Shown piece by piece: positions 1 to 64,000 of a stretch of DNA of 64,000 nucleotides (the stretch's first letter is position 1; each line of letters starts with the position of its first letter). Position numbers and translations under genes: made by a program. This DNA comes from Geranomyces variabilis (Eukaryota > Chytridiomycota > Chytridiomycetes > Spizellomycetales > Powellomycetaceae). Location: contig JADGJP010000005.1 in assembly GCA_027603065.1 (NCBI GenBank), positions 793,270-857,269 of the forward strand, read 5' to 3'. Below the pieces are notes generated by a model. That model did no database searches and was not told where the DNA came from. It saw only the letters and a list, made by a program, of their open reading frames with translations.

Positions 1-865
1 TTTCATGTTCGCCAATCATGACTTCTTTATCCAAAATCTTTGTCCGCCTGCCCTTGTCCACGCCGGCGACTTTGAGAATCTGCGTCGCGTTCAAGTACCC
101 ATCGCTCTTTCTGCGCATGACGGCGACCGCGTTGGCCATGGTCTCGTATACGCCAATACCAGAATACACGGCGGCATAGATTTCCGTTCCGTCTAGAACA
201 GCCGCGCCGCCCGGGGTCGTGGCCGCTGATGTTGGTGCAGGAGGAGGCGGCTGCGGAGTGGATGCGATCGAAGGCGATGCAGGACGGGAGGAGGAAGAGT
301 TGTGAGAAGAGGAGGCAGAGGCGCCAGCGCCGAGGCCATGGTGGTTGGAAGAAGAATGGTGGTGGTTGTGTGGGGTGTGGTGGTGGTGGAGGTGGGACGA
401 GTGAGACAACGAGGAAGGGGTGCCTGGTCGCGTCTGCTGCCGAGAAGCGTCGTTATCGTTGTCGGCGTCGCCACCGCCATCGTCTTGAGTGTATATGTTG
501 CGCGGCGACACGCCGAGAAGCGGAGAAGACGGGCTCGTCGTTGGTGGTGGACCACCGTTGCCGCTGCCAATAGACGCGGTGCCGCCGAGCGTGTTGTTGC
601 TCCCAGCTCCCGTGCCACTTGCTGCACTTCCTTTTGCAAGACGCGAGAATGCGGGGATCTGCAGTTGGTGGAGGTGGTGGTGGTGGTGGTGGGGGTGGTG
701 AGGGGTTTGGTTACTGTTCATGGTGAACGGGTTGGGGAACGGGTGCTGCTGCGGGTGAGAAGCGGCGGCGCCAGCGTGTTGCAATGGCTGACTCGCGTGG
801 TGCTGCAATACTGCTGCTCCTGCTGCTGCTGCGCCTGGCGTGGCGGGCGACAAGTGCGACGACAT
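1..865 (-). CDS. APSES (KilA-N) domain transcription factor, Mbp1/Swi4-like, 3' part outside window
   Basis: About 288 residues lie in the window and the frame runs off the left edge. The chosen ATG (863-865) opens MSSHLSPATPGAA. The same frame stays open further upstream but runs into a CA repeat, so a more distal start is unlikely. Residues 1 to about 225 are low-complexity (His, Ser, Gly and Pro runs). The DNA-binding domain follows, with EIYAAVYSGIGVYET, then MRRKSDGYLNATQILKVAG, then DKGRRTKILDKEV just before the edge. These are the hallmark segments of the APSES winged-helix domain of the fungal Mbp1/Swi4/Res family, which binds cell-cycle-box promoter elements in the nucleus. The ankyrin repeats and coiled coil expected in that family would lie beyond the edge and cannot be seen. 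The family call is firm; which paralogue it is cannot be decided. Confidence 0.88.
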   Translation of the reverse strand, partial: MSSHLSPATPGAAAAGAAVLQHHASQPLQHAGAAASHPQQHPFPNPFTMNSNQTPHHPHHHHHHLHQLQIPAFSRLAKGSAASGTGAGSNNTLGGTASIGSGNGGPPPTTSPSSPLLGVSPRNIYTQDDGGGDADNDNDASRQQTRPGTPSSLSHSSHLHHHHTPHNHHHSSSNHHGLGAGASASSSHNSSSSRPASPSIASTPQPPPPAPTSAATTPGGAAVLDGTEIYAAVYSGIGVYETMANAVAVMRRKSDGYLNATQILKVAGVDKGRRTKILDKEVMIGEHE

Positions 866-1010
866 TTGCAGGTGCGTTAGAGGGAACGACGCGGGACGGG
901 GAGGGCGAGCAGGCGAGGAAAAAAGTTCGCCAGTAGCAGCAGCGGGTGTTGCGCGCGTCTTATTAGCCCGACGGCTGGAGGGGGGGCACGGGAGACTGCG
1001 CAGGACACAG

Positions 1011-1047
<37 letters not shown>

Positions 1048-1569
1048 GGCGCACTCGCAGGCAGGCAGGCTCAGCGATCCGCTGGAGAGGGGAGCAGGAT
1101 ATGAATACACGAGAGATATGTGCTAGCTGGTATGATGATGTAGGTTTTATTTACTCTCGCTCTCTCAGACTTTGGTCTCGCTTGCTTGCTCGCTGGCGTG
1201 CGTGCGGGGGGTTTTTCTTTTCGCGTTGCGCGTCCAGCAGCAAGCGCGCGGGCGTGCGACAGTTCACGTGACGCACGCGTTTGCCCACATTCGAACCAGC
1301 AGTGCTGTACTCAGCCACCTGCCATAGGCGGAGGGCGTCGGAGATTGCGGAGCCCACAGCGGAGGCAGGGCTGAGTCGTCTTGTGATCGTCGCCCCGCGG
1401 CCCACTCTCGCTCGCTCTCTTCCGCGCTCCCATTGCTCGCTCATCCCCAGCTCTCATCCCCTCCCTCCTCCGTCGCTAACAACCACCTGCAACTCGTCTG
1501 TCCCCTCGCTTTGTCTCTCCTCGGTCGCTGACTGCGCTGGCCCTGCTGCCACCCCCTCTGTGCCCTCAT
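866..1569. other. Divergent intergenic region between APSES factor and TMCO4-like gene
   Basis: About 700 bases with no credible gene. It carries a CA dinucleotide run at 1014-1044 and pyrimidine-rich stretches that presumably belong to the two divergent promoters and 5' leaders. Open frames across the CA run are translated repeats. Confidence 0.7.
1014..1044. repeat. (CA)n microsatellite
   Basis: An uninterrupted CA dinucleotide run of about 15 units upstream of the APSES gene start. Confidence 0.95.
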
Positions 1570-4500
1570 ATGTCTGCCGCAGCCCGCTCTCAGGTGAGTC
1601 AGACAGACCGTCAACCGCGAGTCCGACCCAGGACCCTGACCCAGGACCCTGACCCTCCACTGGTGTCTCCTCGACTTGCTGCTTCGTATCTCTCTCTCTC
1701 TCGCTCTCTCTCTCTCTAAAACCGTCCGTTCTATCATCTTGTTCCCGCAAGCAGGCGGATGCCGCGTATTCAACCCTCTCGCCCGCTGCAAGCGCGCCAC
1801 CAACAGTCGCCGCCGCCAGCCCAGCCTCATCGCCATTACCACCAACCACAACAACAACAACAGAATCGTCTTCACGCACACCACCACCTTCCGAACGCAT
1901 CTCGCCAAAACTCTCCTCTTCTCCTCACCGCGGCCGCCCGCCATCCGCCTTGAACCGCCCTCGACACGCTGTCGATGCCCAACACCACCACCACCACCAC
2001 CGACCTTCTTCCCGCGATGTCTCGCCGGTGCGAACCGAGTTTGGAGATGACCAACCCAAAGACCAAGACGACGCCGCAGAAGACGCCAACAATGACACCA
2101 CATCAATGCGCTCCGCGGCCACCTCGCGTACACTGCGCGCCGCCGCTCGCCCACGACCAATCACTAAATCACAAAAGATATCAAGCATGCAAAACATATT
2201 TACCGAGAGCCAAAAGATTGCATATGTTGGCTTGTGCTATCTTAGCATTGTGCAAAAGCAGAAATCTGACTTGAAAGGGTTGAAGAAGGCTAATGAGAGC
2301 TATGCGAAATGGGCCGAGGCATTCATGGAGAAGCTGTACATATTTCTAGATATCAAAACTGAAGGTACTGTGCTGAGGGCGGCGCCTATGGAATCACTTG
2401 CGGAATTTCTTTTTTCGCACACAGCCTTTTACTCAGACCTCGCCCCCTCCCGCCCTTCTTGGCCTCCAACCCGCAGAACGCGTCATGATAAAAAGTTTGG
2501 CAGATCACGGACTCGTCCCATCAGACCTCTCCAAATCTCTCATAGACGACGCCCTCAAAGCCGCCCGCGTAGTGACCGAGCGTCAAGAGGCGCGACAGCG
2601 CGCCGAGGAAGAAGCGCTCGAAAAGGGTCTCCCACCGGACCTCGTCGATGCCACTTATGGCGATGACGACTCTACCGCAGAGGGCGGCACAGGAGACCCA
2701 ACTGACATCCGCTACACAATCCTCTCGCACCTCTTCATCCTCTGCATCATGGAAGGCCGCTACGACGCCCGCAGCCGCACAGTTCTCAAAAACGTCGCCC
2801 GCTACCTCGAAGTGCCCTGGGCCGACGTCGTGCAGCTCGAAGAAGCGATCGCGACCCAGCTGCGGATATACGAGGACAGTGAAGCTGTGTCTGGCAATGT
2901 CGAGATTGTGGGCAAACGAAATGAGGCGGATACGAAGCGGAGGTGGATTTTTACGGGTTTGGCCACGCTTGCCGGCGGTGCGGTGATTGGTCTGACGGCG
3001 GGTCTGGCCGCGCCGCTGATTGCGGGTGGGATTGGGGTTGCGTTGGGCACCTTTGGGGTTACCGGTGCGTCGGCGGCGTTGTCGACTACCGGTGCCCTGG
3101 CGTTGATCACGACTGGTGGAGTGCTGACTGGCGGTGGTAAGTTTCTGGGCACGAGAAATAAATAGATGGGCGGGGTTGTGCTGCTCGACTCTACTCTGCC
3201 CATCCGAAAATTCTCAAATTTTCTTTTTGCTATTTTTTTTTTTTTAGGAATGGGAGGAGTTAAGATGATGAAGCGCACAAAGGGCATCACCCAATTCGAA
3301 TTCTTAACCCTAGCCGACGGCATGAAGCAAATCGAGCTAAACAAAGAAAAGCGGCGCACAGAGCGACGCAAGAAAAGGCGGCGAGAAGCCCGCGAGGCGC
3401 TGCAGGAGAAAATGGACCATCAGCGCGCGGCGGATAAAAAAAGCGGCGGCAAAGTAACTGCAACTACTACTGCCAAAGCTGACGAATCAATGGAAAAAGA
3501 GGACGACAAAAACACTGACCAAACGATGCAACAAAAGTTGGCGAGCGCACAACAGCAGGCGGAAGACTATCTACCCGCGTACGAAGCACCGACGGATGAA
3601 AAGCTGGATCGGATTGGGAACTGGGTGAACATCACTGACAGTCAGCGCGTCAGGCTGGACGCTATGGGTGAAGGAGGAGCTGCGTTGACGCGGAAGGGTA
3701 GCAAGTCGGCAGCGCCGCCTGTGCCGAATCGGCCAACGGCGCAAGAGCTGGCAGAAGTGACCGAGAACCGATTGTCTGTGTCTGCTGGCCGGTTACCGCC
3801 GCCAGCCGCCACCGCCGCGCGGCGTCCCTCTGACGCGGGAAGGACAGACGATAACCCCAACGGCGCGGTGTGGGGGCTCGAAGAAGGATTCAGCTGGCCG
3901 GACCATGAAAATGCGCCTGCGGAAGCGCATCGTTCGCTAGAGGATGGGTTTGACGCACAGGTCAGCAGCACGGTTCTATGGGAATCGCTCCCGCAGCTCG
4001 CGAGCGAGTCCGGGTCAGCGCCGTTAGCGGCACGAACGTCCCGTGAGGCACTGCGGTCCATGGAATCCAACCTCGATGACACGGGCACAATTGACGAGGA
4101 AATGGCCGCGGCAATGTTCGACGACCTCCAGTCGACCGTCGACGGCGATCACGCCGCTTATGGCGACGACGACGACGATATCCGGTTTAAGGAGCCCGAA
4201 GGTCCACCCAAAGCCAAACAAACCAATGTGCTCATCACCGTCGCTGGTTGGATCACCTACGGGCCCGATGACCACACGCTGCCGTTTTCGACGCTGGAGC
4301 CGGATTCCGCGGGAGACCAGTATGCGTTGCTGTGGGAGACGGACACGCTGCAGGAATTGGGGAGCGCGTTGAAATTGCTTGTAGGCGAGGTGGCGAGTTT
4401 TTTGGTCCAGCAGGGGTTACAGGCGACGGTGCTGTCGGCGCTGATGATTGGGCTTGCGGGCCCGCTGTGGGTCATGAAGCTGAGTTATTTGGTGGATAAT

Positions 4501-6320
4501 CCGTGGGGCATTGGGCTCAGCAAGGCGAATAAGGCCGGAAAGGTAAGCGTGCTTGAAGGGGGGATGCGGAAAAGGGAAAAAGGGGAAAAGCGATTTGTCC
4601 CAAAAAGCGTATCACTGACTTGTTTTCTTTTTTTGCTATGCTTGCTTTTCCCCCCTGTGCAACTCGCCAGGTTCTCGCCGACACGCTCATCCAAGGCGTG
4701 CAAGAAAACCGCCCCGTAACACTCATCGGCTACTCCCTCGGCGCGCGCGTCATCTTCCACTGCCTCCTCGAACTCGCCTCCCGCAACGCCCACGGCCTCA
4801 TCGAAGAAGTATACCTCCTCGGCTGTCCCGTCATGGCGGAGAAAAAGGAATGGGAACAAATCTCGTCCGTCGTGGCTGGCCGCGTCGTCAACGGCTATGC
4901 GACCAACGACATGGTTCTCGGCGTCCTGTACCGCGCTAGTGTTGCCGTGTGGAACAATGTTGCCGGATTACGCCCCGTGGAGGGTGTGAGCGGGGTGGAG
5001 AACATTGCGCTTGATGATGTGATTCAGGGGCATTTGGATTATAGGCTTTGCATGCCGAAGGTGTTGGAAAAGCTGGGGTTCAAGGTTACGAGGGATTATT
5101 TTGATGATGAGGATGAGGAGGAAGAGAGGGAGAGGTTGGAGCTGGAGGAGGAGCAAAAAAAGGAGAAGGAAGAACGACTGCGTGCGAAAGAAGCGCGGTT
5201 GCAGAAAAAGCAAGAGGAGTATGAAGAAAAGTTGAGGAGGAAAAAGGAGGAGCAGGAGCGTAAGCGGGTAGAAAAGGAGGAGCGGGATCGCGTGAAAGAA
5301 GAGGCGAGGCGGAAACGAGAGGAGGAAAAGAAGGCGGCTGCGGCGGCCGCGACTCCTCCAGGCGCCGGCGCGGAGGCGACGACGAGCGCGTCGAGTGCGG
5401 GTAGTGGCAGTGGACGCATGAGCTGGTTCTCGCGGCGCAGTAGCGCGCGGCCTGGCAGCAGTAGCAACACCAGCAGCACCGCGGCCCTAAACAAAAAATC
5501 GTCCGATGTCGTTGACGACTTGATGAACGACTACTGGCAGCCGAAAGAAATTGCCTCGACACTTCCCCCGCTCGTCATTGCCGCGGCAGATAATGGCAAT
5601 AGCGATGATTTCACGCCAAAAGAATTGAAAGCTACTCTCCCGCCCCTAGTTATCCGCACGCAGGAGCTGCGAGACGAAGAGGGCTATGCCACCGGGTCTG
5701 CGGGGACGACACCGGCGATGACAACCGCGACGGCAGTGGCGGGAGTTGTAGCCGACGAAGACCTAGAGCTCGCGCGCGCACAAGCCGAAGTCGAGGCAGC
5801 GCAAAACGAGGTTGTCCAAGCGCGCGCCGCCGCGGCACGCGCGGCACGCGTGCTGGAACGACACCAGCATGAACACGATGCGGCGAGTGCGGCTCTCCAC
5901 TCGGCATCGGCAGCGTTTGCAGCTCCCGATAACAGCACTGCTGCAGTGTTGTCAACGTCTCCAATCTCTACCGCCGATTTGGAGCGTGCAATGATGATGG
6001 CTGCAGGCCCTGGACTCACTAGTGCGGGTGCGGGCGATCTGTTGGATGGGCCGCAAGCCCGTGCTGGTGCTTCTGACGATGACGATAACGATGACGATCA
6101 AGACGACGACGTGCCGAATGGCACGTCAAGCACGACGCCTCCGCTGCCGTTGATCGATGACGGCGGCGTTGCGGCGGTCTGGGACGCGCATCACGTCGCG
6201 GTCGCGCCATTGCGGATGATGAGCCCCGGGGTTGCGTCGCTGACAGCCGCGTCGGATGCTACATCAAATAGTAGTCCGGGCGGCGCAACGTTTGTGGACG
6301 CAGAAGAGAATCCGTGGTGA
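1570..6320 (+). CDS. TMCO4/Mil1-type DUF726 membrane protein with alpha/beta-hydrolase core
   Basis: Five exons by splice consensus: 1570-1593, 1755-2364, 2477-3136, 3248-4542 and 4671-6320, giving 1412 residues. The start is ATG 1570, because the long frame from 1950 has no ATG; the first exon ends CAG/GTGAGT and splices in phase 0. The N-terminus is low-complexity. A Gly/Ala-rich hydrophobic stretch at about residues 365-431 looks membrane-embedded. The hydrolase part begins near TNVLITVAGWI and holds the nucleophile elbow GYSLG (Ser885). This order matches the DUF726 family (animal TMCO4; yeast Mil1, reported to interact with an AP-1-type adaptin). From about residue 1007 a charged Glu/Lys/Arg coiled coil of about 85 residues is followed by some 300 disordered residues, so the protein is about twice the usual length. 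Biochemical activity in the family is not established. Confidence 0.85.
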
Positions 6321-6449
6321 AAAAACGATGAGAGAAAAAGCGAGAGCGAAGAAAGTACCCGGACCGAGAAAGCCTACATATATATTTGCACAGCATGCCT
6401 ACCGCATCATACATCATTTCTCATACACATATATTTACTGAACAAACAC

Positions 6450-6504
6450 GCGCGCGTCCTTACGGACCCTTAGTCCCTAATCTGAGCTACCCTGGTAGGG
6501 GAAG
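6450..6504 (+). repeat. Left copy of 55-bp direct repeat bounding the 6.45-10.94 kb block
   Basis: Aligned without gaps to 10882-10936, 49 of 55 positions agree. Each copy contains two small inverted repeats: GTCC-TTAC-GGAC, and a second around CCCTGGTAGGG. The stop of the BTB-BACK remnant frame lies inside this copy. Confidence 0.8.
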
Positions 6505-7330
6505 CGCTTGATCACGGTGGCAGCAATATCGCGACTCGTAAGGCATCCGGCGCTTGTCCACGGTGGCAGCAATATCGCGAGTTGTAAGGGCATCCGGCGC
6601 GTACACTCGCGTAGCGTCGGAGGACGAATAGTTTGAATACACTCGCGTAGACACGGAAAACGGATAGTTTGAACCGCATTTTTGTCCAATCTTAAAAGGC
6701 TCTGTCGAAGCGCCCCGCACGTTGTACGACACGAGCCAGGTATTCTGCACTCGGGCCAGAAGTAAACTGCTCCGAAACTTATCCGAGAGCTTTGCGAAAA
6801 ACGGGTCGTTCCAGCGATTGTGCGGAAGATTGCCGTAATGTTTCTCGCTCAAAAGCAAAGGTAGGTCGTACTTCTCAGCAAGGTACCACACTCGGATCCA
6901 ATGTGCGCCTGGTTTGCACGACAAGAACTCGGCGCAGAGTGAACGCGTCGATTCCCCGCGAGGCTGCTTCGTGGCTATGTGCAGCAAAGGCTCCACGTTC
7001 TTCCAAGTTCCGATTACTGGGTTCTTTTCAAGCAGAACCGTGACTGCGCGGTCCGGAGCTGGCACCTGCATTGCACGCGGCACGGCCTTCGCCTCGATCA
7101 CAGTTGTTGCAGACAGTGTCAACCGCTGGCCGAGCACGGGAAGGTATGCAAAGTCCAAGAGAAGTTGCATTTCGCTTGCTGTAACAAGAGCGCCTGGTTC
7201 CACGAGGCGAGAAGCCCATCGGCGGGGTTTTTAGACTTCCAAGGCCCATTGAACAGCGCGCGAAAGTACTCGCTGTACTGTTGTGTTTAGCAGACCGATC
7301 CTGAGGGAAAAGGATTTTTATTGGTAAAGA
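6487..7330 (-). pseudogene. BTB-BACK domain gene, apparently frameshifted
   Basis: Read on the minus strand, two overlapping frames each carry part of a BTB (POZ)-BACK protein. The upstream frame has SEYFRALFNGPWKSKNPADG, typical of the middle of a BTB domain. The other frame takes over near 7200 with ALVTASEMQLLLDFAYL, then SLCAEFL, then RVWYLAEKYDLPLLLSEKHY, which resemble the end of BTB and a BACK-like helical region. No intron joins the two cleanly, and an in-frame TAA sits in the second frame just upstream of the switch. The C-terminal part is built from short tandem repeats. BTB-BACK proteins are usually Cul3 ubiquitin-ligase adaptors. Sequencing error or an unusual intron could mimic the frameshift. 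Confidence 0.5.
6513..6673. repeat. Two adjacent degenerate tandem repeats
   Basis: A unit of about 41-46 bp containing GGTGGCAGCAATATCGCGA is present at 6513-6553 and 6559-6600. A unit of about 36 bp beginning ACACTCGCGTAG and ending ATAGTTTGAA is present at 6603-6637 and 6639-6673. Both lie in the C-terminal part of the BTB-BACK remnant. Confidence 0.85.
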
Positions 7331-7357
7331 AAAAGGAAACAATCACTTACCGATTAG

Positions 7358-8146
7358 CTACATTGCATACGACCTCACTTTTTTGGCAAGCTCAACCGGC
7401 ACGTCCAGGAATTTGCACAGCCTGGCCCGAAGGCCGTTGATGGATTCATTGGCCACTTTGATGCTGTCGCCCTTGGCATGCGGACGGCTCTTCTCGAAGC
7501 ACGAGCCTCCGCTTTGCTCGAGAAAGAGGAGCTCTGCGTTGTCGCCACCAAAGACACCCATGACGTCGACTGCATAGGTCGTGGCATCATCGGTGCCGAC
7601 CATCATGCAGTTGATGTCCTTGGTTGCATTTGTGTGGCGCTCAATCCTTTTTTTGGCTCAGAATCCAAGAGCATAGGTCAAGCGCATATCATTGATATCA
7701 ATCCCGGTTGTTAACATTGACTTACCATTTGTTTTGAGAACGGAAGAAATCTGCTCAACCAAGTACTTACGCTCGGCGTTGTGCGCCGGAAGGCAGGCAT
7801 TGGGCTTGTACCGGACCATGTTGTAACTGCGGGATTGAAATGAAAAAAAGTACACTTACCGCATCAACTGACTGAGAGTAATTCTCTCATGCAAATGCGG
7901 CCGCTTACAAGTCGGTGGTAGTGGCCAAGGCCATATAGTGGATCCGTTCCTCGTGACCGTCGGCAAAGGTCTTGGACATTGCTTGTCCCAAATACTTTCC
8001 GACTTACAGGACCGATGGGCACCTGCATCGCAGAGTGAATTAGAAATGTCAACGAATGGAAGCTTTTTGCAAAAGAGCTTAGCGTACTTTGGAGAGATCC
8101 TCAAAGAGCGCGGTGGCCGATGAATGCAGAATACTTTCATGTGCAT
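7358..8146 (-). CDS. Unrecognised multi-exon protein (partly resolved)
   Basis: I do not recognise this gene with confidence. Three consecutive exons join well on the minus strand. A segment ending ERITLSQLMR is followed by an intron (GTAAGT...CGCAG near 7859-7828), then YNMVRYKPNACLPAHNAERK and a second intron (GTAAGT...CTGAG near 7731-7656), which removes an in-frame TGA. The last part carries NCMMVGTDDATTYAVDVMG, then ELLFLEQSGGS, then HAKGDSIKVANESINGLR. An aspartate, a strand with E-x-S, and a downstream helix beginning HxxxD recall the PD-(D/E)XK-like cores of uncharacterised proteins expanded in early-diverging fungi. That is a weak inference. The 5' end is unresolved: two frames compete between 7900 and 8146. 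The frame closes at 7358, or continues by splicing at GTGAGG (7378) towards the BTB-BACK region. Confidence 0.4.
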
Positions 8147-8162
8147 CTAGTCCATCAAGTCC

Positions 8163-8258
8163 ACATGTCGTTGGTATTGTGGCGATGTGTCCTTGGTTGC
8201 CCGCGAGATGACATGTCGTTGGTATTGTGGCGATGTGTCCTTGGTTGCCCGCGAGATG
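8163..8258. repeat. Perfect 48-bp tandem duplication
   Basis: The 48 bases at 8163-8210, beginning ACATGTCGTTGGTATTGTGG, are repeated without change at 8211-8258. They lie about 350 bp upstream of the RNA-repair gene start, and a perfect copy implies recent origin. Confidence 0.95.
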
Positions 8259-8606
8259 AAAACAACGCTCGACGCAAGGGGAGGAGTTGAGAGGGAGAGC
8301 GATGGTCCGAACAGCCCGATCTTCTCAGTTGGGTGGACTCAAACGTGGCCAAAAACGCGCCATCTTTTGGAACTCGCCCATCTCAAGGAAACGGGGGTGA
8401 ACGTGCAAAATATTCGGCTCCAGTTTTGTCAAAGGACTTATCGAAGTGCGGCGTGGGATGTCGGTGCGTGTTGTTGGGGACATGCGGTTGCAACTCTCTT
8501 TAAAACAGCACATACTCGAAGTTCTTCGAGCAACAACAAGCGACCCCAACTGAGAGGACAAAGACATCACATTGAGCTCTATTCGATTAACCTGAATCGG
8601 ACCAAG

Positions 8607-10682
8607 ATGAGCCTCCCTACATCACTTGACATCGACCTGCTCAATTCTTATGTTTCGGACAAGCGTCTGAAATGTCAAAGCCATCCGACGGAGGACCTCA
8701 TCATATGGAATTACTCGGAAGTCGTCCAGTTCAAAAAACTTTGGGACGATATCACTCTACAGTGTCGGGGCCTGATTACGGACACGGCCGGAAATGTTGT
8801 TGCGCGCTCGTTTCCAAAATTCTTCAACGAAGACGAGCGGTCTTATGAAGCGACCTCGAGGTATACCGTCATGGCAAAGGTGGATGGAAGTCTCGGCATC
8901 TTGTTCTATCACCGCAACCGCTGGGTTCTTGCTAGTCGTGGATCTTTCACAAGTTCTCAAGCTGGTGTTGGCATGGAGATACTTCTCTCCCGCTATGAAG
9001 GCTTACTGGATGTTTTGGACAAGCGACTCTCCTACAATTTCGAGATCATTTACCCGGAGAATCGCATCGTTGTTAACTATGGGGACGAACGGAAACTCAT
9101 TTTTCTGACCGCTTTTCGACCAAATGGCGAGGAGGTTTTCGCCATGGACGGTGACGATTCCACCGTGCCGAACAAGGTCTCGATACGTGACCTCATGGCA
9201 GAGTACGGTGTCATCCCTGTTACGCAATTTGATCAAGCCAGCATCGCCGAGCTGAAAGCAAGAGATGTTTGCAACGAGGAAGGATACGTGGTCCGTTTCG
9301 AGAATGGGACTCGTATCAAGATCAAGTTCGCCCAATATGTTGCGCTTCATCGCCTCGTAGGAAATATCAACGAGACGATGCTGCTGCAGGAATTCACCGC
9401 CGGTAAAACATTCCTTGACGTTTGTGAACAAATTCCCGACGAATTCATGAAGTGGGCCGAGCGAGTATGGAGCAGGATCGAAACGAAATATGCTACCTTA
9501 CAAGCCGAACTGGAGGCAACTTTCGCTACGGCCAAGGAAGGGACATCGAGCAGGGGAGAATTTGCTCGGAAGGTTCTGTCTTTAAAGAATCGCCGTGCCT
9601 TGTTTGACAGATACGAGGGGAAAAATCCACGAGAAAAACTGTTGCGTTTGATTGATGTGAACGATCTCACAGATGCGAACTCACCAGACGGTGGAGGTGA
9701 ACTCGAACTCGCTCCCGCGGGTGGCATGTCGGGTAAACGCGCGGGACCCCCGCAACAAGCTTCCCCAGTGCTTGTCATCTTGTTTGGACTTTCGGCTTCC
9801 GACAAAAGCAACTTCGCGCAACGATGGGTGACATCGCACGTCAACAGCATTGTCATCAATCGCGACTCTTTGTCACTCTCGCTGTTCGCGTCCGAATCGG
9901 CCTGTCTCGACACGGGAAGGAAGGGCAGCGTTGAGCGACGCAAGTTGTTGGATGCTCTGGAGCTGGATATGATCAGAAACGCACTCCTACGTGGTGTCAG
10001 CGTTCTTGTCGACAATACTGCTTATTTATCGCTGGACCAGATTCGCAAACTTCTTCAAGCGGTTCCTTCGGGTTGTTCAGCGCAAGTTCGCATTTTTGAT
10101 GTGCCTGTGGCAGATTCTGTGGATCGACTCACTGATGGGGAACCTGCGAGAACGCTTGACTTGACTGTGATTGACAAGCAGGCTGGTCTATGGGAAGCAA
10201 ATTCGCACCTTGTCGAGTCATTTGTTGCTCAGGAGCTCGCTCAACGTTCAACATTTTTGGTGCAAAACTCGGAACTGCCCCCTTGCTACGTCTTTGATAT
10301 TGACGGTACTCTGGCTATATCCGGAAACAGGAATCAATACGACGAAAGCAAGGTGCATTTGGACGCACCGAATCCAGATGTAGTGGATTTGGCACGAACC
10401 CTGCACGGTGCAGGTATGATAGTCCACATCTGTACCGGCCGAACCGAGACTTGTCGTCAGGCAACCGAGACCTGGTTGGCGGGAAACGGAATCCTCTACT
10501 TTACGCTTCTGATGCGTGAAGTGGGCGATACGCGTCCCGATTACTTGGTCAAACAAGAAATGTGGACTCGGATTGCTGAAGCAAACTATATTCGAATGCT
10601 GGTCGACGATAGGGGACAGGTGGTGCATCATGCCCGAAGCCTGGGCTTGACTGTTGCTCAGGTGGCGTACGGGGAGTTCTGA
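8607..10682 (+). CDS. RNA ligase (Rnl1-type) - polynucleotide kinase - 3' phosphatase fusion
   Basis: An intronless gene of 691 residues from ATG 8607 (MSLPTSLDID). The same frame is open upstream, but that part is repeat-derived. Residues 1 to about 370 are a nucleotidyltransferase of the T4 Rnl1 group. The AMP-accepting lysine is Lys91 in AKVDGSLGILF; YNFEIIYPENRIVV and EEGYVVRF then KIKFAQYVALH follow as the later conserved motifs. Residues about 390-545 are a P-loop kinase like the N-terminal half of T4 Pnkp, but the Walker A reads GLSASDKS (394-401), with Asp399 where glycine is expected, and INRDSLSLS lacks the usual arginine three after Asp. Residues about 558-691 are a HAD phosphatase with FDIDGTLA (Asp564, Asp566), then GDTRPDYLVKQEMW and LVDDRGQVV. 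This architecture is known from T4-like RNA repair and a baculovirus enzyme of nearly the same length; fungal Trl1 instead ends in a cyclic phosphodiesterase. It probably heals and seals broken RNA, with a doubtful kinase step. Confidence 0.93.
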   Translation: MSLPTSLDIDLLNSYVSDKRLKCQSHPTEDLIIWNYSEVVQFKKLWDDITLQCRGLITDTAGNVVARSFPKFFNEDERSYEATSRYTVMAKVDGSLGILFYHRNRWVLASRGSFTSSQAGVGMEILLSRYEGLLDVLDKRLSYNFEIIYPENRIVVNYGDERKLIFLTAFRPNGEEVFAMDGDDSTVPNKVSIRDLMAEYGVIPVTQFDQASIAELKARDVCNEEGYVVRFENGTRIKIKFAQYVALHRLVGNINETMLLQEFTAGKTFLDVCEQIPDEFMKWAERVWSRIETKYATLQAELEATFATAKEGTSSRGEFARKVLSLKNRRALFDRYEGKNPREKLLRLIDVNDLTDANSPDGGGELELAPAGGMSGKRAGPPQQASPVLVILFGLSASDKSNFAQRWVTSHVNSIVINRDSLSLSLFASESACLDTGRKGSVERRKLLDALELDMIRNALLRGVSVLVDNTAYLSLDQIRKLLQAVPSGCSAQVRIFDVPVADSVDRLTDGEPARTLDLTVIDKQAGLWEANSHLVESFVAQELAQRSTFLVQNSELPPCYVFDIDGTLAISGNRNQYDESKVHLDAPNPDVVDLARTLHGAGMIVHICTGRTETCRQATETWLAGNGILYFTLLMREVGDTRPDYLVKQEMWTRIAEANYIRMLVDDRGQVVHHARSLGLTVAQVAYGEF

Positions 10683-11490
10683 TAACGTACACTAGACATC
10701 ATAACATTGTTTTTGAAGGAATCTGACCAACCATGGAATAGCCTTAGCTATGGATTGGATGTCCCCCAAACGTGGCGCTTTTCCCGCTGCGGGAGCAATA
10801 CCGTACTCCTTACGGACTGCGCAAGGAGGATTTTGAACGAGTTTATTATGTACAAAAATTAAATTATCTTGCAGGTGTGAAGCGCGCGTCCTTACGGACC
10901 TCGAGTCCCTCATCTGAGCTTCCCTGGTAAGGGAAGTGGGGAATCGGCCAGGAAGGGGGAAAAGGAAAGGAAAGCCTGTTTTCAAGCTGATATATAAAAC
11001 AATCAGTGAGTCATACTTCACGCCGGCTTCGCAACGATTCTGTTGGCTTATGCCTCCACCGCCAGTGCATCAAAAGGCGGCGTTACGGGGGTACGAGACG
11101 CTGTGGAACTGCAGTTGTGAGCGCCGGCGCCGCGCTTCGTGGATGCAGACGGAATCTGCATTGTGGAAGGCGGACCCTCAGCCTCCCGTAGTACTTGTGC
11201 AAGCGTTTTTTACACCGAGAGCCCCCTGTTGCTTGCATTTCTCTGCTCCATTTCTGCATCACAGGTCGTGGGAATCGCTGTTGCCAAAGCTCAGGGCCTC
11301 AGCCCAGTTACGGCCGCCCTGGAAAACCGGCCGGTAGTCGTGGGTTGTGGTGGTGGAGCAGCGACTTGCGGCCAGTGTCAAAGTTTTCTGTGACTCATAT
11401 GAGGTGTGCTTTCCCCTACAGCATAAAAAGCTCCCGGCCCAACTCTCTCGCCCCCGCTCGCTGGATTCCAGGCCCACTTACAAAGCAACC
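10683..11490. other. Intergenic stretch between RNA-repair gene and LOG gene
   Basis: About 800 bases with the right copy of the 55-bp direct repeat (10882-10936). A shorter TCCTTACGGA motif also appears near 10808. One GTG-initiated frame at 11139-11393 has no ATG and no recognisable content. I see no gene here. Confidence 0.6.
10882..10936 (+). repeat. Right copy of 55-bp direct repeat bounding the 6.45-10.94 kb block
   Basis: Same orientation as 6450-6504, with six mismatches. It ends in a perfect hairpin, CTTCCCT-GGTA-AGGGAAG, and also holds GTCC-TTAC-GGAC. The two copies enclose 4.4 kb. Confidence 0.8.
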
Positions 11491-12265
11491 ATGACCACCA
11501 CCACAACCACCACCTCAGCCCTCACACCGTCAACTATCTGCGTCTTCTGCGGCTCCTCGACCGGCACCAACCCGCTCTACGCCGCGACCGCACGCGACCT
11601 CGGCGTCGCAATCGCCCGCCGTGGCCTCGGTCTCGTCTACGGCGGCGGAACCCACGGTCTCATGGGCGCCGTCGCTAACGCTGCTCACGGCGCGGGAGCT
11701 CCCGTCGTCGGGTTCATCCCGCAGGCCATGACGCAGTTTGAAGGGCTTTTGCCCGTGGGCGAGATGCACCTTGTGCCGGATATGCACACACGCAAGCGCA
11801 GGATGGCGGAGGAGGCCGGCGCGTTTATTGCCTTGCCTGGAGGGTTTGGTAAGAATTTGGTGGAGCGCCGCATGCCGTCCAAAGCATACCCCCAGCTGGC
11901 CCTTTTTTTTTTCTTACCTTTACGTTTGTTTATTTTTTTCAGGCACTCTCGAAGAGACGTTCGAAATGCTCACCTGGTCCCAACTCGGCATCCACCGCAA
12001 GCCCATTGGCATTCTCAACACCGACGGCTTCTACGCACCGCTGCTCGCGCTCATCGACCGCGCCGTTCAAGACGGGTTCATCAGACCGGAGGCGCGCGGC
12101 CTGCTTGTCGTGCGCGACACGGTTGACGAGCTGATGGAGGCGGTTATGGCGTTTGAGGACGCGCCTGCGGGCGCGAGATACGGATTGGACTGGACTGGAA
12201 ATGGAGCGGGCAAGAAGATCGCGCTGCCGGCCCTCGGTGAAAAGGGTGGGGTTGTTGATGTATAG
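11491..12265 (+). CDS. LOG-family cytokinin riboside 5'-monophosphate phosphoribohydrolase
   Basis: Two exons, 11491-11848 and 11943-12265, make 226 residues, close to the family norm. The ATG at 11491 opens a Thr-rich leader. Then come ICVFCGSSTGTNPLY and LVYGGGTHGLMGAVA, the Rossmann-like nucleotide site of the lysine-decarboxylase-like fold. The signature PGGFGTLEE (116-124), whose glutamates are catalytic in LOG enzymes, is completed across the intron, which supports the splice. The family hydrolyses N6-modified AMP or AMP-type nucleotides to free base and ribose 5-phosphate; in plants and some fungi this releases active cytokinin. No signal peptide is seen, so it is probably cytosolic. 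Whether the substrate here is a cytokinin precursor or a general purine monophosphate cannot be told from sequence. Confidence 0.9.
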
Positions 12266-12683
12266 GACAATCTGGTGGTTGGCGGGGGGGGGTGTCTTTT
12301 GGGCGTAACGTAGTAGCCTTTGATTTTCGTAGAGCACGAGCATCAAAAGTGCTAACAATAGAGCAGCCATCATGTTGGGGATGAAGTATATATGTTAAGA
12401 TGCAGTTCATCAAAAGCGTAATATCGTTCAATACAGGACAGCGAGGAAATGAGAACGAAGTTGATGCCGCACAAGAAAAAAGGAGCCATGTGATCTTAAC
12501 GCCTGGCGCGTTCATTTCAGTCGCAAGCCGACCAAACCGGGTATGCTGTCGGACGAACGAAGCGACGGATGTGGCGCAGAAACGATTGCACAGAGTGGCT
12601 ATCAGAAATCGACGGAGACAACGGCGATCGGAAGTTGGGTGTCCCGGATCAAGTGGCTTCAGCGACAGCATCGGTTACGGCCA
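12266..12683. other. Convergent 3' region, no gene seen
   Basis: About 420 bases between the ends of the LOG gene and the protease gene. Nothing but presumed 3' untranslated sequence is visible. Confidence 0.6.
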
Positions 12684-14822
12684 TCAGATGGTTCTGAAGC
12701 CGCAGTCGTTGGGATGGGAATCCCTATGCGCGGCGCATAGAAAGTGACCGCATAAGGGTGCTCTGAAAACCGCCGCCGTAACCTGCTGCTGTTGTTCGAG
12801 ATGTAGCGGGTCGCCACACACTGCCAAAGCGCAACGCGGCTCGCCGTAGTTATGCGTGGTGTGTTTCAGACAGGCAAACTCCCTGCTTCTTTCCGGACAA
12901 TTGCATTTCGGATCCTTTTTGATCACCATCCCGCTGCAGGATGTACTGCGGCAGACGGTCACGGGAACCAAGGCGTCTGCGTCCAGATCAGACGAGCGAA
13001 TGCTGTAAGACAGAGCGCGTCGAATGGCGCGCTTCCCCCACTCACGACCTGGCTGCAGCAGGATGCCTGCATACGAATAGTTGCCCACTTGCAGCTGCAG
13101 GTTTACCCGAGTGGCGCCGGGAAGTGCGGCTTGCGGATCTATGCGAGTATTAGAGCCTATGCGTCGTTTACCGTGGGTAAAAGGTCCTAGACACAATTTT
13201 CTGAGCCCCGTGTTCCCCTTGGTGTTCACGTAGTTTATGTACCGTTCCTTGCAGCCAATGTCGATTGGATTGAAAGCGGTACCATCAAGTCCGTTCAAGT
13301 CCCAAAACGAAATAGCGCAATCCAGGATGCATCGAAACGGAGTGACGCGACCCGCGGGCGTTAGACGTGGGACGGGATAGAGGTTGACATAACGTTTCAC
13401 CTTTCGGAGGGCAGAGCTTATTGGAAGAGGTTGAGGTTGAGAGCGCAAGCCCAGTTCAGCCTGGGCTTGGGCTAGCAGCTCCCGCGCATTGTCGCGAAAC
13501 TTCTGCAGTGTTGCATCGCCCGCGCAGCGCAGGTCTTTCTCAGCAAGAAGTATGTTGGCTACTGTTCCTTGAAATTTGAGGAGGCCGTCTTCAACAGAAG
13601 CCGCTACGGCAGTCTTTCCGTTCTCTGCTAGGAGCATGCCGACGGCACCAGAAGTGTACTCACGTCGAAAGCCGAGAATCGGGCCACCGGACTCGCCTCG
13701 CATTGTGTGAATGCCCAACGCATGAAAAGTTCCATCCTTTTCAACAGGCTCAGTTGCACCCACGAAAACGGTCGCTCTGATGCTCGGAGACGCAGATTCG
13801 ACCGGGTCAAATTCCCGATCCACATGCAGCATCACGTACACGCCCATGTCGCTGACAGGCTCATTTGTGATCGTAGATATGCTACCAAGATTGGGGTAAT
13901 TTGCCAGCTGTGGTAAGTAAATCACCACCACGTCCAGCGCGTCCCAGCCGGCGTCAATAAGGGCGGCCGATGGGCGCGGAATGATCCAAGCGCGACGCCC
14001 GTCGTCTTGACTCATCCAAGTGCGACCGTCATCTTGGATCTCGCACGCGTGCGAGCAGGAAGATATGAAGAGGGGAGAACCGTCGGACCCGCGCACTTCG
14101 GGGAAGAGAAAGGACGCGTTCCATAGGGCTTCCTCGTCAGGAAGGCCGTGCGCAGTGGCGAGAATGTGACCATTTGGGGAGAAAACGAAGCCAAGTGCAC
14201 GCCATCGTTGGCAGCTGTCCTCGGGTCGATCTGAATCCGAATCACTCTCTGTCTCGCCGAGGTCTCTCCTTGCTTTATCGTCATCGAGATAGCTGGACTC
14301 AATGATACATACTGAGCGGGAGGCTTTATTCAAAACCTCCCGCACAGCGTCCGCTTCGACGCCCGTAACTTTCGAGACGCACTTGGCTGCATCGTCCAAC
14401 ATTATGTTGCAGCGGGGTCCCTGCGATTTGAGCTCCTTTGTGTGAAGCAGCAGTGCTCGGCTCTCTTCTTCACGCCGAGCTTGCTCGCGCGATAAAATAG
14501 CCGCTCGCTGCACTTTGCCGTCTAGGTGGTCCAGAAAACTTGTCAAATGCGACGCGGTGATGTTCCGAGAAGCGACACGCGCGGCCACATTTTATGCGCT
14601 TTTAAGATCAACCTCCCCATCTTCGTATCCAGGCGTTTGGCACACCGCCGTAAAGTTTTTGAAGGAAGTATTCCACCGCTCTAACAGTGCGTCGTCCAGT
14701 GGTTCTTCTTCACGCCGACGTTCGTCGCCATTTCGAGCATCTTCATGTTGTGCACGATCCTGTTCAGTAGGGAGTCGCTGTTCGCACCTGGCCACCTGTG
14801 CTGTTTGCTTCTGGTCGGGCAT
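12684..14822 (-). CDS. Trypsin-fold serine protease-like protein with Cys/His-rich C-terminus
   Basis: The main exon is open from 14588 to the stop at 12684, but its 5' end has no ATG. An ATG at 14822 (MPDQKQTAQVARCEQR) lies in the same frame, separated by one TAA. A 105-nt intron (14612 to 14508, GAG/GTTGAT...TGCAG) would remove the stop in phase, so I extend the gene to 14822 with moderate confidence. The protease core shows ILATAHGLP (His), WDALDVVVIYLP (Asp) and TMRGESGGPILGF (Ser) in the order of the chymotrypsin triad. No signal peptide is seen, so an intracellular role is likely. The last 200 residues are a domain I do not recognise, ending in many Cys and His residues (CRSTSCSG, CNCPERS, CALAVCGD, CGHFLCAAH) that look metal-binding. 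It is nearly intronless beside intron-rich neighbours. Confidence 0.7.
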
Positions 14823-15254
14823 GACCGCGGGATCGTGTGCTGCGCCGGTGAGTTGCTGCGGATGCTGACAGACTCAGCGTGACTCACAGCGGCGGTACCG
14901 GTATCCAGACATATGAAATTTGCACAGAGGAGGGAGGGAAAGGGAAAGTATAAACCAAGCACAGCAGCAGAAGGAAAACATAAAACCCTCAGAAAGACTG
15001 TTTCTAATTACACAAGGACAACGCGGCCGCACTTTTCCTTCTTTATGGCAATTTGTCGATGTGCGATTTGGGTAAGCGACGACCAAGAAGACAAATAGTT
15101 AAGAGACAAAGTATAAAAGTCTTATTTTCACCCAGGCGGGGAGAGGGAGACGGGTATGTCTAAGGTCTGCAAACAACTAAATCATATACATCGAAGGAGG
15201 GATGGGGAGAAAGAGAGAGGGAGAGAGCGCGCAAAAAAGGCAAGCTGCGAATCT
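14823..15254. other. Intergenic, no gene seen
   Basis: About 430 bases between the protease gene's 5' end and the aminopeptidase's 3' end, with purine-rich runs (AGGGAGAGAG type) near 15210. It probably holds the protease promoter and the aminopeptidase 3' UTR. Confidence 0.55.
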
Positions 15255-16487
15255 TTACGCCTTCAACACACCAAGCTCAATCGAGAATCCCAAAATCAGC
15301 CTCACAAACTCTGCCGCATGCGCAAAGTCCACCGTGCTCATATCGTCCTTCTCACTGTGAATCACGGGGTTAGAGTCATCAAAGAGACTCTCAAACGCAA
15401 AAGCCGCAGGGAATCCGGCCCCGGTCCAGCTCGCGTGGTCGGAACAGCCGTAGCCGCAGGCGGTGGGTGCCCACTTGATGCGGGTGACGTATTCTGTCGC
15501 GCATTGTTGGAGGAATTTCGAGAGGGTCGGGTCAACGTAGTCGGTCGAGATACCGATGATTTCTTCCTTGTCGTCCGGGTGGTAGCCGGTCATGTCAACC
15601 TGCATCATGCCCAGCACGGGGATCTTGTCGGCCTTGTATTTTGCGACGACTTTTTGCGAGCCGAGGAGTCCGCCTTCTTCGCCAGAGTACCAGTGGAACT
15701 CGATCGGCCGCGAGGGAACAATCCCGTTGGCAAGAATCAACCTGTACACCTCGAAAATTGTCACCGACCCACTTCCGTCATCGTCCGCTCCGGGCGCGCG
15801 TCCGTTCATCGGGTTTCTCTGGTTAATGCTGTCGAGATGCGCGCCAACGACAACGATGGGCGTGGTTTTGGAAATCGTGGTGTTGGCGGGGACGATGCGG
15901 GCGATGACAGAGTTTTGGCCCCACGAGTGCACAAAGGGAGTCACGGTGACGCTTACGCTCGGTTTTGCGGTTGCGGCGATGGCTTCGACCTGTTGCTGGA
16001 TCCACTGCGAGGCTTGTTTGCCCGTGGAGGACTTGTAGTAGCGGTTGTTGAATTGCGTGAGCGCGGTGAGCCACGTCTTCATTTTGTCTTGGTCGATTTG
16101 AGACAGACTGCGCAATGCGAGACGAAGCAGGATGGAAAAAAAGAATGGAAAGGTGTGAGCGACTACGTTCCAGAACCCCGTGTCCAAAATTATTTACGGG
16201 TGCTTTTTTGCTTACATTGGCATAATGAGCGCCTGCTGCGACGGCTTGGGCAACGCCTTCTTTGCAAACGACGCCGGCTTGGCCGAAAAGTCCACGTCGC
16301 GGTCCGTCACGTCGATAAAGTGCTTGCCCGTGCGGATCAGACCGAGGACTTCGTCGTCAGTCATCCACTTTGACTCGGTGGGTGAAAGCGAGATGAGACG
16401 GCGGTCGCCAGCGGATGCAACGGGAGATGCCGAAATTGTTGCTGCAAAGAGCACGGCCATGCCGGCGAGGATGCTCGAGACCTTCAT
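15255..16487 (-). CDS. Secreted M28 family zinc leucyl aminopeptidase
   Basis: Two exons (16487-16216 and 16107-15255) give 374 residues. The first about 26 residues (MKVSSILAGMAVLFAATISA...) are a signal peptide. A propeptide-like region follows, then the M28 catalytic domain. The five expected zinc ligands are visible in order: GAHLDS (His), GADDDGSGS (Asp), YSGEEGGLLGS (catalytic Glu and Glu ligand), QVDMTGY (Asp) and VIHSEKD (His). CGYGCSDH supplies the disulfide pair known from the Aeromonas-type (M28E) enzymes. Length and motif order match that group. It should remove N-terminal hydrophobic residues from peptides outside the cell, in line with saprotrophic feeding. The intron join restores ALIMPILSQIDQDK in phase. 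Confidence 0.93.
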
Positions 16488-17634
16488 GTTGGTGAGCGGG
16501 TTGTGGAAGGAGGGAGGAGGAAACGAGGAGTGGAGAGCAACAGAACCAGCTGCTGTCTAAGAGGGAGAGAAAGAGAGAAAGAACCGTATACTGCTGCAAG
16601 AACAAAACAGACGTCCCCTCGCTACCGCACGCTCGCCTTTTGTACCCGCGACCTTGCCATTACGCCAGGCAGCCAAGGACAATGCGGATAGGAGAAAAGC
16701 GATGGTGGAGGGGGTGCTGCCCAAAAAACTCTCATGATTTCGCCCTGAGACGCGTCTTTTGCTTTTGATCGGGCAGCGGATCCGCCTTCCCCCTCGTTAC
16801 CCCCCACCCACGGCCGAGCCGAGAAAGACGCACAGAAAGACACACACCCGCAACTCGCGGCTACTCGCCCCCCTCATTCCAATCACTCGTCATTTGCGAT
16901 TTTATCGTTTTTTGGCTTTTGGCTTTTTTGGTGCTGTAGTGGGACAGAATCGGTTCTCTGACTTCTGTGCGAGTCGCCCCCCGCTGCCCACGAAACAAAA
17001 TACTCCAAAAAAAAAAGATCCGAGCAGATGATGAACCACTTGGATGGGGGGCAGCAGCCGATTGATCGCCTTCCCCCGCGCGTCCGGTACGCAACGGGTG
17101 CGCAAGAGGGGGAGGGGGACCGGGGTGCCTATAAAATTATGATGGTCCTTCGACTCCTTCCGCGGGCCACGAGGGCCCGAGATCTTGTGCAGGGGCGGCA
17201 TTATCGCCGGCATGGCTGCCTACTTTCTTAAGCCAAGGAGAAGGGAATCACAAAAACTTTGTTGTGGGCACAGGACCGTGACATTAAGATTTCTAGATTC
17301 ATCGCCTCTCCCGCTAAATACAGGTTACCCCTAAAAAAGACTCCCTGTGTCTAAAAATGCAAACTACTGTAAATGTAGGGCGTGCGTATGCGGTGCGGTG
17401 CTGCAGAATGGGTTGAATGAGTGGGGTGCAGCAGATGCGGGAAAAGGGATGGAGACGCTATCTCAGAGGGCAACGAAAATGACGGAAATGCTTAGGGCGA
17501 TGCTGTCCATTGTTGTTGTTTGTTCCCAGTCCTTATTTACATAAAGTGCCTGTGCAATGCAAGCGAAGGTTGAAAAAGGTCAGCGCCTGATTTTTTCTGT
17601 ACGTCTACGTCTCCCATCTCTTTCGGGAAACAGC
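16488..17634. other. Long intergenic region upstream of aminopeptidase
   Basis: About 1.15 kb without a gene I can support. It has a short GAGA-type purine run near 16560-16580 and several T-rich stretches around 16900. It should contain the aminopeptidase promoter and the 3' UTR of the carrier gene at its right side. Confidence 0.55.
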
Positions 17635-19124
17635 TCACTTTCTCATGTATGTCGTGACAAAATCGTAAACGACAAGGAGGATACCGCCGCCGGGTCCGAG
17701 ACGCAGGACCTTCGGTCCGAATCCTGCAGAACCGAAAAGCATCAGGAAACTGAAGGGAAGCACTATGCCCGACCCGCCAAGGATGGCGTGAACAATACCT
17801 TTGTACAAAGCTGCTACGCCCTCCTCGCGGATAATCGTGCGGATTGCGGGTGCTGCCCAGCCGTACTTGTACGGCGCCGCCAGTTGCGACTGCACACGTG
17901 TTTTAACTAGAAGAAAAAGCGGGTCGGAAGGAAATCAGCGTTCGCATCCCCAGTTGGCCTTCCTCATTTGGACAAAATCAGGTAGTCAATTCCTCTCGCG
18001 ATACTAACCGACATCGAATGGCGTCTAGACCAAAAACAACGGAAAGGAAAACACACGGCATCAATGTTAACAAACACTCTACTGGAATGGCCCTGGAGAT
18101 CCCGTTCTCGTTTCAGCTCACATTCAACATAGTGCCGACCGTCCCGCCAATAGTGCCGCACGCAAAGTTTGTTGCCAGCAACGCTTCTTTGGATTGCGGT
18201 TCCGGGAAAAGCGAACGCGCGGTACTGATAACACCAAAGTAGCCGCCGTTCCACACGGCGTGGCGGAGCACGGTCGCTTCGAGGCCCTTGAAAAAGCCGC
18301 GGAAACCTTCTTCGCGGAAAATCGTTTTGACGCAGTCGGTACTTTAAAAAGTGGAAGGGAGCTGGTGTGTTAGACTTTTAAGTTTAAGACATCGTGAAAG
18401 TAAAGGGAGCATCTTACGTGTTCTTGTACTTTCCGGCCTAAGAAAAAGAAAGAAAGAAAACGAGCAATCTCATCACATCAGTCAAAGTCGAGAGAGCGGA
18501 AATCTCCCTATCCCCCCGGTTCCGTACATTCCGCTTGTCCTGCAACCGAATCTTGACCAAGTCAAACGACACGACAACGGCGGCCTCGGTGACACCCGCC
18601 GACATGCCCGTCAGCACCGCGAGGCTCTTTCCATCCTTCAGGCCAAACTCGCGCTTGTAGATCTGCGCATACATGTCGTTGCAGCCAAACTTGATGGCGC
18701 GCTTGGGCGCCTCGACGAGGATCGGCGGGAGAATTCCGCGGTATAACGCTTTTGGCCTATCACAATAGGAAAAGGTTAAGAAAAAGCGAGTAGAACAAGA
18801 GAATCCCTCCTATTTTCAATGCATACCCTTCGCTCTTGACGATTTCCTTGAACGTGCCGAGAATCGAGGCGTCTGCGGCGCCTACAGCAAGCTGGAAGCG
18901 GGTTTTGACAACGTCGAGCGGGTACATTGTGAGGATTTCGGTGACGCCGGCAATTGCGCCGGCGGCGAGGCTGAAGCTGAAGGGCAGTGGTGCCTGCGAT
19001 ACCGCGGCGGGCGTTGCTGCTAGCCATAGGGAATGGAGGAAAGCAACGGTGCGTGAGCTTTCGACATTCGACAATGAGCAAGAAGAAAGTAACGACTATC
19101 GCTCTCACGTGCGGATGTGGACAT
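17635..19124 (-). CDS. ODC1: Mitochondrial 2-oxodicarboxylate carrier, Odc1-type
   Basis: Seven exons give 321 residues: 19124-19109, 19019-18827, 18756-18528, 18437-18418, 18341-18122, 18024-18009 and 17906-17635. Three of these are only 16, 20 and 16 nt. The three carrier repeats each show a P-x-D-x-V-K signature: MYPLDVVKTRFQL, SFDLVKIRLQ and TPFDVVKTRVQ. Carrier-specific segments VEAPKRAIKFG, ATVLRHAVWNGGYFG and PKVLRLGPGGGIL match the oxodicarboxylate subfamily, which exchanges 2-oxoadipate and 2-oxoglutarate across the mitochondrial inner membrane for lysine metabolism. The start is an ATG at 19124 with a 16-nt first exon; the alternative TTG frame start is rejected. It is divergent from the YME2 gene, another mitochondrial gene. 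Confidence 0.92.
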
Positions 19125-19640
19125 TGCTGTGGTGGTGGGTTTGACGAGGGAGGGAGTTGCCTGGAAAGACATTTGGCAGGGAAGCGATGAGCGAAGAGAG
19201 CGAAGACAGCCGGAACACCCAACTCGAGAGAGTCCAGAGTGTTGACCCACACACACACCAGCGGAGTTGAAGCGCAAAAAAAAGCGACGAGGAGGGGGCG
19301 GGGTGAGGGGGAGAAGGTGTGGAAGAACGGACGGGTGAGGCCGGGGGGGCGACGTCGACAGCAAACGCGGTGTACAGCACAGTGTACTGTATGTACACTA
19401 ACTAATAGTGTGGTGATTCATCAGTTAGTGGCTGTGCAGTTGATTGTATTGCTGCGCGCGAGTGGCTGTGCATGTGACATCAGACAGCCACACAGACATC
19501 CCCCCAACGACGTGCTCCCTCCCGCCAGCAATCTTGCAACTGACTTTAGACTAACTGGAGAGAGCGAGCTGAGAGCTCAAGAGAGGCGGAGAGAGAGAGA
19601 GAGAGAGACCACTCAAGCTGACAGCCGACTCTCACTCACG
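19125..19640. other. Divergent promoter region between Odc and YME2 genes
   Basis: About 520 bases between two divergent mitochondrial genes. It holds a CACACACAC run near 19247 and a GA run near 19592-19608. No gene is seen. Confidence 0.6.
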
Positions 19641-22562
19641 ATGCTGAATCAAGCACTTGCGCGTGGCGGCCGCTTCCGTCCACCAACAACGACATCCCTC
19701 TTGCGACTAGCCACACCGACCGCCGCCCTCCCGCGCTACTATCTCGCCTCATCCCGATCCTTCCAAACATCACAGCCTGCAAAGGACAGTGAGGTATGTG
19801 CCGCCGCGGCGTGGCACGCTCCCGAGCGGGAAGGTGTGTGTGTGTACTCACACTTGCATACACCACAGGCAGCGCCAATAGCCCCGCCCGTGCTTCCTCC
19901 CGACCCAAATAAACCAACCGATGCAGCACCCGTGACCGTCAAAGGAACGATCTGGTTTGACAATATCTTTCCAACAAGTAAGGTCACCCGCCTGGTTGTC
20001 CAGAAACTGCTCGCAAAGTAAATAAATGCTAATATCCCCTACCTAAACATCTGCTTCTTAGAATACTGGAAATATGATCCACGATGGATTCTGGTCCGCA
20101 ACTACGCAAACGATTTCGCAAAAGCTGCCAGCAAGCGCCTCATTCCCAGCGACTTCCCATCCTCATTCAAATACCTTGGCTTGACTCCGAATTGGAAAGA
20201 AGGAGGGTTGTTTGTGCATTTCAAGTACGAGGGGCATTCTGTTGAAGGTGCATATCAAGCCAATGCGAAGGGCACATGTCCTATCATTCTATGTCTCATG
20301 CTCTCTTCACTTCTTTGTTTCGACCAGAACCCGTGGAGACAATTCGGGGCCATATCGAGAAACACGGCTTCCGGTCATACCAAAACCTACAGATGGTGCG
20401 CGTCTACCTCGTTAAAGGCCGGCCATGGGTAGACGACATGATTGGCCGCCTCCCCTCCGAGGTCCTCAAAGTCGAATTCACGGGGCCAGACCCATCCGTC
20501 GAAGAACTGTACAAAGAATTCCGTCCATACGGCAAAATCGTAAACATCACCATGCAGCCCGGCGACAGCAAAACCGTGCCGCGGTTTGCATTAATCGAAT
20601 ACATGCGTGTACGATCAGCGACTAGCGCACGGAACTGTTTGAACGGGGAAGCGATCTCGGGGACGGGGATAAACATCAATTACGAGAAACCGCATCGCAA
20701 GTCGGAGAGCGCGTGGAATTGGTTTTCGTCTCACCCAAGGATCACGATTCCGATTTTGTTGGCGCTCGGCGCCGGGATCACATATGTTGTGTTTGACCCC
20801 GTGCGCGTGTTTTTCATCACGAACCAGCTTACGGGCAGATTCAGCCTGAAAGCGTACACGGGCGCTGCGGAACAGCTATGGTCGAGCACGACTTCCACGC
20901 TGGGGTCAATGTGGACGGGCCAGAAACATCGTGAACCGCAAGTGCCGGCGGAAACGTGGACGGAACGGCAGGCGGATTTGGCTAGGCTGCAGCATCACTT
21001 GAAACAAACTCCTGATACGATTGTGCTTGTCGCGGGGCCAAAGGGTTCGGGCAAATCGCAGCTGGTGCAAAAAGCCGTAGAGAACTCGCGGTATAAGCTT
21101 GTCATTCGCTGTGATGAGCTTGCGGGACAGCCGGCCCATGTGATGCTGGATCGCTTAGCGACGCAGATTAATTTCAAGCCGATGTTTAACTGGCTTGTGC
21201 AGGTGAGCCAAAGCGAGAGCTGCATGTGTTTGGAGCTTCGTTGTTTTTGCGTGATTGCGCAGCGAACTTGGTCATTGACGTTATCTATTTGCTTTTTAGG
21301 GCTCTTCCATGATTGACACGATGATTACAGCCACGACGGGCGCAAAAGCCGGTCTGTCAACCACAAACGAGGGTCAAATCCGGAAAATGCTCGAACTCCT
21401 CTCTGCAGCCGTATCGCGCGTGACAATGCAACAGAAGGAAGCGCGGGAAAAGATCTTATCCGAGCAACGTCTTCACCAACGGATGGAAGACCACGGCGAA
21501 AAAGTCCCCTCGAAACAAGCCGCCGAAGACGAACAGCAAATGGTCAGCGCGCCTGTACCCGAAGTCGAATATCCCGTTGTCGTAATCGACGGGTTTTTGG
21601 CCAGTGAAGCCGCGAAAGACAGCGTGATTTACGACCTGCTTGTGGAATGGGCGAGCGTTGCAGCGGAATACCACCTCGCACACGTGATTATGATCTCCGA
21701 TAACCCGATTGCGGTCAAAACGATCGGGAAGGCGTTGCCTAACAAGACGATTGAGCTTGTGTCGTTGTCGGACGCTACTCCTGAGAGCGCGCTCGCGGTT
21801 GTGCAGAGGCGATTGGGGGAGCAATTTGATGCGGACGCGTTGAGGTCTTGCATTGATGGGCTGGGAGGAAGATTGACGGATCTGGAGCTGTTGATTCAGA
21901 AAATTCGCGCCGGCATGTCGCCGCAGGACGCGTATGGCGAGATTGTTGTGAGGGCGATCAATGAGGTGCGAAAATTGGGCTTGGGAGAGGACGCGATCGC
22001 TGGTGCGGGTCCTGCAACATCATCATCGTCGTCGTCATCGAGCACTTCCGCGTCGGCGAGCGGTGGAGGCGCAAAGTACGCGTGGACGCCGGTCCAGTTT
22101 TGGAAAATCGTGCAGCTGCTGACCGCCAACGACGAAGTCTCGTACGACGGCACGCGTTTCAGCGCCTTATTCAAAGGAGACGAAGGGCCTTTGCAGAGCA
22201 TGGAACGCGCTGGTTTGATTTCCATCACGTACGACGCTGGACGTGCGTACTCGCTACGTGCGTCGCGGCCCGTGTACCGCACGGCGTTTGCCGAGATGCT
22301 TGCCGACGAGCGATTGAATGCGACGATGGGGATTTTGACGACGAAACAGGCGATTGCGGAGGAGGAGGCGGCGTTGAAGGCGACAGTGGCCGAGATGAAG
22401 ACGCTGACGGATTTGAAGCCGGCTGAGAACAAGACAGTGCGAGGGGTTGTGACTTTGCGGCTTGCGGCGCTGAAGGATGCGTTCCAAGCGCATGTGGATA
22501 AGATTGCCAAGCTGGGCGAGGAGCAAAGCCGGTATAAGAAGGTGATCTCGATTGGCGAGTAG
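19641..22562 (+). CDS. YME2: Mitochondrial escape protein 2 (YME2/RNA12-type ATPase)
   Basis: Five exons (19641-19793, 19869-19977, 20062-20247, 20328-21202, 21300-22562) give 861 residues. A basic, Ser/Arg-rich leader serves as mitochondrial targeting signal. A conserved segment TIWFDNIFPTKYWKY follows, where two exons join in phase. An RRM-like domain lies near residues 190-270 (FRPYGKIVNITMQPGD). One membrane span (ITIPILLALGAGITYVVF) follows at about 287-310. The RNA12 P-loop domain starts with VAGPKGSGKSQLVQKA (Walker A about 384-392) and contains VVVIDGFLASE as the likely Walker B. This domain order is that of yeast Yme2, an inner-membrane protein affecting mitochondrial DNA maintenance and escape. 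A Ser-rich insertion near residue 660 is a local oddity. Confidence 0.93.
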
Positions 22563-22926
22563 GGCGGGCGGGTACGGCGAGTATTTAGGCGAGCGAGTGC
22601 AGTGTTTCTTGGGAATACTAGATATAGCATGGCATTCATTTGCTGCTGTGGCGGCGGTGGGTGGCTGTGCAATAATGAAACACGCGCCCGTTGCGCTGAG
22701 CGGCCGCCCGCACAAAGCGAGAAGCGCAACCTTCTTTCGCTTCTTCCCTTTCCCCCTCGTCGCATTGCAGTAGCGCTTACGCGGCGACGAAACGGACACG
22801 GCGACGCAAAGCTCGTTCCTTCTTATCCTTCCGTCTTGCCCGTCGTCGTCTATCTTTCTCCGTTCTTTTTTTTTCGTCCCCTTGTTCGCTGGTTTTCCTA
22901 CTCCGCCCACCTTTTCGTGTTTTCTC
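22563..22926. other. Intergenic, promoter of surface-protein gene
   Basis: About 360 bases between YME2 and the next gene on the same strand. A pyrimidine-rich tract (about 22850-22890) sits just before the next ATG. No gene is seen. Confidence 0.55.
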
Positions 22927-25290
22927 ATGGCTGAGCAGCAATTAAACATGCCGGCTGCAAACAATCGGAGCTGGCTTTGCCCAACCACCGGGATTCTCCT
23001 GCTGCTACTTGCCACGGGACCCAAATCTGTACATGCTCAAAGCGACGGCGGAAAAGTCGACCTGGGTAAGCGGGAAGGCGAGACTTTCAACGGGGTACCA
23101 CTTTTTTCTAATCGAAAGGCTCGGTCCATCTCTTTTTTCTCTATTTCGTTTTCTACTCTCCTAGGTGGAATCGGCGTACTGCCCGTCTGGCTCTTAATCT
23201 TTATCATTGTAATCCTCGCCGTGCTATGCAGCGGCTTCGCATATCTCTTTTGGCGACGCCACCACGGCTCGGGCGACGCCGAGGCTCCCGTGTCTGCATC
23301 GTCAGCACCCAGCGCCCGGCCCAACCGCTTCCGCGAATCCGGCAATTGGAAAAAGCGCTTCAGCCGCGTAATGAAGGAGCAAGACCAGGACAACAGTGAA
23401 GAGATTTTTCGCGCGGGTACGATTCTTGCGGATTTGAATAATGCCCAGCGTGAGGCTGCAAGTGGTGGAAACGGTGGGAGTGGAAAGGGGGTTAATCGGC
23501 AGATAAGTGCGAGGAAGCCGGGCGAGCCGCTTGTGACGCTTTCGCCTAAGGAGAGGCCGCTGGTGGAACAGCAGCAGCAACAGCAGCAGAGGAGTGCGAG
23601 GCCCAGTATTTCTGGTGGTGGTGGACATGGTGGAGCGGATTTGAGTCGCAGTGGGACTCGTGGCGGTGGTGCAGCTGGCGCTGCTGCTGGAGGAGGAGCC
23701 GATTTGGTGCGGAGCCCCACGCGTGGCACCGGTCACCACCCGCTTGTTTCGGTCGATGTGCACCGTAAAGCGACTACGCGCTCGACGCGGACGGCGGCAA
23801 CAGCGCACACGTCGGGTGCGGCCAGTACTGGAGGTGGAAGACGGGACGCGGACGCCCACAGCGCGTCTTCATCGACTGGAACGCTTAACGACGAGCATGA
23901 CCTGTTGTCGACGTTCCGCGCGACGGGACATGGAGATTTGGGCCTGGGCTCAGGCTTCTCTAACAACGTACCCGTGAGCTCTGTGGTCCGGATCGAGGAC
24001 GATGATACGTCGACGGTGCTTTCGTCGTCGTTCCCCAACGGTAATGGGAGTTTTATGGACGATTTTGCGACGTCGTTCCCGCAGCAGTCGTCGCGAGGCG
24101 GAGGCGGGCGGGCTCGCCAGAGTGGGGACTTGTCTTCTGCCGCTGACGATTACCGCGTGACGGCAACGCGATCGGGCACGGTCAAATCACACATGTCGAA
24201 ACGCAGCGTCGGCCGATCTGGATCGCAATCCAAGCTGCATCATCATAAACAGCGAGATGGGTCGTCGCAGCCTTCGACGTCCCCACCACGGACCAGCGCT
24301 TACTTGCTCCCGCATATTGACACGGACGTGTCACTCGGCGCGGTGATGGGTGCGTCGTCGGCGACGATTCCATCCCCGCCGCCGTATAACCTTGCGGCAG
24401 AAAACGGAGCGGCGCTGGGCCGGCAGGCGTCATCGCGGTCGGAACGTCGCACTGGCGGCGCGACGGGCGTGGATCGCTCGCGGTCGACAAGGAGTCGCGC
24501 GGCGTCGATATACGATGATGAGGATGAGCGTGAGGCGCGCTCTGCTGCTGTGGATGCGTCGTCTCGCAGACGCAGGTCGTCGCGCTCGCGCACAAGGGAC
24601 CAGCAAGCGATGTCGCCGCCAGTTGCAAGCCGCTTGCCGCGATCGCCCGCGGATGTCGGCAGCGGCGTTTACCGTGACGAGGAATATACAGCGTATGCGG
24701 ATGACGAGTCGGGTCATCGTCACCACCACCACCATCACCGCGAGCGTCAGAATGAGCGTTTGGCTCCCGCGGCGGCGGCGGCCGTTTCCAGAACACGCTC
24801 GACGCGTGTTGCGGGCGATGCGAGTCTTTCTGCTACAGGCGTCAAACGCAGCGGGACGTCAAGGTCCACTCGGCATCACGAGAGCAGTGGCGACGCAGGA
24901 GGAGGAGTATCCCGCTCGGCGTCGAACGCTAAAACCAGCAGTGGCAGCAGCGGTCCTACTACCACCCACCGGACGGCATCCACACGCAGCCGCCGGCAAC
25001 ACACAAGTGCAGCGCCGGCATCAGACGATGAAACCCCGCTTGCGTCTGTAGCGCTGCAGGCTTTGCAGCAGAGTATGGGCGGACTCGTGGTTCCGCAACC
25101 TGTTCCCGCGCCGCCGCCGCATAACCACCACCGCCGGCCGTCAAAGGCAAAGGCGAGGAGGAATGGTGGTGGTGGTGAGAATAACGATGGGTTTGATGAT
25201 GATGACGCGGATGAGGAGGATGTGCCGTTGGGACAATTGGCGAGACAGGCGTCGGTGAATGGGACTGAGATTGTGAGGATTGAGCATTAG
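22927..25290 (+). CDS. Predicted type I single-pass membrane protein with long disordered tail
   Basis: I do not recognise the family. ATG 22927 opens a signal peptide ending near SVHAQSDG. A GTAAGC...CTAG intron (23066-23164) follows; it is 99 nt, in phase and stop-free, so a retained form would also be translatable. The spliced product is 754 residues. The mature ectodomain is very short. One span follows (VLPVWLLIFIIVILAVLCSG), then basic residues WRRHH, which place the remaining roughly 670 residues in the cytosol. That tail is rich in Ser, Arg, Gly, His and Asp, with poly-Gln, poly-His and RSxTR-type repeats and no visible domain. The layout recalls fungal wall-stress or polarity sensors with minimal ectodomains, but nothing in the sequence confirms such a role. 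Confidence 0.75.
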   Translation: MAEQQLNMPAANNRSWLCPTTGILLLLLATGPKSVHAQSDGGKVDLGKREGETFNGVPLFSNRKARSISFFSISFSTLLGGIGVLPVWLLIFIIVILAVLCSGFAYLFWRRHHGSGDAEAPVSASSAPSARPNRFRESGNWKKRFSRVMKEQDQDNSEEIFRAGTILADLNNAQREAASGGNGGSGKGVNRQISARKPGEPLVTLSPKERPLVEQQQQQQQRSARPSISGGGGHGGADLSRSGTRGGGAAGAAAGGGADLVRSPTRGTGHHPLVSVDVHRKATTRSTRTAATAHTSGAASTGGGRRDADAHSASSSTGTLNDEHDLLSTFRATGHGDLGLGSGFSNNVPVSSVVRIEDDDTSTVLSSSFPNGNGSFMDDFATSFPQQSSRGGGGRARQSGDLSSAADDYRVTATRSGTVKSHMSKRSVGRSGSQSKLHHHKQRDGSSQPSTSPPRTSAYLLPHIDTDVSLGAVMGASSATIPSPPPYNLAAENGAALGRQASSRSERRTGGATGVDRSRSTRSRAASIYDDEDEREARSAAVDASSRRRRSSRSRTRDQQAMSPPVASRLPRSPADVGSGVYRDEEYTAYADDESGHRHHHHHHRERQNERLAPAAAAAVSRTRSTRVAGDASLSATGVKRSGTSRSTRHHESSGDAGGGVSRSASNAKTSSGSSGPTTTHRTASTRSRRQHTSAAPASDDETPLASVALQALQQSMGGLVVPQPVPAPPPHNHHRRPSKAKARRNGGGGENNDGFDDDDADEEDVPLGQLARQASVNGTEIVRIEH

Positions 25291-26142
25291 GACACTAGGA
25301 CATTAGGCTTTTAAATACATATGTGTGTTTAGGGTATGATATTTAGGTAGGCTTCTTTTTTACGTATATATATATATTTCTCGGATTGACATGATAAGAA
25401 TTTGCCTTGCTCCTCTTGGGAATGGACAAGCCTTCAAAAGCTTACCCTGTTGGCAATTTCAGTCACGTGCAGAGATCCAAACTAATAATCGACCGACCTT
25501 CAGCTGTCGGGAACCCTGTTGCTCTAGACCACGGGCCTTGTTTCCACAGAATGTCGAAGCGGCTTTCATTTCACAAACGTTGAACAAACAAGGTTCTGCA
25601 CTCTACACCTGACCGATGTTCCACCTTTTCGTCTCGGGCGCGGGTTTGAAAGTCGCCAAGACACTGAGGTTTGTGGCGGAGCCTTTTCGTTCGTGAAATC
25701 CCCACTCTTAAGATGGGTTCTCCCGAGTCCCAACGCCCAATTTTTTGTGATTGACGAAAGTTGTCCTCCTTTGTGGCCGGGAACCCTGACTCCCATCCAC
25801 GATGACAATACATGTACATCGAAGGGCTGTTCTTAGCTGATTTCCTGCGAGGAATACCGGTATCCGCCATGCCAAGTGCCTTTGCATGATTTCTTTGTGT
25901 TCGCCTCGTGATTTTTCCGTGGGTGGGAAGCACAAGAAAACGCCAGCGGCTGCAAAAGCGCAGCAACTTGGCAAATGACGACTGAGTTTCAACCTTTAAA
26001 GTTTGTATAAAGCGGGGATTTCCTCCGACCCAAAAACCTACCGCCAATTACACAAGTTTCTCCTCAATCGAACTCCACCAAGTATTTTTTTTTTGGAACA
26101 ACAACACTCAGACCCGTTCAAATTACAAACAAGTTGCGACCT
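25291..26142. other. Intergenic region, 850 bp, no supported gene
   Basis: It begins with a TATATATATATA run near 25365. A long open minus-strand frame (25571-26047) begins with TTG and shows no domain. T-rich and CAACAACAC sequence precedes the next gene. I see no gene I can support. Confidence 0.55.
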
Positions 26143-27747
26143 ATGCGCTACAACCTCTCCCTTCTGCTTCTTGGTTGGGTGGCCTGCCTGGTAGCCATGC
26201 TACTACCAACACAAGTTCTTGGCAAGCCCGCAGGCGGAGGCGGTCGCGGCGGCGGCGGTGGTCGAGGTGGCAGCAGCAGCAGCAGCGGCGGTGCCCGAGG
26301 TGGCAGTAGCAGCAGCAGCAGCAGTGGTGGTGGTCGCAGTCCTGGCCCCTCTGCACCAAGTTCGGGCACGAGGGGCGGAGCTCCACCACCATACTCGCCA
26401 GGCGGCTCGCCACCGGCCTATTCGCCTGGCAGGTCATCCCCCGGCGGATTCAAAGGCGGCAGCATCCCTCGCACCTCGCCCGGGTCATCAATCGGGAGCG
26501 GCTACCGGTCTAGTGGCGGGTCCTCCGTGCCCCGAACATTCGGAGGCGCGTATAGCCCAGCGTCACGCAGCGGGTTCCTAGGCAGCGGGGTTTACCGCTC
26601 ACGACCGTACTGGATTGCCATCATTCCGTTTTACGCCTGGGCGGGCTCCTCTCTCTATAACGGGGGTTACTATGGTCCGTACTGCGGGTTTCATTGTCGG
26701 TATTACACCCGGTATAGCGACCAGGAAGGGAAATATTACGCTCGCGTGGTTGACCCGATCGCGACCAACGCCACGACCGGTGCCGTCAGCATCGCGACCG
26801 TCAGAAACACGGACGCTGCGTCTGATAACCGAATGCAGTGGGTTTTCTCCAACGGCACGATCCGGAGTATATATTACGACACGAGCGACCCGGGAGTCGC
26901 GCAGACCCAGCCGGCGGATTTCACATACGGGATGACGCTGTATCAAATGGTTGAGTATGTTGACACGGACGCTAACGGCTTTTATTCGCCGGGAGATGCG
27001 GTTGCGCGAAGTGTGGATTTGACGACAGGGTGGAGTTCGCTCGTGCTGGGAGAAAAGGCCATCGCAGACGGGCGGAAGTATCTTGAAGGGACGATTCAGT
27101 TGTCTGCTACTCCAATCACAGTAAACGCGACGGCAAACGCTACAGCTGCGGGCACCGCAAACAGTACTGCTCCAGCCGCCGCTGCGACTTTTGCGTTGAC
27201 CATCCGTTCGACAAATGTCCTCATCAACGATACCGCCTCCGGAATCACGGTGCTGCCCAACAGCGTCGGTCTGGATCTTGCAATGACAAACTACGCACTT
27301 GCGGCACCGACAAACAAATTGGCGCTGATCACTCTACTGTCCAGCGCCGAAGATTTTGGACAAGACCCGGACCTGAACCTCGCCAACGATGGCAACGTCA
27401 CCAAGGGCGTACAATTTGGCGATAAAGCCGGCGGGAGGATCGAATGGTTTACTACAACACCGGGAGGTGGTTCTACTACGGGCTCGAGAGTGGTCTTCCC
27501 ACTCCCGTCGCCGCTCCCCGCGCCGGGACCCGACGACGCGCGAGTTACGGCCGGGAGAGCCGAGACGGCGTATGTCCAGGCTATTAATATTTTTCCCGCG
27601 ACTGCCGCGGCGTCGATAAAAGTTTCCATGATTTCGTTTTTGGATGAACAGGTTTTGACGCCGGATGCCTCGGCTTCTGATGGCGTAAGGACCAGGGTGG
27701 GAATGGTTTTGGTTCTTGTTTCCGCATTTTTTGCCCTGAGTTATTAG
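26143..27747 (+). CDS. Secreted Gly/Ser-rich protein, probably GPI-anchored
   Basis: Single exon, 534 residues from ATG 26143. A signal peptide (YNLSLLLLGWVACLVAMLLP) is followed by about 120 residues of Gly-, Ser- and Pro-rich repeats (GGGGRGG, SSSSGG, PYSPGG). A globular part starts near RPYWIAIIPFYAWAG and includes aromatic, Cys-containing GGYYGPYCGFHCRYYTRY. It ends in many N-glycosylation sequons (NATTG, NATANAT, NSTAP, NDTAS). The last 17 residues (VGMVLVLVSAFFALSY) are hydrophobic, preceded by a small-residue ASASDG stretch, as in GPI-attachment signals. It is most likely a cell-wall or plasma-membrane surface protein. I recognise no enzymatic family. Base composition is like that of its neighbours. 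Confidence 0.75.
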   Translation: MRYNLSLLLLGWVACLVAMLLPTQVLGKPAGGGGRGGGGGRGGSSSSSGGARGGSSSSSSSGGGRSPGPSAPSSGTRGGAPPPYSPGGSPPAYSPGRSSPGGFKGGSIPRTSPGSSIGSGYRSSGGSSVPRTFGGAYSPASRSGFLGSGVYRSRPYWIAIIPFYAWAGSSLYNGGYYGPYCGFHCRYYTRYSDQEGKYYARVVDPIATNATTGAVSIATVRNTDAASDNRMQWVFSNGTIRSIYYDTSDPGVAQTQPADFTYGMTLYQMVEYVDTDANGFYSPGDAVARSVDLTTGWSSLVLGEKAIADGRKYLEGTIQLSATPITVNATANATAAGTANSTAPAAAATFALTIRSTNVLINDTASGITVLPNSVGLDLAMTNYALAAPTNKLALITLLSSAEDFGQDPDLNLANDGNVTKGVQFGDKAGGRIEWFTTTPGGGSTTGSRVVFPLPSPLPAPGPDDARVTAGRAETAYVQAINIFPATAAASIKVSMISFLDEQVLTPDASASDGVRTRVGMVLVLVSAFFALSY

Positions 27748-28284
27748 TTATAGGGGATCATTTGCTACTGCTGTCGCTTTCTGACATTTTAGACTAGTTT
27801 TGTATTTTTGTGATCGTTGAGTACTTTGAATAAACATGCCGTTTCTCAGCTGTTCAGTTGTGAGGCTTTGAAAGCCAGACTTTTGCCAATCATTCGAGCG
27901 AGGTCAGCTTTCCCGTTGCCCACCGGGACCAAACCTCGCAACGCCAATACATGCAAGGCACGATGATGTTCTTAAACCAAAAAATGCCTCGCACTGGAGA
28001 GCTGAAGAACAAAACAGGAAATGGGATCCACAATACCGAGAGTTCGAACACTCCGAATACGGAAAGCGCCTTTATGCCCACACTCGAACGACTTTTCGAT
28101 GGGATAAACTGCTCGCGCGCGTGACTTGTGCCGGTATTGTGCCAACAGCGACTTGCAGGGTTGTTCGCTTTCTTTTTTTTTTCTCTCAGAGCATTCGCAG
28201 ACAGAGAGGCAAAGCTTGCTAAACTCTTTCCCCGCTCTCATCCTTCACTTGCATTCCCCCGTCATCACTCATAACATATACACA
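27748..28284. other. Intergenic region, no gene seen
   Basis: About 540 bases between the surface protein and the dehydrogenase, both on the plus strand. A pyrimidine-rich tract near 28170-28190 precedes the dehydrogenase start. No gene is seen. Confidence 0.55.
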
Positions 28285-30090
28285 ATGAACTTTGCACGCC
28301 TTGCAAAGACGGCTCCGCGTGTCCAGGTATGAGAAGTTTGGCGTTGTGGAACGGACAGCGTGCGATTGCGGTCCTCGTCCTCTTCACGTTCACCCTCTTG
28401 CCCTCTTGCTTACCCACCGCCCGCGCCCCACTCTGCAGTCCGTCGCCCGCACCTGCCTGTACGCGCAGAAGCGGTGCCTGTCCGCCGTGGCACCCAAGCC
28501 CGCAACAGACAAGGTCGGCAACACCAAACTCTACATCAACGGCGAGTTCTTTGAGTCGCAGACCGACAAATGGTTCGAGCTCCGGAACCCGGCTACACAG
28601 GAGCTTGTGACGATGGTCCCGCAAGCCACGCAGCAGGAACTTCAGCACGCGTCGCGCACCGCCGAAGAGGCGTTCAAGACGTGGCGAAAGACGAGTGTGC
28701 TGGCCAGGCAGCGCGTGATGCTTAACCTCCAGCTGCTTGTCCGCGACCATATGGACGAGCTTGCCATTTCGATCGTTACGGAGCAAGGAAAGACTTTTTC
28801 GGACGCCAAAGGGGATGTGCTTCGTGGTCTGCAGGTTGTGGAGAATGCGTGCGGCATCCCGTCGCTGCTTATGGGCGAGCAGCTGCCGGTTGCGACTGAC
28901 ATGGACACATTCACCATCCGTGAGCCGCTGGGTGTTGTTGCTGGAATTGCGCCGTTCAACTTCCCCGCGATGATCCCGCTGTGGATGTTCCCGCTTGCGA
29001 TTGCCACCGGCAACACGTGCGTGATGAAGCCGTCAGAGCGCGACCCGGGCGCCATGATGCTGCTCGCCAAGCTTGCTGAACAGGCTGGCGTTCCCAAGGG
29101 TGTGTTGAACGTTGTCCACGGTGGCGTGGACACGGTCAACTACATTTGCGACGACCCGGCCGTCCGCGCCATTTCGTTTGTTGGATCTGACCACGCGGGC
29201 AAGTACATCTTTGCGCGCGGAACCGCGAACGGCAAGCGCGTGCAGGCCAACCTTGGCGCCAAGAACCACGGAGTGGTCATGGACGACGCCAACAAGAACC
29301 ACACGCTCAACCAGCTCGTTGGCGCAGCGTTTGGCGCCGCGGGCCAGCGCTGCATGGCGCTGTCGACTGTCGTGTTTGTCGGCAAAGCCAAAGAGTGGCT
29401 TCCGGAACTTGTTGAGCGCGCCAAGAAGCTCAAGGTTTCCGGCGGATTTGAAAAGGACGCTGACTTGGGCCCGATGATCACGCCGCAGGCCAAGCAGCGC
29501 TGCCACGACTTGATCCAGTCGGGCGTTGACGAGGGCGCGACGCTCGTCCTTGATGGTCGCAACGTGCAAGTTGCGGACAAGTACAAGGAGGGCAACTTTG
29601 TTGGCCCGACGATTCTGTCGGATGTCACCCCTGACATGAAGTGCTACACTGAGGAGATCTTTGGTCCCGTCCTTGTGTGCCTGTTTGCCGACACGCTGGA
29701 CGAGGCGATCAAGATGGTCAACAAGAACCCTTACGGAAACGGAACTGCGATTTTCACCAACTCGGGAGCTGTTGCGCGCAAGTTCACTGAGGAGATTGAT
29801 GTCGGACAAGTCGGGTAAGTTTGCAAATGCAGTGCTGAGGCAAAGAGTGGTAAGGTCGCAGCCGCTAACGTATCTGTTTTGGTTTCGTCTTAAGTGTCAA
29901 CGTGCCCATCCCGGTCCCGCTGCCCATGTTCTCTTTCACTGGCTCGCGTGGCAGTATCCAGGGCGACCTCAACTTTTACGGCAAGTCTGGCGTGCAGTTC
30001 TACACATCGTTCAAGACGGTCACGCAGCTCTGGCGCCACGAGGACGCCAAGTCCAACCGCGCCGATGTCAACATGCCCACCCACCGTTAA
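28285..30090 (+). CDS. Methylmalonate-semialdehyde dehydrogenase (ALDH6 family)
   Basis: Three exons (28285-28326, 28439-29814, 29895-30090) give 537 residues. The leader [14 protein letters not shown] plus [13 protein letters not shown] is a mitochondrial targeting sequence. The ALDH core shows [27 protein letters not shown] and [13 protein letters not shown], and the catalytic cysteine Cys319 in [10 protein letters not shown]. The C-terminal exon carries [19 protein letters not shown], characteristic of the CoA-dependent methylmalonate-semialdehyde group. The enzyme oxidatively decarboxylates (methyl)malonate semialdehyde to propionyl- or acetyl-CoA in valine, thymine and beta-alanine breakdown in the mitochondrial matrix. 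Length and motifs are normal and nothing suggests damage. Confidence 0.96.
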
Positions 30091-30349
30091 ACTCATCGTC
30101 TCCTAAGAGGGGTTTCGGTGTTAGTGTAGCGCATCCATTGTTTTTTTGTAGCTTTGCTTGAGAATTGTTCTTTGTTTTAGCGACGGACAAACATTCAAAT
30201 ATATCACTTTCATGGGTTGGAAAAGTTGGCCAGAAATGTGCGTGTACTTTTTTTCGACAGCTGCGCGCGCGCAGTCGTTTCCATATTCTTCCCCATCTCC
30301 CATTTTCAAACCCCCATAACCCTGACACACACGATCCAAAAACATAAAA

Positions 30350-30861
30350 ATGTCCAACACAACCTTCTCCGACTTTGAGTCCTTCCGCCCAACAATGTCC
30401 ACGCCGGAAATCCTCGCCTGGTTCTCCACCCACCTCTCGCGCCCCGCGGAACCTGCCGACATTTACACCGTCGCGCGCGAATTCCACCAACTCGGCGCGC
30501 ATTCTCGCGCGCTGGCGTGCTTGAAACTTTATGTCGGCATGCCTGGCGCGGAGGTTGCCGGAAGGCATTTGCTAGCGTACTCGTTTTTAGCGACGGGTGA
30601 TGTGGAGAAGGGGTTGAGGGAGTTCAAGAAGTGTGTTAAAGGTAACAAAAAAAAAAAAAACAAGCGAGTGGTGTGGGGGCGCTTGGGTTAACTAATATTG
30701 CGTTTTGTTCTGATTTTTCTTTGCTTTTGTTTTTAGAGGGATATCATGATGATTGGCAAATGGTGGTTGAGCTGACGATTGAGATGGAGGCCAAGCGGCG
30801 AGAAGACGCAAAGCTCGCGGCAGATAACAGCGTGCATCAGGTCCGGCCAAGTGTTTATTAA
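30350..30861 (+). CDS. Small TPR-like helical protein
   Basis: Two exons (30350-30641, 30737-30861) give 138 residues. The acceptor TTTTAG and phase 1 join restore CVKEGYHDDWQMV. The protein has no signal peptide. The segment FHQLGAHSRALACLKLYVGM then AGRHLLAYSFLATGDVEKG has the helix-turn-helix spacing and small residues of tetratricopeptide repeats. I do not recognise the specific family. It lies downstream of the dehydrogenase on the same strand and converges on the deubiquitinase gene. Function is unknown; an adaptor role is only a guess. Confidence 0.7.
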
Positions 30862-31045
30862 AAAAACAAAGAGCAGCAGATAAAACCCACACCACACATG
30901 AATGCGTCAACGTCCTTTTGCTTCCGTTCAATCATATATATTCGCATCAGTAAAAGAAACAGAAAAGGAGGAAAAAGGTGCGCTCGTGGGGGGCAAAAGA
31001 AGTCGCAGCAAGATGTTTGTTTCGCGCCCGGTGTGTTTTATACCG

Positions 31046-33855
31046 TCACGCCTCGGGAATGCGCTCATACATTAAAATATATGCTTGAGCTTTACTGACT
31101 TCCTCCCACGACGATGGCCGCACTTGCGAGTCGGAGCAGTACATCCACTCCGAGTCGCTCTCACTGTCGTCGTCAGCAGCAGAAGAAATTCCATTCGCCG
31201 TGGTTGTCGCTCCTGGCGGGGGTATCGCTGGGCCATTGACGCAAACATACGCAATATAATGACCCGAAAACAGCCCGCCGCCGTGCACAACCACGCCATA
31301 CAGCCGATACTTCCCGCCGGCTCGACGAATAGAATCAGAAACTGGCGGGGGTGGCGGCTCTGACGACGACGCAGCAGCATCAGCTCCATCTGCGCTCTCA
31401 ACAACCTTCGCCACATTCGCCGGGGCAAGAAACGCGCCTACATCCATCTCCTTGTCAAAAACAACCACATCTTCAAGCTTTTTTGTCCGCCCGCCAAACC
31501 CGACTTGCTGGAACCGCTTCAGGTGCACGACAAGCACCTTTGGCGCCGTGTGGATCAGATAGCGTTTGAATGCGCGCGTTTGGACTGGTGGACGTTCTGG
31601 TGGGCGCGGGGCACCGCGCAGTGTTGTATTCGTCGTAGATGGATTCGTTGACGGCAGTGGTTGTGCAACAGGCGTGTAGAAAACCTCTTCTGCACCTTCG
31701 TCGTCCGACTTTACGCCCTCCGACAAGGGCCTTGAAGGCGGTGCGAGATCATCCTCCTCCTTACCTTCCACGGCATCGCCTTCTGCGACAGGCACTAGTT
31801 CACTGCCACGTGTACTAGCCACGCTCGACGCGCTCGAGTGTATAGCAGTTTCGTACAGCGTTGAGGGTGTAATACCCCCTTCCGACGGCGACAGGGAACC
31901 TCCCGAGGCACCCTCTCGTAGGTCGCCCTCGTCCTCCCGATCATCATCGCCGTCAGCGTCGAGAATGTTCGAGCGGTCAATTCGCACCTCAGGCACATGT
32001 GCGCGCTCCGGGCTCTCATCAAGCCCTGACGGCGCGTCCGAAAGCCCCACACCATCAACATCCTCATCATCATCACTACTGCTTTCCGCGTCAGATGTCT
32101 CGCTATCGCTGTCAGCATGTTCGCGCGCGTTCGCAGCTTTAAACTGCTCAAGCTCCTTCCTATGCTCTGCAGGCGTGATCCCATACTTGAGCTTAAAGCA
32201 TGTATCGCATGAATAGACAGAGTCGCCCTGCAGCGTCTCCACCGCAAAAAACTTTGCAATGCACTGCTGCAATGTCGGATTTGAATCTGGCACCGCACCC
32301 GCTGTGGGCTCCAGCAGAGTCTTGACCAGCTTTATGTTTTCCGGATCCTTGGCGTACTCTGACCTATCTTCCAGCTCGTCATCATGGACAGATGACGAAT
32401 CCGGAATCGGCGACGAGCGGGGAGACTTGGTATTGGATTTCCGCCGCGAAAAGAGCGACGAGAGGCCCCAGCTGTCTTTCGCCTCGTCTTTAATCGACAG
32501 CGACAGGTCCAAGTAGTCTTCAAACGCGTAGGAAATATGCTGGCACGTGTCGCACACGATGATCTGGCACAGCTTGCCACCAAAAACCTCATCAACGGGT
32601 GTAATCTGATGACCTGGTTTCCGCCCCGGTGACCGGTCCAGCTGCTCTTCCCGCACGCCGTCCAGCAGTCGCCGCAGTAACTCGTGACTGTCTTGCTGAC
32701 CCATCCGTTTGTACATGCGCCATTCATTACTGAGCGCGCCAAAAAGGATTTTGGGGTTTACGGACCCGCCTCCGGCTTTACGTTGGTCGCGCATAGAGTC
32801 GAGGAAATCGAGCAGCGAATCGGTGACTGGTCGGCGGGTTGCGGATGTGGAAGGCGCGATCTTGGGTTTGACGTCCCAAAGCGGCGCGGTGTAAGCAATG
32901 CACTGCATGACGGAGTTGAAAAAGCACTGCGAGCAGAGTGGGGAGAAACAGTCAAACGACGAGCTCGACGGGAGGCCAGCTTGCTAAATTGCTCCCTCTC
33001 CCTGCGCTCACCGTGTTGCCAAGATTCGTCAGGCCTGGTGACGTGACGTCCTTTTTTGACTTTGTTTTGGTCACCAATGGAACGGCTTTGGTGGGAACGT
33101 CTTTGAACGCAGACTTCAGCACATCTTGTAGCATAGCCTTGGCTTCGGCAGCAAGCTGATTGTGATTCGGCGAGCTGACGACTTCGTCATCGCAAGCATA
33201 ACACCTTTTGCCAACCTTCCAGGTCAGTCCTCAAGCCTTGACCAAAGAGGGTTACCTCGCATCCCGCTGGATGCGGCTTTCTTACCAGCACTCCAAGGTA
33301 TGAATATTGACAGCCACGGCATGGCTCGAGTCAGACTCGAAATGCTTCAGCGCGTGGCTCTCGTCGGCGCGCCCACAGTTCAGCTCGCCGCACTTGCAAC
33401 AGAGCCATAAGGAAGATGGTTCTCCTTTCGGCGAGTCACCACCAACGCCTCCGTCTTCGGATCCCGAGGTGTCGTCGCGCTTCTTCTTGGCCTTTGATTT
33501 TGCTCGGTCCTTATCCTTTCTGCACGTCTGAACCCGCGCGTGAAGAATTCCAAGTAGTGTGAGATAATGTGAACTGAAACAAGGCAGCAGCTTGCCGGTC
33601 CCAAGCAACACCAACCGTGCAGCTAGTTCCCTTCTTGAGCGTGCTAGGCAACTGTTTTTGCAGCCGAGTGATACGCACGGCACCTTTGAGATGCGCGCAC
33701 TTTTTGGACGAGATGCCGTTCACACTGTCGTTGGAGGCACCAGCAGCGTCCTCCGGATCGGACATGTGCGGCAGCGACGAGGTGCTGTTGCGCTTTGACC
33801 CTGCTTTCTTTGCGGCCTTCTTTGCCTTTGACTTTGAGCCTTTGGTCTTTGTCAT
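31046..33855 (-). CDS. Ubiquitin-specific protease with ZnF-UBP domain, USP16/45-like
   Basis: Four exons (33855-33616, 33527-33286, 33204-33012, 32926-31046) give 851 residues. A Lys-rich N-terminus precedes a ZnF-UBP domain built across exons: CAHL, then SCTTC (completed by a splice), then WLCCKCGELNCGRADESHA, then ECWCYACDDEV. The catalytic Cys box is GLTNLGNTCFFNSVMQC, also completed by a splice. The His box is YRLYGVVVHGGGLFSGHYIA, followed by a final Tyr/Asp-rich segment. Two CxxC pairs (CDTC, CDTC) form the zinc ribbon of the USP fold. A long acidic, Ser-rich insertion splits the catalytic domain, as in USP16/USP45 and yeast Ubp-type relatives that act on histone or ribosomal ubiquitin. 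The start is 101 bp from the divergent transporter gene. Confidence 0.92.
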
Positions 33856-33956
33856 TTTCAGTCGCGGAGGCCAGGAAGAACGGTTGCGACAAGGACGGCG
33901 CAAATCGTGGGTTTCTCTCCCACTTTTCTCGCTTTCTTTTTTGGCAACTCGTCGCA

Positions 33957-35484
33957 ATGGCGGACCATAACAGCAACATCGACTACCCGCTGCTGTTATG
34001 GTCCGCCGTCCGTCCCATCTGCAAGCTCGCCATCAACATGGCCCTCGGCACCTTGCTTGCACGAGCAGGCCTTTTAACGTCCGCTGGCTCGAAAGTTATT
34101 GCCGTCGTGAGTCACCCACCACCTTGTTCCTTTTCTTTCCCTCACTTTTTCCACAACTAGCAACCTGCACTCTTTCAAGGTGTTGATCTGGGTCGCATAC
34201 CCATGTCTGCTTTTCACAAAAGTAGTTCAGGGAGTCGACAGGGACAATCTCGTGCAGGTCGGCATTATGACTATTTGTACGGCATTTTATATCGCTCTGG
34301 GATGGCTCCTGGGCTTGGCAGTTCAGCGGTGGACCAAACCGCCAAAATCATTTTGGCACGGTGTTGTGGCTGCAACCGCGTTGGGAAATACGGGCGACCT
34401 TACGCTTGCTGTCGTTATAAGCGTCGGAGACAGCTATCCGTTTAAAGTAGGGGATTCGGTTCGCGGAGTGGCATATGTGAGCGCATACCTGCTGCTGTCA
34501 AACTTGGCGACGTTTACGGTCATATATCACCAGATTGGGAAGGACTTTGTTGTAGCGGAGAAGGAGGAGGCGGCGGCAGAGGCGTCGTTACGTGGCGTGG
34601 GCGGGGATGACTTCACTCGTGTCGGCACTTCCAGATCAGTGACGACCGCTCATGAGGAATTGGCTTTGGAGAGGCGAGACACGGGAAGTGTTACCGAGTC
34701 GATAGCGGCGGTGCCGGCGTATTCGCGCAATGATGATGATTATGAAGCGCCGCACGACAAGCAGGGCTCACGTAACGGCCGACGTTTTGACCCGCGATCG
34801 GTATGGAAACGGCGACGCTTACGCGGCTGGCAATTATCCGAAACCCAAAAGTTCTGGTTAAAGGCGGTCGCAAACCTCTGCAATGTGTCCACCATCCTCG
34901 GCCTGATCGTAGCCGTATCCAGCCCACTCCGAAATCTCTTCCTCCCGCAAGACCCAACCGCACCCCCACCAATCCTCACCCATGAACCACCACTCCGTTT
35001 CCTATTCGAAGAACTCGCATTCATTGGCGCCTGCGCCGTGCCTCTCTCGGTACTAAATCTCGGCGCCGCGCTCGGCCGCTTATCGGGGTCGAACATGCTC
35101 CCGCTGCGTGTGTCGGCTGCTGTTGCCGGCGCGCGTTTGCTCGTGCTGCCCTGCATTGGCATTGGCTTGGTGCAGCTGTTGGTGATGAAGACGAGTTTGA
35201 TTGATGAGCAGGACTTGATTTTACGGTTTGTCCTCATGTTTCAGGCGTGTGTGCCTACGGCGTCGGCGACGGTGTATCTAACGCAGATGTGGTCGCCGAC
35301 GGGTGCGGCGCATGAGATTGCGAGTGTTATTCTGCTGTCATGTGAGTCTCCGTTAGGAACAAAAATGGTTTTGACAGTGAATGACTTACAGCTTTTATTT
35401 GCAGATGTCGCAGCGTTTTTTACTGTAACCGCGTCGTTGATTGTCATGCTACTGCTTCTTTCGCGTACGGCCAGTGGGATGTGA
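33957..35484 (+). CDS. Auxin-efflux-carrier-family (PILS-type) membrane transporter
   Basis: Three exons (33957-34106, 34180-35341, 35405-35484) give 463 residues. Hydrophobic helices occur in an N-terminal and a C-terminal cluster separated by a long acidic cytosolic loop (about residues 195-290), the layout of the membrane-transport-protein (PIN/PILS) family. Typical segments are NMALGTLLARAGLL, VAYPCLLFTKVVQ, ALGNTGDLTLAVV and FVLMFQACVPTASATVYLTQ, the last with the small-polar crossover sequence. Fungal members are usually in ER or vacuolar membranes and move small organic acids or indoles; the substrate cannot be read from sequence. It shares a 101-bp divergent promoter with the deubiquitinase. 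Confidence 0.88.
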
Positions 35485-35842
35485 AGCAACGTGTCGTAAT
35501 TGCACAACGATTCTTTTGGCGTATTTAAATATTATTTATATGAAAGTATCTAATACAAGTTTTGTAACCCACATGGCATGAGAGATGGCTCTCAGTTGAG
35601 AGCAGCCGACACCATAAGAAGGTGGCGATCTTAGTCGTCGAAATTGCCTTTTCCCGCGCGCGCTTCTTAGGAAAAAAGCCAGCTGTTATTGTGAAATAAC
35701 GGAACGCGTTGGGCGCGCTTAGCGCTGTTTCTGTAAGCCATGTCGTCTCTATTGTACCCGCTTGGACACTTGGTGAGGTTTCGCTCCCTGTGATTTTGTT
35801 CGTTCGTTTGTTGTTCGCCACCAAAGAGACGGAGGGATAGCA
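35485..35842. other. Intergenic, no gene seen
   Basis: About 360 bases between the transporter and the OAC1-type carrier on the same strand; AT-rich at the left. No gene is seen. Confidence 0.55.
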
Positions 35843-37318
35843 ATGTCTTCTGCAACAACAACAACCACGGGTTCATCACCACCGCCACGGGTGCCGGTTG
35901 CCCGTGCAGCTGCTACTCCGCTCAGCCCAACCGCACTCGCAATCCACCACGCCTCGCAATTCTCCATGGGCGCACTAGCAGCGTGCGGAGCAGTCACCTT
36001 CACCAACCCTTTTGAAGTGATTAAAACTCGTATGCAGCTGCAAGGCGAGCTTGAGAAACGCACTCCCAAAGCAAGCGGAGCTCCCGTTGGCCCTAGGCCG
36101 TACCCAAACGCTATCGCCGCGCTAAAGACTATTTTTCGGAACGAAGGCTTGAGGGGCATACAAAGGGGACTTGCGCCGGTGAGCTGAGGAGGGATAAGGA
36201 GGAGAGGAAGAGTGGGGCGGATAGGATGCGAAGGATGGCCAGAGCTACGAAGGCAACTGATTATTGGAATTGGCCACGCGTTTTGACTCCATTGTTCGCT
36301 GTAGGCATACATATACCAGGTCTTACTCAATGGCTGTCGGTTAGGCATGTACGAACCGATCAAGGCGGGTTATGTGTCCTTGTTCAACTTAGCGTCGCCA
36401 TCTGGGCGCGCACACGAGCTACCGGCAATGGTATTCGGCGGCGCTACCGCGGGCTTGCTAGGCGCGTTCGTCTCGTCTCCGCTATATCTGCTTAAAACTG
36501 TAAGAAGAAATAAGTTTAGGCAAAGGACTTACCCCGTTTTCGCTCGCTTGCCTTTCCGGTATTCATTTTGTTGTCCTTCCTTCGCTAGCGGATGCAATCA
36601 TACACCGCAACAGCAGGCACCGCCGTCGGCGCGCAACACAGCTATGTCCAACAAGGCACCGTCCGTGCCCTCCGCAAAATTTACACCGCCGAAGGCGTGC
36701 GCGGGCTCTGGCGCGGCGTTGACGCCGCCATGCTGCGCACGGGCGTCGGCTCGGCCGTGCAGCTGTCCAGTTACGACTCGTTCAAACGCATCCTTGCCAA
36801 TAGCGGCTGGTTTGCTATGCATGATGGCCATGGGGGGTTGAGCTTGCATTTGGGCGCGAGTCTGATTACGAGCTTTTTTGTCTGCATTTCGATGAACCCG
36901 TTTGATGTCGCGAGTACGCGAATGGTGAGTTGCGAGAAAAAATGGGAGAAAGTTGTGTGGGATCTCTTTTGCCCCTGTGGTACTGAATTGTGATTGACTA
37001 ACTCACTTCTTTTTTCAATTCAGTACAATCAAAACACAGCAGCAGACGGAAAGCAAGGCGCGCTGTACAAGTCGGGCTTCGATTGTTTGGTCAAGACGGT
37101 CAGGGCAGAAGGCATAGCGGCTCTGTACAAAGGCTTCACGGCACACTACCTTCGCATCGGGTAACGTCCACACGCTTGAAACCAAACACAACCTTGCAGA
37201 CAATTAACGCTACCTCCTGTAACTTTCCCGATTTTTTTGCAGGCCACACACGGTCCTCACCTTTGTGTTTTTGGAACAGTTGCGGAAACTCGGCCGGTTT
37301 GCGTTTAGCAAAGAGTAA
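35843..37318 (+). CDS. OAC1: Mitochondrial carrier, OAC1/SLC25A34-35 type
   Basis: Five exons (35843-36178, 36305-36499, 36589-36924, 37024-37160, 37243-37318) give 359 residues. Three carrier repeats are visible: TNPFEVIKTRMQLQGEL, then SSPLYLLKTRMQ, then MNPFDVASTRMYNQ. The second repeat has Leu in place of the usual acidic or polar residue after Pro, as in this subfamily. The end PHTVLTFVFLEQLRK is characteristic of the oxaloacetate/sulfate carrier group of the inner membrane. The N-terminal 35 residues are low-complexity. It is the second mitochondrial carrier in the window and is unrelated in position to the Odc gene. Transport of oxaloacetate or another small anion is inferred from family only. 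Confidence 0.9.
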
Positions 37319-37809
37319 AAGGACCAATTGAGAAGTCTCGCTTGCCCCTTCCCTATTTTTATAGCCCGTAGTCTTAGATGTTTCTTAGAATTGCTCCTGT
37401 AGCTCCCCCCACTCACACTTTTTGACGCTTTTTGTTCTGCTCCATGTCTCTGCATATCATCCAATTGCATCTTCTATCTGAGTATGCTTATTTTTCTGTT
37501 GTTTCGCCATCTGTCAACTTTGATGCACCTCTCAAACACAGAACAGGAGCAGCTGTCGAAAAACTGAAGATTGACACCGCCCGATTTTTCAATGGAGAAA
37601 AGAAAAAAGAAATCAATTATAAAACATGGAAAAAAAGGAACAGGTTTTCGCGTGAGTAGGTGAGTGTTTCTTCATGCCGGAAGAGGTTGCTGCTGCTCCA
37701 ATCTTGGCAGCGATGGAGGCGTCGGCGATGGCGATGCGACCGGCGGTAAACGCAACGCTGATATCACTACAACGAATGGTAAAAAGAAACATAAACCAAA
37801 GTGAGACGT
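37319..37809. other. Convergent 3' region, possible last exon of CFAP57
   Basis: About 490 bases between two gene ends. A possible alternative last exon of the CFAP57 gene lies at about 37672-37761 (minus), reached by GTAATC near 37850 and an acceptor TTGTAG. The protein so made would differ only in its last 30 or so residues. Otherwise nothing is seen. Confidence 0.45.
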
Positions 37810-40800
37810 TCAGCCTCGAGAAAGGCGTGCACCAGTTTTCGGGAGATTACCTTCTAAATGCGCATCCTGATGCGGCGTCTGCGCGCGACTACCAGTCGTT
37901 TCCGCCGCTCCCGCTGCCGCCGCACCACCCGCACCAACGCTAACCCCTGCCTTAGAATGCTTCAACGCAATCTCTGCCGCCTTCTCCCTCGCCCTCGTCC
38001 CCTTCAAATCCCTCCTCAGCTGATTAATCTCTTTTATCAGCGCGACGTTCTCGCTCATGATGCGGACGTTATCTGCGCGGTGAATGTTTTGGTCCTTTGT
38101 CACTTTGCGACGGAGGGACGCGACGGTGCGCTCGAGGTGTTCGCGTTGCCGCGCGTATTCTTGTTGTACGTCGGCGATGGAGGTGTTGGGGGTGGTGGAT
38201 GTGGAGGTGGATTGTGGGTTGGAGGCGAGAGAGGTGGAGGAGAGGCCGGCGGTGGAGGGCTCGGCGGCTGCGAGGCAGTATTTTTGGTATAGGTTTTTCA
38301 CGTGTGTCTGTAAGTAGAAGAAAAGAGGCAGACGTAGGTTAGAGTTCAAGATCTATTTCCTTCTCTCCTTGCCTTTCCTCCTTACCTTCAGCAATTTCGG
38401 CTCCTGGATATACTGCACGCACTCATTCAAATCCACTTTAAACCTCTTCACGGTCGCTGCAAACGCCTTCACCCTCGCATGCTCTTTCGCGACCTCTTTC
38501 TCCGCCGCACGCAGCTTGAGCTTCAAATCCGCAATCGTCAACTCGAGATTCGAATTTGCCTTGTGGTAATGCTCGAGCTCGACATCCATTTCCTTGATCT
38601 GATGCGTCATGCCTTGAATATCTTGCTCGCGGGGTTCAATCTGGCGTTTGAGTTCTTTGATTTTATAGTCGAGCACGAATTTGAACTTTTCGAGCTCTTG
38701 GTTCTTTTTCTTGAGGTCGTAGATGCGTTTTTCTTTGTCTTGGATTGTCTCGTCGCGTTCAAGGATCTGGAGGAAACGCAAATGTGGGCGGGAGGGAAAA
38801 AGTCATCAGTGCACGCTCTATGCTTACGACGGCCCCTTCGTCCCCTGCGCCCATCACTCCCTTACTCACCTCCTTTTTCAACCCAAGAATGTCCTTCTCC
38901 AGACTCTTAATCACCCCATGCAGCTTCTTTTCCTCATTGAACATTTTCCCAATCTCGGTCTTGTGCGCATCAATCTCCGAGTTAAGCGTGTTGAATTTCT
39001 TGCGCATAATACCGTTCTCGCCCTTGAGACGTAAACCAATTTCGCGCTCCTCTTTGAGCTTCTTCTCATACCGGTGCTTGATTTCGAGAATTTCGGTGTC
39101 GGCGTCTTGCTCGGTTTCCTTTGTTGTCTCGGTGAATTCGAGGTATTGGTTATGCAGTTCGGATTGGAGCTGGAAAGAAAAAAATAGGGAGAAGAGGGGA
39201 AAGAGCAGCGTAAGATTATCTCGTAAATGTCAGTCTCCTCGCATCGACTCTCAGGTCTTCTTACCTGATCAATCTCCGCCTGCTTCTCCCTCACTCTCGC
39301 CTCGAAATGCGCCGTCAACTCCGCCAACGCCTTCTCCTTCGCCGCCTGCATTTCCCGCATCTGCCTCTCCCACTGCACCTGCAACTCTGTCGTCCTGCCC
39401 TGCAACTCCTGATACCGCTCATACTCGGCCATCAATTTCGCATTATGCACCGTCTCCAACTCGCTCAACTCCCTCGCGTGGCGTTCTCGCTCTTCACCCA
39501 TCTCTTCCTCATGCCGTACTTCCTCCTTTTCCTTATCGGTGCGAAGCACCGTGCTGGTGATTTTCAGCGCTTCGATTTCTTGCATGAATTTTTCGGTGAC
39601 TTCTTTGATTTTTTCGTTGAAGTTCATGTCTTTGAGGCGGAGCTGGTATTCGTTTTCCATTTTGAGCTCTTCCACACGGGTTTTGAGTTCGGCCATTGTG
39701 GAGTTTTTTTCCTCGAGGTCAGATTTTGTTACCAGGATCTAAGAAAGGGGCATGTGTAGCAGTGTTTGAAACGTCTGTCAGTTCTATATGTACCGAGAGA
39801 GAGAAACGCCTGCCTCACCATTCCACTTTCAAAGCCGCACCTCATCAGCATAAACGATTTCTCGATCCCGTTTCAAGCCCCGGCCCTCTTTATCAGAGAT
39901 TTTGAAGACGTACAGCGCGCCGTCCTCGGAGGTGGAGAACAGGTACTGGTCGTCAAAGCTGACTCGCAGCTTTGTAATTGGCGCCGAGTGGGCTTGATGT
40001 TCTTGAAACTCGCCCGCTTCGTTGCTGAGGGGGAATTTCATTGAGCGGATTGTGCCGTTTGCGGTTCCTTAAAAGAGAACGAAATTAAAGATGCGGCATC
40101 GGGGGAAAGGGATGAGATTTTTTGAGTCGATGGGATTTTTTCCGACAGGTTTGTGAGTCATGCTGCATTGGGTGTATACGTACCCACAAACATCATGCGC
40201 CCGGATTGGGACAAAATCACCTGCGTGAGCACGACATTGGACTCGAGCTCGCGGACAATTTGCGAGTCGGTGATTTCCTAAACGGCCGTGAAAGGAGAAA
40301 GAAAGTCAGCATTTTTCATTCCATCAAAAGATCTCAGCGCCACCTCCAACGCAAAAAAGCCGTCCATACCTTCAAAGTCTTGTCACTTCCCACAGCAAAA
40401 ATGCTCCTCCCATCCGCCGTCGCAATCGCACACGTATAGTTACAGCTCTTGAGGATACTTTCGCCTTCGCGCTTGATACCGCCGCCACTGCCTGCGCTGC
40501 CCGACAAATCCCGCAGCGCCCAATCGTAGATCGCGCCGTCCATCCCCGCTGATACGATCCGCGAGTCGTCCTGCGTCCAAAACAGGGAACGAACTTTGCC
40601 GTTGTGGCCTTTGAGATTGCCGAGATTTTCGAAATTCCAAGTAGAGTAGATTTGGATTGTGTTGCCGTGGACGGCCGCGAAGTATTGGCCGCCGTTCGAG
40701 AAGCGGCACTGGAGAGAAAAAGAAGCAGATTAGCGTTCCATGCGGAAAAGCAGGCTCTTGCTTTTGCTTGCGGCCGCCTTTGATATACCTCTCTACACCC

Positions 40801-42856
40801 CCGGATCGTAAACTCGCGAAACGTGCGAATGTCATCAATCAGCAGATTCATCAACCGCAGCTTATCGCTAAACCCAACAAGAATATACAGCCCACTTGGG
40901 TGTATCGCGACAGAAAATGCTTCTTCCGGGAAATATTTGACGAGCTCGGATGTCGAGTCGAGATAGTTCCACACACGGACGGAGCGGTCGGTGGAGCAGG
41001 TGACGACAAGTGGTTTGCGAATACAGGTGTCGCAACCGGTGATTTGGCCGTGGTGGAAGGGTTGCGAAAATATTTCGAAACGGGATTCTTCGCCCTGATG
41101 GGAAAAAGAAGGCAGAGAGGCATTGTCAACTTTTGGAGCTGTCGGGAAACCAAATAAGCCAGTAACATATCTCCCTTTCGCCCGTCTTTACCTTCACCTC
41201 TGTCCCTGCCAGCATCAACGCAAAAATCTGATTCGTCTCTGTCGTCGCCACAAAATTATCTTCACTCGGGCTAATCGCCATATTTGTCACTCTCGCGTTG
41301 TCATCCGCCATCGTCAACTCTTTCACTTTACGATACATCTCTCTCCCCGCGATTTCGCGCTGACCAGGTGGGAGCGCAGCTATCGCGTTCGCGTCCTCGT
41401 TCCGCTCGTATATCGCCATACTGCCGTGAGATCCACCGCAGATGAAACCTTTGGAATAACCGAGAAGGGTGGAGACTGTGCGCGGTACGGAATTCGGGCC
41501 GAAAGTGTGTGAGATTTCGGTGCGGAGCTCGCCGTTCTGTTCAAAGATGAGGATTTTGGCGTCTTCGGTGCCGACGATTATGCGGTCGTCGGCGGCCCAG
41601 CAGTGCGAGAGGTAGTTCTTTAGACGTAAAAAAGGAGGGAGTGAGGAAAACAGGGACATCACTGAGTGACCGCTCGATCGATCCGCTCGCCCCTTACCTT
41701 TGGCTCCAGTTTTTGCACCGAAAACAACTTCAACAGGCCCTCCTGATACCGAAACAGCTTGAAAATCCCATTGCCAATCACACACACCTGGGTGTTATCG
41801 GACGGATTAAACGACACCTGATACACCACGCTGCCAAACGCCCCATCACCACCACCACCACTACCACCGCCACGCGCAGCGGCAGCCGGCGACGACGACG
41901 ACGCCAGCGCCGTTGTTGTCGTCGCAAGAGCGCCGGCTGGGGAGCTTCCTTGGCCAGCACTACCGCCGGCGTCGCGGGATGATGGCACGACGACAGGTGC
42001 TGCGAGGCTGGATGTGGGCATGAGGGTTGTTGTGCGGTCGGTTTGCAGCGCCGCGGTTTTGACTGACGCCATGACTTTGGCTTTTTCCCATGACCAGTAG
42101 AAGAGCGTCCAGTCTGGAGCGCCGGTCTGTGTGAGGATGTATTTTGCGTCGGCGGAGAATGCGATGCAGACAAAGTCCTGCGAGAGAGAGAGAGAGAGAG
42201 AGAGAGTAAGAGATGAATGGTTAGAAAGAGGAAATCCTTTTTGAGTTTCTCACTCTATGCAATCTAGATGTTTCAGCATGGCAGGACGCGAGAGGCCAAG
42301 ATAAACGGACGAGCTGCCCAAAAAAAACCCTCACACTGCCCCTCACCACAATTCCACCCTACACACCCCCTCTATTACTATTCTCCATACCTTACTCTCC
42401 GTCTCCATCGTACTCAACGTCTTGCGTCTCCTCAACGTGTGCAAATCATACAGTGCACAAAGCGGTTTTTCGCCCCGCTCAGCAATCGCAATATACCGCT
42501 TGTTGGTGGACACGGCCATGGCGGTGATTGCTTCGCATTTTTCCGTCACGGGAATGAATTTCTGCAGCTTGCTTTCTGTGTTGTAGAGCACTGAGTTGTG
42601 GCCGACGGGGTAAATGACGGTTTGCTCGTCGAGGTAGGCGATGGCGCTGTTGACGTCGCCTTTGTAGCCAAAGACATGGCTAGTCGTGGAGGGAGGGGAA
42701 GAAAGGAAACAAGAGTACAAAGACGGGATGAGATTGTTGCAGTTTTTTTTTTTGTACGAGGCCGTTGAAAGAGAGGAAGAGCAGAGCGCTTTTGGGTTCT
42801 CCTCCACCCCTCTTTTTTTTCCACCCTTACCGATGGGCGACCGCCGCAATGGACAT
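37810..42856 (-). CDS. CFAP57: CFAP57/WDR65 cilia- and flagella-associated protein
   Basis: Twelve exons on the minus strand start with ATG 42856 and a 26-nt first exon: 42856-42831, 42679-42391, 42177-41698, 41617-41192, 41094-40789, 40708-40370, 40277-40184, 40067-39841, 39738-39265, 39169-38870, 38766-38386 and 38307-37810. All phases agree, giving 1279 residues, close to the human protein. Residues 1 to about 680 are WD40 repeats forming two propellers ([40 protein letters not shown]). A long coiled coil follows ([65 protein letters not shown]). CFAP57 is part of an adaptor for inner dynein arms in motile axonemes, so it implies a flagellated stage. A Ser/Ala/Gly-rich insertion interrupts the WD40 part near residue 150. 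Confidence 0.95.
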
Positions 42857-43307
42857 GATTGCAGAGGGAGGCGACCAAGTTGCCGTCCCGGGTCTTTGGC
42901 AGTTAGTTTAGGAGGTTGGGAGGCCGAGGACACGGCTAGCCACGACAGCTTTTTGCTCTGCGAGGAACGGAGCGAGCTGTCGGTTTTTTTCGCTCGGTAC
43001 TTTCTGGACACAGCGCCACGCTGACTTAAGCCCTCAACGCGCAACAATTTCCTTCCTTTACTTCTTTCCATGATTTTCTTTCTTTTTTTTGTTCAGATAG
43101 CGTATTGTGTATTATCAGAAATTAGTAAGGATTTAGCTCCGCCTTCTTCATCGAAGCGAAGAGAAGGGCAAAAGCCTTTATGTGCAAGATATATCTACCC
43201 ATTCCCAAAAAATAAGTAAAAAGCAAAGGTCACTGTAACATCCCAGCTCCTATTCGCCTTCGTGATAGGGCCCGCGTTGCCCATTGCCTCAAACACCCTT
43301 TCTTTGC
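42857..43307. other. Intergenic, no gene seen
   Basis: About 450 bases upstream of the CFAP57 start and downstream of the cupin gene, both on the minus strand. T-rich stretches are present. No gene is seen. Confidence 0.55.
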
Positions 43308-44142
43308 TTAGTACTTTTCCAGCCCACACCTCTTGCGGCACTCTTCACTACCGGGCGAAGGGCCCATAGGAATGTGTCCACGAATCTTCCTCACTTCACG
43401 TTCATCGACCCCCAAGCTCGCCTCGAGGGTCCCATCCGGCAGCATCCAAAACTCGCTCGCGATGGTCAGCGTTCCGGGATCTTCGGACGGGTTGGCCGCG
43501 ATCAGCACCGCTGGCTCGCAGGTAAGGTTTTGCTCGAAATGGAGCGCGCCTTGAGGTACGAATGTGGCTTTGCCCGTGTCGAGGTTGTTGAGGATGACTT
43601 TGGAGCCGTTTTCTTCGATTACGCCGACGAGGACTTTTTCGCCGTTGATGACGTAGAGGGCTTCCGAGGCGCGGGGGTGCGTGTGCGGAAGGTTGGCGCC
43701 TGTAAAAGAGGGAGAGAAAGAGAAAGAGAGAAAGAAAAGGGGAGAGGAAAAATCGTTTAGCCAATTGTTGTGTTGCTGGTCCAGTTGAGAGTTTTTATTT
43801 AGACTTACCACAAGGCTCAAGCAAAATCAGCGTCAACGCAATGTTCTGACGATCCAACGCAGGCAGCGACTTGAGATTCATACGCGACAGCTTTCCGCCC
43901 TTGCCAACTTCTTCGCCCTTTGGGTTGTCGAACAAGTCCAAGACGTAGTCCTTGGATTTAAATCCCGACATGCGTTCCACCTCTGTCTGGGCGTTCATGC
44001 GGCGAGGATGCTTCAGCGACGAGAGCGGTGACGACGGCGATGGCGAAGCTGCTGGTGCTGGTACTGGTGCTGGCGCTGGCGAGGCGGCGACGCAGGCGGC
44101 GGTTGCGAGAAGGGTTGAGAGAAAGTAGTTTGTCAAGTGCAT
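43308..44142 (-). CDS. Secreted cupin (germin-like) protein
   Basis: Two exons (44142-43809 and 43699-43308) give 241 residues. I start at ATG 44142 rather than the upstream 44205, because MHLTNYFLSTLLATAACVAA is then a proper signal peptide. A Pro/Ala/Ser spacer follows, then a single cupin barrel. Metal motif 1 is seen as ANLPHTHPRASEALYV, completed across the intron, with two His and the Glu of germin-type cupins. Motif 2 is FVPQGALHFEQN with the third His. The layout is that of fungal and slime-mould spherulin/germin-like proteins. Enzymatic activity (oxalate oxidase, superoxide dismutase or none) cannot be assigned. It is likely extracellular or wall-associated. Cys residues near the end (EECRKRCG) may form a disulfide. 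Confidence 0.88.
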
Positions 44143-44851
44143 TGTTGTAGTGTCTGTATTGTATATGTGGTGATGGTGGATGGAAGGGGAGGAATGCAAG
44201 GCCATTTGCCAGCTATTTAACCTTTCTCTGTCTGCATCATGGCGGGAGGGGGAGCTGTGGCGGAGAGCATGGCGGAGAACATGGCGAAAGACGAAAGAAA
44301 GACAGTAAGCGGGAGTGGGGGGGCAGGCGGGGTGCTGGATCTGCTATCGAAAAAAAAGAATTTGCAGTTGCGCGGGCGAAGCATTCGTCGTTTTTTGACG
44401 CGTTGGGCTGAGTCGCGCACCGTTGGGCGCAGCAACCCGCCTGAGCAGCTGTCAATTTCTTCTTCGGAGTCAGCCCAGTCAGCAGCCACTGCCATAAAAC
44501 CCCCTCCGGCCCCCCGCCCTTCGCTTTCTCCGGCGGCTTACCCGCGGTTCGCTGTTTTGGGATCAACGTGACCAGAATGGAGGTAAGGCGCTGGCGCTGC
44601 AGAGGCGCCCGAGGCGGTCAGCAAATCAGCAGAACATACCGCCGCGGGCTCTGCAACAAAGAACGAATGCACCCGGGATAACAGAGGTATAATTGAATGT
44701 CGAACAGGAAAAGAATATTACGGTTAAAACCACACAAATCCAGAGCGCGGACAAAGGTTTGAACAACAGCATAGCAGAAGCAGACGAAGAGAAAGAAGGG
44801 AGAAATGCGCGCCTCTTCCTCTCTCTCTTCTTTTTCCTTCCTTTTTTTTTC
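44143..44851. other. Intergenic region between cupin and R3H genes
   Basis: About 710 bases. One ATG-initiated plus-strand frame at 44239-44571 (110 residues, low-complexity) is not convincing. No other signal is seen. Confidence 0.5.
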
Positions 44852-45944
44852 TCAAGCGAACAGATATTCGGAAAACGTGCAAGGGCGTACAGCAGCCAGC
44901 ATTGACCGCCGGTGCTGCAAAACCTCATCGTCGTTGTTGCTTATGTCTGCGAACAGTGAAGCGCGCGGACGAATATATGTGACCCGCGTGCCATATTCGT
45001 CCATGCCTGTGCCCGAAGCAAAAAAAAAGGAGTCCCACATCAGCTATTTCCTTTTCCCATACACGCCGCAGAAAGCGCAGAAGCAAGTAACGCGGATACG
45101 CACTGTGCGAGACCAGGCCATAGAACCGACACATCAGATGGACGATTAGCCGCATAAACTTGTCAGAGATTTCCACGCACAAGGGCGGGACGTGCGTAGC
45201 TGGCGTAGCGGCGATCTGCGCGGCGGAAGGGACCAGTACAGGCTCTTCGGGCCGGCGAGGGTGCAAGACAACCCAGTCTTGCGCCTCGCGAGGAGTAGTA
45301 AGAGCAACAGTAGAAGCTGAGGCATCTCCGCCATTGGTCACGCAAAACACGCGTGCGAGAATCTCATCGTCCACGCGTTTGACAATCTCCTCACCGCACC
45401 GCGTGCGCCGCACATTTTTGAGCAGTTTGCGGTCGGTCCGCGAAAGATTGCGTTCTCCTAGCGAAACCATCAACGGCGTGGTAGCGTCGGCGCTAACTTC
45501 GAAGCTTTTAGAAGCATTGGCAATAGTAGGGAGCTCTGCCACCAGCGCCCGAGGCAGCACCGTGAACGGCGAGTCGGGTCGCGGGATCGGCAGACCAGGC
45601 GACCGATCATTCCTTGACACAAAGTCCGGGTCAGTCGCATGTTTGGCTACAAGCGGGTGGTGGGTAAAATGGACATTGTCGTAACGCCGACGGCGGCGTG
45701 AGCCTTCTTTGCCGCGCTTAGTGGCGTGGGCAGTCGGGTGCAGCCAGACAGCTCCCGAGACCTGCGAGGTAACCTTTGGCTTTGCGCGTTGCTGCTTGGC
45801 GTCAAGAAGCACCTTCATTGGCGAGGGCGCATTGATAATTGCGTCTTCTACGTGGAGGGTTAAGGCGGCGGCAACGGGCGAATGGGGCGGCAGGGCGGCG
45901 GCGGCGAGAGAGGGCGCGCCGAGAGTTGTGCCGCCGACCGCCAT
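44852..45944 (-). CDS. R3H domain protein with R3H-associated N-terminal region
   Basis: Two exons (45944-45104 and 45006-44852) give 331 residues. The intron is GTGCGT...GGCACAG and lies inside the R3H domain; splicing joins DKFMRLIVHLMCRFYGLVSH to S-GMDEYGTRVTYIRPR. Together these give the Arg-x3-His core and the closing beta strand of R3H single-strand nucleic-acid-binding domains. Upstream, SLGERNLSRTDRKLLKNVR and a basic RRRRRYDN stretch resemble the R3H-associated region found with R3H in R3HDM4-like proteins. Without the splice the frame would continue into an unlikely hydrophobic tail and lose half the domain. It probably binds RNA or single-stranded DNA in the nucleus or cytosol. The specific role is unknown. 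Confidence 0.75.
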
Positions 45945-46487
45945 TTGAAGGAATTAGGAGGAGTGTAAAAAGAGGTGGAAGGTAACTTTGTGTACGAACT
46001 AAACTTGCGCGGAGGGAGCAAAGGCCGACGAGTGGGGAAGAGCGAGGGCGGAGAATAAATAATTCCAGTAAGCTAGCGGGCGGCGAGAGTCACAGGAGAG
46101 AGAGAGAGAGAGGGCTAAAGACTGAGGAAGAATGCGAGTTGCTGTGGCAGTGAGTGGTGGACGAGGAAATGTGGAGCGGGAGTGGGCGGCTTGAAGGGAG
46201 AAGATAAGTGCCAATGCGAATGCGAGGGGGAGGCCGGTGGTGGGTCAGCAGCTGGCAGCCAATTAGCTGCTGCGCACGTGGGGGGACTCAATGACGCTTG
46301 TTACCTTTCTCATTCTCGTTTCCCGACAGCCCAAGCTACAAAACACAAACTACGATGCTGAAGCTTAAGTCGAACCCGGGGACGCATGGACTCATTCATT
46401 TACATGCAGGGCGGAAAAGGCAGTTGTTTTGGAGGACCCTGCTCGACCAACATGTTTATTACAGCTCGTCGTGAGACACAGGCGCTT
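45945..46487. other. Intergenic region, no gene seen
   Basis: About 540 bases upstream of the R3H gene and downstream of the Hsp70-like gene. A GAGAGAGAG run lies near 46097-46111. No gene or confident tRNA is seen. Confidence 0.55.
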
Positions 46488-48477
46488 TCAGTCCTTTTCT
46501 GACAGCAGCCTCGAGCTCCCCCATCTGCTCAACCGCTTGGGAAACGACCGAGGTGGGGTCCGACAAGCGGTGGGCAGCCAATCCAGTGCTTTCTGTGCAG
46601 ACGCAGCAATGCGCTCGCGACCTTCATCCGACAGCACCGTCCCAAACGGGACCTTTTCCCAGAGCTCATTCCTCGCCCTGTATGCATAAGACTCCAACTC
46701 ATTCCACACAGCAATCGCCTTGTACGTAGCCTTATGTCCTTCTTCCATTTGATTGTATCGTGCAACCGCAGCTTCGGTCTCGTGTCTTCCATGGTCGACA
46801 GGTGGCGATATGATGAGAGACACTGACCGCGTGTCTTTTGCGACCGCAGTTACGTTTAGCGTGTAATCAAAGGCCATTGCCATCGTTACTTCGACCTGCT
46901 GGCCACGCGGGCCGGGCGCAAAGTCGATGAGTGTGAATTCACCGATTAGCTTGTTGTGATTTGGTAGACATTCAAAAATTCTGACGACAAATGAAGATTG
47001 GTTATCAACCTCCGTGGTCAACGTCGCTTGTCTCCGTGCAGGAAGGTAACTGTTTATTGGCAGGACGGGCACCATCACACCACCAGGCGCCTCGATCCCG
47101 ACCGTGGAATAAGCAACCCTGGCGCAGCATTCGACATGTGGCTCGGGTTCCGGTGGAATGTCATGGGCATAGATAGCGGCGCCATACGCAACAATCTCCG
47201 CCAAGGGTCCTGTCGGAACTCGCGCTTTATCAAATCCAAGCCTCTCGATATAATCGACAATTTGAGGAAATGCCGAATTGCCGACAACGAGAAGATCGTC
47301 AATTTCCGACCTGTCGACCCCTGCCTCGCTAAGCACTTGGTCAATATGCTGAGAGATCAAGCTGAGTAGATCGGCAATGATCTCATCAACTTCATTGCTT
47401 GTCAATACTTCAGACAAATTATGCTCATTGCAAAATGATGGAATCGTGATGCGGGCCCAATCTCTCCATGTTGATACCGCCCGCAGAGTGTTTTCCGAAT
47501 ACCGCCTGAGGGAGGCAATCGCACTTGCGTCCGGCCGACAGTCCAGCTTAACCTTACGTGTCCACCGTGCGAGTAAATGGTCAACTACGCGGCTGACGAC
47601 ACCTCCTGGTTCCAAATAAAGGTGGCCACCACCAGTCGCGACAGTGTCGCAACTGCCGTCTTTGATCAAGACGACATTGACGTCCAGCGAGCGACCCGCG
47701 AGATTGCAAACAAGGACGCGCCGTTCACGGTCAGGAGAGAGCTTGTCGAGTCCGTGCGCGAAGGCCGCAGCCGTAGACTCATTCAAGATAGCTTCACAAG
47801 TCAAACCCGCGAGCTCTGCCGCGGCTTTTGTCGCTTGCCGTTGAACGTCGTTAAAATGGTCAGGAACCGTTAGCACGGCCCGCGTGGCATTGGTACCCAG
47901 ATACTCGTCGGCAACCTCTTTTAGCTGTCCAAACACGGCAGCCGCGATCTCCTCAGGAGCGACGAGCTTGTCGTTGCCGTCGACACGGACTTCAATAATG
48001 GGCTTAAACTCCCTCTCAACAACCTTAAATGGCCAAATTTTAGCATTTGCCTGGACCTCTTCATCAGCATAGTTGCGGCCAAAGAGAAGTTTTACGGCGA
48101 AAATTGTGTTGACCGGGTCCGACTCGGCGAGCTTCTTTGCATCCTCACCGACGACACGCTTGTTGCCGCTGGTAAAAGAAACGTAGGAAGGAGTGAGTCG
48201 GTTTCCATTGCTGTTGGCCAGGATCTCCACGCGGCCGTTCCTGTAAATGCTTACGCAGCTGCAGGGAAATGCGTTTATTTCTGCACTTTCGTTCAGTACG
48301 CGCGCGTGCGGCGGTGCTTGCTCACCTGTCGTATGCGCCAAAGTCGATGCCAATTATTGGGGAATAGGTTGCGTAAGAAAGCGGGAAAATGAGGAGCAGG
48401 AGCAGGAAGCTGTACGGGAGGATGCTGGGGTAGCAGTAGGGCAGACCGCTCGGCCGGCTGTTGCGAGTTGCGGCCAT
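46488..48477 (-). CDS. ER-targeted divergent Hsp70-like protein, ATPase site degenerate
   Basis: Two exons (48477-48326, 48258-46488) give 640 residues. The first exon supplies a signal peptide (SFLLLLLIFPLSYA) and the first phosphate motif as GIDFGAYDSCV (43-53), where true Hsp70s have two threonines after the glycine. Hsp70 features continue: NRLTPSYVSFTS, VVGEDAKKL, TVPDHFNDVQRQATKAAAEL and LNESTAAAFAHGLD. The second phosphate motif is decayed to CNLAGRSLDV (235-244), losing the Asp and the Gly-Gly-Thr. The adenosine motif is LLVVGNSAFPQIVDYI. The C-terminal substrate-binding part is recognisable but divergent, and no HDEL-type retention signal ends it (...LLSEKD). It is therefore a secretory-pathway Hsp70 relative, distinct from BiP, with probably weak or absent ATP hydrolysis. 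It is divergently paired with a J-like protein gene. Confidence 0.85.
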
Positions 48478-48838
48478 CGCGCCGCAAAAGCTGTCGAATG
48501 GCGAGCGCAGCGTGCCTGCCCAACTTCATTAACTTTTTTCCCCACCTACCCTCCTCTTCTCATTGCATCGCACCTCGCCCATGTGCGCCGCAGGGCTCAT
48601 GCCATACCTGGCTATATTCTCCCGTCATGCCATACTCGCTATGTTGATGACCACTTTCACACCGCTATTATTCTCCATATGGCTTCCTGACGGCGGGGAG
48701 CCTAGAAGGCTTTTGACAAATATTTCGTTCGCCCCTACCGCCGTTGGTGTGGTGGCCCTCCTGGTCGATTGCTGGATACTCAATCCACCACTGAGCATGC
48801 ACATGAAAGTCGTTTCCCTTATTGGCTCTAACATGTGA

Positions 48839-49639
48839 GTGTTGACGATTGTATGCTCGTTGCACCAAAGGGCCCCGTTTTCACAGTCCTTTTTCGGTCC
48901 AAGACAATCGGTCCAAGTGAGATCATTGTTGAATGGCCCAGGTCCACTGACCGCAGCGTCCGCGTTGCGACAGCAAGGAAAACCGTTCGCAGGCCGCCAA
49001 AACCATTACGTCCACGCCAAACTCCACCCCAACTTCAACAACAAGCCCATTACGCACCACCGCTCGTCGTCGCGGCTCACACTCATTCTCCCGCTGCTCT
49101 TAGTCGTCCTCCTCCTCACCTCCACTGCTGCACACGCATCTTCCGATCCCGACGAGGCGGACAAAGACGATCATTTGTGGGACATCCACAAAGAACTCGC
49201 TGCCCTTCCTTGCCTCGGCCCTAATCCAACCCTGTACTCCGCCCTTGGTGTTGCTCGCGACGCGCCCACATCCGCCATCCTCGCATCCGTAAAAAAAGGC
49301 CCGCGTAGGCCCTGTCTCCCGGATGAATGGGGGTCTAAGGGGCAGAAGAACTGGGAGTTGGTGTATTCTTATTGCGGGCTGCTGTTTCAACTCAGGACGG
49401 TTGTTCGGGAGGAATCGTGGGAGGGTGTAAGGAAGCGGTACGATCTTAAACTGGAAAGAGATGGGGTTTTGTGGGGTTGGAGGAGCGTGGCTGTAGGAAG
49501 TGTGAAGAGTTTGTTGGAAGGGTTGGGATTGGACAGGTGGATGGGGCCTCGACATACAAGTGCTACTCGACGGTCTTTGCGTGAATGCATATCTCTGCTT
49601 TCCAGAGAGTTGAGAGCTGATGCCAAAACCTCAGATTAA
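48839..49639 (+). CDS. Membrane J-like protein with LPD in place of HPD (5' end unresolved)
   Basis: About 266 residues are open to the stop at 49639, but the frame begins with GTG and contains no ATG. A GTGAGT donor at 48835 suggests the start lies in an upstream exon ending ...SLIGSN, from a frame with several ATGs at 48580-48800. A hydrophobic span (LTLILPLLLVVLLLTSTAAH) is followed by an acidic linker and then a J-domain-like fold: TLYSALGVARDAPTSAI, a basic helix II (SVKKGPRRP), CLPDEW at the loop, a helix III, and the closing RKRYD. The essential His of the HPD tripeptide is Leu here. J-proteins stimulate Hsp70 ATPase through that tripeptide, so this copy should not do so in the usual way. 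Location in the ER membrane is inferred from the span. It lies next to the ATPase-degenerate Hsp70 gene, head to head. Confidence 0.6.
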   Translation: MLTIVCSLHQRAPFSQSFFGPRQSVQVRSLLNGPGPLTAASALRQQGKPFAGRQNHYVHAKLHPNFNNKPITHHRSSSRLTLILPLLLVVLLLTSTAAHASSDPDEADKDDHLWDIHKELAALPCLGPNPTLYSALGVARDAPTSAILASVKKGPRRPCLPDEWGSKGQKNWELVYSYCGLLFQLRTVVREESWEGVRKRYDLKLERDGVLWGWRSVAVGSVKSLLEGLGLDRWMGPRHTSATRRSLRECISLLSRELRADAKTSD

Positions 49640-49924
49640 ATAACGAATGGTCAACGCTTGAGGGCGCTGACTTTGCAGGCTTGGCGAGCTGTCGGAATGC
49701 GTCACATCCAATATGCAGTGCGCGCTTTTTCGCTCCCCTGCCCGCCCCGCTGTATTGAAATCGCCTTTACGAAATGCGCAGAAACTTACGATAGAATCCA
49801 ATATAGTCAAAGATCGGAGCGTGAGGTTACCCCGCACAGGCACACCGGAAATTAGCCCCAGAATATGATGAATCATAAAAATGCAGAAATGAGATGGTTT
49901 AAATTACAAACAGTGTGTCGCTCT

Positions 49925-51997
49925 CTATGCCCCGTGTCCCCCTCCGCCTTTGCCCATCGCCAGACTCGCCAGACTCGTCACCATCACAAACGCACCAAAA
50001 ACAGTCAGCCCAACCGCACCGACGCGCTTGACTGGCCACCGGCTATATGCCGCAGGTGACCCCTCATCGCGCCCATTGCCACCATTCCCATCCGGCAATA
50101 GCAGCCGTTCCTGTGACAGCCGCTCGCACTCGGTGGCGCTAAACTTGTAGTAAAAGAGGCCCGGCAGGATGTAGCAGATCGTCGTCGAGCCCGTTGCGCC
50201 GACAAACGCAAGCACGGTGCCAAGGTCGTGCATTACGGCCGCGAGCAACAGGCTTGCGCTCATGATACATACGGTAATGGCTACCCAGCGGCCGAGGGGG
50301 ATCACGCCGTGTTTAGCTGACAGTGCGGCCGCTCCTGATGTTGTGTTGCCGCGCTCCTCGTTCCAGTCCGATCGCTCGCCTGCGGGCGACGGCGGTGACG
50401 AGGAGGGTGGTGACGAGGAGGAAAAGACGCGGCGAGTCGCGAAATATGGCCGCGCGGCAGCCATGATCTTGTCGACCGATGCTCGGCACGGGTGGCATTG
50501 AAGAGGGTATGACAATAAAACTAGAAACGCGATCGCCAGCTGTCCACCGGTAATCAGCGGACTGGCCGGATCTGCATCAAAAAAAAATCAACAAAATACA
50601 TCCACTGTTAGAGCGCTGTACAGGGTGCATCGGTGTGCCACTTGCTTACATTGACCGATGATGTTGGATGCAACAGAGTTGCCAAACGTAAGGTACCCGA
50701 GCACGGCGACAATCTCATAGACAGTGAACGCCGTGCCCACCGAGGTGTACACCACCCGCTTTACCCGCTTGTGCGTGTTGTCGACTAGCTCATTATACAC
50801 GGAAAATATCTGCAAGTAAAATAACATAAGCTGACGAAAGTGGTACACAAACAGCAACAAGCGTGACATACGTTTTGGTGGCCTGCAAACAAATCACAGA
50901 AAATGTACAAGCGGTAATCAATAGTCTGCCCACAATATATGTTCTCGAGGCACAGAAGCCTCTCATATCCGTCCAGCTGTAACAAGTCACTCACATGTAA
51001 AAGCAAAGACGAAAATTGGCAGATAGCTGAAAAAGTGGTCGTCCAGCTTAAACCACCTGATTTCAGAAAATTTCGGGCGTTGCGGCATGTCAGGTGTCTG
51101 CCCGGCCAAGAATTCAGACACAACGATGAAGACGAGGTAAACGACGGCCGTCAATGCAAACGCAGACGTGTAGCGGAGCGAGTCCAGTCGGCGCAGGAAG
51201 CACAGTGGCGCGACCAGAGCGAGCGAAAGAAACACCCAGAGCGTTTTTGTGAGAAGGACGGAGTCGACTGGAATTGAGGGGAAGAAGCCTGCAACAACAC
51301 GCGGGAGCTACATTGACCGCAAAACGCAAGCGTAGTCAGCAAGCGCGCGGGGCAAATCTATGTTCCTCGCTTGCATAAGTACGCACCAGGTCACCACAGA
51401 TGACGAGATATGACACCGACACGCCAAAGCACTTCACGGCGATTGCGAGATCGAATAAGACTGCTGCGCCAGGGTAGGTGATTTTGGAACATGCATTGAA
51501 CGAGGACCCGCGGCCGACTTTTGCAGCCACCTCGGTCAACAGCAGTAGCCCAAAGGACGCCGCAAAGCCAGACAAGCCGATAAGTATCATTCCGAAACCG
51601 AGTCCTATACCGGCGAGCGCGGACGGCTGAATGAAATGGCAGTACCCGGTTAGCCACTTAACACCTGCGCACCACAGACAAGGCGTCAAAATACCATCGC
51701 CAGCATGCCGCTCCCAAGAATCGTATTACTGATGTTTATGCATGAGCTGGCTAAAGAGCCTGTGGGCTCGTGAAGCGGGTGGCCTGCCGACTCGTCCTCC
51801 ACCTCCACGCTTTCGTCTTTGTCGTCGTCCTCGTCCTCACCGTCGTTGCTACTGTCCTCACTATCACGTCGACTGAGACCACCGCTGACAGGTGATGAGG
51901 AAGACACTGTGCCGTAAGACGGGGGTGGCGAAATGGCTCGAGTTGGGGCTGCAACGGTGGCGTGGACCGCGGCCGGGGGAGCGAGAGCCTTGGGCAT
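49925..51997 (-). CDS. AAAP-family amino-acid transporter (Avt/SLC38-like)
   Basis: Six exons (51997-51695, 51626-51383, 51288-50995, 50882-50872, 50809-50650, 50571-49925) give 552 residues. An acidic, Ser-rich cytosolic N-terminus of about 80 residues is followed by NISNTILGSGMLAMPSALAG, the signature first helix of amino acid/auxin permeases. Further helices include VKCFGVSVSYLVICGD, SYLPIFVFAFTCHQN and VYNELVDNT. The fourth exon is only 11 nt and encodes part of TCHQN, a conserved stretch of this family. The second exon's donor is less canonical (GTACTT) but is needed for phase. Such transporters usually move neutral amino acids across vacuolar or plasma membranes. A Ser/Pro-rich cytosolic loop lies near residues 400-420. 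Substrate is unknown. It diverges from the beta-adaptin gene, 327 bp between starts. Confidence 0.87.
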
Positions 51998-52324
51998 TGC
52001 TCAAACGCGGGCTGACAGGACGGAGAAGACGAGATGGGAGACGCAGCGGGCGCAATAGTCTGACTGTTCGGTGGTTGAGAAAGCAGCTGTATACAGTGTT
52101 GTGTGAGTGGGTGTGTGTTGCAAGGAAGGAGAGAGTCCGCGCAGGTGCGAGGCTGCGACCTCGACAGTTTCGCCTTCGCCATCCCGCCCGGCCCGTTTTG
52201 CATCGTGTGCTGCACTACACGCAGACGACAGCCCGCTCCTAGCCTTTGCATCTCCAAACCGCCGTCTGCAAGAGAGTTGCACTTTCCCTTGCGATTCTTG
52301 CCAGTCCCGTAGCGTGCGCTCAAA

Positions 52325-55300
52325 ATGTCCGACGCAAAGTACTTTCAACGCGGTAACGCCAAACAAACAGTGTGTTGTTCGCAGTACTTTCGCGTGCCGT
52401 TTACTTAAACAGCTTGGCACTTGACTACAGGGAAGATCCAGGACCTGCGGGCGGAGCTCGCCACAGATCGAAAGGACATCAAATATACAAAAAAGAAGAC
52501 GGCAATGAAAAAGATTGTCGCAAATATGACAATGGGCAACGATATGTCGCCGCTGTTTCCAGACGTGGTCGCGTGCATGAACGTGCCGGTGCTGGAGGTC
52601 AAAAAGATGGTCTACCTGTATCTCATCAACTACGCGAGGAGCAAACCAGAGCTGGCTGTTATGGCCGTCAACACGCTCGCAAAGGTGTGTGCGAGGAGGA
52701 GGGGCCTCGACTTCAATGTTGACGCGCCCTCGGCCGCACGCGTGGAAATACCGCGTGCATACAGGAAGGCTGACCACTGCCGCCCCAAACCCACCCTGCC
52801 ACTCCAAAAACCTCGTAGGATGCCGAGGACTTCAACCCACTTATACGCGCACTTGCGATTCGGACGATGGGTTATATCCAGGTGGACCGGATTCTCGACG
52901 AATTGCAACGGCCTTTGCATCGGGCGCTCGACGATAAGGATCCTTATGTGGCGAAGACAGCCGCGATATGTGTCGCAAAGCTTTTCGTGCATAACCGCGA
53001 GATGGTCAAAGCGGAAGGATATCTTACGCAACTGAAGGGCTTGTTGTCGCATGAGAATTCTACCGTAAGCTACCGGGTTCCCACTGTCGTACCGTACGAA
53101 GATTTGACGGCACATGAGCCCATGACTTACCTGTTGTTGGGTGTTTGCCGTCGCTCGGCTTTCGATGTTTTAGGTCGTCGCAAATGCCGTGGCCGCGCTT
53201 ATGGAGATATCTGATCGATCCGACGACTTTGATTTTGTGCTCGACGTGTCGCAAGGCAACAAGCTGTTGACTGCGTTAAACGAAAGCTCGGAATGGGGTC
53301 AAGCATACCTCCTCGATGCTATCATGCGGGTAGTCCCGCAGGAAGCTGAGGACGCCGAGTTGCTTGCGGATCGAATCAGCCCGCGATTGCAGCACGCCAA
53401 CTCTGCCGTCGTTATGACGGCTGTGCGAGTCATCTTATACCTTACCAACTATACACCGAATGAGGAAGTCGTCAACTCGTTGCTGCGAAAGCTTGGGCCG
53501 CCGCTAGGTACGACCAGGACTGACTGAAGCGCACCCGACTTGATGAACTAACTTTAACACGCTCTTTTCCTTAGTAACTCTGCTGCACAGCGGGCCTGAA
53601 GTACAATACGTGGCGCTTCGAAATATTCTACTTTTGCTTCAGCGAAAGCCAGATATCCTAAAGAACGAGCTAAAAGTCTTCTTTTGCAAGTACAACGATC
53701 CAATTTACGTCAAGATGGCGAAACTGGAAATTATGGTCCGCCTAGCTACCGAGGCCAATGTGGAAGAAGTTCTGCCCGAACTCAAAGAATACTCATCGGA
53801 AGTAGACGTAGACTTTGTGAGGAAAGCAGTTCGAAGCATCGGGCGCTGTGCTATTAAGATCGAGCCCGCTGCCGACCGGTGTATCAAGGTTTTGGTAGAC
53901 TTGATTCAGACCAAAGTGAACTACGTCGTGCAGGAGGCAATCGTTGTTATCAAGGTGGGCATGGCTCTTTCGAACATCTTTCCGGCGCAACCCTTTGGTC
54001 CTGACCTTAATACCGTGCTTGCGTGCTTTAGGACATTTTCCGCAAATACCCCAACCGCTATGAATCGATTATCGGCACGCTATGCGAAAACCTCGATTCC
54101 CTGGACGAGCCTGATGCGAAAGCGTCCATGATCTGGATCATCGGACAATACGCAGACCGCATTGAAAACGCCAATGAGCTGCTTGACCAATTTTTGGAAA
54201 AATTTCTTGAGGAGACGGCAGAAGTTCAGCTCGCGCTGCTCACGGCAATTGTCAAGCTTTTTATCAAGCGGCCGAGTGTTGGTCAGGAGCTTGTACCAAA
54301 AGTCCTCAAGTATGCAACGGAGGAAAGCGACAACCCGGACCTGCGTGATCGCGGGTTTATCTACTGGCGCTTGCTCTCCACGGATCCCGTGGCCGCTAAA
54401 GCAATTATCTTGAGCGACAAACCTGCGATATCAACAGAGACGGACAATATCGACAACGCGCTATTGCAAGAGCTGCTACTGCATGTGTCAACACTGGCGT
54501 CCATATACCACAAGCCCGCGACGACATTTATCGGCGGAGTCAAACCGCGCAAACTTATGCCCAGCAAAGCGCTTGTATTCCGAAACCAGATCCGAACCGG
54601 CCTGCCGCACGACGTGCCAGAAGACTCGAACCCGTACGCCACAGGGGCGATGAACAATCCGTATATGGACGATGTGGCGCTTTCCCCAATGCACGCGGGA
54701 CCCGCCGGGCAAGCAAACATGCAGGATCTTTTGGACTTGGATATGGGCGGTGGGTACGAAGACACGGGCGCGGACGTTGGAGGTGCGTTTGGCGATGGAT
54801 TAATGGGGCAAGCGGGCGGTGCTGGTGGTGGTGGGAATGGCGGCGACGACTCGTTGGCGAGTTTGGCGTTTGGTGGGATTATTGGGCAGCAAGAGCAACT
54901 GCAGCTGCAGCAGCAGCAGCTTCAGCAACAGTTGCAGCAGACTCAGCAGCTGTATGCCGGCAGCCAGCTGACGAATCAGGATTTGTTCGGCGACGGGTAC
55001 GGCGCGGGTGGTGGGTACGGCGGACAAACTCAGGGTTTTCAGCAGCCTGCCGGTGCTATGGCTGGCGGCATCAGCGGCGTAAGCATGACGACCAATCCGT
55101 TTGGAGCGCCGCCGCCGCCGCAGATGCATCAACCGCCCATGAGCGGTTATGGCGGCGCACCGCTTGGCATGGGCGGTCTGCCGCTAGCTAGCGCGAGCGC
55201 CACACCTCCGCCGCTGCAAGCGCAAAGTTCGACGCCATCCCTCCCACAACAGACCGCCAACCCGCTCGCCATGCTGGACCCTTTCGCGAAAACATCGTCT

Positions 55301-56509
55301 TCAGCACCGACGCCCGGCGGCGGCGGTGCCGGCGGTGCGGCTCCACAACCACCGTTAGCATTAAATCCTGCGACCGCTACTGCCGCGCCGCCAGCACCGG
55401 CTCAGATGCAGCAGCAGCAGCCTGCAGTGGCGGCTGCGCGCGGTGTCCCACACGCGGGCTATGGAGGAGGGGGTATGGGTGCGCTTGCGGGTGACCTGGC
55501 CTCGCTGGACATTGGCGCTAGTAGCGGCCCGCGGCCCGTCTTGCTGACTGCGCAGAACGGAAAAGGGTTGGAAATTTCAGGCGCATGTAAGTTGTATCTT
55601 GTCCTATTCCTCACTTTTGGTTGGCGGCCCGTCTTTGCTCATATTGGGACCCCCTCCTTTCCTAGTCTCTCGTCGACACGGAGCAATGTTTTTGGATCTG
55701 ACCCTTGCCAACAAGGCCCTGCAGCCGCTGACAGTGCTGGGCATTCTCTTCAACAAGAACTCGTTTTCGCTCGTGCCTGGTGCGCTGGATTTGCGCCAGC
55801 CCGTGTTTCCAAACTCCAAAGTCGAGACTAGTGTGCAGCTGCGCGTGGAAGGGTTGCCGCAACCCAGCACGCCTATCAACAGTAAGTAGGAGGCAAATGC
55901 AGGGTGAACGCATTTTTTCCTTTTTACTGTTTTGACCCAAAGTTGTTTTTTTAGACTTGCAAATCGCCATCAAGACCTCAGTCTCGATCCTATATCTGCA
56001 AACGCTGATCCCACTGCACATTTTGCTGCTGCCCGCCGACGCGCAGCCACTGCCGGGCCAGCCTGCCCCGCACCCAGAGCCGCAGCTGTGGGTGCGCACT
56101 TGGGGTGATATGGGCGATGCGCGGCAAACGACACGCGTGGTAGCGGCCGCGGCGGACGGTAATACATCAGCGGACCATGTGCGAAATCTTTTGCAGGGGT
56201 TGGGGCTCGTGACTGTAGCGCAGCGGGTTGTTGACGGAACGGTGAGTGATTTCGCCGCGCTTTATTGTCTACTTGTGGAGTTTTGTTTCTTTTATGCATC
56301 TACTTACACCGTCTCCTCTCGATTTGTTATTTCAGAATGTGCTATATACAAGTTCGCGGTTACCAGACGGGTCACTGTTTCTTTCCGAGATCAAACTCGT
56401 CGGCAGCAACGTGGCGGTCGCGACACGGACGTACGCAAGCCACTTGGTCGCGCTATTTCTGGACTCGGTGGAGGCTGCGCTTGGCGCCGCGGGAGCCGCT
56501 GCGCGATGA
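52325..56509 (+). CDS. AP-1/AP-2 complex beta subunit (beta-adaptin)
   Basis: Nine exons (52325-52352, 52431-52684, 52819-53064, 53174-53507, 53575-53954, 54032-55586, 55666-55881, 55955-56241, 56336-56509) give 1157 residues. The trunk opens [19 protein letters not shown] and continues [15 protein letters not shown] and [20 protein letters not shown], as in beta-adaptins. A long Gln-, Gly- and Pro-rich hinge follows, with a clathrin box LLDLD (in [11 protein letters not shown]) and a DPF motif. The ear has [24 protein letters not shown] and a platform domain to the end. It works in clathrin-coated vesicle formation at the trans-Golgi or plasma membrane. It is about 200 residues longer than the human protein because of the hinge. 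Sequence alone does not decide between AP-1 and AP-2; fungi often have one shared beta subunit. Confidence 0.95.
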
Positions 56510-56757
56510 GCAAAGAGGGGCACACGGGGCGTGACGTGACGCCCGCAATTTGCGTTTTTCGGTTTTGGGGCGTGCCGGTCGGGGCTTTTCTAGAGTAATC
56601 GTAAACAAAATCGCCCATAGTGTGGTTGGCCGAATGCAACCCCTATCATTTGGCGCAATGCCGAGCGTGCCACGCGGCCGGCGCGGTTGATCATGAGGTG
56701 CCTTACACTTCCCATGACAAAGATTGTCGCAGATATGCCCACGAGTATAATTTCGGG

Positions 56758-58185
56758 TCATTTTGCCGACGTCTGTGCGACTGTATTGGAGACCGCCGTC
56801 GCTTTCCGCTTGACAAGATTTTGCACAAGCGCCGGTTCTGCTCCCATCGAAGGCTTGGCGCGTTTAACCAAACCTTGCACGCTTTTAGTCGCGGGCGGTT
56901 CTTTTCGCTTTACAAGACTTTGTATTACCGCCGGCTCGGCGCCACCGGCCGGTTGTTTGCATTTGTCTAAACTAATTGCTGGCGAAGAGTGTTGTTGAAG
57001 AGAATGGGTGTGCGCTGGGGCGGGATGCACATCGATGTTCATTGGCGTGATGCCAGATGATGTGAGATGTTCTTCTAGCAGACGCGACGAGCGCACTGCG
57101 TCTTCCAATGTTGCAAACTCCAACCCCATGAGGAAGCGTTCCGCAGCCTCAAACGCTTCACGCGTCAATACTGTCCATGATGAAGACGGGGAAGGCGCTG
57201 ATAATTTGTCGGTGCCAGTTTTCTGCTCACAGCCGCGTAGCTCCACTTGAAAAAACCCGCTCAGGCGGCCATTACACTCGCCCGTCAGTGCCAGCATATC
57301 CTGCAGCTCCGCGACAGTAGTGTCTGCATCAGCATGCGATTCCAGCACTTTCGTGCGCGCGTCATCCGGAAACCGCACCACAACGTCCCTTGCGCGTTGA
57401 TCCGCCAAGACCGCCCTTACGCTCGCCGCCCCACCAGCATTGCTAGCGCACGGCGCAAGACCCCACTCCCAAACAATGGGCGGCGCGCTCATCGCTGGCG
57501 CTGTTGGCGCGCCACAGCATGCGGCCCATACATCGCGCATCGAGCGCGTCGTCTCGCCTGGAACATACAGGTGCGCAGTTGCAGACGCCGCAGCAGTTGT
57601 AGCGACAGCGGCCACTAGCGTGCCTGCCCACCATCTCAGCAACGCGCGGTCAGATAGCGCGTGCTTCGCTGTGTTGTGCTCTGATCCGGCGAAAAGGTAT
57701 GCGGGCTGAGCGCGCGCAAACACATGGATGGTGATTGCAGATGTTACTGAGGATGAAAATGCGGCGGCGGTGACGTGGGAGATGTAGGCGGCAGCAAGAG
57801 CTCGGGCGAGAGACGCGTGGGTGTGGTGGCCTGAGGTGTCGAGCTTGGCAATGTGGATGTGAGTTTGCGCTGTGGTAGCGTATTCTGTGACGCGGAGGGC
57901 CGAGCTGAAAACGGCGGGATTGGAAGATGAAGGTGATGACGAAGAAGAAGCTTGTGCGAGGAGGAGAATGCGGTCGGTTGCAACGGCGTCTGGGCAGTTT
58001 GGCAGCACGGAAGGGGCTTTGCGAGGAGGCGACGAGAGCGTGAAGATTTGGAAGGAAAGAGGCCGCTGCAGTTGTTGACGCAAGCCGGCGGGCAGAATTG
58101 CGACGAGGCGGGCGTCAAGCGACGACAATGATGCCCCCGACGACGAGGGCGCGGGCACGGCTGTAGTGGCGGGCGCTGTTATCAT
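56758..58185 (-). CDS. RTT109: Rtt109/KAT11-family histone acetyltransferase
   Basis: Intronless, 475 residues from ATG 58185 (MITAPATTAVPAP); an upstream ATG at 58320 would overlap the divergent PPE1 coding sequence and is disfavoured. The KAT11 core shows LPAGLRQQLQRPLSFQIF near the start, HVFARAQPAYLFAGSEHNTA and KHALSDRALLRWWAGTL, then RDVWAACCG, WEWGLAPC and VVRFPDDARTKVLESHAD. These match the fungal Rtt109 acetyltransferase, which acetylates histone H3 Lys56 (and Lys9) on newly made histones with Asf1 or Vps75. The C-terminus carries three spaced copies of an LVKR(K/A) motif (IQSLVKRKEPP, VQGLVKRAKPS, VQNLVKRKATA), a probable nuclear localisation or chaperone-binding element. It shares a 51-bp divergent intergenic space with PPE1. 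Confidence 0.9.
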   Translation of the reverse strand: MITAPATTAVPAPSSSGASLSSLDARLVAILPAGLRQQLQRPLSFQIFTLSSPPRKAPSVLPNCPDAVATDRILLLAQASSSSSPSSSNPAVFSSALRVTEYATTAQTHIHIAKLDTSGHHTHASLARALAAAYISHVTAAAFSSSVTSAITIHVFARAQPAYLFAGSEHNTAKHALSDRALLRWWAGTLVAAVATTAAASATAHLYVPGETTRSMRDVWAACCGAPTAPAMSAPPIVWEWGLAPCASNAGGAASVRAVLADQRARDVVVRFPDDARTKVLESHADADTTVAELQDMLALTGECNGRLSGFFQVELRGCEQKTGTDKLSAPSPSSSWTVLTREAFEAAERFLMGLEFATLEDAVRSSRLLEEHLTSSGITPMNIDVHPAPAHTHSLQQHSSPAISLDKCKQPAGGAEPAVIQSLVKRKEPPATKSVQGLVKRAKPSMGAEPALVQNLVKRKATAVSNTVAQTSAK

Positions 58186-58236
58186 GGGAAGAAGAGAAGG
58201 AAGAAAGCAAAAGCTCGACGAACGCAACTCAAGATC

Positions 58237-59644
58237 ATGCAATTTGACAAACCGCCCCGACCAGCAACCCTCTTTGGCGGACGGCCACGTCCTGCCGACC
58301 ACACAGCCGCGGGCCATCATGCCTCGCAGGACGACGCCGACTTGGAGCCGCCACCGCCGCTCGACTTCTTCGACACAGTCTCAGACGTAGAAGTCGCCGC
58401 GAGCGACGCGACTTTCCGCGTGTACCAGACCCGTGCAGCCGACAGCGCACGCACCAGCGCCGGCCCGCTGTTTGTCTTTCACCACGGTGCGGGCCACACT
58501 GCGCTCTCGTGGGCGCTGCTGGCGGGGCTTTTGCGGCAGCGAATACAAAAATGTTCTGTTCTCGCGTATGATTGCCGTGGTCACGGTAATGAGGAATGAG
58601 GGCCGCGAGCGGTGCACTACCAGCGGCGAGGAACGCTCACTCGCACCTAATAGGGGGCACGGTAACCGCGGACGATATCGACTTGTCGCTCGAGCGGCTT
58701 GCCCAAGATCTGGCCAACGTTGTCAACACGCTATATCCAACACCACCCGTCAATGTAATCCTAGTCGGACACAGTATGGGCGGCGCTGTCGTTGCGCACG
58801 TCGCTGGTGCTGCGCCCGGCAAGATGCTAAAGAAACCACTGCTTGGCGTGGTTGTCATTGATGTGGTTGAAGGTGAAGACTGCAAGCATGAAGCAACACA
58901 GCTGGCGGGACGACGGGGGCGGCAGAAACGTGAGCATTGAGATGGACTTGCTTACAGGAACGGCAATGGATAGCCTTGCCCACATGCAGAAGTATCTGCG
59001 CAACCGCCCCGACTCGTTTCCGTGTGTCCGCAAGGCTGTTGAATGGAGGTGAGAGAAGGGCCGCAAGCGCTAATGCACGCAATCTCGCGCAGGAATTAAT
59101 CTTTTGATATTCTCCTCTTCCGACATTGATGAATATGGTACTAGCACCATGACCACGATCAAGAACGAAGCGTCGGCACGTATATCGGTCCCGTCTCAAC
59201 TTAAGCCGGTGCCGAACGCCGAGAATCCAACAAAGTGGGTATGGAGAACAGATCTGATGCCCTCGCAAGTGCATTGGAAAGGTAAGGCACACGGCCCTTG
59301 CGAAAGGGGTCAACCTAGTACGACGCATCTTACCTTTGTTTCTACGGGCAGGCTGGTTTGAGGGCCTGTCGAAAAAGTTCCTCACAGCACGGGCTGCCCG
59401 GCTGTTGATTCTCGCCGGAACTGACCGTCTCGACACAGAGCTTACTATTGGGCAGATGCAGGGCAAGTATCAGCTCGCGCTGTATCCCGAGTCGGGCCAT
59501 GCAATTCAGGAGGACGAGCCGAGCAGGCTGGCCGAAACGCTATGCGAGTTTTGGGACCGCAATGGGCCGGGGAAAGTTATCAAACGGTTTCCGATCCCAA
59601 TCAAGTCGGTTGCTGCAGGCCCGGCAACCGCTCCGCCCAGTTAG
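58237..59644 (+). CDS. PPE1: Protein phosphatase 2A methylesterase (PPE1/PME-1)
   Basis: Five exons (58237-58585, 58654-58872, 58958-59048, 59145-59281, 59352-59644) give 362 residues. The alpha/beta-hydrolase fold shows FVFHHGAGHTALSW (oxyanion region), VLAYDCRGHG, the nucleophile elbow VILVGHSMGGAV, then VIDVVEGTAMDSLAHM, LLILAGTDRLDTELTIGQMQ with the acid residue, and YPESGHAIQEDEP with the catalytic His. All are typical of PME-1, which removes the C-terminal methyl ester from the PP2A catalytic subunit. Lengths and motifs fit the family; a variable acidic loop present in animals is replaced by a short exon. Divergent with Rtt109 and convergent with thymidylate kinase. Confidence 0.94.
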
Positions 59645-59780
59645 TGTTGTGCATCGAAATGAAAAACGCAAAAAGAAACACCTAAGTGCACCAAGCGCTG
59701 CGAAGTTGTGTCCGAAGGATTTGTGCTTCCGTCCGGCGATACGCAGAAAACTTCATTTTGCTATACGAGCTACGCCCAGT

Positions 59781-60494
59781 TCAGCACCACAGGTCCTCTC
59801 GTAATGGCTCCGTTCCCGCTTTCATAATTGCCGCTCGCGCGACCTTCTCTATCTGCAGCTGAACCTCCTCCACAGATCGGGTACCATCCACCACAACCCA
59901 CCGCTCATCTCTCAGCTCCGCAAACGCAGCCGCAACCTTCTCTTGAAACTCTATCCGCTCGTATCTCTCCTGTCCATACCCTCCACGCGTTGCAGCCTCA
60001 GCTGGTGGGACATCTACGTACACCACAAGGTCGGGAGTGGGCAGTCCACGGTCGGGCGCTTTACACCATTCAAGGCCACCAGCAACGCCCTTTGCGGCAG
60101 TGTACGCGGCCCCGGAATATGCATAGCGGTCCACAATCACGTTTATGCCGGAACGGAGGAGAGCAGTGAGAGAGGCGGCTGCCTCCCACCGGTTTGCGGA
60201 GAAGAGGAGGTGGATGGCTTGGTCTGGAAGCGGCGGTGGTATTGATGATGCAGATGCTGTTGCGGCAGAGGCGGAGGAGGAGGAGGAAAGATAGGAGGAG
60301 ATGAGAGTGCCGGTTTTTGTGGTGCGGTCGGGAAAGCGGCGAAGGACTGAGTTTGGCAGAGAGGCTGCGAGGAGTGCGGTTTGAGTGGATTTCCCACTGC
60401 GGTCGATTCCCTCAAAAGCGATGAAGGCGCCCCGGCATGGCGGTTGTGGTTGCTGATGTTGTTTGTCAATTGGGGGCTGAATGGTCGCCATCAT
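59781..60494 (-). CDS. CDC8: Thymidylate kinase (dTMP kinase)
   Basis: Intronless, 237 residues from ATG 60494. The P-loop is FEGIDRSGKSTQ, and the DR motif is VDRYAYSGAAYTAAKG, with the Tyr/Ser/Gly region that binds dTMP. LRRFPDRTTKTG supplies the phosphate-contacting Arg. A lid region (GGYGQERYE) and PDLVVYVDVPP follow. The enzyme phosphorylates dTMP to dTDP in DNA-precursor synthesis. A Ser/Ala-rich insertion (about residues 67-88) lies after TGTLISSYL and before DQAIHLLFSANRWE, where most homologues have a short loop. It shares a 95-bp divergent space with the ISY1 gene. Confidence 0.95.
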   Translation of the reverse strand: MMATIQPPIDKQHQQPQPPCRGAFIAFEGIDRSGKSTQTALLAASLPNSVLRRFPDRTTKTGTLISSYLSSSSSASAATASASSIPPPLPDQAIHLLFSANRWEAAASLTALLRSGINVIVDRYAYSGAAYTAAKGVAGGLEWCKAPDRGLPTPDLVVYVDVPPAEAATRGGYGQERYERIEFQEKVAAAFAELRDERWVVVDGTRSVEEVQLQIEKVARAAIMKAGTEPLREDLWC

Positions 60495-60589
60495 CGTTGC
60501 TCAGGGAATGGCGGAGGAAGGAAGATCGTGCGTGTAGAGATCGCTCTCAACTCTTTTCCCTCAACCCGACTTACAAAGGCAACGCAAAC

Positions 60590-61909
60590 ATGGTAATTTA
60601 CAAGCTTCGTTAGCATATACACCCCGAACCTGCCTATAATAACAAGGAGCCACTTCTCTCACTGTTTGTGCATTCCTGCAACCTCTCCAATAAAAGGCTC
60701 GAAATGAAGAAAAAGCCCAGTCCATGCTGTATCGCTTCCGCGAGGCCCAGAACGCCGAACTCGGGCTCAGCAACAAAACCGAACGCCGACCGTACCTAGC
60801 GTCCGAGGTCAACACACTAAAGGAGGCCGAAAAGTGGCGGCGGCAGCTCATTGGCGAAGTGTCAAAGAAGGTGTCCAAAATTCAGGATTGTAAGAAACTT
60901 TGAAAAAGGTCACGACAGTGCAGGGACGGGCCCTAGAGAGGCTGTTCCTGCGTCTATCGTGCTTTTTTGACGATGGCCGGCTTTGGTGCTGCTCGTGATT
61001 CAGGGAATGCGGATAGGAAAGCTGAAAAATGTCACTTTTCTGTTCTCTTGCAGCTGGATTGACAGAATACCAGGTCCGTGACCTAAATGACGAAATCAAC
61101 AAGCTCTTGCGGGAGAAGCGGCATTGGGAGAACCGGATTCGGGAGCTGGGCGGCCCAGATTATCGGGTAAGGTGGTGGGCTATTTCTCTGCATCGGAGCG
61201 TTGTTCGTATTGAGAAAAGGACGTGACGATTTATTGCTTTTACGCTATAGAAAATTGGTACAAAGATGATTGATAGCGAAGGGAAAGAGGTTCCGGGCGG
61301 GCGCGGATACAAGTGAGTGTCGAGAGAACCATCACGCAATGTGACAGGCGGGTTCCCATCTTATCCCGGTCCATTTTGCGTTACCAGATATTTTGGACGA
61401 GCGCGAGACTTGCCTGGCGTGAAAGAGCTGTTTGAACAAGAAGGTACCACGAGGCGACGAAAAAGCCAACGTCCGCATATCCTGTCACTAAGTTTGTGTT
61501 CAATATGGCGGTCTCCCTTAGCACCGGAAACATCGAAATCATCACGACATGACTTGTACCACCGAGTAGATGCTGACTATTACGGCTATCGGGACGAGGA
61601 AGACGGCGCATTGCTGGCATATGAAAGTGAACTTGCAAACGGTGAGCTATACTTACGGAAAGAGGAAAATACGGCAAAGATATTACGATGGGCAAACTCA
61701 CTATTTTCTTTGAAGGTGACGGCGGCACGCTGCCAGACACGGAAATGGACGACGACGTACGGTCAGCAGCCGCCGCAGATTTTGTGTCACATGTTGGCGT
61801 ACCGAGTCAGAAGGAGGTGGAAGCGTGGCTAGTGCGAAGACGGCAACAGGAATTGACAGACCGATTCTTGTCCGATGAAAATACTTTGAGTAAAGAGATT
61901 GGCGTGTAA
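60590..61909 (+). CDS. ISY1: Pre-mRNA-splicing factor ISY1
   Basis: Seven exons (60590-60592, 60697-60889, 61054-61166, 61251-61312, 61388-61443, 61567-61641, 61716-61909) give 231 residues. The first coding exon is just the ATG, followed directly by GTAATT; splicing gives [19 protein letters not shown], which is the conserved ISY1 start. The body continues [55 protein letters not shown] and [20 protein letters not shown]. Isy1 is a component of the Prp19-associated complex in the active spliceosome and affects splicing fidelity. Phases agree at all six introns. The C-terminus is slightly shorter than in animals. It is notable that a splicing factor gene itself needs splicing to connect its start codon. 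Confidence 0.94.
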
Positions 61910-63189
61910 AAAACCGTGAATCTATAAAATCACCTCGGTTGACGTTGGTAAATGGCATATCTATGTGTCCTGAGGAGTTGGTCTGTAAACTAGTTCATAA
62001 ATCTGCGTCGAGCAGGGCAGCGGCCGGCAGCGGTCACCAATTTGTCGGAAATGTCGCACTCTTGGGCTCCAGACCCACTGACAGGATACAAGCTGCGCGC
62101 CAGAGTAAACGTGCTTTCGCAAAATCCGATGACGCATTAGAAGAGGCGACCATCATCCATCCTGAACCTCCAATGGCGGGGCGTATTATTATTTTTTTAT
62201 TTTTTTTCAAGGGTAATAATGCAATAATGTATAACCCCCCGCTGACATTGCACTAATAAACGCATGCCGCGCCCTCATAGAGCTCATTTTTGCGGTTCTG
62301 GAACCACCGGCGTTGAGGCTTTGCGATGTTTTTTGGCTGAGTTACGGGGGATTTTGTCTTTGAGATAAAACCGAAAGTCTCTATTAGTAAAACTTCTTCA
62401 AACGAATTTCCACCCGGACGAAAATGGCACCGCTAGAGAGGCCAGAAGCAGGAATGTTAGGAGCACCACCTCCCTTGGCTCCTGAATTTATTTCGCTATA
62501 ATTGACCATGCGGAGCAGCTAGTGCCTAGCGTAAAAGTCTCTACTAGTAAAACTTCTTCAAATGAATTTTCACCCGAACGAAAATGGCACCGCTAGAGAG
62601 GCCAGAAGCATGAGCATCAAGAGCACTACCACCTCTGTGTCTGGAATTTATTTTTTTATAATTGACCACTGCGCCGGGCTGCGGGGGAAGGGGACTCGGG
62701 GGGAAAAAGAGATGACTCATTTGGACGGCGCAGGATGGCCGAAGTGACCGCGCACAATAGACAGTCCCTATATTAGTGTTCCTCATGTGGAGCCAGTTCG
62801 AGTTATACTTGTGGGCGGCTCTCTGACAACATGTACGGCATCGAGATGAGTCTTTTGTACTTGAGGTGCTCTTTGTAAAAAAATCTGTGGGGTGACCGCC
62901 AGCCGCCGGAAACGCGACTCATAAGTAAGACGCACTGGTTGATTTTTATGACAAGTCCCCCTCAGCGCACTCCGCACAGCAGCAGCGCCCAACCATTCCC
63001 TCCTACGCAGACATCTCTTTTTCTTGTGTCGCCCTCCCTCCTCTGCCTGCCTTTGCCCACTACGCTGCACGCCGCAGCATTCTGACTGTGCTGCTCTAAG
63101 GTAATGGTCCATACTTCATGCAGCGCACTCCGCGCTCAGCAGTGCCTAACTTTAGTTCCCTCCTTTCTGCAGCTTAATGCTCCACAGCC
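61910..63189. other. Intergenic region with tandem repeat, no gene seen
   Basis: About 1.3 kb. A two-copy tandem repeat of 160-bp period lies at 62374-62676. A second, weaker similarity links GCGCACTCCGCACAGCAGC near 62963 to GCGCACTCCGCGCTCAGCAG near 63122. No credible coding frame is seen. Confidence 0.55.
62374..62676. repeat. Two-copy direct tandem repeat, 160-bp period
   Basis: Copy one starts AAAGTCTCTATTAG at 62374 and copy two AAAGTCTCTACTAG at 62534. Both continue with TAAAACTTCTTCAAA, GAAAATGGCACCGCTAGAGA and GGCCAGAAGCA, and end near TATAATTGACCA. Copies differ at scattered positions, with small indels. Confidence 0.88.
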
Positions 63190-64000
63190 ATGTCTCGTCG
63201 CCGCCGCCGCTCAGTTAACCTTCCACGGACGCCACCTCTCGGGTCGCCACCGCCCAGCAAGCGTCAACGTTGGAATGAGGAGGCCGCCCGCCATGCTGCA
63301 ATCTTTGTAGGAGACGCCGGCGCAATGCAGCTGGACGAGGTTGAAGAGGTGGACGCCGGCGCAATGCAGGTGGACGCTGACGCACAGCTGGACGAGGTTG
63401 AAGAGGTGGACGTCGGCGCAATGCAGCTGGACGAGGTTGAAGAGGTGGACGTCCACAACAGCTTGCGATGGCATGCACCCTAGAGATGGGCCAACTCACA
63501 TGGCCCTCCGCCGCCACCACCGCTGCCGCCTTGCTTGCCGCCCAGCAACTACGTGTGCGTCAAGGCCCGGTTCGGTTCCATCATTCACGACAACAAGGCG
63601 GGTGAGGTGGCAAGACTTAATGTCTTTTTGTGCCACATGCATCTTATAACCCAACGGGCGTCATGGATCATGAAGCTGTGGTACGCCAATATGCCACACC
63701 CGCAGGTATTGATTCAATTCAAAGCATTATTATCCGTCATATATTGACTTCCATCTTTTTTTTTTCAAGCGCGCACAGATCTTGACAGACACCGACGTCA
63801 AACATCTGCTGGATGCCCTCAACTACGGTGATATCACTCGCGGTGGCATCTTTCAAGCCACGCTGCATGATTATGACGCCAATGTTGAGAATCTGACGGC
63901 AGTATCACAAGGCCCAGGGTGTGGACGTGGCCTTCTTCAAAATACGATTGCCTACACCGCTACCAGCTTGGTTACAAACCTTGAGGTCAACGTGTCCGTC
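63190..64000 (+). CDS. Unrecognised protein with acidic repeats, 3' part outside window
   Basis: ATG 63190 opens a basic MSRRRRRSVNLPRTPP segment, then three to four copies of an acidic unit of the type QLDEVEEVDxGAM encoded by near-identical DNA (63325-63456). An in-frame TAG at 63481 closes this frame. The same frame then stays open through Pro-rich sequence into YVCVKARFGSIIHDNKAGEV and VFLCHMHLITQRASWIMKLW, reaches a GTATTG...TTCAAG intron (about 63706-63770), and continues AQILTDTDVKHLLDALNYGD to the window edge. Either a short intron removes the TAG or the gene is broken. I recognise no domain. Repeats and neighbouring duplications suggest a member of a repetitive or recently evolving gene family. 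Confidence 0.45.

What the first reader, a model, noticed from the sequence alone, without database searches (positions are those of the whole stretch)
8607..10682. A three-module RNA repair enzyme (Rnl1 ligase, Pnkp-like kinase, 3' phosphatase) in a fungal chromosome
Seen: Lys91 in AKVDGS, EEGYVVRF and KIKFAQYVALH of an Rnl1 ligase, then a P-loop module, then FDIDGTLA, GDTRPDYLVKQEMW and LVDDRGQVV of a T4-Pnkp-type phosphatase, in one intronless 691-residue frame. Known: fungi normally seal tRNA with Trl1 (ligase-kinase-cyclic phosphodiesterase). The ligase-kinase-phosphatase order is known from phage-type repair and from a baculovirus enzyme of nearly the same length. Inference: a horizontally acquired repair enzyme that could restore RNAs cut by anticodon nucleases or other ribotoxins.
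Basis: partly seen in the sequence, partly recalled or inferred. Interest (0 to 1): 0.87.

Follow-up and report, generated by a model that had tools for sequence, protein, structure and literature searches.

The report
Chytrid RNA-repair enzyme with broken kinase
A chytrid fungus carries, beside the usual fungal tRNA ligase, a phage-type RNA-repair enzyme whose ligase and 3'-phosphatase parts look intact but whose built-in kinase has lost catalytic residues, so it probably mends broken RNA with help from another kinase.

Summary
In detail: 8607-10682 (+) is one intronless 691-codon frame with a T4 Rnl1-type ligase, a P-loop module and a T4-Pnkp-type HAD phosphatase. The host looks like a chytrid near Powellomycetaceae: the nearest recognisable upstream gene matches Powellomyces hirtus best (61%), and the protein's only named eukaryotic relatives among the 120 listed are Geranomyces and Powellomyces. 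The genome also has Trl1, a DNA-type PNKP, Clp1-type kinases and an RtcB2-like ligase.

Walker A reads GLSASDKS; the equivalents of T4 Pnkp Arg38 and Arg126 are Ser and Gly. Arg38 is kept in 167 of 167 kinase-bearing relatives outside this clade but 1 of 6 inside; Arg126 in 162 of 167 but 0 of 6. The ligase and phosphatase residues checked are kept. Only the kinase module diverges faster than expected. Elsewhere in the family the kinase was deleted or decayed repeatedly (8 changes on one quick tree, at least 4 forced).

Best reading: a horizontally acquired ligase-phosphatase with a pseudokinase scaffold; 5' phosphates come from elsewhere. Function is inferred.

The parts
8607..10682 (+). Intronless gene for a 691-aa RNA ligase / degenerate kinase / 3'-phosphatase protein (P0001); single match in the host assembly
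8607..9653 (+). T4 Rnl1-type ligase module, residues 1-349. R54, K71, K91, D93, G94, E146, E225, G226, K238, K240, Y244 kept
   Evidence: PHROG Rnl1 family over residues 21-349; profile match reaches T4 Rnl1 residue 362 of 375; residue counts
8877..8879 (+). Lys91, the expected adenylylated lysine (motif KxDGS)
   Evidence: K in 123 of 123 fused-type rows; role by homology, recalled
9765..10256 (+). Pnkp-type kinase module, about residues 387-550, degenerate
   Evidence: AAA_33 32.4 bits
9786..9809 (+). Broken Walker A, GLSASDKS (residues 394-401); Asp399 at 9801-9803
9873..9875 (+). Ser423 at the position of T4 Pnkp Arg38
   Evidence: R in 167 of 167 kinase-bearing rows outside the clade, 1 of 6 inside
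10137..10139 (+). Gly511 at the position of T4 Pnkp Arg126 (lid)
   Evidence: R in 162 of 167 outside the clade, 0 of 6 inside
10278..10679 (+). T4-Pnkp-type HAD 3'-phosphatase module, residues 558-691
   Evidence: Pfam HAD_PNKP 558-691, whole profile; D564, D566, T568, R575, R612, D645, K649, D667, D668 present
10296..10310 (+). DIDGT catalytic motif (residues 564-568)

Best explanation
The gene encodes a horizontally acquired, phage-type RNA end-repair enzyme in a chytrid. Its HAD domain removes a 3'-phosphate (and probably a 2',3'-cyclic phosphate), leaving 3'-OH; its Rnl1 domain adenylylates Lys91 and seals that end to a 5'-phosphate, leaving no 2'-phosphate scar, unlike Trl1. Its own kinase module is a pseudokinase kept as a scaffold, so the 5'-phosphate comes from another enzyme (Trl1 kinase, Clp1-type kinase or PNKP) or is already there. 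Shown by computation: domain order, retained ligase and phosphatase residues, lost kinase residues, faster kinase divergence, repeated kinase loss in relatives, co-occurrence with Trl1. Inferred: all activities, the scaffold role, the source of the 5'-phosphate, and repair of toxin- or stress-cut RNA.
For: Domain and PDB matches. Kinase residues: Walker A in 167 of 167 relatives outside and 4 of 6 inside the clade; Arg38 167/167 against 1/6; Arg126 162/167 against 0/6. Ligase residues: 9 of the 11 checked are identical in 123 of 123 fused-type rows, the other two in 122 with one gap. Kinase-to-ligase identity ratio 0.67 in five clade members against 0.80-0.96 in six hand-picked control groups, phosphatase-to-ligase 1.06 against 0.92-1.16. 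Thirteen relatives keep ligase and phosphatase with only 17-78 aa between them, three more have decayed kinases; intact-to-lost needs 8 changes on a 115-row tree, at least 4 forced by starred branches. Still constrained: kinase identities of 0.32-0.46 within the clade, no stop in any of 6, clade-specific invariant residues such as L461, R462, C490, L508. Trl1 (both its ligase pieces and its kinase over Pfam cut-offs; CPD), PNKP (PNK3P 148 bits, AAA_33 56 bits) and two Clp1-type places are in the same genome. T4 Pnkp makes 2',3'-diol ends while Trl1 leaves a 2'-phosphate (PMC3400036, passages); yeast Trl1 phosphorylates 5'-OH mRNA fragments (PMC6949252, passages).
Against: D420 (T4 Asp35) and D469 are kept and the AAA_33 match still passes its cut-off, so weak kinase activity or nucleotide binding is possible. 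The Powellomyces member keeps Walker A and Arg38, and pairs of it with P0002 and P0003 show little or no excess kinase divergence (z 0.0 and -0.8). Five intact-looking relatives also lack the Arg126 equivalent (1 D, 3 Y, 1 gap), so that residue alone is not decisive. If 5'-OH ends are the main substrate, losing the kinase looks costly.
Confidence: 0.6

Rival explanations
1. A fully trifunctional enzyme: the kinase works despite an atypical P-loop, and the protein alone heals and seals 2',3'-cyclic-phosphate/5'-OH breaks like T4 Pnkp plus Rnl1.
For: Whole domain order kept; G394, K400, S401, D420, D469 present in the window protein; AAA_33 over its cut-off.
Against: Gly-to-Asp in Walker A and loss of both Arg38 and Arg126 equivalents in the same protein; faster kinase divergence; Geranomyces member lacks the P-loop Lys as well.
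Confidence: 0.12
2. The enzyme works on ends that already carry 5'-phosphate (metal-dependent nuclease or decay products with 3'-phosphate), so a kinase is not needed at all; the kinase fold serves only for dimerisation or ligase docking.
For: Kinase deleted outright in 13 relatives, with 4 changes on the tree; in the bacterial Pnkp1-Rnl-Hen1 complex the ligase contacts the kinase domain and kinase domains dimerise (PMC4411300, passages).
Against: Those relatives have dispensed with the scaffold too; few known RNA breaks have 5'-PO4 with 3'-PO4 (recalled).
Confidence: 0.2
3. An enzyme on the way to loss: formerly useful, now under relaxed constraint as a whole.
For: Kinase decay; patchy occurrence in the listings.
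Against: Ligase and phosphatase residues are all kept and phosphatase identity is normal for the ligase divergence (z -0.5 to 1.6); open frame in six of six clade proteins, though P0006 ends before the phosphatase on a 2.3-kb contig.
Confidence: 0.05
4. A contaminant or assembly chimera of phage or bacterial origin.
For: Relatives are largely phage, bacterial and metagenomic; no intron; GC3 0.54 is at the low end of 11 neighbouring frames (0.52-0.75).
Against: Clade includes annotated proteins of two chytrids; nearest upstream gene best matches Powellomyces; 857-kb contig with fungal-type genes on both sides.
Confidence: 0.03

Closest known systems
Phage T4 Rnl1 + T4 Pnkp tRNA-repair pair
   Same: Same ligase family, same HAD phosphatase, same order of chemistry; profile of the family matches T4 Pnkp over nearly its whole length and T4 Rnl1 to residue 362 of 375
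   Different: Two separate phage proteins; the chytrid protein is one chain and its kinase lacks the Arg38 and Arg126 equivalents and a normal Walker A
Baculovirus AcNPV 694-aa RNA ligase/kinase/phosphatase (recalled, Martins and Shuman 2004; not seen here)
   Same: Ligase-kinase-phosphatase order in one chain of similar length (recalled)
   Different: All three activities were reported for it (recalled); no sequence comparison could be made here
Bacterial Rnl1-Pnkp gene pairs and the rarer Streptomyces/Catenulispora fusions
   Same: Same modules in the same order; kinase residues intact
   Different: Of 80 GTDB loci kept, 63 have both genes as separate frames (50 within 150 bases) and 5 are fused; 29-40% identity; outside the metagenomic fused clade in the trees
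Bacterial Pnkp1-Rnl-Hen1 complex (4xrp)
   Same: Pnkp1 is the best PDB match of the C-terminal half
   Different: Separate subunits with a Hen1 methyltransferase; kinase active (PMC4411300, passages)
Fungal tRNA ligase Trl1
   Same: RNA ligase plus end-healing in one chain; both contain an RNA_lig_T4_1 domain
   Different: Trl1 has a 2H cyclic phosphodiesterase and leaves a 2'-phosphate; the host has a separate Trl1
Horizontally acquired RNA ligases of bdelloid rotifers
   Same: RNA ligase genes of foreign origin in a eukaryote, raised during fungal attack (PMC11258130, section 13 and passages)
   Different: Other organisms; no kinase-degenerate fusion is described in the parts read

Membership tests
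T4 Rnl1 RNA ligase family | Nucleotidyltransferase motifs (KxDG, EG, KxK and others) | tested here: met
T4 Rnl1 RNA ligase family | Pfam RNA_lig_T4_1 cut-off | tested here: met
   57 bits against 28.3
T4 Rnl1 RNA ligase family | NCBIfam TIGR02308 equivalog cut-off (narrow T4 RnlA group) | tested here: not met
   63.4 bits against 242.25
T4 Pnkp-type HAD 3'-phosphatase | DxDGT and the other acceptor/metal residues | tested here: met
   Pfam 123.8 bits against 27.6
T4 Pnkp-type 5'-kinase | Walker A GxxxxGK[ST] | tested here: not met
   GLSASDKS
T4 Pnkp-type 5'-kinase | Arg38 (acceptor) and Arg126 (lid) equivalents | tested here: not met
   Ser423 and Gly511
T4 Pnkp-type 5'-kinase | Asp35 general base | tested here: met
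   D420
Trifunctional ligase-kinase-phosphatase (baculovirus type) | Module order in one chain | tested here: met
Trifunctional ligase-kinase-phosphatase (baculovirus type) | Three measured activities | not testable with these tools
   needs purified protein
Trifunctional ligase-kinase-phosphatase (baculovirus type) | Common descent with the baculovirus protein | not tested
   no baculovirus protein in the collections searched
Fungal Trl1 | Cyclic phosphodiesterase domain (PF08302) in the same chain | tested here: not met
   no such domain in P0001; the genome's only match is on C53

The most novel reading that the evidence does not exclude
A eukaryotic class of ligase-phosphatase RNA-repair enzymes that has repeatedly thrown off its own 5'-kinase and works with a host kinase: in these chytrids the kinase became a pseudokinase scaffold, and repair runs as a scarless second pathway beside Trl1, with Trl1 or Clp1 lending the 5'-phosphate.
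Probability: 0.4. Interest if true: 0.72.

Novelty: new variant of a known kind. Interest (0 to 1): 0.56.

Why it matters
Textbook fungi seal RNA with Trl1. This genome adds a phage-type enzyme, and an RtcB2-like ligase, to Trl1. If the enzyme works without its kinase, it separates 3' healing and sealing from 5' healing and makes a clear test possible: which host kinase supplies the 5'-phosphate, and which RNAs are broken in chytrids. The repeated loss of the kinase in relatives suggests that the 5'-kinase step is the dispensable one.

Tried and rejected
Host and genome: no tRNA or Rfam family in the window, no repeated TTAGGG at the contig end. PADLOC gave nothing for P0001. Plasmid records: 43 match, none over 80% of the protein. 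A first scan of GTDB contigs with P0001 alone found nothing; the alignment scan found 424 relatives, best 80 kept. Single-protein scans of viral contigs with P0018 and P0025 found nothing, which only excludes close kin.

Origin of the metagenomic fused relatives (P0007 and others): not resolved. They sit on contigs up to 1,020,498 bases (P0130). None of the 12 bacterial gene pairs placed on the tree fell in their 98-row clade. Three viral contigs with separate genes do fall in the corresponding 61-row clade (99/91); two of these carry phage genes, so fused-versus-split is not a clean marker of eukaryotes. The exact sister of the chytrid clade and the donor are unresolved. Giant viruses were considered and neither shown nor excluded.

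A foreign base composition was considered and not supported: GC3 0.54 lies within the 0.52-0.75 range of 11 neighbouring frames.

Limits of the counts: the 167 comparison rows include many close relatives (Streptomyces, P0154-P0169); 18 rows were set aside before the count (13 with the kinase deleted, 3 with a decayed kinase, 2 fragments), so 167 of 167 for Walker A is partly by definition. P0157-P0169 and two fragments were left out of the tree. Chytrid pairs are not independent. Kinase residue roles in T4 Pnkp are recalled; the two source papers are not held.

Full report
What is there. The frame 8607-10682 (+) codes for 691 aa without stop or intron. Pfam finds an RNA_lig_T4_1 domain, a weak AAA_33 and a strong HAD_PNKP domain; PHROGs finds the phage Rnl1 and Pnkp families. 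The best solved relatives by sequence are bacterial Pnkp1, T4 Pnkp and T4 Rnl1. A profile of 69 homologues reaches residue 362 of the 375-residue T4 Rnl1 chain, so the ligase C-terminal domain is covered.

Host. The window is the last 64 kb of an 857,269-bp contig of a 23.8-Mb, 91-contig assembly. Neighbouring frames carry DUF726, RNA12, aldehyde dehydrogenase, ubiquitin hydrolase, Hsp70, adaptin, HAT/KAT11 and thymidylate kinase domains. The DUF726 frame upstream has its best match in Powellomyces hirtus (61% over 97%), with other chytrids next among named hits. DUF726, RNA12 and LOG-like neighbours are split over two frames, as if by introns; this gene is not. Of the 120 listed homologues in each of two searches, the only named eukaryotes are Geranomyces michiganensis (49%) and Powellomyces hirtus (46%), both Powellomycetaceae. 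Two unnamed proteins are closer (P0002 55%, P0003 54%).

Relatives. In phage records 3079 match, best 34%, with ligase and Pnkp as separate genes in the best rows. Of 80 GTDB loci kept from 424, 63 have both modules as separate frames, 50 of them within 150 bases, and 5 (four Streptomyces, one Catenulispora) are fused. Of 80 viral loci kept from 503, 79 have a ligase frame, 4 a Pnkp frame, 3 both, none fused. A careful 77-row tree without kinase columns puts the chytrid-type proteins together (100/100, 5 rows) in a 61-row clade (99/91) of metagenomic fused or kinase-deleted proteins, together with three viral-contig pairs L251-L253. L251 and L252 carry phage genes; the one L253 frame tested matched nothing.

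The kinase is broken. In a 191-row alignment, positions equivalent to T4 Pnkp Arg38 and Arg126 were read. Numbering comes from the alignment; the importance of these residues is recalled, since the T4 papers are not held. Among 167 kinase-bearing rows outside the clade Arg38 is invariant and Arg126 is Arg in 162. In P0001-P0006 the Arg38 position is S, A, H, Y, R, A and the Arg126 position G, E, I, gap, S, A. Walker A is lost in the window protein (GLSASDKS) and in Geranomyces (GLPGMHTR), kept in the other four. By contrast the 11 ligase positions are identical in all fused-type rows apart from one gap at two positions, and the phosphatase positions are present wherever the module is, apart from one I and two E.

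Tempo. At ligase identity 0.55-0.60 the kinase identity is 0.39 in 7 clade pairs and 0.52 in 36 other pairs; at 0.60-0.65 it is 0.45 (4) and 0.60 (15). Phosphatase identity is similar in both sets (0.61 against 0.63; 0.66 against 0.67). Kinase z-scores run from 0.0 to -5.0; the two weakest involve Powellomyces. The kinase-to-ligase ratio is 0.67 against 0.80-0.96 in six hand-picked groups. So the kinase is relaxed, but at 0.32-0.46 identity it is far from random, and a few residues are invariant in the clade and rare outside (L461, R462, C490, L508). That fits a retained scaffold better than free decay.

Repeated loss. Thirteen relatives keep ligase and phosphatase with 17-78 aa between them; P0057, P0061 and P0149 have shortened, decayed kinases. 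On a quick 115-row tree intact-to-lost needs 8 changes, at least 4 of which starred branches force. A viral contig, L179, has a ligase frame followed by a 151-aa phosphatase-only frame.

Mechanism. The likely reaction is 3' dephosphorylation, then sealing to a 5'-phosphate made elsewhere. The host has candidates: Trl1 with a GAGKT P-loop and a tRNA-ligase kinase domain over its cut-off, a DNA-type PNKP with GSPASGKS and two Clp1-type places. Trl1 phosphorylates 5'-OH mRNA fragments in yeast (PMC6949252, passages). T4-type healing yields a 2',3'-diol, Trl1-type a 2'-phosphate (PMC3400036, passages), so the two pathways leave different junctions. What breaks the RNA is unknown; ribotoxins are one candidate, as proposed for rotifer RNA ligases (PMC11258130, passages).

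Novelty. Searches for RNA ligase with chytrid, fungal, horizontal-transfer, pseudoenzyme and biological-conflict terms listed no paper whose title or abstract start describes this enzyme; only 12 to 15 papers per search were listed and most subscription papers are not held. A review of RNA-repair systems that I recall (Burroughs and Aravind 2016) is not held and may mention such fusions. The module set is known; the pseudokinase form and repeated kinase loss I have not seen described.

Odds. Kinase inactive about 0.88; ligase and phosphatase active about 0.85; RNA repair role about 0.65; 5'-phosphate supplied in trans about 0.45. These are judgements.

Noticed in passing
Host assembly G000:C21:328601-329659 (loci L166-L168): A single-frame RtcB of the bacterial RtcB2 (release-factor-coupled) kind in a fungal genome that also has Trl1: NF007153 297.7 bits (cut-off 407), TIGR03073 252.5 (cut-off 271.8), Pfam RtcB over cut-off. 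In E. coli RtcB2-PrfH protects against colicin E3 (PMC9223846, passages). The only PrfH-type match is below cut-off on another contig, where most control genomes also ring.
   Followed up: partly
P0047, P0058, P0059, P0062-P0065, P0144, P0147, P0148, P0150, P0152, P0153: Thirteen metagenomic ligase-phosphatase proteins with the kinase cut out (17-78 aa between modules); host organisms unknown.
   Followed up: partly
L179:10001-11497: Viral contig with an Rnl1 frame followed by a phosphatase-only 151-aa frame, kinase absent.
   Followed up: no
P0066, P0067: Ligase-only proteins (387 and 401 aa) that group with the chytrid clade in the ligase tree (99); whether the rest is lost or lies beyond an intron is unknown.
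   Followed up: no
window 8163-8259: Exact two-copy 48-base tandem repeat just upstream of the gene.
   Followed up: no
window 11347-12265: LOG-type (lysine decarboxylase-like, cytokinin-activating) gene split over two frames downstream of the enzyme.
   Followed up: no
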